Origin: Polytrichum commune
Taxonomy: Eukaryota > Streptophyta > Polytrichopsida > Polytrichales > Polytrichaceae
DNA: 64,000 bases
Assembly: GCA_950295325.1 (NCBI GenBank)
Contig: OX485803.1
Location: 56,745,554 to 56,809,553, forward strand
Direction: 5' to 3'
A program made the translations under genes and the position numbers. This document shows positions 1-64,000 of the stretch, one piece after another (positions within the stretch are counted from its first letter, which is position 1; each line of letters begins with the position of its first letter). The notes beneath the pieces are model-generated. The model did not search any database and was not told where the DNA came from. It worked only from the letters and a program-made list of their open reading frames with translations.

Positions 1-284
1 CCTTAATATCAGGTGTCCATAATATGTCCCAAAATGAACTAGGTGCATGTACCTAAGTTGCACACTAAAATTTCTATCACAGTAACAATTGCTCTTCGTA
101 GAAATCCACATCACATATGAGGGTATTTGTGTTAGACCCTCATCCACATATTACACTCACAGAAGGTACTAAGCCCATAAAAACAGGTGCATTAATGCAT
201 GTTCCCATGAGTTTATTTGTGTCAAAAAAAACATCTTTAATATCTTGATTGATCTCATTTCATTCTAAAGACCCCAACATTTAC

Positions 285-1361
285 CTGTTCTGGAGATTTT
301 GGCCATGGTTGCGTCTGTTCCAACAACTTTTCACTCTCTCGATGCTGCCCCCACTTCCGAATATTCTTCACCAACTGCAAAATTACTCGAGTTACACAAA
401 ATCTGACAATGTGCCTGAAACCTTAGTGCCCATACGTTAACCTAAACCCATAACTGGACACCGTACAGTAGTGGCTTAGCTCCCAATCATCACTAGCCAC
501 ACAATGACGATAAATTCAATCAATTCCCTACCCAATTTACCACAATATATTGATTTTTCCATGCCCTTAGGGATGTGTCAACCCCACTCTCTTGAATCAT
601 TAAACTCACCACTATGTCTTCTTGCTTTGTGAATGTCTTAATGAATAGCACATCGACCTTAATATCTGAAACCTTGATGCCCATACCTGGACAACATACA
701 TCAGTGGCTTAGGTCCCAATCGCCACTAGCCACGCAATGACGATTAATTCACTCAATTCCCTACCCAATTTACCACGAAATGTTAATATTGTCATACCCT
801 TAGGGATGTGTCAACCCCATTCACTTGAAGGAATAAACTCACCTCTATGTCTTTTTGCTTTGTAAATGTCTTCACAAATGCAGCGAGCACATCAACCGGA
901 TGCTTCCCAGGGTCACTCATACAACCCCCTCTCTTCCTATTCACAACATCCACAAAGTCCTTCCATTCACCCTTCTTTCCTTTCACCTTCCGCCATTGTG
1001 CTCCTCTCACAATCTTCACAAGAATCTGCCACGCGCACAAACAAAAAATCAACTACTATATTCAATCAATTCTTCCCGAATTACCCTACATACGTTCTTC
1101 AAAGTCTGGCAACTCCAAACCCTAATCCACACCCACCTTCAAAAAAAATTGCTCCTACAGCAACAGAGCTTAAATGATGAGATTCTAACAGGCTCTACAC
1201 CCTTCTTGTCCATCCGCCTGGAAATTGAGAGGCGTGCAAGGGATCGAGACATGACCTAGGGTTTCACAGCTTTCTACAGATCGACTGCAAATTGGCAGGC
1301 GAGAAAGACTTACATCGTGATCACATTCTTTAAACCCCGTCAAGTGCTTGGATGCGTCCAT
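285..1361 (-). CDS. SDN: SDN-like small RNA degrading nuclease, 5' exons only (partial)
   Basis: Three exons can be built on the minus strand, all phase 0. Exon 1 (1361-1314) encodes MDASKHLTGFKECDHD and ends at a perfect GTAAGT donor. Exon 2 (1025-843) follows a GGCAG acceptor, encodes 61 residues including GEWKDFVDVVNRKRG, MSDPGKH and DVLAAFVKTFTK, and ends at GAG|GTGAGT. Exon 3 (374-285) encodes 30 residues including KWGQHRE and ends SPEQ before GTAAAT. From memory, the N-terminal region of plant SDN proteins has the same order: GWKEF, SDPARRSNDVLVAF, KKKEDL, then SPEQ or PEQRLVRLT. SDNs are 3'-5' exonucleases that degrade short RNAs including microRNAs. The exonuclease (DEDD) domain would lie beyond the left edge, so catalytic residues cannot be checked. 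The ATG follows a CT-rich leader, and the first in-frame upstream codon is TTG. I found no convincing exon 4 in 1-240, so the gene could be decayed. Family assignment is good; functionality is uncertain. Confidence 0.72.
417..885. repeat. tandem duplication of intron plus exon end inside the SDN-like gene
   Basis: A block of about 235-250 bp occurs twice in direct orientation (roughly 417-655 and 669-885). Shared landmarks include CAATTCCCTACCCAATTTAC and AGGGATGTGTCAACCCCA. The duplication carries the 3' end of exon 2. The downstream copy, at 654-610 on the minus strand, still encodes DVLFIKTFTKQEDIV and keeps a GTGAGT donor. The nearest upstream acceptor (TTTCAG) puts it in a frame with a stop, so it is probably an exon relic and not an alternative exon. 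Confidence 0.75.
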
Positions 1362-1572
1362 GGCCAAATTCTGCAGCTAGGAGCGAAGACGGGGTGAGAG
1401 TTTAACAATTCTGCAATGCAAAGTTCGGCGACCGATCGGAGAAGAACAGAGAGGAGACGAACTAGGAGGAAGGGTTTTGAGTTTTGGGTTTTGGGCTTAG
1501 GGCAAGCTCCGCCGAAAAAGTAAAGCTACCAGGGTTACACGGAAAAATCAAAGAGTTATGAAAAAAAATAAC

Positions 1573-2003
1573 TACACTGATTATCCCATTTAGTGAGGGT
1601 GGGCTCATAGTGCGTGTGGGAAATTAGTGAAGGTGATTCTAAATTTCTTTAAATTAGTGCCATCATAATATATAGGGTTTCGGGAGCCAATAATATCAAA
1701 GTGCATGAAACAAAGCTCTCTTTAGTTTCTTTGCGTAAGGAGGTACCTTAGGAGTGAGTGGCTTGGATTGAAAAGAAAAAGAAAAAAGAAAAAGTCTCTT
1801 CGAACTCACCAAAACAAATTATGCACTCTACAAACATCTTAGAGCACGCATTGATTATCTTGAAATGTATGGTAAATGAACATGTGTTCATGAATTTAGT
1901 ATCACTTATTAAAAATTCTAGCCCTCACTAATTTTGAGATTAGGCAAAATAGTGTGTGTTTCGGGAATTAGTATCACACACATTAAATGGGATAATCAAT
2001 GTA
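1573..2003. mobile_element. MITE, family 1 (long variant), in the SDN-like promoter
   Basis: Terminal inverted repeats pair TACACTGATTATCCCATTTA at 1573 with the complement of an almost identical sequence ending at 2003 (22 of 23 matched). The same termini bound the 222-bp elements at 4382, 22176 and 31132, but this interior is different and longer (431 bp). It lies only about 210 bp upstream of the SDN-like ATG. No open frame of note and no clear target duplication are seen. Confidence 0.7.
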
Positions 2004-2370
2004 ACACTAAACATTTGATTTGGTGTGGCCCACACTATGCGACTTCAACATGAACTTATTGTCTTGCAATCACTTAGTGGCACCTAGAGGTGCCACATGA
2101 CACTTGATGTTGTATGACTTGGTGCTATGAGTACCACTTTAATTGGCATGGCATACTATGACAATGTTTAGTGTACCTATAGTGTCTTATCAGGTCATAC
2201 ACTTTGCTTGTTGAACTTGAATATATTTTCATGCCACATCAGGATGAATGTCACATGTGGATGGCATTTAGTGTGAGAGAGTTGCCTACTTTAGTAAACA
2301 TTCGTGGACCTTCCAAATATGCTCATGTCCCCAAACTTGTCGATTTATTGTTTGATGGTAGTCTTGTATA

Positions 2371-3311
2371 CCGTAGGTTCATAGCTGGTTCGACACATGT
2401 TAGCGGAATAATTAATTAAAGTTCAAAAAGTAGGTTAGGCACCTAACAATAGTATATTCATATTTTTGGCAAATTTCTCTTTTAATTTTTAAAATTTGGC
2501 TTAAATTCATTTTTAATTTTCTATTTAAGCTTATATCTTGTACATCTCTCTTGCATTGAATGACAAGTAAGATGTGAGTGAAGAGTTGAGAATGCTCTGT
2601 GCTTTATGCAAGTATAGTGGAGTTGTGATCAACAATGCATACGGGATATGTAAACTTTGAGGTGAAGCACCGAGTTAGACTTCATTTTTATAACACGCAT
2701 AACTTTTGCATAGAGTCTTCAAATGACATAAAATTTGTTGGAGGTGAAAGATTACTTGATTTCTAAACTTTTCTTTGACCAAAAAATTTCCAAAAAGTTG
2801 ATCTTCTATGCACAAATGAGCTCCGAAAAACTGTTATGAACGCATTTTAATTTTTTGATCTTTACAAGGCTGCAATGTTTTGTCCATATCTTTTTCATAA
2901 AGACTTATTTTGACACAAAACTTGTTGGAGGTGGAAGAAGGATTGATTTCTCAACTTTTGTTAGTCGGACAAAATTCTATAAAACTTCATCTTCTATGCT
3001 CAATTGGACTCCAAAAATTTGTGTACAACACATTTGAAAAGCCTCACCTAGAGTCTTGCTACTTCTTAACCCATATTCTTTGTGGACTAATGTAAGTGAG
3101 CTTGATTACAAAAGGAGCACCTTCTCTCTTTCAAAATTCACATATGCTTCCATTGTAAGTAAAACTCTAGTGAGAAGTAAAAAATTCTTATTTTTTGGCA
3201 ATTTTGAAAAATAATTAATTTTATATTCGGCAAAAAATGCCAATAATGTTCCAAAATTTTCGGTATCTATTTTTAGAATTATTTTGTGTCGAACCAACTA
3301 TGAACCTACGG
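2371..3311. mobile_element. 941-bp non-autonomous element with 27-bp TIRs and TA flanks
   Basis: CCGTAGGTTCATAGCTGGTT at 2371 begins a 27-bp terminus that recurs inverted at 3285-3311 with one mismatch. Both ends are flanked by TA (2369-2370 and 3312-3313), the target preference of Tc1/mariner elements. The interior has no transposase frame. It carries two diverged direct copies of a block of about 187 bp (2685-3045), each with TGTTGGAGGTG (2736 and 2923). Class II non-autonomous element is an inference from TIR plus TA; the superfamily is not certain. Confidence 0.6.
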
Positions 3312-3561
3312 TAGTAGAGGTGCCTATTCCCGATTAGGATCCCATTGGCAATTTATAGGGTGCCGGAATTTCGATCATGTTGGAATCGATAATGTCATGA
3401 CACACGTCATGGTTTTGAGTGTTAAAGTGAGGAGGAATGAGCGGATTAAACGAGCGGTTATGGTAGACTCTAGGCATTGGTAATATGCTTGGGCCAACTT
3501 TTGGCTTCAAATGTTCATAGTAATTTCACTTTAAGGAATAAAATTACCAAACAAATAATAT

Positions 3562-4921
3562 CACTTGGCTCGTGTGTGAATTGCGCCTTAGTTCTCTTAG
3601 TCCTCCCCTCAATTGGTCACTATGAATTTATGGTACACCCTTAACGAATGATCCAAAATTAAGGAACATAAGTCATATTGGGCCTCTCTATGTACAAAAA
3701 TGTTCGATTGAGCTACATATATCTTACTTTAATCATTGTGTCATAATTAACACTATCTAATTGACTCATATATTTTGGGTGTACTTTTCAAATATGTTAA
3801 ACACCTTGATGTTATTGAAGAGTTAACTTAAAATTATACGTCATGAGTGCCATTGGATGCGAATATTGACCTGGTATTTTGATCACTAATGTCTCATTTG
3901 AGTGTAATTTCATTGTCCCCATGACATGAGATAATGTATTAAAACAAAATCTTAATGTTATCATTTTTAGGTTTGATGAAGCTCATATAAATTATGTACA
4001 TGATTGTACATCGAGCCCTTGGTCCTTTGAATAGTAAGGCATATCTCACAATATACTTATCAACATGGTATGATGTGGATGCTAATAACATTACTTAGCG
4101 ACATGGGTTCTCAAAATATAACTATGGGATGTTGGGAGTCCAGTCAGAATTTGAGTCTCCTTGTGCAACTTTTCAAGCATCCTATTATTATATTCTAAGG
4201 GCCCACAAAACAAGAGTTGAACATGTGATGTAAGTACATGGGACATGGCCCCTTTGAGAAACAATACAATCCTCCAAAGGTTTTAAGCAATAGGAGCATA
4301 AGATGGAGGACAATGGAAAACGAGGTATCAATAACTTCATTATTATTTTTCTACATAGTTTGTTAACAAACATAAAACTTACTACAATGATTATCCCATT
4401 TAGTGCATTTTACTATTCGGAGTTACACAATGTTATAATTATTTGAGGAAAATGAAATGTTATACCAAGCACAGTCATCTATTTCTATAATGTCCGAACC
4501 ACCTATTGAACTTTTGTTAGTAGAAGTTGAACTCCCAAGTAAGATGTTAAAGCATTGCATAATTCCAAATAATATCATGCACTAGTTGGGATAATCAATG
4601 TAGTTCAAATGTTTAAGATAACCTTCTATGTACAATGCATCTCAAAATTGATCAAGTATTTTGAAGTTTGAAATTGTAGTGTCTAGTTGAGCAAATTGAC
4701 ACATGTAACTCCCAAGATAAAAGTTTGATTAGTTTCTATTCCAAGTTAGGGGCCTAAATTAGTAAGATACACACATGTCAATGCATGCTCATATACAAAT
4801 GGAAGGTTAAAATTATCTTCCTCATTTGATCGGTTTTGTAAATGTATAGCATGATTACTCTCAAATATGTATGTGAGCTAATGTGGGCATCTTATTCAAA
4901 GAACTTTCAGAAGTACTTAAT
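3562..4921. repeat. 1.36-kb dispersed repeat, copy 1
   Basis: Nearly identical to 21355-22715 in the same orientation at an offset of about 17,794 bases; only scattered substitutions and 1-bp indels are visible. Homology starts at CACTTGGCTCGTGTGTGAAT and stops at AGAAGTACTTAAT in both. It contains a family 1 MITE at the equivalent place. There is no coding frame, and the two ends show no inverted repeat, so the class is unknown. A SINE with its target duplication begins three bases past the right edge of this copy. Confidence 0.9.
4382..4603. mobile_element. MITE, family 1 (222 bp)
   Basis: The ends are CTACAATGATTATCCCATTT and its inverted counterpart ending CAATGTAG. A second, inner inverted motif follows (CGGAGTTACACAATGTTATA on the left, GCATTGCATAATTCCAAAT on the right). 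The element forms a foldback and has no coding capacity. Copies: 22176-22397 (within repeat copy 2) and 31132-31354. Confidence 0.8.
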
Positions 4922-4934
4922 TTCTATCTTCCCA

Positions 4935-5303
4935 AGGCACCACATGCCTTGGCTTGGTGGTTAGGGCTCATGGCCCCCAATGAGGAGGTTGTGGGTTCTA
5001 TTCCCCATGCCGGCGTGGTGCTCACCACCTTAGTCCACCCAACTATGGTGGGGGGTCCTTGGACCTTGTTGTATGGGTACCTCAAAGCCCTTTGGGGGGA
5101 TACCATGTCCAGTATCTTCAAGGCACTAGTGGCTAGCTGGAACTAGTATAGTGTGTCACTATAGTGTCCATCCTCGAAAGGGGAGAGTAGTATTGCCCCA
5201 ATGTCCCCTTGTCCAGTGGGCATCGGGTCATTGACATTACGAACGGACACTTTATTCACGCCGGCCCCTTGCAAAAAAGGGACCGGAGTTTCTATCTATC
5301 TAT
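4935..5303 (+). mobile_element. tRNA-derived SINE (Au-SINE-like)
   Basis: An RNA polymerase III A box (TGGCTTGGTGG, 4950-4960) and a B box (GGTTCTATTCC, 4994-5004) have normal tRNA-like spacing. The 3' end is a short TATC-repeat tail (from 5290). The 11-bp sequence CTATCTTCCCA occurs on both flanks (4924-4934 and 5304-5314) and is the target duplication of an LINE-mobilised insertion. Box sequences resemble plant Au SINEs, but the body is longer than I expect for that family, so the family name is tentative. Confidence 0.75.
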
Positions 5304-5420
5304 CTATCTTCCCACATGGGGAAATTTTACACCACCTTATAGTTCTCCAAATCTTGCACACAATCTCTTAAGTGATCAATTATGGACGCATCTACTCTAC
5401 ATGACTCCACTCTTTTGTCT

Positions 5421-5613
5421 AATTAATGTGGGTTACCACTTGGAGTTACATGTTGCTATAACTTTTCATTGGCATAATCATTTTTTTACCAACCAGGTTA
5501 TATCATATTCGTCGGTATGCATGCTAGCTACTTATCTTGCTTAGGTTAATAAATGATATTCCTAATAAAATGTTATAGCAATGCGTAACTCCAAATGGTG
5601 AGCCACACTAATT
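5421..5613. mobile_element. MITE, family 2
   Basis: Inverted ends of about 40 bp: the left reads ATGTGGGTTACCACTTGGAG then TTACATGTTGCTATAAC, and the right complements it (GTTATAGCAATGCGTAACTC onward to GAGCCACACTAAT). The inner motif GGAGTTAC-ATTGCTATAA is shared with family 1, while the outer 20 bp differ. Confidence 0.72.
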
Positions 5614-8600
5614 TGACAAAATTGTGTACCTATCACATGGGCTACCCAAATGTGTGTTGTCGAGAAGAAGTCTATGGGCGATGAAAGCAACTTCTGGCTT
5701 CTGGTGAGGCCACGTTGCCTGTGCTTTCTGGACCGTCGGATTTGACCGATGTAACCCTCCTCCCCTGATCTCCTCCGTTCCTGCCACCACTCATCCACTG
5801 CGTGTGCAGACAGATAGACACTCACTCTCTTCACCTTCCGGATTACGATTTCTTTGCTGATTCTCTTCGCCAGAGGTCAATTTACAAGATAGGTTCATTT
5901 ATCACCGATGTATGATGGCATTCATGCTTGCATGATGAAGGTAGGTAAGTAGTTTCTGAACTCAACTGATCTTTGTCACCGTTTGGTTGTTCTCACTTTT
6001 GCAAAAAATCATGCACAGTATCCCTTCCATTAGAGTTATCCTCTCTAACTCAACTTCACTTTTGGCCGGGAATTGGATGTTTTAAATGGTTTTGTAATCA
6101 AAGGGTCACTACTACTTATATTTATGTCCTCGAGATGGTTTTGGATTAGCACCATCAGTCATCCACGTTTTGCTAGCGATTGTTGGACAACCTTGGATTG
6201 CAGATCTTGCCTTCACGTGGTTGTTCATACGACATAGATGACCATTTGGCAACCCTACTAGGATTTAAGTATGTTTGGAGTTATGCATGAGTTTTGGACA
6301 TTCCAGCCGCCAATATGACGTATATTAGATCACAAAACTACCCAAATATGGTGGTTGGCAAACATGAAACACAAATATTCAAAGTTGTGGTTCTTATGTT
6401 GTTGTTGTTCGATGTTTATGTGCCCATGAGTGTACATCCCTTATCATTTTTGAACATGTAGTTTGTCCATATATACTTAAATGTCAATAGACCCACCATA
6501 GTGCACTCCACAACAATTATCTATTTCCACAACCTACATTGTGAACACTGTTGGTTTATGTACACATAACCCGTGACATATTATAGTAGTGTAAGTAAAA
6601 GGAATGCAAGTTCTAACAATGATTCCGCTAAATGACACTTTGATTTATACTAGAAAACCCAAAAAATGCATAAACTTTGTAATTGTTCAATGCCTTGGTT
6701 GGCATATGCAAATTGCATGCTACATTAAGCCACATCCATGTTTTGATCATTATTGTTACTAACTCGGTCGTTAACATATTGGATCCCAAATGTCTCACAT
6801 TATATACACACCACCTCCAAGTGATGGTGAATGTTTTTTCTTTAGCATTACGTTGGTGGAAGGGTGGGTGCAAACAATCAATTTTTGAATGCTTCTTGAA
6901 TGAAATTGGAGCAACTACCTCAAGTGTACAATCCAAACATGGTAATTTAGGACGATAGATCTAACCGACAAAGTTTAAGACATGCCAATGAAACATACAA
7001 GAGCACAATGACCTCTACTCCCAATACCGGAACCCCTAACAATGTCACGTGGTATTTAAAGAACCAATTATTTACAATGGTGTTAAAGAAAAAGAAAAGA
7101 AAAGAAAAGAAAACGCTAGTTGATATTTTAACTAGTGTAAATATGAGGCCGTTAATCTTATCCTAATCATGGTTGTCCATGATGCAGTATGAGATGTTAT
7201 GCCTTCTCTTCGGAAGGTGGGTTCTAAGTGTAAGTGCCGTACTATAGTTTAGGGTTGTTGCCTGTATTGTCATGGGTAAGGAGGGGGGTGGTAGGTGCTT
7301 GTCAATTGTCTTCTGTTTTGTTTAGGAATAAGTATGTGAGATATTTAATGGTGTTTTGGTCTATGTTATTCACAAGGTTCTTGGTGGTGGATTTTGGGAT
7401 GTTGATTATACTGAGTTTTTTAATGGAATTTTTGTTTATGGCGCCTATGACCCCAACTGTGATGGTTACGAGGGGGTTTACTTTCTAGCCATTGTTTCAG
7501 AGGGTACTTATTAGTGGGTCATATTCAGTGTGTTTGTATTCGATGGTTTGTTTTGGGCATCTATTGTGACAATATGTATTTTCTATGAATTGGAGTGTGT
7601 ATGCGGGGGAGAGGAGTACCGGTGTTTGGAGTGCATCGGAGGACCCAATGTAGGATTGTAGACTCTTGGGGCATGTTATTGTGGGTTTTTACATTGATGA
7701 GGGTGAAAAACATGGTGAAATTGTTAGCTTGGAGTGTTTGGGTGACGAGGTGTATAATTTTGTTGTGTCTGGAGGTTCGAAGGCCTTTTAGGTGTTGGTT
7801 TTCACATGTGGATAGGAGGTGGGGGTATGAGGCAAGCTTATGTATCTCTATCATTATTGGGGCATGGTGTACAATTGGCGTTAGGATAGGTGAAAGGCCA
7901 AAATATGTTTTTCATGTGGTTATCCATATATTGTGCGTATCAAAATTTAAGGTTTGTGTAATTTGTGCGTCCAATAATCACGGGGCTTTCTAGAAATGGT
8001 TGAGTAGTTTGTGGTTAATTTGGTCATTTGATATCCGTTTATTTACATATGGGAATTTTTTTTTGGCAGTGGTAGTTTCACGAGTATGTTGTTCTTTGTT
8101 GATGAATGTGTGCAGGTTGCAAATGGTGCCATTGTTTGTGGCAATCGAGCAGTTGGCTAGCTAGTATGGGGTAGTATGGCTATGTGCATGGGTGGCCCTT
8201 TCTTTGAGCCCTCCCTCGTTTGCTAAGGTGTTTGTTCTTTGTATCTGATGTTTCTTGTGTGGGCCCGGACTTTGTGTATGGAGATTTTGTGTGTGGCCTA
8301 GTATGTTTGGTGTACAATTGTGGCAATGAATGGTTTGTCCAGGTATTGGTGTCATGAGGATGGGTGTCTAATGTGGTTATTGATTAAGAACATGATGTTC
8401 AAATTGTATGTGAAAATATAAAAGTTGAGTTAGGTGGTTTGTATGGTCTTTATGGCAATTAGTACAACGTTGACTTTAGTGTGAAGGATGGGTTGGTAAG
8501 TGGGTTTTTTTTTACATAGAAATGTTGCTATTGGGGCTATAGACCCAAGAACAAGTGATGTTTGCCTTCTACATTTCCTTGGAATTTTTTGGTGCTAAGG

Positions 8601-9780
8601 GGGGGGGGGGATGAAAGAATATATTATAAATGGATTGTTGGGGGGTTGAGTTTGAGAGGGTGAGTGTGTTGATAATCGTCTGGCACGGGTAGCGTGTTTT
8701 GTGTTGAAGGTGGAGCATTAGATTGCTCGTAGTCATAGAAATGTAATACTAGAGGGGATTGTAGAAAGTAGAGCATTAGACTGTTTGTAGTCAATAAAAA
8801 TGTAATGAAAGAGGCATGAGAGACAATAAGATTAAAATAAGGCCACAACGCTTGTCCGAGAGGGATAAGAGCTATTCCATATTGTTTGTATGAATTAAGG
8901 AAAAGAAGAAAAACAATAAAAGGTAAAGCAAGGAGAGCATGAGACCATCTCACTCCAAACATTGTTCATATGCCTTTGTGTATGTGTATATGCTTGTGCA
9001 ATCTCATCTACAATCTTATTGACTTGCAATAGATTATGAGCCCACGCATGCAAGCGAAGTACCTAGAGATTTGATTCCTTTGAGGTTGCGGAGTGGATCT
9101 CAAGGGGTTGGCTACAAGGATAGTCATGGTAATTTATTATGTTCGACTTTATTGCTCTTACTGCTCATTGCTCAATGCTCATTATTCATGTTTTAGCTTC
9201 TATTCTTGCATGAGGCAAGTGGATGTGAGCCTAGATCGAGGGGTTGCAACATATTGATGCTTGGAGGCAGATGCAAGTCGTTACTTTTCAAGTTCGAGTT
9301 GTAGGCGAGTGTGCACACTACAACATGCATTTGGGGGGGGGGGTGGTCAACAATCCATACATTGATAGAAAACACTGAGAGGTTGAGATCGTAAGTCATT
9401 TTCTAGCAATTTTTTGGTTGATATAAGAAGTTGTTGATATATATCAACATTTGGGCATTGTTGGTAGTAGACAAAAATGTTTGACTCGTTTATGTCACAA
9501 TCTATATTTGTTGTAGTGGGTCTCTGTTAGACCTTATTTTTACTAGATGATTCAACTTTCATTGAAGGTTATAATAAGTTACAGTGGAAAGTTATGAACA
9601 AATTTATTACATTTACATATATCAATGAATTGCAAAAGTAAAAATGTCCAGTTAATATTACTGGTGTCACTAGAATAACAAAGTTTTCTTAATCAATTTG
9701 TGGCGTATAATTGAATTACATTACAACATTTGATTGGTATCTAGTGTCACTTCCTACACCCATATCACCTATGACACTAT
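5614..9780. other. gene-free spacer with repeat relics
   Basis: No supported gene. 5640-5960 is relatively GC-rich and unexplained. 6296-6480 is a diverged copy of part of the 54.5-kb and 59.4-kb repeat (shared AATATGGTGGTTGGCAAACA). 7084-7112 is an AAAAG-type simple repeat. About 7200-8360 is strikingly rich in G and T on the plus strand, with several open but unrecognisable frames. Poly-G tracts lie near 8600 and 9335. Confidence 0.6.
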
Positions 9781-9988
9781 ATATTGTATTTAGTGTCACT
9801 TACTATCTAGAATTATACAATGCTATAATTGTCAATTATAAATCTCATTTTTCTATCAACAAAGGTCGAATTGATTGTTTGGACATTATAGAACATTAAC
9901 ACCTTTACTTGTGTGAGAAATTACATTAATAGTAGAAAATATCTAGCAACGTGTAAGTCCGAATAGTAAGTGACACTAAATCCAATAT
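9781..9988. mobile_element. MITE, family 2 variant with TTTAGTGTCACTTACTAT ends
   Basis: The left end ATATTGTATTTAGTGTCACT is matched by an inverted right end ending AAATCCAATAT at 9988. The inner inverted motif (AATTATACAATGCTATAA versus CAACGTGTAAGTCCGAAT) is the family 2 core in degraded form. It sits 12 bp left of another foldback, so the two may be nested or compound. Confidence 0.68.
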
Positions 9989-9999
9989 TTAGTGTAGTG

Positions 10000-10175
10000 T
10001 AGTGTGGGTTATCATATGGAGTTACGCATTGTTACAAAGAGAAATAAAAAAACCTAGAGAATATCATATTTTACCAAGTATTACATGCCATATTCCTCGA
10101 TGTGCACCTTAGCTATTTTGATATTATTTTGATGAAGTCGTAGGAATGTGTAAGTCCAAATGGTAACCCACACTA
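10000..10175. mobile_element. MITE, family 2
   Basis: Left TAGTGTGGGTTATCATATGG then AGTTACGCATTGTTAC; right AATGTGTAAGTCCAAATGG then TAACCCACACTA, the inverted counterpart. About 176 bp, AT-rich, non-coding. Outer ends match the 5421 copy. Confidence 0.72.
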
Positions 10176-10936
10176 ATAGGTGGCACCGGTGTATTTGGAA
10201 TTATGCAATGCTATTACTTTCAAACTAATCGATGAATGGGAGGAGTGATTTAAATGAACAACTTGTATGTGGTTGAGCACTGTATGAAGGCGACTAAATT
10301 CATGATACCTTGGTGGAGTTTCATAGTTGTGTGATAGTGAATTATAGGATCCATGAAGGGAGAGAGACTGTAGACCCCCGGAATAAGAAACTCACCAACA
10401 ATCGGTTGTCATGGACAGTGGTGATTTTTCACAAGGTCCCTAACATGTCCAGGGACATGTTCATTTAAAAAAACATTTCCAGTGGATGGGTTCTTAGAAA
10501 ATAAACTAGTTTTTGGACGTGTCAAATTCATTTTGGATGGGTTCTAAAAATAACAATTCTTTTGATATTTATTTTCAAAAAACAAATGGTACAAATATCA
10601 GTTACATTATGTCATATATGACATGTGAATATAAGCATAATGCAACCAAACCACTAATACCCAATCAAAATATCAATCTTGAAGTGCTTGATTCACCTGC
10701 ATACATTAATTCATCAACCACAAAATTTAGAATGGGGTGGACTGGAAAGATGAGAATCGATAGCAAAAGATAGATAACTGACAAACATTGAAGGCATAAT
10801 TTGTCAAGATCCTATTGTTTCCAAGTGCAACCAATCACATGTCGACATCTTTCGGGTTTTTTCTTCTTCTAATTTTTTACCAACATTGTAAGAGACTTAT
10901 TTACACCTCTTGCGAGACATGTATTTTCATTTCCAA

Positions 10937-11090
10937 ACCGGTTTTGGGACGGGTTGTTTTTTCTTTAACCTTTTCATAGACGGGTTGGTTTAGAAATGAC
11001 CAGTTTTGGGACGGGTTGTTTTTTCTTTAACCTTTCCATGGACGGGTTGGTTTAGAAATGACCGGTTTTGGGACGGGTTGCAATTTTTTT
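10937..11090. repeat. 62-bp minisatellite, about 2.5 copies
   Basis: Units begin ACCGGTTTTGGGACGGGTTG at 10937, 10999 and 11061 and include GACGGGTTGGTTTAGAAATG. The third copy breaks off after the first GACGGGTTG. The short open frames across it are a by-product of the repeat. Confidence 0.85.
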
Positions 11091-12361
11091 GCCTTTCAAT
11101 TCAAGGTTTTTGGATGTGGACGGGCAAAAACTTTGTGAAAAATCAGCCCTGGTCATGGAACCCCTTTTCAGACCTAGAAGATTGGCAATCTTTGACTTGA
11201 AAAAGATGGCATATTATAACAACCACACATGCATTGAAACAACCTTTTTCATGACATAAATTTTTTTTATCACTCATATATATGCATCGATATAAAGGCA
11301 ATGGCGTTGATAAGACCTCCCGTGTTTCAAGTAGTGGCATGTGCCAGTGCATGTCCAAATTGTGTGTAGTAGCGTGGGCATGTCACAGGCGAGGGATCAA
11401 TGATGTGCATTAGTGTTGAGGAGGGGTGATGAGACTTGGTTGCTTCGTTGTTGTTGTTGTTGGGTGCTAGTGGGGTTAGGTTGAGGAGAAGTGCATACGA
11501 GGTTAGGGTTAGAGGGAGGGTGATGTAAAGGAGTGTATAGAACATTGGTGTGTTGTTGGTTAGGTAATATGCAATGACAACGTGTTCTTGTTGTATTTCT
11601 CCATTGCGTGGATCGTTTGTGTGCGTGTTTTGCAAAACTGCGAGTTGGGTAGTGTAGATATACAACTAGGGTGGGCAGATTTGGGCGCTCTACTGTGTTT
11701 CTCCTTGGAGTTTGTTGCAATAGGTTATGTGTTGATGTGTGTTTGTGCTTCTCATGTGTTGTTGCGCTTGTAGGTCTAGTGTGTTGGTTGCAATCTTTGC
11801 TTTTGTGTTTGCGTTGTGCAATGCATGGCAATAGAGCTCCGCCCTACCATAACTCCCATCGCTTTCGTCCATGCTTGGTATCGTTGAATACGATGAGCAT
11901 TCGAGCTTCAAAATCTGAAGGAAAATGACTCACAATAGTAGTGCTACATTGTTGAATGGCTAACTAAAACAAGTAATACCTATGCATCCCTCCCTACGTC
12001 CTTCATCTAGAAATGTTTATATGTGTTCACCATAACATTTAGGTCCTTGAAAAATGAAATGCAGTTGCGTGCACATGTACAAAAGAACAACCTTCCTTTG
12101 TGTGTTTGTGCAATCATAAGTTTGCACTTAAGCCATGTGGCCTGGGATCACTGCATTTTTGTCATGACATGGATCCCTTGTCCCCCCTTCTACTAGATAT
12201 TTAAGACAAAGAGAGGGATGTTACTTGTACGTCATTTATTCAATGTCACGTACACTATTTGCAAAGCGTCTAAACTAGTCACCTATAGGCTTAGAAATGT
12301 CTCTTGCATTAATTGTCATACACGACACTATTTGTCAATACGAGGAACTATTCGAAGTGAA
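11091..12361. other. gene-free spacer, GT-rich block
   Basis: 11390-11830 is a second strongly G+T-biased block on the plus strand, with a TTG microsatellite near 11445-11462. Overlapping open frames on both strands follow from this bias and match nothing I know. No gene is called. Confidence 0.55.
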
Positions 12362-12760
12362 TGATTTTGTACATGATGACATATAGTGTAGCACATTTGG
12401 AATGTTTGAGATGACAATTTTATATCTTATTGTGTACTTGAAGGAAGACATTATTGAGCGTACTAATACCAAATGTTATTTGTTTACAACCGCGTATGCA
12501 AGAGGAAGATAATATTGGGCGTACTAATGGCAAGTGTCACATGTTTACATTTCAATACGTAAGAGGTACTTAAATTGTGTAACCTAGACAAAGGCCTCGT
12601 AAAATTCTTGAACATACTTAATAGGCTGAGTGTCATGAGGTTACACTAATGGTCAAGTTGTCAATCATCAATGTCACCTGCACATACCTTCATAATAGGG
12701 CAAGTGGCGCTATAATTATGCCGATGACACCTAATACCATCAACGGTGTAGTGCTACTTA
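12362..12760. repeat. dispersed repeat C, copy 1
   Basis: Diverged homologue of 33440-33850 in the same orientation. Shared landmarks are GAGCGTACTAAT or GAGCATACTAAT, GCAAGTGTCACATGTTTACA and CATGAGGTTACACT. Each copy contains an internal 60-bp tandem unit (AAGAGGAAGATA...TACTAAT...TTTACA). The right ends read GATGACACCTAATAC or GTGACACTAAATATC. Non-coding. Confidence 0.7.
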
Positions 12761-15019
12761 ATGAATAAACTTTTTATAACCACATGTGACTGAAATCTCA
12801 ATGGCCTGCCATGTTTCCATTTGCTCAGAGTAGGAAAAATCCTCGTGATTATCGAACCTCTTCATCGACAATATACAAAATATTATAACGAACGCCTGCA
12901 TTGACAACAACAACAAACAAAAAAGGCACAAAGCTCTCTTGTGTTAACTAAATCCCGTAATCATTACCTTTGTTAACAAAATTCACCCTCACAATTTCAT
13001 CCATATTGATTGTTCATCCGTCTCAATTTCATCCACAAATGCTTATGCCTTGTAACCGTATCAAGGGCGAGGGTTACCTAAGATTGAGGCATCTATAACC
13101 GATAAAGTAAGAGAGTTTACATCTATTTAGGAGGAGCAGTAGTGGGGGATCATTTTTCTTGCGAAGAGAAACAAATTCTAAGGAGAATGCAATATAGAAA
13201 TAAAATTTGATAACTACAAATTTCAAAACGGTAAAATTAGGGTAACATATAGTCGATCTATAAGTTAACCCACAAGCGCTCATCTAAATTCTAATGCTTG
13301 GTTTTGACAGTTGTCAAAACTCCTCATGAAGATAATCAATCACAAGCTGCCACCACATGAATCTTAACTACGTTAGCCTAAAACATATAGATCTTATCCA
13401 TGTCAACATTACATGACCCTAGTGAACGGATAAGTGGACCTTAGGGCAAGGTTCCATGTACCAATCCCGGTCCGTTTTTTTTTAAATAAATAGGTGGGCC
13501 GGTGGAAAAAGGGTGATTCCATGTGCCCATCCCCCCTCACCCAAGGACCAATACCCCCCATGGATAAGTGTCCCACATTGTACGTTGTGCAAGGACCAGT
13601 GCCAAAGGATGGGTGGTCTTAATGGCACAAGAAGGACATGTGCCGGTTAGAAATTTTTGGTGACCGGATCGGCCATTCACTTTGGGTACACTTTTGGGTA
13701 CTAAAGGCCACTTTGTTCTTCGAGTCCTTTCTTTTGAGGGGTACTCCTAGGGCTCCTTGCTCTTGCATCATGCACTCTTTGTACACTCAAAACCTAGTTG
13801 TGAGAAGAAATGAGAAGGAAAGAAGAGATAGAAATTGATTGTATGTTATATCGTCAGAGTTCTCATCGTGAACTAAAGTGAACTCATGAGAACATGTATC
13901 TCATGATGTTTTCAAGAATTTGGATCTTAATAGCCAAAAATACATATATAAAATGCAATGTGATAGTAATTGTCGGGTTTAATAAATTTAAAATAATGAT
14001 AATCAAAGACTATGCAAATGTATAAAAAATCACTTATGAACAACGTACAATCACGATTTCAACTAAAAGTAAAATATATAAATATTTATATTTATTCCCA
14101 TAGATTGCATCCGTACCACCTATGGACACCAAGAACACATAATTTGAAATTCATTTAATAAATGTATGAAAATTGATGTGCAAATCAAATGTAAAAAGTT
14201 GGCAGTCACTTCCATAGCTTGGATGCCACCAAACAAGCAGGGAAAAGGTGGTGGCAATAACTTAACCCTGGGAGGCGAACTTGCACTTCAATTAAGTTTA
14301 TGCTTGGTTCCGAACTTGGAATCTGGCTTTTATGTCTAGCTTTCATGATGATATGGTATCCAGCTTTGGATTGAAATCTTGATGTCATGTCGTCTCGCCA
14401 ATTCTTGAAAGTTGAGGATGATGATTCTGTGAATAGTAAGCACTCCATGAGCGACTGGGATGTGTTAATTCCCTCACCTCGCTCTCCGATGGAGCTCATC
14501 CTCCATTGATGAATTCTTTCCAAGGATGAACACGGTAGAGAAAATTATGTAGATGAAAGCTCAGTTTCTCAAGAGCGGTAGAACCGAAGTTAGGTACATC
14601 CTACTTACGGTTGTCAGTAGGGCGATCGGGAGCCGAAGAATATGCTCGAAGTATAAGTTGTAAAATTTGAATGAAGTTGATGGATACTAGCAAGCTTCAC
14701 ATCCGGATCGTACTTACTTACGACGTGATCATTTTTGTTGTGGGACTCATCTCGTGATCAGGTTCCAGAAAGTTACAGAGATTGTTGATGTTGCAGATGC
14801 ACCCCCATCTTAAAGTGATTCTTCACTACAGCTCACTCTAGAAAGCCTAGAGGCACCTCCATTGGAAGTGATTGCAGTAGATTGATCAAGAGATTGCTCT
14901 TGCCCAATGTTGATGAGTTCTTGGTTGTGATGATGCTCTTCGACTCTCAGATCTGTGTGCCTTCGACCACACTGTTCGCTAAGTTGCGCCGTTGAGGATC
15001 AGCTTTCTTCGCCTTCGCC
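12761..15019. other. spacer upstream of the acidic-tract gene
   Basis: No supported gene. A 105-codon open frame on the minus strand at 14206-14523 has an unremarkable composition and no motif I know. 14560-15000 is less AT-rich and probably contains the promoter and leader of the gene starting at 15020. Confidence 0.5.
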
Positions 15020-17127
15020 ATGAGCAGATCCGACGAGGTAACAACAACAATGCCAACATTACATTGAACCTCTTTACATTTATTTTTCTTCTATTAGAAA
15101 ACAGTAGTTCATCTCACTACGGCCTTCAAACCGAGAATTACATGGGTTCTTTGATCGCTCCAATTTACTATAGCCATGCGACAGGACCTGCTGCTAGCAG
15201 CCATCTAGTTGTTTGCCGGGCGAGTTGTTTTAAGTTGCTGGTGGTTCAGATCGCTTGATATGTTCGCATGGGAGTTGTGGTTTGGTGTAATTGATTTAGC
15301 TGCAAGTGCGATTGGAAGCGTTGCGGGTAGCAGCTAGAGCATCGAAGCCATGTGTGTTCGAAGAAATCCAGGAGTATTCCAAGTGGAAGGAGCCAACGCT
15401 CTTCACTTGCACGAGCGGGGTGTTGCTATGGGGCCAATTGCACTCGCTGATGGAGGGCTTCACCGAATCAAAGCTTGATACGCAGCTTGGTCCCTGGGCC
15501 ACGTCAGAGCCTGGCACTAACGGTGGCACCATTCTTCAGAATGCCTTCCGCTACCGAGCCCCCGCTCGCAAGGGCCTGTGGAAGGTGCAGGCTGCCTACC
15601 TTGAAGGGACGGTACCTATCGGCTATGTCTGCCACCATGTCGAAATGGATGGGGCTGACCTTCTCCGAAGAGCGGCCATTGTGGGCCCCTCCCTTGTTAA
15701 TAATCACCCCGACCGCGAAATCGTCTATGTCAATCGCTATGACTGGGCACAGTGGGGATGCGGCACAGGCTCGGAGCTCTTGGCAGAAATTCTCAAACCG
15801 GAGCCTAAACCCAAACCTCCTCCCAAAGTTGCTAAATCCCCCAAAAACCCTAAGATTAGGGTTTCTACCGAAATCTCAAACGAAGAAGATGATGACGGCG
15901 ATGATGATGAAGATGATGATGAAGACGAAGACGAAGATGATGAAGACGAAGATGATGAAGAAGAAGACGAAGATGATGATGATGGTGATGATGATGAATA
16001 TGAAAAGGAAGAGTATGAGGAAGCTCTTGTGATGAACAGGTTTATGCTCGTGGACGTGCAGGGTTTCCCGCACATTGTTGCGGCTCTGAAGGAAGGTGTG
16101 AAGCTCAATGCGAGGAATTACGCATTTCGGTGCAGAAAGGCGGATTCTGATGTTGATTCTTCTTCTGTTCCGGCAATGATGGTTCAGGAAAACGAGTGTG
16201 TTTTGGAGGAGCCGTTTGGTGTGAATTTGGGCGTGGGTGAGGATGACAACGAGTTGGGGTGGATGGCATTTCAGAATGGGGAGCTTGTGGGGTTTGTTTA
16301 TGATGGAGCATATTGTGATCTGTATGGACGGTGGTTGAAATATGGCGATACTGTGGTATGTTAGCACTTCAACCCTTGAAATCGTCTGTCACTTCCAAAA
16401 GCTTGATTATGAAATTGCATGCATGGTAATCCTCTAAGGTATGTGGACCTATTTGTGGGCGCTTGGGTAGGCCCGGGAATTGTCTCCTCCAATTAGCGAT
16501 TGCAAATTACGTACAATTGTCATTATAGTTTCAGAAAGGGAATTGAAATGCAAAAGTCATGAGGAGGTCAAAGTGAGGATCAGCTTTCTCCCAAAGTGAT
16601 CACATAGGGCCTCGCAATCGTGGAAACTATGGAACCTTTTATCAGCTTGACCATGAAATTGCATGCATTGTTATCCCCTTAGTCAAGGTATGTGGGCCTA
16701 CTGTGGGCATTTCCAACTCCACAAACAATTGTGGCTGTTGGATCGGCTCAGGAAATGTCTCATCTAGATAGCATTGCGAATCACGCATATATCGTTGTTT
16801 CTAAGTTTTAGAATCGGAGTCCAGGTGCAAGAGTAATAAAAGGTCAAAGTCAAGATTCTCTTTCTCCTTAAGTGATAGCATGGGCCCTCCCGATTATGTT
16901 TACTAGTCTTCTTCACAACAGAACTGCAAAATATATTATTAGACGCGAAGAACTTATTGCTGGTTTGGGAATTTAGCATCCTCACCACATGAATAATTGC
17001 GGCTATGACAGATGTTTTACTTTTTCTGTTGCAAAATTTTCAGGTTGAAGTACCCCGTGAACCTACTCCTGATGAGGATTCGGAAGATTCCGAAAATGGC
17101 ATCGCAGTAAACCCCTTTGATCACTGA
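15020..17127 (+). CDS. acidic-tract protein of unknown function, three exons (385 aa)
   Basis: The long open stretch 15306-16364 has no usable ATG, so it is an internal exon. The best model is exon 1 at 15020-15037 (MSRSDE, donor GAG|GTAACA), exon 2 at 15300-16355 (acceptor TTTAG, donor GTG|GTATGT) and exon 3 at 17044-17127 (acceptor TTTTCAG, ends NGIAVNPFDH, stop TGA). All junctions are phase 0 and the product is 385 residues. Residues 9-170 form a compact region with WGQLHSLMEG, GYVCHHVEMDG and YDWAQWGCGTG. Residues about 201-246 are almost all Asp and Glu. The rest has GWMAFQNGELVGFVYDGAY. No signal peptide or membrane segment is apparent. I do not recognise the family. The acidic tract would suit a nuclear or nucleolar histone- or protein-binding role, but that is only inference. 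The exon 2 acceptor could instead be CAAG at 15306, which would break the frame with exon 1. Confidence 0.78.
15882..16022 (+). repeat. GAT/GAA trinucleotide tract encoding the Asp/Glu run
   Basis: About 47 consecutive codons are nearly all GAT, GAC, GAA or GAG. This is both a coding acidic domain and an unstable trinucleotide tract. On the opposite strand it produces spurious Ser-rich and Ile/Phe-rich frames. Confidence 0.9.
16400..16890. repeat. tandem duplication of about 245 bp inside intron 2
   Basis: GAAATTGCATGCAT occurs near 16412 and 16657, each followed by TGTGG-CCTA, a stretch of CTCCAATTAG or CTCATCTAG type, AGTCATGAGGAGGTCAAAGT or an equivalent, and a TCTCC-AAGTGAT segment. The copies are diverged, so the duplication is old. 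It lies within the intron 16356-17043. Confidence 0.65.
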
Positions 17128-19061
17128 CATGAGTGCTAGGTACCATAGTGTTTGCTCACTGAATCTCAAGAAGTTGCAGTGCTCTGCATAGGTGAATCAG
17201 CACAAACAAAAAACCTCAAGAAAAAGGAGTATTTATCCTCATCTTTTTTGTATGGCCTCCTCTATGACCCCATGCGTTACCACACCTCAATTTTGCGCAT
17301 GTATATTAGGTTTTAAATTTTGAGGTTTTAGGTTTTAGGGTTACGGCTGTATTTTAGTGAAGTAAGGGCAGGAATCAAAATCCAATCAACTTGTTATGCT
17401 TTCGCATTACGTAATTACGTAGTGATTGCAAATTGATTGCAGATTGCCAGTATGCTATGCTGTATGGAGTACCACGGAAAATTCCACATCCCTCAGGATC
17501 AAATTGAACCCTGGTTTTGCAAACCCATGTCGAGGATTTTATGCGCTGTCGGTTTATAACCCTTTGGGTCCCTCATTAGGTGTAAATTGTATGTGGACCA
17601 AGAGGAATGACCATGCACCAAAAAGTGAATGTGTTGTTAAAAAATAAAAAATAAAAAATATATATACCCAAAAAGGGCAGTTTTGAAAAAAATTCAAGTT
17701 TGACCATTCACTTGTCTTCTCTTGTCTTCATCTTCTTTTTTTCAAAATAATTTTCTTTAAAGGATTTTTAAAACAATGTTTCTTTGCCATGGGCCCCTGC
17801 CTTTTCCTACCAGAGCACCTCTTTTGCCTCTCTCACCGCAAAACCCGTTGGACCATGTCAATGGATGATGTAGACCTTAAAATATTTCGATTGGGAACCT
17901 CGAACTCCATGATCACTCTAGCATTTTTCCTTGATGTAAACTGAAGTAGTCCTAGGATGAGTTCAACAGCCAATCACAGATTTTACAGGGCCTTGGAACG
18001 ACTTCATGGTTTCCATGGTGTAAACAGCCCCTTAGACTTAGTACTGATTTATTTAAACAGATTATTAGACCTCACAACACCTTCAAACCCATGTCAGCTC
18101 TGATTTATCAGACAGCATAAATTATCAAGTCGCTGGTCCTGCTTTCTTGCTTAGCCTAGCCCGGATTCCTGCAACCAAGTGGAATGCGATCTGAGCAGTG
18201 AGGATATCACCAAAAAAAAAAAAGTCCCACTTCATGCACTTAACCACCTCCATATTGACTCGCACATTCTTGTGCGGCATGCAGAGGGCCAAAGAATCAG
18301 TACCAGTAACTTGTTGCATATCTCAACATTACAATGCGAGTTACAACACAAACTATTCTTTCACCACCTACCAATAATTTAATTGAGGTAGTAATCTTCA
18401 GAAGAAATGAGTACCATCAGATTAGAAAATTCCAATATCCATTTTGAGTCCCCGACATACCGAGGCATGGCATATCTCAATGTGCACCTCTCGTTCCGTG
18501 GCCCTCAAAATATAACACTGGGATGTTCAAAAAGCTACACAAAGAGACTTAAATTCAATCTGAACTCCCAACATCCCGTTGTTATAATATGTTGAAAGCA
18601 TTTGTTTAGTGTACATGTTCACATTGAACCATGCCCCTTACTAGTAACTAGAAAGAGCCTAAAGTGGATGTGTCTTAAATTGTTACTTTTGCCAACTAGC
18701 CACTTCTCCTAGGATAGGAAACACCCAACTAGTTTGACATGGTTAGCACGTCCAAATCAATCCTAGAACCATACCACTTAAATATTGGAGTCCTATTAAG
18801 CTAAGTAACCAAATTAGGCACATCCACCTTGCTATTCTATAGAAGCATCCTTGTGAATATCCACATTGATCTCACAACCTCATTTGTAAGCATAATTTCT
18901 AATGCGTGTGCAAGATTAGCGTAGGATGGAGTGTGTGTGTGTATGTGTGTATAACTCAGCCTTGAGTATATACAAATTGTATGTCACTAGCAGATAATCA
19001 AGCAAAGACATTCCACTTATGAAAAGTGCAATGTATTAGTGGTGACGTAAGGCATGTCGGT
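17128..19061. other. 3' flank and gene-free spacer
   Basis: 17128-17400 probably includes the 3' UTR of the acidic-tract gene. The rest shows no gene. There are A-rich runs near 17640-17665 and a short GT microsatellite at about 18930-18950. Small open frames here look random. Confidence 0.5.
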
Positions 19062-19430
19062 GTTATCTGGTTCGTTTGTCATGTTCTCCAATTTCTACCG
19101 ATTAGATTCCAAAATAAAATTCGTGTCACATTAGCAAATCTAATGCAACATTTGCAAAAACCAGATTGAAAATTAGTCTTATCCTGATTTAGCAACAATT
19201 ATCGAAAGTATAGGTTTGTTGATTTCTTAATTGGATACATAAGTCCTCCCAATTGTGTTCACTATTGAATGTAGAGTAGTTAATAATATTTGAAGACGTA
19301 GTCCAATCTCTTTATGATGTTTGCTCTTTGTTCCTCACCAAATCACATACCAATCAAATATGGGAATCCGATTAAGAAAATGAGCCACTAAGACTCATCT
19401 ACCTTAATGTTTATACATGCTGATGATGAA
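19062..19430. repeat. dispersed repeat D, copy 1 (uninterrupted)
   Basis: Homologous to 49497-49751 plus 51363-51495. Landmarks are TTTGTTGATTTCTTAA, GAAGACGTAGTCCAATC, TTTATGATGTTTGCTCTTTG and AAGAAAATGAGCCACT. This copy shows the state before a hAT-type element inserted into the other copy. Non-coding; class unknown. Confidence 0.75.
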
Positions 19431-19679
19431 TGTATGCCAGTGTGAAAGTGTATATTGAATAAGTGAAGTGGTTGTCAGTGCCCTGATAAGTAAGTCATAA
19501 GTGTTAACAGTGGTGATGACTACTCAGAAGCAGTAAGTAATTACAATAGACTGGAGCAACATGGGAGCCAATACGCATCAGGGGAATGAGCAAACACCGT
19601 GCTTTTTAAGAAAACAAAGCATAATTTGTGACTCAAGACCAACCCACCAACCAACAACGAATGAGGCCCTCTCCTCTCT

Positions 19680-19812
19680 ACTACACTAAATATCTGATTT
19701 ATAGTGGCGTCAAAATTTGGTGTGCTGTGTTATTTATTGTAGCAACGCGTGTCGTGGGTCGATGATGATGAATAGTGTGGGCTACAATATATCAGATGAT
19801 ATTTAGTGTAGT
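19680..19812. mobile_element. 133-bp MITE with ACTACACTAAATATC ends
   Basis: The left end ACTACACTAAATATCTGATT is mirrored by the right end ATCAGATGATATTTAGTGTA and then GT. The interior is GC-richer (CAACGCGTGTCGTGGGTCG). The CACTA-like motif at the ends is suggestive, but no clear 3-bp target duplication is seen. Confidence 0.6.
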
Positions 19813-20007
19813 GCCTCGCCTCCTTACTGCACCCTTCCAGTAATGAAAGCTTATGCACCTCAAGTCGTTGAATGTAAAATTGCAACTGGCGCACATGACA
19901 CTTATCTTCAAGGTGACAGATGTAACAAAAACTCAGGCTTTAGAAAACAGAACATTCCGAGAAACACAATAGACTGCACAGTGGAAAGGCGATCGGAAGC
20001 ACACACG

Positions 20008-20393
20008 GGCCATGAAAGTTTATCACCTCTGTCCAGTATCTAGGATGGGGGATAGATGGTATCACCTGTGAAAGTGGTACATCTACCATTATCCTCGATA
20101 TTGATTGCAACAGATGTGATGAATTCCAGGGCCCCGAAGACACAACCCGCTCACCCCAAACATTACAATTTGTCGGTAAATCGATATGAACTGTATTCCG
20201 CCACTGTACCGCCGCTAAGCAATGTCCAAAAGTACTCAGCAAGATGTACTAAAGAAGTCTGCCAGGCCCTTCTTCCTCAGAAGCCCTGAACTTCACGGCC
20301 TCTGTGCCAACATCTACGATACCACTTTTACCAAGTCACAGCATCTACCATCTTCCAATATACTGGACAGAGGTGATGAACTTTAAAGGGCCC
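20008..20393. repeat. three-armed foldback (candidate hairpin-RNA locus)
   Basis: The arm at 20008-20060 contains ATCACCTCTGTCCAGTAT (20022-20039). Its perfect 18-nt inverse is at 20360-20377, and homology extends outward to GGGCC on both sides. A second, more diverged inverse arm lies between them (20084-20143: CATCTACCATTATCCTCGAT onward to GATGTGATGAATTC). Thus a 136-nt hairpin is nested in a 386-nt one. The arms show no typical MITE terminus or target duplication. Confidence 0.55.
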
Positions 20394-20512
20394 TTCGTCA
20401 TGCTCATCTAAAATAAGTAACCTTCTTGAGGGAAGAAACAAAAACACACCTCTTCATTCTGCCTTATAAATTTTAGCCTCTTGGACTTAAAGTTCACGAC
20501 AATTGTTCTGCA

Positions 20513-20592
20513 ATTGACATCATGCTACAAATATCAGAAACCCGTGAGATCCAGTATCTCATGATCCCTCGTATTTGCAACATGATGTCAAT
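20513..20592 (-). ncRNA. candidate MIRNA precursor hairpin, locus 1
   Basis: The ends ATTGACATCATG and CATGATGTCAAT pair perfectly, and pairing continues for about 35 bp around a short loop. Read as minus-strand RNA, five internal differences are G-U pairs; on the plus strand they would be A-C mismatches. The minus-strand 3' arm (CACGGGTTTCTGATATTTGT then AGCATGATGTC) matches that of 37326-37404 at all but one of about 33 positions, while the 5' arms have diverged. This is the pattern of paralogous miRNA genes. I do not recognise a known mature miRNA. Confidence 0.5.
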
Positions 20593-21020
20593 AACAAATA
20601 TTCGAAGGCAAACCAAGTAGGCCTCCAAACAAATCAGAGAGGCATCCTCCACTGCGGATAGAACCCGCCAGCATGAATCACCACAACAACTTACAAACAG
20701 AGGCCGCTAATGCAAGCCCCTAGGGTTTCCAGCAATTTCTTCAAGGCTAAGCAGGTGCCCGGATCTCCAAAGCTCAGGGTGACAGGAGAAGCACACATAT
20801 CTCTTACAATGTGCTGATGAGAGCACAAGATCTCATATATAGCAACAACTTTAAAAAAACTTGGAGAAGAAGTCTGAAGAAGAACACAAAAAGAGAAGAA
20901 GACGAAAACTTTGTTGTGCTTCGCAATACTTCGTCGACTACGCGAAGACGACGGGGTCAAGGATGAAAACGTAAGGATGAGAAGAGGGGAATTTGGGATG
21001 ATGGATGAAATCACGTTCTA
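20593..21020. other. non-repetitive stretch flanking the hairpins
   Basis: The part near 20630-20670 is weakly similar to 37480-37515 (CAGAGAGGCATCCTCCACTG versus CAGAGAGTCATCATCGATTG), so the homology of the two hairpin loci extends outside the stems. A minus-strand frame of 107 codons (20691-21014) has no recognisable motif and could be part of a non-coding primary transcript. Confidence 0.45.
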
Positions 21021-21030
21021 GGAAAGTCCT

Positions 21031-21155
21031 CTTAGGGCCCCTTCACACATGAGACTGAACGCCCGTGACCATTGCATTCTAAGATCTCTTATTGGTCGAA
21101 AAGGCCGACACGGTCCAAGTTCACTTCACACTAGAAGGTGAAGGCCTAAGGGTCC
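21031..21155. repeat. short inverted-repeat element
   Basis: CTTAGGGCCCCTTCAC at the left is mirrored by GTGAAGGCCTAAGGG at the right, about 125 bp apart. It resembles a small MITE. A similar TAAGGGCCCCTTTA motif occurs near 63930. Confidence 0.4.
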
Positions 21156-21220
21156 AAAGAAATTATAATGAACAAAAAGTCTTTCTGGATTCTTACATTA
21201 AATATTATAAATAAGGTTCC

Positions 21221-21289
21221 ATGGTTTGGCGGAATTTGTGTCAAGTCCACCTCCAAGAGGTAGGCTTGACGCAAATTCCACCAAACTAT
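21221..21289. ncRNA. 69-nt near-perfect hairpin
   Basis: Arms of 33 nt (ATGGTTTGGCGGAATTTGTG onward, and AGGCTTGACGCAAATTCCAC onward) pair around a three-base loop in CCTCCAAGAGG. The only differences between arms are transitions, giving G-U pairs on one strand or the other. It could be a young miRNA or siRNA foldback, or a minimal MITE. It lies 66 bp left of the 1.36-kb repeat copy 2. Confidence 0.45.
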
Positions 21290-21354
21290 GTCAATTACAT
21301 GTTAGATATGGTCTTCAGATGAGAATCAAGGCTCTTACAATTACATTGTCATGG

Positions 21355-22715
21355 CACTTGGCTCGTGTGTGAATTGCCCCTTAGTTCTTTTAGTCCTCCC
21401 CTCAATTGGTCACTATGAATTTATGGTACACCCTTAACGAATGATCCAAAATTAAGGAACATAAGTCATATTGGGCCTCTCTATGTACAAAAATGTTCAA
21501 TTGAGCTACATATATCTTACTTTAATCATTGTGTCATAATTAACACTATCTAATTGACTCATATATTTTGGGTGTACTTTTCAAATATGTTAAACACCTT
21601 GATGTTATTGAAGAGTTAACTTAAAATTATACGTCATGAGTGCCATTGGATGCGAATATCGACTTGGTATTTTGATCACTAATGTCTCATTTGAGTGTAA
21701 TTTCATTGTCCCCATGACATGAGATAATGTATTAAAACAAAATCATAATGTTATCATTTTTAGGTTTGATGAGGCTCATATAAATTATGTACATGATTGT
21801 ACATCGAGCCCCTTGGTCCTTTGAATAGTAAGGCATATCTCGCAATATACTTATCAACATGGTATGATGTGGATGCTAATAACATTACTTAGCGACATTG
21901 GTTCTCAAAATATAACGGTGGGATGTTGGGAGTCCAGTCAGAATTTGAGTCTCCTTGTGCAGCTTTTCAAGCATCCTATTATTATATTCTAAGGGCCCAC
22001 AAAACAAGACTTGAACATGTGATGTAAGTACATGGGACATGGCCCCTTTGAGAAACAATACAATCCTCCAAAGGTTTTAAGCAATAGGAGCATAAGATGG
22101 AGGACAATGGAAAACGAGGTATCAATAACTTCATTATTATTTTTCTACATAGTTTGTTAACAAACATAAAACTTACTACAATGATTATCCCATTTAGTGC
22201 ATTTTACTATTCGGAGTTACGCAATGTTATAATTATCTGAGGAAAATGAAATATTATACCAAGCAAAGTCATCTATTTCTATAATGTCCGAACCACCTAT
22301 TGAACTTTTGTTAGTAGAAGTTGAACTCCCAAGTAAGATGTTAAAGCATTGCATAATTCCAAATAGTATCATGCACTAGTTGGGATAATCAATGTAGTTC
22401 AAATGTTTAAGATAACCTTCTATGTACAATGCATCTCAAAATTGATCAAGTATTTTGAAGTTTGAAATTGTATTGTCTAGTTGAGCAAATTGACACATGT
22501 AACTCCCAAGATAAAAGTTTGATCAGTTTCTATTCCAAGTTAGGGGCCTAAATTAGTAAGATACACAAATGGCAATGCATGCTCATATACAAATGGAAGG
22601 TTAAAATTATCTTCCTCATTTGATTGGTTTTGTAAATGTATAGCATGATTACTCTCATATATGTCTGTGAGCTAATGTGGGCATCTTATTCAAAGAACTT
22701 TTAGAAGTACTTAAT
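21355..22715. repeat. 1.36-kb dispersed repeat, copy 2
   Basis: Direct copy of 3562-4921 with scattered substitutions. The right boundary falls at AGAAGTACTTAAT, after which the Tc1-like sequence begins. The left boundary has no shared flank with copy 1. Confidence 0.9.
22176..22397. mobile_element. MITE, family 1, within repeat copy 2
   Basis: Equivalent to 4382-4603. The inner motif is better preserved here (CGGAGTTACGCAATGTTATA). It was present before the host repeat was duplicated, so it is not an independent insertion. Confidence 0.8.
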
Positions 22716-22772
22716 ATATGTTGTGTAGAACATGTGTGCACGAAATCTTGGCCTTCCCTATTAGTATAGAAA

Positions 22773-23813
22773 ATGACGAGTGCATTATCTAAAGATAAGC
22801 AAGAGAATGCATGTTCTATGCTTGAGAAGAGGGTATGGGCATAGAGAAATAGCAAGGATTTTGAACGTGAGTGTGGGGAATGTATACAACTTAAGAAAGA
22901 AGTATCTTATTTGTGTAAATTGTCCCATAAAGGTAGGCCACGATTATTGAATAAAGATATGGAACAGTCATGTGTGCTATAAGTGACAAGGGGAAGAGTC
23001 AATATTGCTCTAGATGTAGCAAGACATGTAGAACATGACTTTGGGATATTAGTGAATGCTCAAATTGTGAGGTGTGCACTTCAAAGTAGTGATTTAAGTT
23101 CACAAAAAAAAGGAAAAAAGAAGCCACATCTTTATGACAAAAATGTCAAAGTGTGTCTTGACTTTGTTAGAGTCCACAAACACTAGACCATGGATGACTG
23201 GAGTAAAGTAGTTTTCTCAAATGAGTAAAAAATAAACAATTTTTTTTTCAAATGGGATGTCTTGGTGTTGGACACATGACCTGAGGGAGATATCCATGTG
23301 AATTGTTATTCAAATAGTAAAGCACGGTGGTGGGGGATTTTGATTTGGAAAAGCATGTGTATTCATGGACATGAATTGGTATGCAAAGCAAAAAGGGGCA
23401 TAAACCAACATCACTATCATGAAATCTTAGAACAAAATGTTTGTAGGATAATTCAAAAGTTTCATTTAGACACTTCTCGTGTCATATTTCAACAAGATAA
23501 TGTCCATACACACACAACATAGACGCTTCAAGAACGGTTCTCAAGGCAAGGTTTCACTCTTCTACCTTGGCCACCTCAATCCCCTTATTTGAATCCCATT
23601 GAACATCTATGGGCAATTCTTAAACTGCAATTAAATCAATATAAGAAACATCCAAAGGGAATAATAGAATTGTGGGATGAAATAGTAGAAAGCTTCTATT
23701 CTATCACTTTAGATGATTGTAGGAGGCTTGTAGAGGGTATGCCATGTCGAATTGCAATTGTAATAGTACCAAAAGGAAAGTGGACAAAATATTTAGTAAT
23801 TTTCTTCTTGTAG
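22773..23813 (+). pseudogene. decayed DD34E Tc1-type transposase
   Basis: A reading from ATG at 22773 (MTSALSKDKQ) to the stop at 23813 covers 347 codon positions, normal for Tc1 transposases (about 340). Visible in order are a helix-turn-helix (GHREIARILNVSVG, shifted one frame at about 22837-22925), a GRPR hook, VTRGRVN, the first catalytic block VVFSNE where D is replaced by N, the second block FQQDNVHTH, and LNPIEHLW. Exactly 34 positions separate the second Asp and the Glu (DD34E), and LVEGMPCR and KWTKY follow near the C-terminus. There are at least three in-frame stops (about 22981, 23184 and 23520), another near 23226, and frameshifts, so it is dead. Plant mariner elements are normally DD39D; this type resembles fungal and animal Tc1 proteins. 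Clear TIRs were not found. Confidence 0.85.
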
Positions 23814-24166
23814 TTACAAAATTCATGAAGTGTACATGCAAACTTTGAATATTTTCTTGCAACTTGTTGTTTAATCTCTATTTTGGATGGAATTTTCTGT
23901 AAGTATGTACAATATTACGCATAGCATTACAATAATGTCTCCATTTGCAAGTTTATACGTTTATTTTCTCTCTGTGATTCATTCTTTGAAAAGTTTTGAA
24001 ACACGTGATCAGTTATGAGAGGCATTGTAAGGTAGATGAGGCTAATTCGGTTAGCTTCCTTAATCATACACCTATTTTTGGCTCATAATCAATGCTACAA
24101 TCACTTTAATTCGGGGGTGAGTAATACACAATGATTTAGCCACCACCCTTGATGATATTTGGGTTA
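23814..24166. other. 3' flank of the Tc1-like relic
   Basis: AT-rich non-coding sequence. The Tc1 right terminus should lie in the first part, but no convincing inverted match to the left side was found. No gene. Confidence 0.5.
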
Positions 24167-24561
24167 GAGCATCCTCAATCGGTCTAGGTAAAGCTCACTG
24201 CAAACCAAAACCTATCTTTTGACTGACCTAAAATTAGAAACTGAAATTACCATCATTAGAAGCACACCTAAATAAACGTGAGATATTTCTCAAGAAAAAA
24301 GAATTGTAAAAATTTGACGTAGGTGAAATCCCTCATTGAAAACACCACATTTTCAAAATTTAGAGGGAGTGCACCAAATCTTGCTTAAAAATGGAAAGAT
24401 CCTCCCACACTCCCTCCAAATTTTTGACATTTAGAGGGAGTGTGGGAGGATCTGTCCATTTTTAAGCAAGATTTGGTGCACTCCCTCTAAATTTTGAGCA
24501 ATTTTAAGCAAGATAGGTCTTGGTTTGCAGTGAGCTTTACCTAGACCGACTGAGGATGCTC
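24167..24561. mobile_element. palindromic MITE with TTA target duplication (PIF/Harbinger-like)
   Basis: Starts GAGCATCCTCAATCGGTCTA and ends with the inverse, finishing GAGGATGCTC. TTA is duplicated at 24164-24166 and 24562-24564. The arms pair over most of the 395 bp; the inner part contains TTTAGAGGGAGTG in both orientations, so the transcript would be a long hairpin. A TTA duplication is characteristic of Tourist/PIF-Harbinger elements. Confidence 0.85.
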
Positions 24562-25319
24562 TTAGTCACCTTCACAAAAGTCAAACTACACCCAACATCC
24601 TCCATAATTAGGAGTGCTATCCACTGAGCTATGACTAGCTTGGTTTTCAAACTTGAGGTGGGCAAATTAGGAGACAGCATGTGATTGTGAAGTGCCAACC
24701 AACTTGTATTGTGGGTATTTTGTAATGAAAAAAGAACAATAATAAAAATCGGTAACATTTATCTTACATGTGACCACTTTAGAGACATGATACAACCAAT
24801 ATTAGTTTTAAACTTGATTTCATTGGCAAATGCCCCATGTAGAAGATGCTAATGATGTTGTCCACTCACACAACATTGAACGATGAAAGGGTACCCCCTC
24901 TATAACACCACATTGAAAGTAGAGAATCTTTGATTCTAGAGCCTATATGAACACCATCCTTAACTCCGATTTCAGCGATTTCAAATTCTTTGGTCCTAAT
25001 TCGTAATTGCTAACCTACTCAAGCTTCTAATGCTCAAATCCATCGGATGAATGATTCCACAAAGCTAGAGGCGACCACATTAACCTCATCTACCGTACAT
25101 ATAGGAAGCTTAAGTGATAGCCCTTGGAAAAAGTAATATATCGGAAACAACCCTGAAAAGCAAATGACCACTATTTGGTCGCTTGGTTTATGGGAATCTG
25201 AATGGGGACCATTGATTGGAGTGGATGCGTTTAAGGTGGGGTACCTTGCAACTTACTCAAGGGAATGATTGAATGAGGTGAGTGGGGCCAATTTGGTTAC
25301 TTATTTTAATAGAACACTA
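24562..25319. other. gene-free spacer
   Basis: AT-rich, no supported gene or foldback. The last 100 bp may include degraded upstream LINE sequence. Confidence 0.5.
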
Positions 25320-27830
25320 TTATTTTGTATTTTAAATGGAGTGTGGTCAAAACATTATTCAACTTGATCAAGAGGGCGGTTGCAAACGGAAGAATAAGGC
25401 GAATTACCTTACCAAGGGGGAAAAAACAACATAGCATCTCACAATACGCGGATGACTCATCATTTATGATTAGAGGGGAGAAAAAGTACGTGGATGAACT
25501 AGTGTGCTTGCTCAAGGTATTTAGCGCAACTTCCGGAATGGAAATTAACTGGGAGAAGTTGTGCGCATATCAATTTGATAAATATACGCATAAACTTGAG
25601 TGGTTGAATGGCTACAACTGGCAGTGGGCAGAAGAAGGGGATTTATCAAAATTGCTAGGCACCCCCTTCGAACTTAACCTCAACATTCAGGACGTAGATG
25701 ATTTCCTTTACGAGATAATTGCCAAAAAGCTTGATTACTAGAGTATTATGAAACTCTCACTAGCGGGGAGAGCAGTGATTTGCAATCAAGTCTTACTCTC
25801 TACCCTCTAGTTCTTCATCACAATATGGGGGGGGGGGTCAAATAAGATCTTAAGAAAGATAAGAAGTGCAATTTGCAACTATCTTTGGTCTAGGAAGGAA
25901 CAACTTACACACACTAGGGTGAGTTGGTGAAAATGTTGCATGAAGAAGAAACACGGAGGATTATGGCTAGTTGACCCGGAGGCCGCTAAGAATAGTCTTC
26001 TATGCAAGTGGATTGTTAAAGCTATGGAACCTGGTGAATTTAACCTTCAACTTATGCTTATGTATAGGTTGGCAAGGTTCAACCCACAAAGAGGAAGTAG
26101 ATGGGGGTTAGCCTTGATTGGTTCACGAGCAAAATACACCAAGGATTTTTGGGTTCCAAGATTTGGGGCCATATCAGTAAGGCATGGAAGGTGATGGTTA
26201 AAGGAGTTTATCAAATCCCACCCCGCACCCGGATAGAATTATTGCACTCCAACATCTAGTGGTCGGACAGAGTGGAACTTCTCACTAAGGGGTTTGCTTA
26301 TGCTAAAGGCCTCCACCTTTACCGCAAAGGAATCCGGTATGTGAATGACATTTGGGATAGCACACAACAATATTTTCTTACGTGGGAAAGAGCGAAAGGA
26401 AAAATTAGGCTCACAAATCCGGAGGTAGGAGATTGGGAGGAGTTGATTAATAAGGTCTCTAACGAATGGCGCCACCTATTGGAAGAGGAAGAGGACACCA
26501 CATACCCTGGCCAATGGCTTGGGTTCTAAGTTGATGTAGAAGAAGTCCCAACTTTTGTGTTTAGGTGTGATACGGATTTTACGCCCACATGCCTGCAATG
26601 GTATAACCTCACGCTACCTATCCCTGTTCAATGCTATATGGTAGGCACCCACTCCCCTTGTCTTAGGGGATGGGAATGGCCTCTTGGGGAAATTGAGGGT
26701 TTCTTTCATAAGGTCAAGGTTATTCACACTAGTAGAGGGCCTAAGAAGGAAGGGGTAAAACAAGAAATTATTTTCTTCTATGGCAAAATGGCCACTCTAA
26801 GGTGAGACCTAGATTGGTGGCGGTGGATTGATGGTGGCCATTTCCTTTACTACACCACTAACGATGGTCGGGACTCTATCATCAATAGGAACCTGAGCAC
26901 CACTCGTGTGGCAGACAAATGGCAGGGTTACCTTCCGGTCAACTATAGGTTATGTTGGTTGCAAGTTTGGGACCCTCTCCGGTCCAGGAAAGAAGTTGCA
27001 TTCATCTAGTCGAATTGGCACAAGGCGGTTGTTGTCGATGAATGGCGAGCCCACATTGTGCCGGCGTCCATTTCTAAGCAATGTGTATTATGTCTCCCCA
27101 ACACGAGTGAATCGGTCAAGCATAAATTCTGGGACTGTATTCAAGCTAGGAGGACTTGGAGATAGGCTACGTTCATTATGCACAAACTTTGTGGAGTCAA
27201 AACGAGCAATTATGACAACTTCAATTGGAAGCAAGCTATGTTTGGGGAAAGAATTCCATATAAATTCTGTAAAATGATCAAGATTTGGCACCTCTTTAGA
27301 GGCATTAAGTTGTGGCACATTTGGATTGAACGCAATGACAAAGTGTTCAACCATGAACAATGGCACGAGTCTAAGGTCAAGCAACAGATATGGGACGAAC
27401 TTGTCATCTAAGCCAAAGCGGCTTGGAATTGGGTGGTAAAACAAATCAAGATTAATAGACTTTCCGTGGCGGCCATTCTCCAAGGCTTTGATAAAATTCG
27501 GGGCGCTAGGAATGTCCTTCGTAGGAGGTACAATTTACGTATTGAGTGGAGCTGGCGTAGACACAATAGGTAGGCGGCTTGGGCCTTCGTTTGGTGTTGG
27601 CTTGGTGGTTTGGGGGTTGTCCTTGGCAGGTGGGGTGGGGGTGGTCCTTGATATGGTGGTTTCAAGGGGTTGTCCTTGGTTGGAGTTGCTTGGTCGCCTT
27701 CCTTTACGTGGTAGTGTCTCACGCCCGAGGGTCCCCACCTCCCCTCGGCGAGGGTGCATGTTCTTGCTTTTGGTTATTTCATTTTTGGCATTGGTTGTTT
27801 TGGCCTTTTGTCTCAAAAAAAACATTATTC
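25320..27830 (+). pseudogene. 5'-truncated LINE (non-LTR retrotransposon) relic
   Basis: Translations in shifting frames give the end of a reverse transcriptase, with QYADDSSF as the catalytic YxDD box (about 25440), then SATSGMEINWEK, LAGRAVICNQVLL and KKKHGGLWLVD. Further on is a zf-RVT module: WRAHIVPASISKQCVLCLPN followed by SVKHKFWDC, a CxxC...HxxxxC zinc knuckle (about 27040-27140). This order is typical of plant L1-type ORF2 C-termini. The first part of RT and the endonuclease are missing, and there are several stops, frameshifts and a poly-G run at 25828. The 3' end is probably near TCTCAAAAAAAACATT (about 27815). A target duplication was not identified. Confidence 0.85.
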
Positions 27831-29311
27831 AAATACTATTAGCCATTTCATTTTGATTATATTAGTATTTTGTTTCACTTGAGTTTTTCAACCTGAATCT
27901 ACTAGTGCAGTGCTCTATTATGAGAAGAAGAAAAAAACTATAATTATGAATAGGATTTGGCTTATTCTTGGTCCCACCCAACATACAAACTCAATTGAAA
28001 TATGTTATGTAGCTTAACATTGCTAATGGCCCTTTTCCATGTTGAGGCCTGGTCCGATCTCCAAGCCAAGCTACTTCGTATGCCATAATTGGGCCATGCA
28101 CAACTCTTACCTTTCCAAGGAAGGTTTGGGGACTGTTGCTTGACCTCAATGGCTACAAATGTGGAGAATGTAGAATAAATGGCAAAGAAGAATGGACTAT
28201 AAATGGAAAAGAGAAATGGGAAACAAGGGTGTTCGCATTAATAAAGTAGATTATGTAGGAAGAATGAGCCTTACTCAGTGAAGAAGAGTGGCTTGCTTTT
28301 ATTTCCGAGGATGCACACACTTGGTCTCAAGCCTAGAAATCAAAGTGGGCTACCTCCTTCATAAAACGGGCACATGCTCCAAAGTTGGGCATGATAAGTA
28401 TGTTGGCCCAACTAGGAGTGCAAATTGGGCCTCACATGAAAAGTCTCTAAGCAGCTAGGCGATGGTCTCTTTCCAAAGGAAGAGACCACAATTAAGAAAC
28501 TTCGATAATTCGTACCCGCTTGTTGAAAATGCCTCAATACACAACTTGAGTGCTCCCCATAAATGGGGAATCCCATAATTAAAGGAAAATTATGCTCGTT
28601 TGATACATGGTCCCAAAAAAAGCAACTCAGGAGCTAAGTAATGTTATCTAAGTTGTGGATCCAAGAAACTACACCCAAAAAAAAACACATGTTTTTCAAG
28701 AGACTGGACTACATGCTCGAATTTGTGAAGTGTTTTAGATTCAATGGTCAACATAATTGGTTTTCTTTTGGGGGGAAAATCTATATGATCATTTCAATCA
28801 AGAAAAATAGGATGTTTACTATGATAATGAATAAGACATTCCTATGAGCTCTAGGAAGTATGTGGAAATGGCTTTTGTCTCATTTTAGATTTAGAACTTA
28901 TCTTGTCCTAATCGCATGTTTAGTACCCTAGAAGAAGTGGCTCCATTTTAGACTTGTTTACTAAACTTTGTGGGTGTGAAGATAGATTGCATTGGCATTA
29001 TGGCATCGGAGGCTCAAAATTGGTGCATGGAGGGTTCAAGGTGAGACCATCATGAGGACTATCACCCAACGGTTGGATTGGCAACTTCAAAGCTATATGA
29101 TATAATGTAGCACCATGTTTCCCCCTCTAATGGACGACTCTAGTGGAGGTTAGAGATGAAAATGAATATTCAAACTCCATTCTATGTATTTATTAGTTGA
29201 CACATATAAAAATCACTAAACTGCCAAGAAATTGCATTGTTTATGGTACAATATCATGGGCATATTTATAGTGTGACTTACTTTTTGATGCCTTTTATGC
29301 ACTATAGTGTG

Positions 29312-29313
<2 letters not shown>

Positions 29314-29359
<46 letters not shown>
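29314..29359. repeat. (AG)23 microsatellite
   Basis: Perfect AG dinucleotide run. Confidence 0.95.
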
Positions 29360-29361
<2 letters not shown>

Positions 29362-30464
29362 GTCTTTTCAAAACTTTTACAAATTATGAACTTCCTCTTT
29401 TCAGAGGCCAAATCCTTCAACTTCTTCTTCATTGCAATACAAGGGTAGGTGGGTGGGTGGGTGGGAATTTCCACAAGACTCTTTCTATGTCCTTGCATCT
29501 TCCTACTTGATAACACAATAACATTTTGCATAATAGAGTCATTTGCAATTATATTCAACTGGATGTGATGTATGACATAAACAGTTTGTGTCAAAATCTA
29601 GTTTGCTTTGCAAGAATATGAACCTTACTTAGAGTTTATGGTATCATATGGTATCTAACAACAAATGTTTGATTCCGATTGTCCCAAGCCTTGGTATTTA
29701 ATCACCTACCTTCTTGCTTCACTTCAAAGTACATACACTTAATCCACCACATGTATGGGGTACTTACAAGGGAAATGTTCCTAGTAACTTCAACCAATAA
29801 ATATGCATAAAATGTCATAATCACAAATCATCATTATATTGAAGGTGTGAAGGGCCTGCCTCACCTGTGCCCAACAACCAACCAACAAACACTTGAGGAT
29901 TAGTTACGTACATGAGGTAAATAACAGCAAGACCCAGTTGTTATCCATGTTGCACACGCTTAATCCATTTCAAATGCATCAAGGTATTTCAAATTACAAC
30001 ACTCATTGTAAAACGGCATATGGGTGTTCAAACATGTTCCTTGGCCATGATTGGGTTACTCCAAGTAGAATACACCTCTTGGTGATGAGCCCTAGTTTCT
30101 CTTACTTTTAGTTGTAGCACATATCTATTACCCAAGTGTGTATACACAAAGCTCACCACACCTCTCACTTGCGTGAATGGTAAAAAATAGGCTCTTTTTA
30201 GGGTTAAGGGTTTATATTGGAGTTCTTACCTATGGAAATAAACCCTATTTTTATCATGGATTAGAGACGTGGGTCAAGTCTGTTACTATGGTTATTTATT
30301 CTATTCATCTACATCCTTGTTACATCCATTTCATGGTAAGTATGCTTTCATTCCATGTATGTAGACTTAGGATCTCCTTAGCTTATAGTCATCTGTTTAC
30401 AAAGAGGACCATTACTAGGTAGATTGGTGTAAGAGTTTAAAATCAAGATTTGAGTGGCATGGCA

Positions 30465-30467
<3 letters not shown>

Positions 30468-30511
<44 letters not shown>
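30468..30511. repeat. (AG)22 microsatellite
   Basis: Perfect AG run 1.15 kb from the first one, same orientation, with different flanks. Confidence 0.95.
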
Positions 30512-30512
<1 letters not shown>

Positions 30513-31131
30513 ACCAACCTCTAATGTTGGTGTTAATGAGGGATGCTTCACCTTGATTATTGCCATTAGCTTCTAGGTGGTTCATAATATACACCATCAC
30601 GAATTGAAACAATGTGGTATCCTAACAAAGAGAGATTTGGGGGAAATTCTTATTTTCAATTTGATTGAAATTCTCTTTTTAAAATAAATAAATAATCCTA
30701 ATTCTAGATTCAAAACCGTCTAAGTAGGACAAGTATAAATTGGATATCAATTTGTTGGAAGTCTCTCAAATGCACATTTTCCCCCAATATATTGACCTAC
30801 AATGTAGGACTCTGATGTTATATAATGTAGGTTAGAATACAATGTGCACCCACATTATTACCTCCAATATTCTTAGTGTTGGTTTCCTTTGGCCCATATT
30901 ACTTACCATAAACAATGTAGTGGGGTGGTGGGGTACTCACCCATTTAAAGGAAACACAATATATGTTTTAATTTTTTTTAAATATCATTTTAATTTTAGA
31001 AAATCAACAATCACTCACTTCAACATGATTAATTGGAAATTCATTCCTTTTTGGTGATCAACTTCCTATGGTTGTTTGATCACAAATTTTCCTTGACAAT
31101 CATCTATGAAAGCAACAATGCAAAACATGGA

Positions 31132-31354
31132 CTACAATGATTATCCCAATTAGTGCATGCTACTATTTGGAGTTATGAAATGCTATAACAATTGAATGTG
31201 AATGTAATACTCTACCAAGCAAAGTAATTTTTGCTCTATGATGTCCAAACAACCTATTGAACTTTTGTTAGTAAAAAATGAACTCATGAGTAAAGTTGTT
31301 ATTGAACTGCGTAACTCCAAATATCAACACAAACTAATTTGGATATTCATGTAG
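31132..31354. mobile_element. MITE, family 1
   Basis: Left CTACAATGATTATCCCAATT; right TTTGGATATTCATGTAG, the decayed inverse. The inner motif is GGAGTTATGAAATGCTATAA and its inverse GCGTAACTCCAAAT. It is more diverged than the pair at 4382 and 22176, so it is an older insertion. Confidence 0.75.
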
Positions 31355-31600
31355 TTGAGAGCAAATCTACCACTAGGACTATTATCATAAGGTAAGTGGG
31401 CCTGAATTGGCCATTTTAGTCTCCTCGATTAGCTTCTACAAGGACACTAACACACATATAATCAATAAGGTATCAAAGCTTGATCTCCTTTCACTTGTCA
31501 TCTTGAACAAGCTTGCACATGCTCCTACATAAAGCAAGCGGCCAACTCTTGCACTTATTTCGGTTTGTGACCTATTGTGGACACTTAAATTTAAGGGTAT

Positions 31601-31917
31601 CATTAGTAGAAAACTAGGCCAAAAAGAACTATAGCCGAAATCGGTTGCGGTTGTTTTGATCAGCCTGATACGCAGTTGCTAAATGACTACAAATTTGATA
31701 TTTTTGGTTTAGTGATCAAAATTTTAGGAATTCGGGGGCGTGTAATATACCGTTGGAAAGGTCTTGAAAATAAATTTCCAACCATGTATTACACGTCCCA
31801 ATTTTTTTTAAATCAGTTGCAAAATGAAAAAGAGAAATTTATAGTCATTTAGCAACTGCATATCAGGCTGGTCAAAAGATCGGCTACGGTTTTTTTGAGC
31901 ATAGTTTTCTACTAGTG
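31601..31917. mobile_element. CACTA-type miniature element (317 bp)
   Basis: The right end is the complement of CACTAGTAGAAAACTATGCT; the left end reads CATTAGTAGAAAACTAGGCC with one change in the CACTA motif. A 3-bp target duplication TAT lies at 31598-31600 and 31918-31920, as expected for CACTA. Subterminal inverted sequence continues (GATCAGCCTGATACGCAGTT against its inverse), so the element is a near-complete foldback. Non-coding. Confidence 0.85.
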
Positions 31918-33439
31918 TATAATGGACACAATACATATGTTAATTGAGATTTTTTGTTTCTTTTCATTTTGAGGCATAGCGTGACCTATGTGCTCACATG
32001 GCATGTCCATCATGTAGCACACCATGACATAAATAAGTGAATGGCAACTCCAACATAGGTAAGCCCATAGAGTTGTTGATTTTATATTAAATTAATATTT
32101 ATATTATATATAAGGCATTGGAAGCAAGCGTGGCATGTAACTTGTGTTCCCACATTTCCAAAATCATGAGGTGATAGGCAAGATCCCTGGGGGGTGGACT
32201 TTCATTGGAAACCTAAATGACGTGTGTGGGTGATTGTGAAATAAAACCCCTTATATACAAAACATTTATAGAGAAAAAATGTCTACGTACTAAAAATAGG
32301 CTAGAAAGTGGACTTATGAATTTACACTAAGCTTTTCATTTTAATGTGATAATTGCCTACACTACATACACAAAATATAAATAATGAAATAAACATGCCT
32401 TTATTACATATATAATCCACTTTCACTTTCCAACAAGAAAGTCATTGAACATTTTGTCATCCTTAAGATATCAATCATGATAATATGACTCTAAAACACA
32501 TGTCATTTGGATGAACTAAGGTAAATTGGATGAAACCAACACTTCTATTGTTAATTTCCTTCTAAACCTTAGGGGCCCCTTTTGTACATCTATATTTAGT
32601 TTACATTATTTATAGCCTTTTCCAATGTACACAATAGCAAAAAATGATACCTCTCCCTTAAATATATTATGTACACTAATGCCTCAAATGGTTCTCCTTC
32701 CTACACTCATGTTAGTTTGTACGTGGTATGAAGAGTCCACCCCCCGGGGCAAGATTATAATAGGTTATTTAAGAAGCCCATTATCTCATGAAGAAGGCAG
32801 GACATGACCGAGATGAATAGTTCAAATGGATGCCCTTATGTGACCACAATAGGTTATGGAAATTTTTATTGGAGATTCCATGAGAAATTGCAATTTGGTC
32901 ACTTCTAAATCCACTTTGAGTCCCTAATCCAATGAGATAATTGGCATGCCATCAACATTCTCTCAAGTACATGTTCTTGTGATATATGAGCTAGAATCAA
33001 ACGGTTTTTTTGTGAAAACCTACATAAAGAATCTTATGTGAAAGTACCTAAAGTTACCAAAGTGTCAACAATAGTTCTAGAAAAGTGGTGCATACATGTG
33101 ATTCAGGTGGAGTTTAGCCCATATAGAACCCCCATAGGCTAAAGCAAAATCTTCCCAAAATCGCCTTCAAGGATTCAGTTCAAATCCATGGCTTGATGAA
33201 AAAAAAATCAACATCTCTTATGGTAGAGTTGAACATACAAATTTCATCTCTATAAAGTTAGGGTTCTTTACACAAATTTTCAACTATCCACATGTCCCAA
33301 TCTAGGAGATTATAATGTAAACATGTATGCTAGTATAATCGGACAATAGTGACCGCATGGACAAAAAACGTACACCTCAGCCTTTAAGGGGTCCCATTCT
33401 TGGAAGCTAAAAAGTAGAGGTCCCAGGTGAGTATTGGGA
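31918..33439. other. gene-free spacer
   Basis: AT-rich sequence without a supported gene or strong structure. Confidence 0.5.
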
Positions 33440-33850
33440 GAGGTGTACATTATGACATTTAGAGTAGCACATTGGGATACTTTAGATGATAGTCTTGCAC
33501 TTTTAATATGCAAGGGGAAGATATCTTTGAGCGAACTAATTGCAAGTGTCATGTGTTTACAATTTAGTATGCAAGAGAAAGATATTCTTGAGCATACTAA
33601 TGGCCTATGTCATTTGTGTACACTTTAGTGAACTTGTAGATTATTGTGTAACATAGGCATGCACCTCACAACATTATTGAGCATACTCATGCCAAGATAT
33701 CAGTTAGTGCACTTGAACGCCAAATGTCATGAGGTGACACTTATGATGAAGTTGTTAATCATTAGTGTAACCTAGCATACGCCTCAAAATAAGGTAAGTG
33801 ACATTATTACGCAGGTGACACTAAATATCATAAACAATGTAGTGCACTAG
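33440..33850. repeat. dispersed repeat C, copy 2
   Basis: Homologue of 12362-12760, with the same internal 60-bp tandem units (GAGCGAACTAATTGCAAGTG, then GAGCATACTAATGGC) and a right end GTGACACTAAATATCATAAA. Non-coding. Confidence 0.7.
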
Positions 33851-36800
33851 ATTAGGAGTAGAATGATTCTTGTGTGGACCCAAAATGGTTATTTGTAAAA
33901 GTGGTGGCCCAAAAAGGATGTAGTGATAAGCCAAGTGCAATGATTGGTTGGATAGGTCATGTTTCACATCACTTGGGATCACTTTTGGATGCCATTGAGT
34001 TAATTGTTTTGTGTGCATTTGTATGCAGAGTAAGATATTTTGATGCTCAAATTAGGGAGACTCTAATGTACAAGTAGGGGATTTGACTTACTTGCCTCTT
34101 TGAGAGAATGCAACTATTTCTTTACAAGGGATAAAATTACGAAACAACTTGCATTCCTCGTCATTTGCTCTACTCCATCTCTGAAAAGTATTGCACAAAT
34201 TTCAAGACAGTCATCTGGCCGAATCATCTTGTTATCACCATTGTCCATTTTTCTTACCTTAAATGAGTACATTCACATCGTAACATCCAAGTAACAGAGG
34301 AACACATACAAGCATATTCGTCACAATGTCCAACAGCACCCTAAAGATTACAGGAGTGCAGCTAAGTTACATTCAACATCTTCATCTCTCAATACAACAA
34401 CGGGTGTAACTGAATAGAGCATGCACTTGGTTCAAGGTTTACTTCACAATTGTAGTAGGAAGCCAGCCAATTTTTAGGAGTTGCATTTCAACTAGCCCAC
34501 CTTTGTCCAGACTCCAGACACCAATGTTAGGAGATTCCTACCAATATTTATGGCTTAGAACCTTCTTACATTAAATTGACGTAAGATATTCATACTGGGT
34601 TGAGGTCAACTGGGACTGTTGACTTAATTTTTATCACAAGCCTGAATCTAAGCCAGCAGCTAGATTTCGGGTCGCCGTTGTAAATAGAAAAGCTTAGATG
34701 CTCTAATCGATACCTACAACACGATTTCTAAGTGTTCGTCTAGATTTATGGATGGTTTTTTAAGGAGGATTCCCACTCATTTCTTTAATACAAAGCATTC
34801 ATCAGTGGCAAACTTTTCTGGAAAGAACTCTAATATTGCCAGAACCCTTACCACATCCTGGGTCTGACACGTGATGAATGAAAGGAAGGCTAATTACTAA
34901 AAGTGCTCCAAAAGACTTGATATGGTTTCCAATAATTCAATATTTTTTTGTTAAAACAACTAACTCAACGCAAGGGTATCTGACCACAAGGGACTAGAAA
35001 ACCCTTGGTCGCGTCGAGAGCCTTGCCGCACATACTGATTACAGAACTGGCACTGATTGTGATTCCGGGCTTTAACTGAGCTGCCAGTCTGTTTGCACAT
35101 GGAGCACTGCTAGCAGTTTAGAATCGCTTCTTTCACCCACTTCTTATCCCTCCTGGCACAAATCCTTATATGGTCTTCATAGCCAATGTTCAAGCTCTGT
35201 TGAATGCTCCAAGTCGATGGAGTTTGAGTATGGTGAAACTGGAAGGCATGTTGAGAATTCAAATGAACCCACAATACGAATTATGAATATGGACCAAGCA
35301 GGATGTGTTGAACGTAGATTGAAGAGGAGCCAGGTGAACTCCACTCTCTTATCTTTCTCACTTGCATCAAGCAGCTAATATTGTGTCACAACTACCAACA
35401 TGATCACAACTCCCGTCAATTTTTGAAGTGAATGATGGAATTTTCAAAATCCAGTGAACCAAATGCATGAGAAGCTAAATTCATATTAATACAAATCCTT
35501 CAACGCCAACTCATTCTGAAGCCTTCGAAGTCAATCGCAATTCATGGCTAGTGGTATAACTAAGCAGATTATAGCGAACCATTATGATTGTTGGGTTTGA
35601 TCAGAAACAACCCACAGAGGGATGAGGTGTGGCTTCTAAGTACACTAATCCAAAACTCATCGTTTAGCAGATTACAAGAGGCTCTAAACATCTACCATTT
35701 TCTATCCTTGTGTGGTGTCTCACCCGATAAAATCAATCTCAAAATTCTAACCATGCTCAATTGCTACTTTTGAAATCGCTCCTAACATGCTATGGAAGCC
35801 GTGAAGGAGGCTCCAACGTGCCAGTTACAAGACAGTTTCAGTCTTGTTACTGGAGTGCAGCAAGGTCTAACTCAAAGAGAGTAACTCTATGCAAGAATGC
35901 CAATCGAGAAGATATGTCCTATACATCAAGACTTCCATAGCATGTTAAGACGTGACTTAGCTGTTCAAACTTTCAAAACATATACTAGATAAAAGTACAA
36001 TTTGTGTATCTGCTGAGGAAGCAGTGATTGCATTGTCTGCAAATCCTTCCAGCCTAAGATTGCAGCCAGAAACAACATGATATGCAATTGCCAATATACA
36101 AAAGAGGCCGTTGTAAGAGTTTACCTTGAACAAGAGATGTAGAACTCGCACCAGAATTCTATAAGCAAAAGAACTGCTTTTGACATAGCTACCAGCCAGA
36201 AATTGGTATAGGTTATGTCTCAAGATGTCAAGTGGTGCGTTTAATCTACTGAGCCTGTCCAGCGGCGTCTAATGAGAATATAGCAGAGAAGACTAAGGCT
36301 CAAACCACCAACTGGTTCAGTGTGGTTGCTTTTCATTGTTGCTGCAAGAGTCAACACAGAAATTAGGGCCAGAGAATGTCACACTAAATATTGTGTTAGA
36401 CTTTCTGTAATCACCTGAACCTATATATGTGCATGCAAACTGCATCCACCCACCTCGATGCTATACTCAAGGTTCCCAACCCATGAAAGTTGAGGTTTAT
36501 GTGGTCTTTAGAACGACAAGCTGAAAGACTAACACATTCTTGCGTGAATGCAAGAGCCAAGACATAGATAGTATTACTTGATACCCTTCTTTATTTCACT
36601 GCAACTTGGCCAATCTCTCATAACTGACCAATCAATGCAGCAGGCAGGTAAGGAGATTGAGGAGAAAGGATATGCATCAATTTCTGTCTAATGTATACAC
36701 CCCAGAATCTATCTCGCACATCACCAGACAAATGTAGGAGAGAATATGAAACAGGGGGAGAAACCCACCATGTCTTTGTAGAAACTCTTAATCCATAGCT

Positions 36801-37325
36801 TCCCCTGCATATTTATTACCAATGCAACCAGGATCATGGTACCCTCCTTCCTTCCACTCCTTGCCATGGCCAAGTAATGATAGCTTGTGCATTTGCAGGA
36901 TTGCATCACATCACAAATACTATATGAAATGCAACTTGTGCATGTCAAAAGGGCGCCACAAATCTTGCAGGGACTGATGATGAAAACATAAAGGAAAAAT
37001 ATAATCTTATATTTGATAAAAGTAAGTGCTTCACATCTCAAGGGCGTTCAGAAATATCAGAGGCCTAAAACCCTAGGAATGGACCCACTAACTCTAGCAC
37101 TTGTAAAATGAATCCTAAATAATCCTTCCTGCTTCAGAACTATGTAATGATAGAAGTGTCTTAGAAAGCTCCATAAGTCAGAGACTTTTCGCTAAATTCT
37201 AGAGAGATACCTCCAGGCACTTTCTATACAAGGAAATCATTGTGGGTTGGCAAAAAAAGTAGGAATTAGAGCTCTTTATGCAGTCGACACACTACCAATT
37301 GACTTCATCACTTACGTATCTGCAG
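33851..37325. other. non-repetitive region downstream of the NOSIP gene
   Basis: Unlike most spacers here, 34.1-37.3 kb shows no foldbacks or internal duplications and is less AT-rich. Short open frames lie on both strands (for example 35957-36223 and 36721-37041 on the minus strand), none recognisable. It may hold a non-coding transcription unit or an extended 3' region of the minus-strand gene at 37621-38538. This is inference. Confidence 0.4.
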
Positions 37326-37404
37326 TCGACATCATGCTACAAATAGCAGAAACCCGTGAAGATTCATTATCTCATGGTTTCTAGTACTTGAACCATGATG
37401 TCGA
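37326..37404 (-). ncRNA. candidate MIRNA precursor hairpin, locus 2
   Basis: The ends TCGACATCATG and CATGATGTCGA pair perfectly and the stem continues for about 35 bp. As minus-strand RNA it has at least two G-U pairs where the plus strand would mismatch. Its 3' arm (CACGGGTTTCTGCTATTTGT then AGCATGATGTC) is nearly identical to locus 1. It lies 217 bp past the stop codon of the NOSIP-like gene on the same strand, so it could be processed from that gene's 3' transcript. Confidence 0.5.
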
Positions 37405-37620
37405 AAACAAATTGAAAATTCCCACCCCAAGCAACAACCTCAACTCCCTTCATCAGTAAGCCAAAAAAGAAATGAAGTTCAAAGCACTTCAGAGAGTCAT
37501 CATCGATTGCAGATGACAAACCAACAGGTCAAACATATTTTTCTTCCCATTTTTTTTCTACTGAACCATCTCCGAAAAAAGTTTCATTGATGGTATTAAA
37601 CTCCTAATGATGAAATTAAT

Positions 37621-38538
37621 CTAAAGTCGCGTTGTGGGTCGGGAGAGACCCATGCCCGTGCCGCTACCAACATGTTTGAAACTAGTGGCTTCCAGGTTTT
37701 CATCATGTCCAGAGAATCCTGTTCCTCCCTTCTTCAATATTACCATTTGTTTGGGTTTACACGGTTTATCACAGGACAAGCACACCTTGCCTGGTGCTAT
37801 GAACTGGTCAGCACATTTCTTGCAGAAGACATGTCCACAAGAGCCAATAGCAACAAGTGTAGAAGTGTTCGTGAACGTGGTTGAACATGAAGGACAGAGA
37901 TACTTAAACCCATCAAGATCCACTTCCTTCTTTTCTCGGTATGGCACATCTGTGAAGACAACAGGGAACAGGTCTTTCAGCTTCAACTTCTCATTTCCTT
38001 CTGGACAGCATGTGTCTTGGGAAGGAGCTTGTACCCTTTCCACTGCTTCAGGCGTTGCTGATGGAAGCCAGAAAGCCTTCATTGTCCGCAAAGCCTCTTC
38101 CTCATACGAAGTTACCCTCACACTGTTAGCTCCATGAAACACATGGCGGTCATCCGGATGACCTGTCACCTGCTGGTGAGGTACAGCCGAGTTGTTTTGC
38201 CTGTCAAATGCATCCAGCTCTCGCTGCTTCTCCGCAGTGATCTTCTCAACCTCCTCTTCCTTATCCTGTTTCTGTTGCTGTGCAAATGACGCTAGCTTTC
38301 TCTTCATATCCTTTTTCTGCGCTAGCAAGCACTCAAATATACATTCTTTGCAAAACAGATGCCCTTTGCTACAGCTTAAAGGGTCGATAAGAGGTTGTAA
38401 GCATATACAACACGCATCAAACGGTTTGATAGAGTCTTTCCCCAACCGCTCCTTCTGCGTCCCATACCCTAGCTTCTTCCTCTCATCGTACGTGAAGAAC
38501 GCCAAATCATTGTTGTTCTTCGAATGTCGCTGCGGCAT
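37621..38538 (-). CDS. CSU1: NOSIP-type RING E3 ubiquitin ligase (CSU1 homologue), 305 aa
   Basis: Single-exon gene from ATG (MPQRHSKNNN) to TAG; full length for the NOSIP family (about 300 residues). The N-terminal zf-NOSIP region is followed by a RING/U-box-like module (Cys43-Cys46, Cys56, His60, Cys63, Cys66: CCICLQP, SKGHLFCKEC). Residues 78-113 are a charged Lys/Glu/Gln coiled coil. A second RING-like module spans 215-256 (CPSC, GSCGHVFCKKC, CLSC). The C-terminus ends in a basic, Gly-rich tail. Animal NOSIP is a nuclear E3 ligase found with spliceosomes. In Arabidopsis the homologue CSU1 (COP1 suppressor 1) ubiquitinates COP1 and limits it in darkness. All zinc ligands are present and the gene looks intact. 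The leader may contain an intron, with a donor-like CAG|GTATCT near 38845. Family assignment is firm; the symbol is by homology. Confidence 0.93.
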   Translation of the reverse strand: MPQRHSKNNNDLAFFTYDERKKLGYGTQKERLGKDSIKPFDACCICLQPLIDPLSCSKGHLFCKECIFECLLAQKKDMKRKLASFAQQQKQDKEEEVEKITAEKQRELDAFDRQNNSAVPHQQVTGHPDDRHVFHGANSVRVTSYEEEALRTMKAFWLPSATPEAVERVQAPSQDTCCPEGNEKLKLKDLFPVVFTDVPYREKKEVDLDGFKYLCPSCSTTFTNTSTLVAIGSCGHVFCKKCADQFIAPGKVCLSCDKPCKPKQMVILKKGGTGFSGHDENLEATSFKHVGSGTGMGLSRPTTRL

Positions 38539-39062
38539 TCTTCCTCACCAAACAATCCAAAGCCTCCCGTAATCCTCGCACACCTCACTGACACATGTAA
38601 GACACATGTAAAACTTATGCAGACCCCAAACCCCTCAATAGTCCGACAAACACATAGCACCCCTTCAAACACAACCTCAAACTGTAATGACATGGATCAT
38701 CCATCATAAACGATCCAACACTCCATAAAAACAAGATTTCACATTAGACGCCACATGATTCCACGTCACAAACCTCACAAGGACGGCCATAACATGAAAC
38801 CCTCGAAACCCTAGAGCCTGCATGACGTATGGAATAAACAGATACCTGAGATCACTGCTCACTCTCTTGCTCTTTCTTCACAGCACCAGATTCCGCAGCC
38901 TGTATGCAGGCCGCCACGGATGATCCACTGTTATGAACGGTACAGAGTAAGTACTCGCCTATAGATCGTGTTAAGGGAGGTGAAAGTGCATGGCAATGTC
39001 GAAGCTCGGAGACGGAGTTGCGAAGGAAGCGGAAGAAGACAAAGCTAGTAGTGAAACCCTAA
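38539..39062 (-). promoter_or_regulatory. leader and promoter region of the NOSIP gene
   Basis: The minus-strand leader carries a possible 5' UTR intron (donor near 38845, acceptor ATTACAG near 38690). An AAACCCTAA telo-box on the plus strand at 39054-39062 lies near the likely transcription start region. Boundaries are inferred. Confidence 0.4.
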
Positions 39063-41489
39063 TATATAAACAAACGTTCTGTGAAACTTTCTAGTGTGTG
39101 TGCAAGACACATTCATCCATATGTCGGAGCGTATTTTCATCCATGATGGAGATTTTACTTTTTTGGCCCAGACAAGTTGGGAATATTTTGTTCTAGATAA
39201 GGTCCGAGGATGAAGACTTTCTTGGGGTTGTTGACTTGGATGTAAGTCATCATTCATCCAGAATTCTTTCCATGGTTTTCATCCGGATGATGTAAGAAAA
39301 ATGAGTTGTGTTTTCCAATATAAAAACCGGGGAGGGCGCTGTTGGTTAATCTCAAACATCCATTTCTCGCTTGATCAATCCCTAAATTTAGTCCACATAA
39401 CAAGAGTACTGTATTGCCAGAATAAGAAATCGGTGACACATGCGAATCTTCACAGGTTTTAGGTAATGTGAGCAATATTGGCACGGCACAGGCTGGATCA
39501 ATTTATGCTTTCTTTAGTAATATCTTCGACTTCTTTGAAATTGTTGAACCTCGTCCTCGGATGCAACCCTTATTCCCCTCTACAACCCATTACCCAAAAC
39601 TTAAGTATTCACGAGCAATGGGAATAGGAGTTATGTCCATAAGGATAACCTAGCTAGGATAGAGTTAGACCACCCCACCAATGGTCGGGGAAAACCAACG
39701 GCTAGTTCATTATCAGCCGATGGATTTCCCCTCATGGCCGGTCCAAATTTCCAACCATCGGATGGCAATCCGACTATAATTTCAATCCTCCGGCAATTAG
39801 CCGATGGACCAGAAAATGTCCCGGAAATGTAGCCGATTCTTCTTGTGACTTACTGGATTTCAATCAGAAGAAGTATTCAAATACTGGCCGATACCCGGGA
39901 AATGGTAACCGATACCCTTCGGGTCATGAGCATGGGTATGTGAGTGCAGGCAAGTATCAAGGGATGTAGGTTTAGTTGCGTGTTGCTATAAAAGGCCCAG
40001 ACAATGATTTTGATGACATTCTAACAAGTGCTCTAGATCTTTGGAAGGATACTGCTAAGTTTCACTATTTGTATAGCAATCCATAGCGGTATTTGTCTGG
40101 GGCATCTGATGATGCACTTGAGGAAGTGCCGTAAACCTTAAACTTTTTGAATTATGCAACCTTTCCATGACCAAATCCAATTGCTTCTATGAAGAATTGG
40201 GGGACCCCTTGGCCTTCAAGCGGTGAAGACATTGCTAGGTTCAATTCCTGCCAAGGATATTAACTCTTCAAATTTAAAGTTTTGAACATGCCTTTCTTTT
40301 CACTTATTCAAGATTTTGTACTAAGAAATGATTTCTAATAACTTTTCATACATTTTTTTAACAATTAGTGCCAATATGAATTCCATTTAATCGGATATTG
40401 GCCAATGAAAATATGAAAATATAGGCAATTGGCCGATTGATTTTACAAAAGACCGGCTCTTGCCGATGTAAATTGGAAAAAATCCGACCCTTCATAGCAA
40501 CTACCGGCAATTAGCCACTAAGGCTTCAAAAACTTCCCGAACTCTGCACCCCACCACCTTTACGGAGGTTGGGGAAGTACTACTGCTCTCCCTCTTCAGT
40601 ATGACACATCTGGGAAACACAAAAAACAGTTTGTATTATCAAGGTGTCGTCTTCTCATTAATATGACAAATGGCGTAAAGTTGTCGTATTATTGAGGGAA
40701 TACGGAAACATAAGTAATATGAGCTTGAAAATAAATATACAACGAGTTTAAGCAATATAGATGGTATGAAATAATAACTCATAATTCCAAATAAATATAA
40801 ATCTTCTCAAGAACTCTTGGAATAAGAGTCCAAAGATCTATGGTGTTGCAAGCCACTCTAACCCTAACCATGTTCATTCTACACTAGTAGCCCTAATTAT
40901 TGTTGAGTTCCCAATGATAAGTGAAGTTTCTAAGTAGTTCCCATCTAAAAATGGATGTATTTTTGATGTACATAACATAGATGAAAGGAATTTTAGCATT
41001 AACTACCTCTTTAATATGACAAAACGGAGATTTTAAATGTCGCACTATCGAGTGTTGTAGTCGTATAAGAGAGGGAGTTTTGAACTAAAAAAATTGGTCT
41101 TGCAAAAATGTGTCGTAATATCGAGGGTGTCGTATAAATGAGTGTCGTATTAATGAGGTTAGATTGTAGACACGTTGTCCCTAGAAGGCCATGTTAGCCC
41201 ACCTAGTAAATAAGCCCTTTTTTGTAATAACAGTGGCCCTATGCCAAGACATGGAAGGATTTGGGAAACTCCGGGTGAAGTCCATAACAAAGCAATTCCT
41301 ACTAAAGTAGCTTATTTAGTTTTTTGGTGAGATAGAAGGTCAAAAGCCAATGCTTGCATGAGCTAACAAAGGAAAAACACACCCCACCTGGAGGGGAGGC
41401 AAAGCCCTTCAAGCTTGTCTTACCGCCACATGTGGAACCGAACCAATAAATGTTATTTTAAAATAAAAATAAGAATCATTTAAATGTTT
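39063..41489. other. gene-free spacer with a possible pogo-like relic
   Basis: 39660-40550 is an unknown sequence with many CCGAT and CCGGC motifs. About 40640-41165 contains TCTCATTAATATGACA at the left and TGTCGTATTAATGAGG at the right as a loose inverted pair, with internal TCGTATTATTGAGGG and TCGTATAAATGAG motifs. This resembles the ends of pogo-like elements, but no exact boundary can be set. No gene. Confidence 0.4.
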
Positions 41490-42100
41490 TTTTAAATGCA
41501 ACAAAATCCACGGAAAACTCACCAAGCCATTAAGCCTAAGGACAACCCCCAAACCACCCTAGAAGACCACCAAAGAGGCCGATACAAAGAACCCAAGGGA
41601 TCGTTGACCAATACTGTAGTGCTAACGAAGCTTCCAATTCCACTGAATCAAGAGGTTGTCTATGTGGCAAAAAACCTCCCTCGGCCCCCAAGTTCCATCA
41701 AAGTTACTGAGGAGTGCCTTAAGCAAACATGGGCTAGTCCTCACCTACTTGAGGACCCTAGCCCAAGCCATCTTGGCATACATGATATATTCGTCTCAAA
41801 TGAGGTCTCTATAAACTTTGAACATATGCCATTGTGCACGGTTGAACACTTTTGTCATTCCTTTTAATCCAAATGGTCCAAAGGTTGCTCCCCTTAAGAA
41901 GGTGCCACATAGCACACCACTTGACGAACTTCTTCCATATGCGTTCCCCAAAGAGGGCATGTTTCCAATTGAAGCCATCAAAGTTACCAATTGTAACACC
42001 TCTAAGTTCGTGCATGATCAAGGAAGCCCATCTCCAAGCTTGCCTATTTAGGTTCCACCATTATGGTTAGCCTAAGAATGATTCAATTTGGGACCTTCTT
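41490..42100 (-). pseudogene. 3' fragment of a LINE of the same family
   Basis: The minus-strand translation reads MHELRGV-IGNFDGFNWKHALFGERI and WHLLKGSNLWTIWIKRNDK. This parallels the 25.3-27.8 kb LINE at HKLCGVKTSNYDNFNWKQAM and WHLFRGIKLWHIWIERNDK. The following 3' non-coding part also shares a TTTGGGGGTTGTCCTT segment. The RT domain is absent. Confidence 0.75.
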
Positions 42101-44700
42101 TTCTATTGCATAGTGATAGGTGGACTTAGGGAAGTCACCTTTGTAGATAATTGGCATACATGTGCAAGAACCAAGTATTTGTTTATGTGCTATTTACATT
42201 GGTCTTTGAGTTTTTTTGGACCCTATAATTATAAAAATCCCTACTTATCATTGTTTTCCTCTACCCTATAGATATTTATAGATACCAAAGTTGTGCAATA
42301 AATTGCAATCTATATAGTCTATATATAAAAAATGAGTTCAATTTTTCTCTCTCTCGTGGTATTGAAGTGGGGTTCCTCAGCTGTTGACGTTTTTGCGTTG
42401 TAAGGAAACATAGAGTTGGGAATCAAACTAAAAATTACATTCGTACATTTAACTACATCCAAATGCGCACAAGACATCAAACTTGTGGGCAAATGCAAGG
42501 GTTATGGATTTTAGTGGTCAGGGGTAGATAGTAGTTAGGTTACAAAGTGTTCAAATAGTTTTCTTTACAAACAATGTATGTGAGGCTTACCATAGACAAG
42601 GTAGTTCAATGAAAATTCAAAACAAAATTCCATTGAAAACAAATGCTATGTTTGCAACTGTGCTAAAAAATACATGTTAAAAAAAAAACTTTGAATGGGC
42701 AACTCACACTTCCAAGTTTTGGTGGCCCCATCAAATAAAATTATATTGTATAAACATCATGAAACTTGCTAAAACAACCAAACATGCAATCATACTGATA
42801 AGAAAATCACACGTCCCCCAAATAACTCTAGACGACCTCCAACATCTTCAAATTGTGCTCCCTTCGAGGTCACCCAATACTCCTATGTCCGGAATCATTA
42901 TCCCTAGTTGCACAACGATAATTGGTGTTGCTCATAGTGGTTGGTGTATCTCTCAATTGAGTTAACTCCCCAAGCATCAACTCATCCATGCATAATCAAG
43001 TAGAGAGAAAATTTCAATTTCCGATGCAATCTTGAATATGGACCTACACAACAAACATCATGTTGATGATGCAACCTATCATTTAAGAGCTGTAGTTCTT
43101 ATATCCTTTGTTGTTTCGGATGATGATGAAGGAGGGATGTGTGTAGAGTGAGGAAAAACAATGAAAACAAACAAATAGCAAAATGTAAAACCCTAAACTC
43201 TCTCCAAAGGAACATGGGGAACCTTTTGGGAACGTAGGGGGTGACGTGGTTGCCTTAAAGGTTGGCATGTGGACAATTATTTATTCCACTTTTTATTAGG
43301 CTATTGTACCAAAAGGATAGTTTATGGTACCACGCGTTGTATAAAAAATACTTATGAGCATTTCATAGAGCCTAAAGTAGGTCTAAACAAAATATAGATT
43401 TTATGTCTTACAAATATATTTGGACCTATCTTTTCTTGCACATTGTTTCTACATAAATCGCCACTAAACTTCCCTAGTATATGAATCATGAAAGAAGGTC
43501 GTGATTGACTTTGAATTACTTAGGCTACAACGAGGTGTCCATTGATGAGAGCTTGCCCTTTGACTACGTTTGGCATGCATGCATGTACTCAAGGACCTTA
43601 TTTCTTTGAATTTTTATTCTTGAAGCTAGAATAGGAAGAGAACATCCTTACATGTGGTCTTGGGAATGCTATGCAACTTATGTTCAACCAAAGATAACAA
43701 ACTAATCACTCAAAGATTGGTTTTAGAACCTCCATTACATCCTATTAAGCATATGTTATTTATTTTTGTAATGATTGGATCATCAAGGATTTGTGAAGAA
43801 ATAGTGATTGTTATGGTTATTTGTAAAAGTCGAACCCAACTAAATCTTCAATCATCTTGCTATTCTAGTGATGCCTCACTACCATGTATGTCATATGGCA
43901 TGCAGGCAAAGACTCTATTCATCCACACTTGCACCCTTAGGTACCAAACATTTTTATAATTATCATGTCAAATGCATGAATAATCATGTGACTAAACATG
44001 TTTGATATATGTTTGTGGCATAGCAAAAATGTTTCGAGCCTTGAGCTCAACTTCTTTATCTAGTCATGTTGCTTAGGAACTGTGTGCACAACATGGAAAC
44101 ACGTCATGCAACACGGAACATATTGTACAATTCAAGAACTCAAAAATGCAGTCTTATGTTTTGTTAGAATCTATGTTTGTCGTGGTTGTATTCAATGAAG
44201 ACACAACACGATACATCAACAAGATTTGAGATGGCGAGATGGCGAGTGTCACAAACTAAATAACCAACGAGAGGAGAATGGATGACAAGCTGCGGGAGGG
44301 GGACGAGTCATCCACCTACTTGAGATGGTGATCAGTCGTAATTGATCAACTCATGGATAGAATCCAAGAATGATGAAAGATATGGAGGTTTTTTCCCCAA
44401 ATGAAAACTCCCAACGAATTCTGATATTCCTTCTGCTCTTGGATGAGCTATTGATTATCTGTGGCTTGCCCTTGATTAAGAGTTGCTGTTTGGATGGATC
44501 CACCTTGAAGAAGATGCAGTTTCCTTTCAATTAAGATCCCATATGTTCCCTTGACATTTGGTGGTGAGGAAGAAGTTCAGTTGGTCACAAGAATTCTCAT
44601 GAGAGATCAGCAGAAGCGAGGAACATTGATTCCGAAGAACAGTTGAGGTGATGAAGTGAATTGAAGGGGAATTGACAAGAAATAGTCACCCTAATCCTTG
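42101..44700. other. gene-free spacer
   Basis: AT-rich sequence with small random frames; no recognisable gene or element. Confidence 0.5.
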
Positions 44701-44706
44701 AACCTT

Positions 44707-44715
44707 AAACCCTAA
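44707..44715. promoter_or_regulatory. telo-box upstream of the KGD4-like gene
   Basis: AAACCCTAA about 300 bp upstream of the ATG at 45016. Telo-boxes are common in promoters of plant translation and housekeeping genes. Confidence 0.5.
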
Positions 44716-45015
44716 ATCCTCACAGGAGGTAGGGTTGCAATGATAGACATCGCTTTTTGTCTGGAATGCGGAATGATTGGTGGAGCGCATTTAGACGGAA
44801 ATGCATACCGACCATCGATCAATGGTTCACAACCATCCCCTCCATCCCTGGCCAAAGCGCATAAAAGCATGGAGCCAACCAAAATGACATCCACAAGAAC
44901 TGAAGAGCCAGGAATCCATGAATTGGATGTGTGGTAGCCTTTAACTAAGCTAAGCGAAGGAGATTTGTGAAGGAAACCTGTGAAGGAAACCAAATCGACA
45001 GAGCGGGGAGGAGCA

Positions 45016-46434
45016 ATGGCGATGGCAAGCACCGTGCAAATCATGGCCAAGCGCATTCCTCTCATCAAGTTCCCCAAGCGCCCACGACTCGGCACTCCTG
45101 CTGCTACGGCGGCTGGTGAGTATTGTCACTCTCCAATGATCACGGTCTACATAGCTCTTGCGATGAAATTTGTTGTTGAGTGGCTACCAATCCATTTCAT
45201 TGACTTGATGTGAAGGGCTGCAGGCCACTTGGGTGATTCAATTGCAAAAACCTTCAAACCCGTTGTCAAATACAGTTATCCTTTATAAGTCTCTCAAAAC
45301 TCATGGTTTGGTAGGGAGTTTAGGCCCACTTTTGGCCCATTTTAGAATGTTGAAGGAGTGTTCAAGTGGTGTCGGAAACCCCAATTTTGGTGAAATGTAG
45401 GGGAGGTGTTTGACTTTGGGCGGAAAACAAAATGTTTCATGGCAAACTTTTGAAGGCAACTAAAATGGTGCTCTCGAAAGTTCGAAAAGGAGTTACAAAC
45501 TTGGGGTTTTTTTGCAACACGTTTAGAACTTTTATGTTAGTTTTTGTAGCTGATGCCAAGTTTCTAATGGGCTTGTAAAGGACTAGTCAGGATGTTTATT
45601 GGGAATGGATTTGTTTTGAGGAAACCAAAACATCCTCAACGTTTGCAAGAACGTCACAAATTTGTTCACGTTGATGATCTGTTGCTATGAGCCAAGAGTG
45701 TGTATTTGGGTGTTTAAGCATCTTGTTTGGAAATGCGGTGGTCAACTTTGGTGACTCGAAGACATTTGCCTCCGAAGTTATGTTAGTTCTTCGTTTAGAA
45801 TGAAGCCAGTGGAGAAATCTGTAGCAATACTGCTCCGAATCATGTCTGAAAGGATCAGTGAGGAAATGATCGAAGGACCTCGGAACCAAGAAACTGGTTC
45901 TCAGGAATTTCTTATGCAGTTGGTTGTTTCAGGTCAATAATTTTAGTGGTCAGTGCCTACAATGCTCCGAACCCATTCCAGAGCCTGAGGTGTATCAAGA
46001 AACGTCAGCTATATGTTACCATTCCGATCATTGCTCGAAGTTTGTGGGCTTGTTCAAAGATTTGTTTCACTACTGTCAGCTGTTAAGAGTTCTCTGGTGC
46101 TCCATGTACGTCTTGCATGTGCTCAGGAGTTTTTTGTCCAGACCAAGTACAGTCGAATTGAGTATTCAAGAGCAGATTGAGGAAAGAATGTCTTGTCAGC
46201 TTGTTCTCAAAAGCATTTTGTTCCGTTATTTTTTACGGAGAGTGCCATTACAGGGAGATTTGAAACATTACTGCATCATTGTTGACTTCAGTCATGATCG
46301 TTACTGATCTATATTATCTTGAATTTTGCATGGATGCAGGTCCAGCTACTTCTGCAGTTAAAGCAGAAGTGAAGAAAACTTCTTCTGTGGCAACTCAAGG
46401 GGCAGCAGCATCAAGTCAACCTTCACCTTCCTAA
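45016..46434 (+). CDS. small KGD4/MRPS36-like mitochondrial protein, two exons (64 aa)
   Basis: Exon 1 (45016-45115) starts at GCAATGGCG and encodes MAMASTVQIMAKRIPLIKFP and then KRPRLGTPAATAA. It ends in phase 1 at a consensus donor (G|GTGAGT). Exon 2 (46340-46434) follows GATGCAG, restores the frame, and encodes an Ala/Ser/Lys-rich tail ending SQPSPS, stop TAA. The RIPLIKFPKR motif resembles the N-terminal HTPLIKFPxR of KGD4/MRPS36, the adaptor that holds E3 in the 2-oxoglutarate dehydrogenase complex of mitochondria. The basic, Ser/Ala-rich N-terminus suits mitochondrial import. The C-terminal Leu-Gly-Gly-type tail I associate with that family is not seen, so this may be a divergent or shortened member, or another small protein. 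The intron is 1.2 kb. Exon structure is well supported; the family is moderately supported. Confidence 0.65.
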
Positions 46435-46591
46435 GTCTAGATCCCTGGCCTCCTGTGCTTGGCATTGGATTCCTGGCCTCGCACTTGTACAAAATTGGCA
46501 ATGGAAATCTCCCATTTGATTGTCTAGTCCCATCTTGCAAAAGTAGGTGCCATTCTCACTTTGTGACACCAACTTGGTATGGAGCTGGGCC

Positions 46592-46666
46592 GAACCAACC
46601 CGACCACTGGTTCCTTGGAGGCATGGGTTTAGGCATCCAACAAGGAACAAGTGTATGGGTTGGTTC
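46592..46666. repeat. inverted repeat in the 3' region of the KGD4-like gene
   Basis: 26-nt arms (GAACCAACCCGACCACTGG onward at 46592, and CAAGGAACAAGTGTATGGGT onward at 46641) pair at about 22 positions with a 23-nt loop. It starts 158 bp past the stop codon, probably in the 3' UTR. It may be a simple structural hairpin or a small-RNA foldback. Confidence 0.5.
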
Positions 46667-48297
46667 ACCCAAATCCTTGGTATGGCATGCTCTGCTCAGT
46701 GGATCTTATTTGATCGCTGGGACTTGATTGTATTTTGAGATCTGTACATTCCGACTATGGTATTCAAAGCTTCAGGGTGCCACACGTCTATCAGTAAGTA
46801 CTCACGAATTCACAAATGTCTTACGTTAGGGGAAGACATGCTAGTTTAGAAATAGGCACCAAGGAAGTTCAACATCTTTGTTCTGTGAATGGCCTTATAC
46901 CAACACCTCCAGCATTGAGCTATCCACAATAGTTTGGTTCATCAAGTAACTTTCTAATACCTAGCAAATGGATCAGTATTCCGACCCTAAATACACTCAT
47001 TCAATTTTAATAAGTTATGAATTAGAAAAGAATTAGAAATGTTCAAAAACATGGAGGACCCACATGTGGGACCCATTCATCTCATTCATATAATGTCACC
47101 GGGTGCCACATGGTAAATGAGTTGTCTTCAAATAAATGAGCTGCGATTTGGTCATAACTGTTTGTTTACAAAATTCATGGTGAAAGTAAACTTTCATTCC
47201 AAAGTTCATCCTGAACCATTACTGTGATACATTCATAACCGCAGTTCTGTTTCCTACAATAACTTGTACCAAGAAGAAAGCCTGTGAGGTTATAACATGT
47301 TCACCAATTCAATCTCAGTGAGACACCAGAAGTGATGGAAAGACGACTGGTCTTCACTGGATACTTCGCATGTCTTCCTGACCTGATTTGACCTGATTAT
47401 GTACAAAACAACAAAATATATTCTTTAATGTGATTCCACAATCCCCTAATAAAATCAGTTATTTTCTAGCAAATATGCTATCTTCTATTTTAAAAACTAA
47501 AGCCACCAGTCGTGAAATCAATAGGACCATAAGATCAGGAACAAACTCTTGCTAATTCTTCTTTACCACCAAATCCAGGAAGACACACATGCATGAACAG
47601 CCCCTAGTATAAGCTGCAGTGATGGCTAGTTCCATCATCAGTAACTATAGCATTAACCTGTAATGTGCATATTTCTTCAGTAGTAGCAACCAAGCATGCC
47701 ACAGACATTGCCACTACTGAACCAATCTTCAATAGATAACATGGCTTAGAAACTGAGCCTATGGTCAATCTGCACTTGCACAACTTAGAAGGAAACACTA
47801 ATTGCATATGTTGCCAGGTTGAGAACTAAATTGATAGTATTATATTCCACTTGAACCTTGACCACAAAGCTAGGCTAGCCAATAAGCAAGGGCAATCCAT
47901 AACAACAACCAGCAGGCTTATTTCAAAACCGACATCATTAAGGCAGGGTGGGTAGAACCAGACCATTAAGAACCACACCTCTCTGTGTGTGGTGTTGATA
48001 CATATAAAGTAACACAGGGCAATGAGTAGCTTTCCAAAAGGGTTAAATAGCATCAAAAACAACAAGAGCTCCAACACCCACATTGCAACAAAACAATGGA
48101 AGATTGCTATTGTTTGGTATAGGATATAAGTCAATAATTTTGAAAAAAACAATCATAAACACTGGCTCCAATTTATCCATCTGTATCAAAATTTTCATAT
48201 TTAATTGATTCAAGGAGGAAAACTCCAAATCTCAGCAATAGAAATGCGTTTCTGGTGTACACCACCGTGCAGAGCATACAATAGAAGACATACAGCT
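46667..48297. other. intergenic region between convergent genes
   Basis: The 3' ends of the KGD4-like gene (plus) and RPL27A (minus) face each other. No further gene is recognisable. Confidence 0.55.
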
Positions 48298-49212
48298 CTA
48301 TGCGGTCAGGATAACAGCACCACCGGCCTCTTTGATCTTCTTCTCAGCTAGCTTGGAGAAAAATTTGGCCTTAACTACCATAGGTTGAGTTGGAAGGTCG
48401 CCCTTGCCAAGAACCTGCATGCGCACGTCATCACCATCATTATCACATAAGAAAGTCATTGTATCCACACGGTGTATTGTCTCATTCAAACAAAATCCTT
48501 TCATGATAGCAACATCCTGATGATGCAAACGCTGTAAAACCTACCACATACGAATTTGGCCACACATGTATTAACCCCTAACAACAACCCCAACATCATC
48601 CCCTTCAAACAACATCCTTAACCATACCATCCAGATGCCAACGGAGTAAAACCGACCACATACGAATTTGGGGCATGTGCATCACCCCCTATAAGCAACC
48701 CTACCTTTATTGAAGAAGTCTTTCTATGTTTACTCAAGCTCCTCTACTAAACATGGGAAAAGGCTAAACCCTAAACCCTAAAACCCTGTCCATGGCCACT
48801 AATCACAAGCCATCCAGAAAGATGCGGCAATGCTAAAATAACAATAAACATTTGCAAGAAAAAAGTAGGGATACTATGTACTATTTACCTTGAAGAAGCC
48901 GTGTTGTGTTACGTCCAAAAGAGGAGCAGACTTCTCACCCTCAACCTTCTCTCTCACGGCCTCAGGCACCAAGGACCACAGCTTATCGACGTTGACGATC
49001 GGACAGTGGAACTTGTTCATGGTCTTGTGGAAGTAACGCATACCGACCTTTCCGAAATACCCTGGATGGTACTTGTCGAAGAGGATACGGTGGTGGTGCA
49101 TACCTCCAGCGTTACCACGACCTCCAGGATGCTTGCGGTGCTTGCCCACACGTCCATGTCCAGCACTGACGTGGCCTCTTTTCTTCCGGTTCTTCTTCAG
49201 GCGGGTCGTCAT
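48298..49212 (-). CDS. RPL27A: 60S ribosomal protein L27a (uL15), two exons (146 aa)
   Basis: Exon 1 (49212-48889) begins [20 protein letters not shown] and encodes 108 residues through VTQHGFFK, ending at AAG|GTAAAT. Exon 2 (48414-48298) follows ATGCAG and encodes [19 protein letters not shown] through [14 protein letters not shown], stop TAG. The join is phase 0. The 146-residue length equals that of Arabidopsis L27a. The protein is a structural component of the large subunit near the E site. The Gly-rich loop ([14 protein letters not shown]) and the [14 protein letters not shown] segment are intact, so it is very likely functional. The leader is pyrimidine-rich on the coding strand and the promoter has a telo-box pair. 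Confidence 0.97.
48513..48695. repeat. tandem duplication in the RPL27A intron
   Basis: CCACATACGAATTTGG occurs twice about 115 bp apart, each preceded by a GATGC-AACG--GTAAAACC segment and followed by CATGT or CATGTGC and ACCCCCT or AACCCCT. It lies within the 474-bp intron (48415-48888). AAACCCT motifs follow at 48768-48785. Confidence 0.7.
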
Positions 49213-49332
49213 GGCTACTGCCTAAGAGTCGCCTGCTCCTGCCTGCCGCGCAACGAAGAGAATGAGAAAAGAGTGAGAGAGAGCGTGCTTGGAGCAGGAG
49301 CACTCCAAAAGAGAGCAAGCTGTGCGCTCCCC

Positions 49333-49346
49333 AAACCCTAAACCCT
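49333..49346. promoter_or_regulatory. double telo-box of RPL27A
   Basis: AAACCCTAAACCCT, 121 bp upstream of the ATG. Telo-boxes are a hallmark of plant ribosomal protein gene promoters. Confidence 0.75.
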
Positions 49347-50145
49347 CTTTCATACCCGGATCCTACCCTGACCTCCACAGGGTATCGGCCTCTAACATAT
49401 TTGGGCAAGGCTGGTCATGAGTTCGGTCAACGTCCTTTTTTCGTCTTCTTTTTGGGTGGACCTCAACAAGGACCCTATGGGGCTCAATCTAGGGTATGTG
49501 GGTACTATTTGGTTGGTTTTTCATGTTTTCCAACTTTCCACCCATTAGATTTACAAAATAAAACTCATGTTCATTAGCAAATCTATGATGAAACTATGCA
49601 AAACTCGGATTGAAAATTGAACTTCCCCTTATTTAGTTATGGTTATCGGAAGTGCATATTTGTTGATTTCTTAACTTGTTACATAGGTTCCCCCGATTGT
49701 CTTCATTATGAATGTAGAGTCGTTATTAATGTTTGAAGATGTAGTCCAATCCACAGTCCGGGGAGTTTTATACAAAAATTGATACATTTCCGATCTTTTA
49801 TAAAGACATTCGGATTTTTATTTTTTTGCTCGGAAGCTACCTAAATCCAATTTTTATTCTCGGTTAAAACCCAATATTTAACTTTACCATTCGGTAATTT
49901 TCCGACTTTTTGAATTTCATTTCGGTATGTTTTCGAAGATTTGTATTGTATGTCGGATTTTTTTAAAATATTGTAAAAAAATTTGGTGTTATGCTTTTAA
50001 AGGGGTGAATTTGTGTTGATAGAAAATCCAAGTATCCTTGGAAGGATTTGAACCTTGCCAAGCCCCCACCAACTTGGGCCCAAGGATTTAGCCTTTAAAA
50101 ATATATATAAATCAAAAAAGGGTTCATACATTATTTAGAGGCTAA

Positions 50146-50404
50146 TTAGTACAACAATACATGCAATTTTGAAACATCCGTATCCTCAAAATTAGAAAAC
50201 ATAGTTGAACTTACTGAACAAGATGCATCACTTGCAGAAGACACATAACCTAAAGGATTAGGATATAAAAACCGGTATTTGGTTCCAGTTTTCCACAAAG
50301 GAATTGCCTCTTCAATAATATTATCAAAGTTTTCATTTGGTCCCTCTAAAGCAATTCTAAGCATAGCTTCCAAATTTTTACTCCTAAGTTTGTTTCTCAC
50401 TGGT
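50146..50404 (-). pseudogene. C-terminal fragment of a hAT transposase
   Basis: The minus-strand frame reads RNKLRSKNLEAMLRIALEGP followed by a stretch of acidic and Trp-containing residues (EEAIPLWKTGTKYRFLYPNP). The first part matches the VRNRLRT-NLE-L--IA-EGP ending of the hAT C-terminal dimerisation region. The catalytic core and the BED zinc finger are absent. The stop near 50146 lies close to the left end of the element, consistent with normal hAT gene layout. Confidence 0.7.
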
Positions 50405-50431
50405 GTTTTTATTAAATTTTGGACACTAAAT

Positions 50432-50451
50432 CCTAAACCCTAAACCCTAAA
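50432..50451. repeat. telomere-like (CCCTAAA) run inside the hAT element
   Basis: Nearly three CCCTAAA units, the Arabidopsis-type plant telomere repeat. Flanking short duplications follow: TACTTCACGG-GCCATGCACA twice 42 bp apart at 50469-50540, and TGTGAGAGAT twice near 50570-50610. Confidence 0.7.
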
Positions 50452-50699
50452 CTTCATCCCATGCTCTATACTTCACGGTGCCATGCACAAGACGAAGAAG
50501 AGAAACTTTGTACTTCACGGCGCCATGCACAAAACTGCAGTGTGATGTCACTGTGAAGTTTCAAAATCGCTGTGAGAGATCCAGGAGATTCAAGAATCGA
50601 TGTGAGAGATTCAAGAGATCCAAGAGACGAGCATTGGTTCCGAACAAGTTTGTTTCCTACTCTTCAAGACTTATCTACAAGATTTTAAGAGATTCATGA

Positions 50700-50872
50700 C
50701 CTCCGAAACAGATGTCTCCGGCTGGATCACAGTGGATCGCCGCACCGAACTGGACCTTCACCCTGGACCTCCGAAACAAATGTCTCCAACTGGATCGCAG
50801 TGGATCGCCGCACCAAACTAGACCTTCGAACTGGACCTCCGAAACAGATGTCTCCAACTAGATCGCAGGTGG
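50700..50872. repeat. 68-bp tandem repeat, about 2.5 units
   Basis: CCTCCGAAACAGATGTCTCC recurs at about 68-bp spacing three times, with GTGGATCGCCGCACC in the two complete units. It lies in the right half of the hAT element. Confidence 0.85.
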
Positions 50873-51553
50873 ATGCAAAAACAAACAGAAGCGGAAGAGC
50901 AGTAGCGAAAGAGCACAGAGAGAAATCCCAGTAGAGGAGTGAGAGGAGTGAGACACTTTGCACAAGGGACTCAAACTCCTTATACTCGTGAGAAAGGGTC
51001 CTTGGGTGCTTAGAGCCTCAAAACCCTAATTGGCCCAGTGAACGGAACCAACCCTAAATTAATTAGCCTCCATGGTTCTTGACCTTATGAGTCATGACTC
51101 TAGTATTACCCTAGTAGAAATTTCCGCCCTATCCCTAGTCCCTTCGGCTACTTGCCTAAAATTTAAAAATTGGCTCGGTAAATATCCTAGAATATGATGC
51201 CTCAACTGGCTATATTGCCAATCTTTCCTCATTTGAACCAGTCAATTTCCGACCTTAACAATTTTAAGTCGGTACCTCGTCCGAATAATTGCGAACTCAT
51301 TCGGAAATCTCCAAAAAAATTCGGCTAGCTCGTAACTAAAGTTCAGTACTCCCCGTTCATTGGTCCAATCTCTTTCAAACATGTGTCTTTATGATGTTTG
51401 CTCTTTGATCCTCACCGACCAACCACATACCAATCAATATATAGGGGCCTGATTAAGAAAACGAGCCACTTAAGACCATCCACCTTATATATAATGGACA
51501 ACATGGTGGTGTGGTGAGGCCATTCCCCACCGCTCCCCATCATTCTAGAAAGA

Positions 51554-54500
51554 TGAGGGAGTGATGTGTCATAGTACATGTGTGAGGGCATGATGGCATG
51601 GCTCCATACAATCTATATACAATGGAAGACTTCGATGATGGTCATGATGGTCAAGTCATCGCCCCACCGTCTCCCACCTTTCCTCGATGTTCTTGCCTAA
51701 AAACAAAAAACAAAAAATTCCAAATAAAAAGGGCCACATGCCAAAAATTCCTCCTCAAAACAAACAAGTGACAGATGAACGAGGAAACAAATGTGAAAAG
51801 GGTGGGGACTTCAAGTGCAAAAGAATGTTGCAGTAAGGAAAACCTGGATGAGGTGGTGGGCATGGAGCCAAGGTGGCAACATGGCAAAGGGGGGGGGCAT
51901 GGTGACGGGCCATGGAGGTTTATGAGCATGGGCATGGACATTCGTGCATATGATGGGTACACACGGGCATTGGGGGCATATGGTTGCATGAAATTGGATT
52001 GACCCGGATTATTAATTCATATGCATAGGTGTAACATGCCGGGACAATACATGTCCAAGCTAATGTAGGGCATGGATTTTCTAATAGCCTCACAAAATCT
52101 TCAATTTATTTATGAATTTCAGGGGTTTGAGGCTTTATTAAGTGTATCATCTTATGTCAAGGATTCAATAAATATACACTCATGTGTGAGATTAATGATC
52201 AAAGTACAAAGGAAGTATTTGTATCCCAGGGCACTCATGCTGAATATTTGAACTTACAACTTTGATAAAATTTAAGGTGTTTAACCAATTTGAAAAGTGC
52301 ACTTGATGAATACCATAGAGTGTTGTCTAGTTCATGGCTTTGAGTGTTGAAAGCTGAATTTGATGTTGGATTGAGCATATTCTTGACCAACGTCGATACA
52401 ACATGCGGCACATTTATTCCAAAAAATTAGTATCGTGTGTGTTGAACCAAATAATGGCTTATAGCAAGTTGATTTTAGATTGGGTTGTTTTGAAACAATT
52501 TACTAAAATGGAAGTATGTAGCTTAACCGCTAACTTCTTGTAGCATATTGTGGTTTCATTAGATCATTTTTAAAGGTAAGCTTTCTAGAGCTTAGTTTTA
52601 ATTTTACCTAAAAGAAAAATTATTGCTAATGATTTTAAGATCACATCGATACGGTAGCAATATTTATTAATTTTCATGATTTTTTTATAATCAATATAGA
52701 ATTATCAAACTTCAAGAATTGTGATGTATTTATGCAATAACATTATAGTCCAAAATTTTAAGATTATATTTAAAATAGATATACACTTTTATTATTTTTT
52801 ATTGTTTGATATCATAGCATTCAAGTTTTCATCGAGGATTCATATATCTCCCATACAAAAAATAGGTGTATTAGAAGTGTATCGACAAATTCGTGATACA
52901 AATGAAGAAACCAAAAAGCCTACAATTTCATAATATGTCCAATTTTTCTTAAGTACAAATTAAGACTTACGTGGTCATTATGTTGAAGAGATTCTTCACC
53001 TTGACCTCTTACAACTTTTTCATCTCAACTCCAATTCTGAAACTTAAAATGACAATCAACGTCATTCGCAACTGCTAACTAGTTAGATATTTCTTGATAT
53101 GATCCAAAGATCAAAATTGCACATGGACTTGGAAGTGGCCACAATAGGGTCACATAATTAGTTAAACTCGTGCTCCTTCACTGTTTCTAAATCACATAGA
53201 TGCCTTGTTTCATGGGGACCTTTGAGTGGCATAAGACTGAAGATGTTGTTTTTTGAAATTCACAACATGTTTATTTCCAAACATTGTTCAAAATATTCTC
53301 ATGCCTAAAGTAAGTGGCATGTGGAGCTTGATAATATTATGAAATCAATTGTAGAAGATAAAAATACAATGGAATGATATGCTTGAGAGTCTAGGGTTTA
53401 CCTAGGGTTTTGTTTCATAACACCTACCAAGTGAGACTAGGAAAAACATGGCCCCTATAGTACAATTGATGATTAATCCCTAACTTTAATGTAAGTAGAC
53501 TAATTTGGGGTCTTTGGCCCTAGTTAGGGATTAGTTGATTTTAAATAACAATCTCATGGCTCCACAATTGGAATCAATGTTTTGACTCTCCGCTCCCTCC
53601 ATTCACCTTATGAAACTTTATCCTAAAACAATTGTGTGTAAAAATGAGTTCTTGCTCATGTATGGAGGAAATCATGGTCCCATCAATCTCTCTAAAGCCA
53701 TTAGGCATGAAACATGGATTGTTGGGTTATTTTTTCATACCAACAACAAAATTGAAAGGTATACCATTTACTTCATTTTCAACAACATAAATAGAAAATA
53801 TGTTGTCTTTAATATTCTCACATCCATATTTGTTGTTTCAAGAAGATTGCTTTAACATGGTAAGACATTTATTACAAATCCATTGCAAAGATTTTTCTAA
53901 TGGAGAACTCAATTGCTTCACATTGAGGTAGGTGGCTAATTGACAAAAACCTTGAAGTGTTGCCTGAATCACAAAAGAGAAGGAAGTTCGCCTCAATCAT
54001 ATATGATGGTTCAAACAAGGATTTAAGTATATTTGGAAGATCATTAAAAAAGCGTGAGCTCAAGGCTTTGCCTCTTTTAGACGATCTATAATTTTGTTTC
54101 ACCTCTAGGGAGTATTCGTTTATATGCCACTTTTCTCTTTCATCTACAATAATTCATGACAACACCCCATAAATGAAGAATAAAAATGGCATAAAAGAAA
54201 TAAATAAATTGGGTTTCTACCAAAAATGATATTTTATACTTCAATTAGGTTTTGGCTACTTCGGAGAGCACTTAGTAGGCATGAGTTAATTATTACACAT
54301 ACCTATTTAGGTTATGTGAAGGGGGGTTGAGAGTTCAAATTTTTCCAAGCATGGGCCTCTTTTTCAGGGTCCCACCTTTCGGAAGCCCCCAAAGTAGGAA
54401 TTCTTTCACCCTACTCATCTTCGTTTTTGGGGTCTCCCCTAAACACCATAGTAAACATGTGGTGCGCCCATACGATAAATCCAAGAACTCCAATATTGAT

Positions 54501-55531
54501 TTAAGGCATACACCGGACTTTTGGACAATTTCAACCATCAATATGACATACACTAGATTACAAAACTACACAAATATGGTGGTCATCAAACATGGGATAT
54601 TGTAGAGGACTCTCTATTCCGACACAGAATAATTATTTTCTCCTCAGTTTTGTCACATGTCATGCTCACATTCACTAAGACCCACTTATATCCCATCCCA
54701 TGTGGGAACTGCGTTTTGACACATGCAAAGATGAAATAGAGAATCCTCTATAGTACAAACATTTGAAGTTGTGGTTGTTATGTTGTTGCTCTTATTGTTG
54801 TCGTTTGATACTTTGGTCCACACAAGTGCACATCTCTTATTATGTCTGGACAAGTCGTTTGTCCCAAAATACTTAAATATCAATTTAAAGATTGCACATG
54901 GTCTTAAATACATTTATTAATCCAAAATACATGACTAAAATCTTAAAATTACGTTTTCTTTCCGGATGATAGGCCTATTGAATTTCCACGAATTAGAAAC
55001 ATTAGATAATAACTTTTAAGTATACACACAATGTTTTACCTTCAACTCAATATCCCACCAATGTGTATGATGTGCAAAACTTGTTCAATTAATAACGTGT
55101 TTGTGCACCCATGGGGTAGCTCAATGAATAATAACAAATAGTGCAACCCCCAGACAACCTTGTAGTCGATTGAACCTTTGATTAAGCAAAATGAATTATG
55201 CCTTTTATTTCCAAAAGAACAAGGCTCACATGCCATTGGTCAGTCTGTCCTCTTCAGCCCAAGCCATGGGTTCCAAAGGTCTTTGTTCTAGTTTCCTTGA
55301 ACATGGATGAATAGCATGCCAAATGCTACAGATATTCTACTATGAAAACTGATATGCTAGATATTCAAACTAAGACATTCATGCTTAATAACTATTTAAT
55401 ATATCTACTCCATATATCTACATAAAATGTACTTAAATACTTGTAAGCTAACACAAAATAGGAGAAGTTCAGTCACTAATCGTTGTCCACTTCACCAAAT
55501 GTTACAATAACCAGACTTTGTTTTGCTCATT
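51554..55531. repeat. long tandem duplication, unit A
   Basis: Starts GAGGGAGTGATGTGTCATAG and ends AACCAGACTTTGTTTTGCTC. Collinear with unit B (55550-60255) at perhaps 85-90 percent identity by eye. It contains an MITE absent from B (54601-54758) and about 490 bp (54031-54520) deleted from B; it lacks the 1.35-kb insert of B. No coding frame is conserved between the units, so they are non-coding. Confidence 0.85.
54601..54758. mobile_element. 158-bp MITE inserted in unit A only
   Basis: Inverted ends TGTAGAGGACTCTCTATT and the inverse of TATAGAGGATTCTCTATT. The equivalent site in unit B (about 59445) and in the fragment at 6360 is uninterrupted, so this is a real insertion that post-dates the duplication. 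The exact target duplication is unclear (TA or ATA). Confidence 0.75.
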
Positions 55532-55549
55532 CAACTAATGAATGCTAAT

Positions 55550-58500
55550 GAGGGAGTGATGTGTCATAGTACACGTGTAAGGGCATGATGGCATGGCTCC
55601 ATACTATCTATATACAATGGAAGACTTTGATGATGGTTATGGTGGTCAGGTCATTGTCCCATTGTTCCCACGTTCTTGCCTAAAAACAAAACGAATCCAA
55701 ATAATAAAGGGCCACATGCCAAATATTCCTCCTCAAAACAAATATGTGATAAATGAAAGAGGAAGCAAATGTGAAAAGGTGGGGACTACAAGTGCAAAAG
55801 AATGTTCTAGTAAGGAAAACTTGGATGAGGTGGTGGGCATGGAGCCAAGGTGGCTACATGGCAGGGCGGGGACATGGTGACGGGCCATGGAGGTTTATGA
55901 GCATGAGCATGGGCATGGACATTCGTGCATATGGTGGGTACGCACAGGCATTGGGGGCATATTGTTGCATGGAGTTGGATTGACCCCTGGATATTAATTC
56001 ATACGCAAGGGTGTAACATGCCATGACAACACAAGTCCAAGCTAGTGTAGGAATGTGTTTTCTAATAGCCTCACAAAGTCTTCAATTCATTTTTTAAATT
56101 CAAGGGTTTGAGGCTTTATTAAGTGTACTATCTTCTGTCAAGGATCAAATAAATATACACTCATATGTGACATTAATGATCAAAATACAAAGTATGTAAT
56201 TTTATCCAAGGGCACTCATGTTGTATATTTGAACTTACAACTTTGATAAAATTTAAGGTATTTAACCAATTTGAAAAGGGCACTTGACAAATACCGTTGA
56301 GTTTTGTCTAGTTCATGACTTTGAGAGTTGAAAGTTGAATTTCATGTTGGATTGAGCATGGTCTTGACCAATGCCGATACAACACATGGCACATTTATTC
56401 CCAAAAATAATTATTTTGTGTGTTGAACCAAACAATGGCCTATAGTAAGTTGATTTTAGATTGGGTCGTTTTGACACAATTAACTAAAATGAAAGTATGT
56501 AGCTTAATTGTTCACTTCTTGGAGCATAGTGTGGTTTCATTAGATCATTCAAAAAGCAAGCTTGCTAGAGCTTAATTTTATTGTACCTAGGAGAATTGTT
56601 GCTAATGATGTTAGGATCACATCAATACGGTAGCAATATTTATTAATTTTCATGATTCTTGCATAATCAATTTAGAGTCATTAAACTTCAAGAATTGTGA
56701 TAAATTTTTGCAATAAAATTATAGTCCAAACTTTTAAGATTATATCAAGAATAGTTATACACTTTGAGGTAAGAAAAAGAGTGCACAGAATATTGGCAAT
56801 TCTCAATCAAAATAATATGAAGTTACTATATATTCTAATATATCAACAAAGGGAAATGTTAATTCATCATTGAATTTAAACATATCTTGTGAACAACCAT
56901 CTTTTCATTTGGAATGGGATCATTGCCTTTGACAATAAAATTTCATGAGGAACACAATTATACCTATTGTGACCTTTCTAGCACCTTCCTTTAGATTAAT
57001 TTGCCTTCAAGAGTCATTCGGGTGCAAACACAGTAAAGTAGACAACTCTTGATCCGTGCCTAATGTTAAGTGAATGTAATTCAATTTTATGTACTAACTT
57101 TGAATTTTGTGAAGAAACAAATCATAGACATTTCAAAAACATATTGATATACAAAGCCAAGCAATTTATGAAGACAAAAAAATTCCAAGAAAAGTCTACA
57201 TATTTTAGAAGACTGTGCAAGTGGTGTGCAAGTAGGTGATATTGAACAAGTGATTGCCTAAAATTGTTTAAAATATGATCAATTACATTAAATTGATGGT
57301 TTTCTACAAGTTTTTGTGATGATGCCCTCAAGTAGATATTGAATTCAAGGAATATAAAAAATTCCAACTTCAAAATTGTTAAGGTCATGAAATTTACGTC
57401 CACAACCAAGCTCAACCATTTTCTTTTGAGCATCACTTTTGATGCTAAGTATTGAAGGTCTATATTCAACATTTTAGTATTTAACACAACAATAGAGGTC
57501 ATCATAAAGAAAATCCAATTTGAATGACGCTTTGCTAGTACTTTTAGGCCTTTGACCAATAAAATATGGTTTTAGTATACCGGAGCCCTTTTTTGGTCCA
57601 CTTTACCATGCTTCCACCCATTCATAAGCCCACAATGGACCTATCAAGAAGTTAACGGTTAAATAGATGTATTTGTTCCATAGAGAGGCCCAATTAATTG
57701 TTGATGTATGTGGGCCTTATGTGGTCATTCTTGTTAATTGGACAAGGCTATACATGAGGGATATATGGTAAGGCTTGTAGTTAAGAACAAACACTAATTT
57801 GACATGTGTTACAATGAGATTGGATTGTGCACTCAAAATATAAACACCATTCTAGGATCAATAATAAACATAATCAGAATGCCAATTGATATATAAGTAC
57901 AACCATACTTATAAGTTCAAGGCCAAAATTACAACATGTTGAATTTGATTGCATGATCCTCCAATAGATTTGTATGGTAGACTCATCCAATAGGATATGC
58001 AAAGTTGATTATGATAATATTATACCTATATTACACTAATGTTTTTATGGTGTTTTGATTAAAATTTGATCATTGATTGTTTAATTATACAAATTTAACA
58101 TCAAAAATTAGATTTTATTTTTCATTGTTTGATATCATAGCATTGAAGTTTTCATTGAGGATTCATATATCTCCCATTAGAAATTAGGTTAGTTAGAAGT
58201 GTATGGACAAATTCGTCATACAAATGAAGCAACCAAAAAGTCTAAATTTGAGAATATGTCCAATTTTTTTAAAGTACGAATTAGGACTTATGTGGTCATT
58301 AAGTTGAAGAGAATCTTCACTTTGACCTCTTGCAACTTTTGCATCTCAACTCCAATTCTGAAACTTAACATGACAATCAACATGATTTGCAAATGCTAAG
58401 TAGATGAGATATTTCTAAATATGATCCAAAGATCCAAATTGTACATGGACTTGGAAGTGCCCACAATAGGGTCTTATAATTAGTTAACCTCATGATCTCT

Positions 58501-60255
58501 CATTATTTCTAAATCACATAGATGCCTTGTTCCATTGAGACCTTGGTGTGGCATAAGACCAAAGATGTTCTTTTTTGAAAATCAAAACATGTTTATTCCC
58601 AACCCTTGTTCAGATTATTCTCATGCCTAGAGTAAGTGGCATGTGGAGCTTAAGAAAATAATTATGAAATCAATTGACAAAAAGACAACATAATGATGTG
58701 CTTGAGAGTCTAGGTTTTACCTAAGATTTTGTTTCATAACACCTACCAAGTGAGACTAGGAAAAACATGGCCCCTATAATACATTTGATGATTAATCCCT
58801 AACTTTAATGTTAGCAGACTAATTTGGGGTCTCTGGCCCCAATTAGGGATTAGTTTGATTTTAACTAGCAATCTCATGGCTCCACAATAGGAATCAACGT
58901 TTTCACTCTCCCTCCCTCGGTTCACCCCATGAAACTTTATCTTAAAACAATTGTGTGTGAAAATGAATTCTTGCTCATGTATGGAGGAAATCATGGTCCC
59001 ATCAATCTCTCTAAACCCATTAGGCATAAACATGAGTTGTTGGGTTCTTTTTTCATGCCAACAATGAAAATGAAAAGTATACCATTTACTTCATTCTCAA
59101 CAACATAGCTAGAAAACATGTTATCTACAATATTCTTACATCCATATTTGTTGTTTCAAGAAGATTGCTTTAACATGGTAAGACATTTATTACAAATCCA
59201 TTGCAATGATTTTCTAATGGAGAATTCAATTGCTTCACATTGAGGTAGGTGGCTAATTGACAAAAACCTTGAAGTGTTGCGTGAATCACATAAGAAAAGG
59301 ACGTTTGCCTCAATAGTATATTATGGTTCGAACAAGGATATAAGTATATTTGGATATATGCATGATATTTGGATTGTTCCAACTGTCAATATGACACACA
59401 CTAAATTGTAAAACTACACAAATATGGTGGTTGGCGAATATGGAATACAACATTAGAAGTTGCAGTTGTTGTGTAGTTGCTTTTGCTATTGTCGTTTGAT
59501 GTTTTTGTCCCCATATGTGCACATCCCTTATTATGTTTGGACAAGTCACTTGTCCGAAAGTACTTAAATATCAATTTAAAGATTGCACATGGTTTTAAAT
59601 ATGTTCATTAATCCAAAATAGGTGACTAGAATCTTAGAATTGCATTTTCTTCCCACATGATGGGCCTATTGAATTTCCGTATATTAGAAATATGACATAA
59701 TAATTTTTAAATATACACACAATGTTTACCTTCAACTCAACATCCCATCAATATGTACGATATGCAAGACTTGTTCAATCAATACCATGTTTACACCCAC
59801 GGGGTAACTTAGTTAATTGCAACACACAATGCATTCCTTAGACAACTTTATAGTCCATCAAACCTTCAATTAAGTAGGCAAAACAAATTATTTTGAGATT
59901 CTTTTATTTTCAAAGGAACAAGGCTCACAAGCCATTGGTCAGTCCGTCCTCTTAAGCCCAAGTCTTCTAGCAAGCTGTGGGTTTCAAAGGTCTCTGTTGT
60001 TGTTTCCTTGAACACGGGTAAATAACATGCCAAATATTATGAATATTCTCCTATGAAAAAGGACATGCTAGATATTTTAGCTAAGACTTTCATGCTTAAT
60101 ACCTATTGAACTACTTAGTATATCTACTTCATATATCTCTACATAAGATCTACTTAAGTACTTGTAAGTTAACACAAAATTATTGGAGAAGTTCGGTCGT
60201 TCTTCGTTGTCTACCACACCAAATGTCACAATAACCAAACTTTGTTTTGCTCATT
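55550..60255. repeat. long tandem duplication, unit B
   Basis: Head-to-tail with unit A, separated by 18 bp. The same start (GAGGGAGTGATGTGTCATAG) and end (AACCAAACTTTGTTTTGCTC) are seen. It includes an extra segment at about 56766-58115. Confidence 0.85.
56766..58115. other. 1.35-kb segment present only in unit B
   Basis: Interrupts the collinearity after AGTTATACACTTT and before TTTTATTTTTCATTGTTTG. No inverted ends or target duplication are visible. A hydrophobic AT-rich frame of 145 codons on the minus strand (57122-57559) resembles no family and is probably chance. It could be an insertion in B or a deletion from A. Confidence 0.6.
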
Positions 60256-63200
60256 GCATCCCTAATGCCATTTCTTTTCAAACATACAACTCCTGAGTTG
60301 TGCTTCCCCCTTGGCAATTCAATAGTTCGGTTGCAGGAACTCCGGATTTCCTACTGGAATTTAGGAAATTGATGATTCCACTTCTCCAAGACTCCAAATT
60401 ACGTAGGATTTTGGGGATGACTTCCGAGCGATGTATTAACATTGCTCTCTTCTCGCACACCAATTCACGCCAGAAACTGTGCGATTGCTCCTAGCTTTTG
60501 TAAATGCTATCCAAGTGTTTATCTCCCTTCACTTCATCCACAAAACTCAAACTAGCTGCACTTACAAATGGGTCTTCATGAAATTGGGGAGTCCGTGCCA
60601 AGTTTAACAAATGTTGATTGTAAACCTGATTTCGTTGGAGTCGAGTGGCTCATATTCATGCTTTGAGGCTTAGTGGGAGAAGAGTTCAATAAAGTCTCCT
60701 TCCTTGATTGTTTCCTCATTGGTCACAAAGAGTCGCGGGCTCCTCTGTTAAAACTTGTCCCCGATCCCTCCGTGCTTTGTCCAATCCCCCTCCAAGTTAT
60801 CATATGAAAGTGATTTGATAGGACTTCGATGTCACCTAACACGCTTTCTACACGCCATCTAACGCCTAGGAGATAGATTTCAATAATATGAATGAGAAGT
60901 TGTTAATACAACAAACATCTGGAGTAAGTTCCAACATCAAAACATATTTCGATCCAACCAAACCTTCAAACTTAACTTAGCATATTCAAAATAGTTGTAC
61001 AATGTGTGTCAACTAACTATTGATGAAATTATGAACCCTACATGTAAACGAATATGTTTTCAAATATCTTGGTTATTGAATCTAAGAATATGGTGCCAAA
61101 TTTTATGGGATTGATGCTTGACGTAATGACAACAAAAATGTAATACATGTTAATTGTCGACAACAATTTATCGTCCATTGTTTCCAAATTATGATATCGA
61201 ACTAATTAGATATACATTGAGCCCTAGAAAATCTATCATATGACTAACATCACATAGATAAATTCAGTGGATAGATGAAGGATGTTGGAACATGATGCAA
61301 TCCAACATTCTTGGAGTTGTCTAACCTATTTAAATGGTTAGTGCAATAACCCCATTTCAATCACTTTCAAATCTCTGGCCCAAGTGGCTAGGCATGCTTC
61401 TAGGACAATTAATTTAAAATCACCTCTAATACTTCGAATGGAAATAAACGTGCTTGGAAAGAGGGCATTGAAAATATTACAATGATTTGAATTTGTGTCT
61501 AATTATAAAAAATTCCCACTTTCAAATGACATTTTCAAAACTAATTAAAAACTTTGTTTTCTTTCTATAACAAAGGGTCACACATCCAAACCCCCTAGGT
61601 GTTGGATGTCACTTCTATGAAAATTTACAAAGATATTAAATTTCAAAGTATTAAAAATACTTATGAAATAAAAATAACTCTCTATCAATGCTTTATCTCC
61701 AAATCAAGTTCTTAAGACAGTGACCCCTACAAATGCTACAAATAGTTGCACCCTAGTTTTTGGTTTGTCAGATGTCCTTGAATTTTGATACGTGAGAATC
61801 TTATTTTGGATCAATCCTCATAAAAGAATACTTGTTTTTTAGTGGTACATGGTAAGGTTTATAGTTAAGAATAGACAACAAAAGACATGTGTAACGTGAG
61901 ATTAGACTATGGGCTTGACAAATTTATTAATCATTCGATGTTGAACACAATGAAGACGGCCACTTGTGACTACTTGAAACCTTGAACACTTTGACCTCCT
62001 CTAACATTTGCATCTCAACTCTAAATCCGATTTTGAAACTTGAATTGACTTATCTTCGTGGTTCATAATTGCTAACTCGATAAGACCATCCCTTATCGAA
62101 CCCAATGCTCAAAACAACTATGGAGGGGGAAGTGCCCACAAGAGGACCACATACCTTAGTTGGACTTTTGATTATTAACGCTTTTGATTCAAAGTGGCCA
62201 AAACAAGCTTAAGTACCGAAGAGGTTGGCTGGCCTCCAAAACCACTTGAATGAACAAAATAATTTAGGCGGCGTTCATCTTCGTCTGCAATTTCAATTTA
62301 AAGCGTTCAAATTCGCTGACCACATTGATATCTTGGAAATAGGGATTAATCAAGCACCTAGTATATATATAACAACAAACAATTTTCATAAACAAAATAG
62401 GAGAATGATATTAAGAACTTACCAATGTTGTTATTGATGTCAATATCTTTGGTGTGCGATGGCGGAGAAGGCTACATGTTTGAGAATAATGAAGTCCCGA
62501 TCATCTTCGTGGAATAACTAAGAGAAGGATCAGACAGGGCATGGAGGGAGCATGGGACAAGTCATAAGCTATCCAAAATGTGACGATCGACCCCTTGGGA
62601 CCAACATGGAAACAAATCAAAGAAAGGCAATTACAACCATTCTCTCACCAATCCTAAAAGCCAGATCATTAGCCACCCAATTCCAACAATATCTCACGTC
62701 TATCGTTTGACACATGAACTTGATATGGGCTTCTCAATATTCCCGGAAACCCCACTTACATTTGCAATCAATTGAAGCTTGTAATAGATAAGATCTACAA
62801 AGAGGATTCAGCAATGACACTGTTTCTCGCAGGAATCGCTGTGCGAGACGAGAGCAATCTTGACACATCGCTTGAGGTCATCCCCGAAACCCTTCATAAT
62901 ATGAGTACTCTAAAGTGAGTGGGTTCCCTTTCCCTACTATAGAATCCAATGTCCATGCGACTAAAGAAAGAATTACCGAGGAGAAAGCACAATAGAGGAG
63001 TTGCATGCTTAGACATGAGGTGTGACTGGGGAATGCACTGAGTTAGGAGAGCCTAACTATGATGGTGTAGTACTAGACGAGGAAGAGTGACCCATTTTCT
63101 ACACAAATGTACTTCAAGAAATATGCCCGTGCTTCAACTAACAATATTGGAGGAATTCGGCAGAGACATGCTTCAAGTTGGCAACCATTGCCCTTTCCAT

Positions 63201-63420
63201 GACATGTGAGACTTCAACATACGCTTGCCCACAACCAGAATCGGGAGCTCCAATCTAAAAATGAGAATGTGAGATTGAGAGCAGCAATGGCTAGCGATCC
63301 TTGCTTCGAAAGTGTCTCTTCCAATTGCCTCACAGGACTCGTCAACTGAACTCTCCCTCCGCTCCCGTCCGCACACCACAATAGCGTCCCCATGAATCAG
63401 ATGAGAAAACCCTGGTGAGT
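60256..63420. other. gene-free spacer
   Basis: No supported gene. 60280-60560 and 62820-63420 are less AT-rich and could hold decayed coding sequence, but no motif is recognisable. No foldbacks were noticed. Confidence 0.45.
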
Positions 63421-63430
63421 TGCCGCTGCA

Positions 63431-63729
63431 CTCTCATCACTCGGCACCAAAAAGGAAGAAGAATGACAAGCCTCTCTCACCACTCGGCACCAGAGAGGAA
63501 GAAGAATGACAAGCCTCTCTCACCACTCGGCACCAAAAAGGAAGAAGAATGGCAAGCCTTTCTCACAACTCGGCACCAAAAAGGAAGAAGGATGGCAAGC
63601 TCTCTCACCACTCGGCACCAAAAGAGGAAGAAAAATGACAAGCCTCTCTCACCACTCGGCACCAAAAAGGAAGAAGAATGGCAAGCCTCTCTCACCACTT
63701 GGCACCAGAGAGGAAGAAGAATGACAAGC
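63431..63729. repeat. 43-bp minisatellite, seven units
   Basis: Each unit contains CTCTCACCACTCGGCACCA and GGAAGAAGAATGACAAGC. The unit length (43, once 42) is not a multiple of three, so the open frames across the array are artefacts. The array is bounded by an inverted 14-bp pair: TGCCGCTGCACTCT at 63421-63434 and AGAGTGCAGCTGCA at 63734-63747. Confidence 0.92.
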
Positions 63730-63735
63730 CTCTAG

Positions 63736-64000
63736 AGTGCAGCTGCACAACTCACAATGACAACCTCGGTGGTTGCAGCTGGATTTGTAGTGGATGAGTT
63801 TGCGACCTACTAGTAGTATCCAGCTACCCACCTCCTTCCCAGGCTCTGCTCTCACGCTCCCCTGCGACCTACCAACCAGCGCCTGCACTCCTGCTGCTGC
63901 TGCTGCCTCCTCTCCTACAGACTAAGTTAGCTAAGGGCCCCTTTAGACCACGGCCAAGACCTGCTCCCTCCAGGCCTTGGACAACTCACCAACTATAACT
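63736..64000. other. right-edge sequence
   Basis: GC-richer than the spacers, with CTGCTGCTGCTGC near 63890 and a TAAGGGCCCCTTTA motif near 63930 that resembles a MITE end. No gene is called. Confidence 0.4.

What the first reader, a model, noticed from the sequence alone, without database searches (positions are those of the whole stretch)
20513..37404. Two paralogous minus-strand hairpins that look like undescribed MIRNA genes
Hairpins at 20513-20592 and 37326-37404 share size and structure and have almost identical minus-strand 3' arms (one difference in about 33 nt around TTTCTG[A/C]TATTTGTAGC). Their 5' arms have diverged but still pair, and five differences at locus 1 and two at locus 2 become G-U pairs on the minus strand. 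One-arm conservation with compensating pairing is what selection on a mature 3p miRNA produces. The sequence matches no miRNA family I can recall.
Basis: partly seen in the sequence, partly recalled or inferred. Interest (0 to 1): 0.75.

Follow-up and report, generated by a model that had tools for sequence, protein, structure and literature searches.

The report
Candidate moss microRNA pair matching kinases
Two small RNA hairpins in what looks like a moss genome appear to be undescribed microRNA genes born from a piece of an immune-type kinase gene, and their conserved arm could base-pair with dozens of kinase genes, some of them the front part of disease-resistance receptors.

Summary
Two minus-strand hairpins (20507-20598, 37318-37412) fold far better than shuffles (z -9.4, -8.0), share a 32-nt 3' arm with one difference, and are the only copies BLAST found in the 408-Mb assembly. 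No Rfam family reaches threshold. New: the 3' arm is antisense to a coding motif, A(I/V)DIMLQIA, just before the catalytic loop of a large protein-kinase family. A 23-nt pattern with up to 3 mismatches finds 26 places besides the hairpins (reversed control 0); 14 of 17 fetched lie in kinase frames on the complementary strand. Eight of 18 kinase loci examined continue into NB-ARC: PK-NBS-LRR receptors, a class described as moss-specific. The 5' arm is a sense copy of the segment, so the hairpins probably arose by inverted duplication of a kinase gene. Best reading: an undescribed MIRNA pair that damps this kinase/receptor family, analogous to miR482/2118 but aimed at the kinase domain. No small-RNA or degradome data were available; processing and cleavage are untested, and evidence that selection keeps the match is suggestive only.

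The parts
20507..20598 (-). hairpin 1, candidate MIRNA foldback
   Evidence: fold -47.7 kcal/mol, z -9.36; one of two copies found in the genome
20511..20533 (-). hairpin 1 3' arm: region of the candidate mature 3p miRNA, antisense to the kinase codons AIDIMLQI (exact 20-22-nt ends unknown)
   Evidence: 0 mismatches; kinase sites on the complement strand
20572..20592 (-). hairpin 1 5' arm (star side): sense copy of kinase codons, 21 of 21 nt identical to kinase L007
20610..20671 (-). upstream block of about 60 nt shared with locus 2
   Evidence: local alignment score 40, 0 of 200 single-base shuffles as high, best shuffle 39
20835..20841 (-). TATA-like element about 250 nt upstream of hairpin 1 (pattern only, weak)
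   Evidence: none was found in the 500 nt upstream of hairpin 2
37318..37412 (-). hairpin 2, candidate MIRNA foldback
   Evidence: fold -42.4 kcal/mol, z -7.96
37323..37345 (-). hairpin 2 3' arm: region of the candidate mature 3p miRNA, antisense to codons VDIMLQI
37382..37404 (-). hairpin 2 5' arm (star side), diverged sense copy of the kinase segment
37470..37527 (-). upstream block shared with locus 1
37621..38538 (-). NOSIP-like open frame, same strand; its stop is about 210 nt upstream of hairpin 2, so hairpin 2 may lie in its 3' UTR or have its own promoter
   Evidence: frame; Pfam zf-NOSIP 9.8e-16

Best explanation
The two hairpins are paralogous MIRNA genes transcribed from the minus strand. 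They began as a short inverted duplication (about 45 nt) of a protein-kinase gene, were duplicated over 17 kb, and have kept the antisense (3') arm. A Dicer-like enzyme would cut out a 20-22-nt 3p miRNA from TATTTGTAGCATGATGTC(A/G)A(T/C)TG, which pairs with the codons for A(I/V)DIMLQI in the helix before the catalytic loop of a kinase family with about a hundred members in this genome, several of them the N-terminal kinase of PK-NBS-LRR (PNL) immune receptors. The likely effect is cleavage, or silencing through secondary siRNAs, that holds down the family. Shown: hairpins, paralogy, no other copies found, antisense match to the kinase family, kinase followed by NB-ARC in 8 loci. Inferred: transcription, processing, exact ends of the miRNA, silencing, benefit to the plant.
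For: Folding; two copies only; pattern hits 28 including 2 self against 0 for the reversed control; 14 of 17 fetched sites in frame in kinase ORFs on the complement strand; Pkinase by Pfam for 10 of 10 proteins, for L033 and for L031, L030, L007, L021, L019; 104 exact hits to the back-translated motif RTNGAYATNATGNTNCARATNGC, one of them hairpin 2, against 0 for its control. On a TargetFinder-like scale (rule recalled), 21-nt register, 47 of 99 listed kinase sites score 4 or less with the better of the two miRNAs, 34 with hairpin 1 alone, 24 with hairpin 2 alone; in a 20-nt register 83 and 50. The 3' arms carry a wobble-tolerant base (G or U in the miRNA) at 7 of 8 codon-variable positions, the 30 distinct family sequences at 2 to 6, both 5' arms at 5 (P about 0.013 with columns drawn independently). 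Kinase resemblance of the 3' arm drops to background outside about 25 nt, and a 21-nt pattern shifted 10 nt towards the loop gives 19 non-self hits against 10 in its control, none at a place. NB-ARC after the kinase in 8 of 18 loci.
Against: No transcript, small-RNA or degradome evidence. An antisense match to the parent family is expected at the birth of any inverted duplication, so the match alone does not show maintained targeting. As broad targeters the 3' arms are not clearly better than an untuned copy: the antisense of hairpin 1's 5' arm, run as a control, does about as well as the 3p of hairpin 1 (mean 4.62 against 4.48 in the 21-nt register, 3.82 against 3.68 in the 20-nt one; unweighted 21-nt it reaches 98 of 99 sites against 92), and hairpin 2's 3p is matched by 9 of 30 family members (17 of 30 unweighted). 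Arm asymmetry is only p 0.07. The wobble count was devised after seeing the data. The best-paired kinases (C5 cluster, C1:60.98 Mb, C6:14.61 Mb, C6:19.29 Mb) showed no NB-ARC; of the 8 verified PNLs five score 4 or less and three 4.5. No second plant genome could be compared.
Confidence: 0.65

Rival explanations
1. Proto-MIRNA or relic: a short inverted duplication of a kinase exon that was duplicated once and is decaying, producing at most low-level siRNAs with no maintained role.
For: The antisense match follows from birth alone; arm asymmetry is modest (p 0.07); hairpin 2 has three broken pairs; one true double change only; the untuned 5' arm of hairpin 1 would target as broadly as the 3' arm.
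Against: Flanks of the two loci hardly align apart from about 60 nt, so the duplication looks old, yet the 3' arm has one difference in 32 nt; kinase resemblance is kept only over a miRNA-sized stretch; wobble-tolerant bases exceed every family member.
Confidence: 0.22
2. Transposon or MITE remnant whose terminal repeats happen to fold.
For: The window holds other foldbacks and duplicated pieces.
Against: Two copies only; strand-asymmetric pairing, 7 and 4 G-U against 1 and 0 A-C oppositions on the minus RNA, three loop oppositions included; both arms resemble a kinase motif.
Confidence: 0.03
3. Cis-acting 3' UTR structure of the NOSIP-like gene, copied once elsewhere.
For: Hairpin 2 lies about 210 nt after the stop of the NOSIP-like frame on the same strand.
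Against: No such gene was recognised beside hairpin 1 (two nearby minus-strand frames have no Pfam match); a cis element does not explain a 23-nt antisense match to a kinase family.
Confidence: 0.05

Closest known systems
miR482/miR2118 superfamily of seed plants
   Same: One miRNA family antisense to a codon-degenerate conserved motif reaches many NLR genes; the review PMC6523410 discusses inverted duplication of a target as a possible origin (passages).
   Different: miR482/2118 pairs with the P-loop of the NB-ARC and is reported there only from seed plants. Here the paired motif is in the kinase domain and the genome looks like a moss. The sequences were not aligned here; from recall they are unrelated.
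MIRNA genes born by inverted duplication of target genes (Allen et al. 2004, seen only as a reference entry in PMC1838911)
   Same: 5' arm is sense and 3' arm antisense to a coding segment of the putative target family.
   Different: Resemblance is confined to the foldback, so this pair is older than the youngest such genes, whose arms run on into the parent gene (recalled).
PK-NBS-LRR (PNL) genes of Physcomitrella patens (Xue et al. 2012, PMC3352924, passages)
   Same: The putative target set includes genes with protein kinase, NB-ARC and LRR in that order.
   Different: The paper describes the genes; the passages seen name no miRNA regulating them, nor do those seen of the review PMC3645687.

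Membership tests
plant MIRNA gene | stable foldback with a miRNA/star duplex of few mismatches | tested here: met
   21-nt 3p candidate starting TATTTGTAGC: 0 unpaired bases in hairpin 1, 3 in hairpin 2; z -9.36 and -7.96
plant MIRNA gene | precise 20-24-nt reads of miRNA and star | not testable with these tools
   no small-RNA libraries available
plant MIRNA gene | not a high-copy repeat | tested here: met
   two copies in G000; N stretches or skipped words could hide others
plant MIRNA gene | near-perfect complementary targets | tested here: met
   47 of 99 listed kinase sites at score 4 or less with the better miRNA; cleavage untested
known miRNA family (Rfam 15) | match over the gathering score | tested here: not met
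   0 matches in the window; best below threshold 18.2 bits (MIR2670, cut-off 117) and 21.9 bits (mir-26, cut-off 57); miRBase itself not searched
miR482/2118 | antisense to the P-loop codons of NB-ARC | tested here: not met
   sites lie in kinase codons A(I/V)DIMLQIA, not in NB-ARC
PNL receptors (putative targets) | protein kinase, then NB-ARC, then LRR on one strand | tested here: met
   kinase then NB-ARC in L010, L011, L015, L016, L019, L020, L033, L038: kinase by Pfam for six, by motif for L020 and L038; NB-ARC by Pfam for all 8; LRR by Pfam for L032, L034, L036, which continue L010, L016, L019, by eye for L015/L026, L033, L038, not looked at for L011 and L020. Not met in the other 10 of 18 loci
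moss genome | PNL class present | tested here: met
   as above; Xue et al. call PNL moss-specific. For an LHC protein the top solved chains are 9vfj (origin unknown to me), then 8htu and 7xqp, which I recall as P. patens entries

The most novel reading that the evidence does not exclude
Mosses evolved, independently of seed plants, their own master miRNA for immune receptors: it arose from the receptor kinase itself, is tuned by G/U wobble bases to read the synonymous versions of one kinase motif, and restrains PNL receptors and their free-kinase relatives together, perhaps through phased secondary siRNAs.
Probability: 0.4. Interest if true: 0.85.

Novelty: new variant of a known kind. Interest (0 to 1): 0.65.

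Why it matters
A review states that miR482/2118 regulation of NBS-LRR genes seems restricted to seed plants (PMC6523410, passages). A moss miRNA aimed at the kinase domain of PNL receptors would mean that miRNA control of large receptor families arose more than once and through a different domain, and would tie it to the expansion of the family rather than to seed plants. It also gives a case where parent gene family, hairpins and putative targets sit in one genome, so that birth and tuning of a MIRNA can be followed.

Tried and rejected
MITE: rejected on copy number. Known RNA family: none at gathering score; permissive matches far below cut-off. Search of papers for core sequences: 0 papers and 3 animal papers seen as listings. 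A covariance model was built but could not be run on the genome. A rough 16-nt pattern with 2 mismatches gave 282 and 248 hits against 58 and 63 in its control, too loose to use. Of 126 listed NB-ARC rows (466 candidates, only 126 scored), 3 lie within 12 kb downstream of one of 99 motif sites, two of them 726 nt after the motif; the list is cut, and direct reading found 8 more. The bacterial promoter scan has no bearing on a plant.

Papers: passages seen of PMC3352924, PMC6523410, PMC6358896, PMC1838911, PMC10721683, PMC9291395, PMC3645687, PMC5902766; all others only as search listings. PMC1838911, a 2007 P. patens miRNA set, names one putative protein kinase target (Dsk1) in the passages found, and the terms NBS and disease resistance do not occur; its miRNA sequences were not compared. 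PMC5902766 names moss TAS3 and TAS6 loci, no NLR-derived phased siRNAs of moss in the passages seen.

L008, which I had counted as examined for NB-ARC, was read only.
Full report
Observation. Both hairpins exist. On the minus strand they fold at -47.7 and -42.4 kcal/mol (z -9.36 and -7.96; 0 of 200 shuffles as good), on the plus strand at -31.1 and -32.7. On the minus RNA there are 7 and 4 G-U pairs against 1 and 0 A-C oppositions, counting 39 pairs and three internal-loop oppositions (two basal G-U pairs are common to both hairpins), which favours the minus strand as the RNA. The alignment shows 32 nt of the 3' arm with one difference. Of 39 pairs 31 are invariant, 4 move to G-U, 1 changes on both sides, 3 are lost in hairpin 2. 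Differences per arm are 9 of 37 and 4 of 45 columns (p 0.07).

Copies. The window is C1:56745554-56809553 of a 408-Mb assembly in 64 contigs; contigs C1 to C7 are 42 to 78 Mb long. BLAST with either hairpin gives three rows: both hairpins and the query's own opposite arm. A pattern for facing GACATNATG arms finds 17 places (counted on both strands; control 1); as far as the letters are printed, only these two carry the kinase-like arms. Outside the hairpins the loci align only over about 60 nt upstream (score 40, best of 200 shuffles 39; downstream score 21, 194 of 200 shuffles as high). Hence a local duplication old enough for the flanks to have diverged, not a MITE. No Rfam family matches at threshold.

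Targets. The pattern TATTTGTAGCATGATGTCRAYTG with up to 3 mismatches gives 28 places, 2 of them the hairpins, against 0 for the reversed control. I fetched 17 of the other 26. In 14 of 17 the complement strand is an open frame in which the site codes A(I/V)(D/N)(I/V/M)M(L/I/V)Q(I/V), followed in 13 of 14 by a catalytic loop HRDLKP or a variant (L008 breaks off before it). In L014, L017 and L023 no kinase frame was seen. Eight of the 9 unfetched places coincide with sites. Pfam gives Pkinase for all 10 proteins submitted. A degenerate pattern for the motif, independent of the miRNA's codon choices, has 104 exact matches (control 0); 100 are listed, one of them hairpin 2 itself, whose plus strand still reads VDIMLQI. 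In three of the five C5-cluster genes the two mismatches are both G-U pairs; in the other two this holds by reading. With a TargetFinder-like score (rule recalled) and a 21-nt register, 47 of 99 sites score 4 or less with the better of the two miRNAs.

Nature of the targets. Of 18 kinase loci with sequence beyond the kinase (unequal lengths; L008 and L022 only 1.4 to 2 kb), 8 are followed on the same strand by an NB-ARC domain: L010, L011, L015, L016, L019, L020, L033, L038. LRR arrays follow in L032, L034 and L036, the continuations of L010, L016 and L019. That is the PNL architecture that Xue et al. describe as moss-specific (PMC3352924, passages). The other ten (L007, L008, L009, L012, L013, L018, L021, L022, L030, L031) showed no P-loop frame on the kinase strand in the pieces read; L013 has Sel1 repeats, and L030 has an LRR array after a frame with a hydrolase-like motif (by eye). 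The best pairing is with kinases in which no NB-ARC was seen; of the eight PNLs five score 4 or less and three 4.5. Some sites may be in pseudogenes: L008 and L038 carry a stop or shift near the motif.

Origin. The 5' arm of hairpin 1 is identical to kinase L007 over 21 nt in the sense direction, and both 5' arms go on with ATGAGATA, like the kinase's ATGCGATAC; the 3' arm is the antisense copy. In 10-nt steps the best identity of the 3' arm to any sampled kinase is 9 to 10 of 10 over 20 nt and 5 of 10 in the next step towards the loop. So the foldback most likely arose by inverted duplication of a kinase segment, and only a miRNA-sized part has been kept. Of the 19 sequences in that profile 14 come from places fetched for their similarity to the miRNA, so its consensus is biased; one search uses the motif list instead.

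Tuning. At the 8 positions that vary among the 30 distinct site sequences, both 3' arms carry a base that also accepts the transition variant through G-U pairing at 7; family members do so at 2 to 6, the 5' arms at 5 (P about 0.013 if columns are drawn independently). As a broad targeter hairpin 1's 3p has a lower mean score than the antisense of any of the 30 members in a 20-nt register (83 of 99 sites at 4 or less) and is equalled by 1 of 30 in the 21-nt register (34 of 99). But the antisense of hairpin 1's own 5' arm does nearly as well (0 of 30 and 1 of 30 members as good; 43 and 28 of 99 sites), and hairpin 2's 3p is less special (2 of 30 and 9 of 30; unweighted 5 and 17 of 30). The wobble count was thought of after seeing the sequences. 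Tuning is therefore suggestive only.

Organism. PNL genes, and an LHC protein whose top solved chains are 9vfj, 8htu and 7xqp (the last two P. patens by recall), point to a moss. Seven large chromosomes and 408 Mb would fit Polytrichaceae (recall), unproven.

Literature. Ten paper searches were made. None of the listings or passages seen describes a bryophyte miRNA against NLRs or PNL kinases; PMC6523410 says that miR482/2118 regulation seems restricted to seed plants. Most subscription journals and miRBase were out of reach, so prior description in a moss small-RNA catalogue cannot be excluded.

Verdict. Probably a real MIRNA pair, undescribed as far as could be searched, with a kinase/PNL target family. 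The structural and target evidence is good; expression, cleavage and maintained selection are open.

Noticed in passing
window 24353-24497: Near-perfect foldback (69-nt arms, 97% complementary) inside a second inverted repeat pair 24166-24218/24510-24562; both strands fold well (-72.6 and -65.9): looks like a foldback or MITE-type element.
   Followed up: no
window 21211-21310: Another strong hairpin (-49.9 and -46.9 kcal/mol on the two strands), about 600 bases from hairpin 1; near-equal strands suggest a transposon foldback rather than a MIRNA.
   Followed up: no
window 23523-23810: Fragment matching DDE_3 (8.8e-7), Tc1-like; from recall its sequence looks more like fungal than plant elements.
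   Followed up: no
window 3562-4542 and 21355-22336: Two stretches 17.8 kb apart, 96-100% identical in the listed blocks: a recent transposon or segmental copy.
   Followed up: no
L018/L029 and L030: Kinase genes followed on the same strand by frames with a GHSLGG/GHGYGG hydrolase-like motif (by eye; Pfam silent on these pieces), in L030 then an LRR array: possible kinase-hydrolase-LRR relatives of the liverwort hydrolase-NBS-LRR class, which Xue et al. did not obtain from mosses.
   Followed up: partly
G000 C5:1751760-1846160 (L039-L042): Tandem cluster of 14 listed light-harvesting chlorophyll-binding genes with the same Pfam score, unusually large.
   Followed up: no
L026, L030, L033, L036: LRR frames are long arrays of near-identical repeats (by eye), suggesting recent repeat expansion in the receptors.
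   Followed up: no
G000 C1:56940251-56940955: An NB-ARC exon lies about 130 kb beyond the end of the window on the same strand as the hairpins.
   Followed up: no
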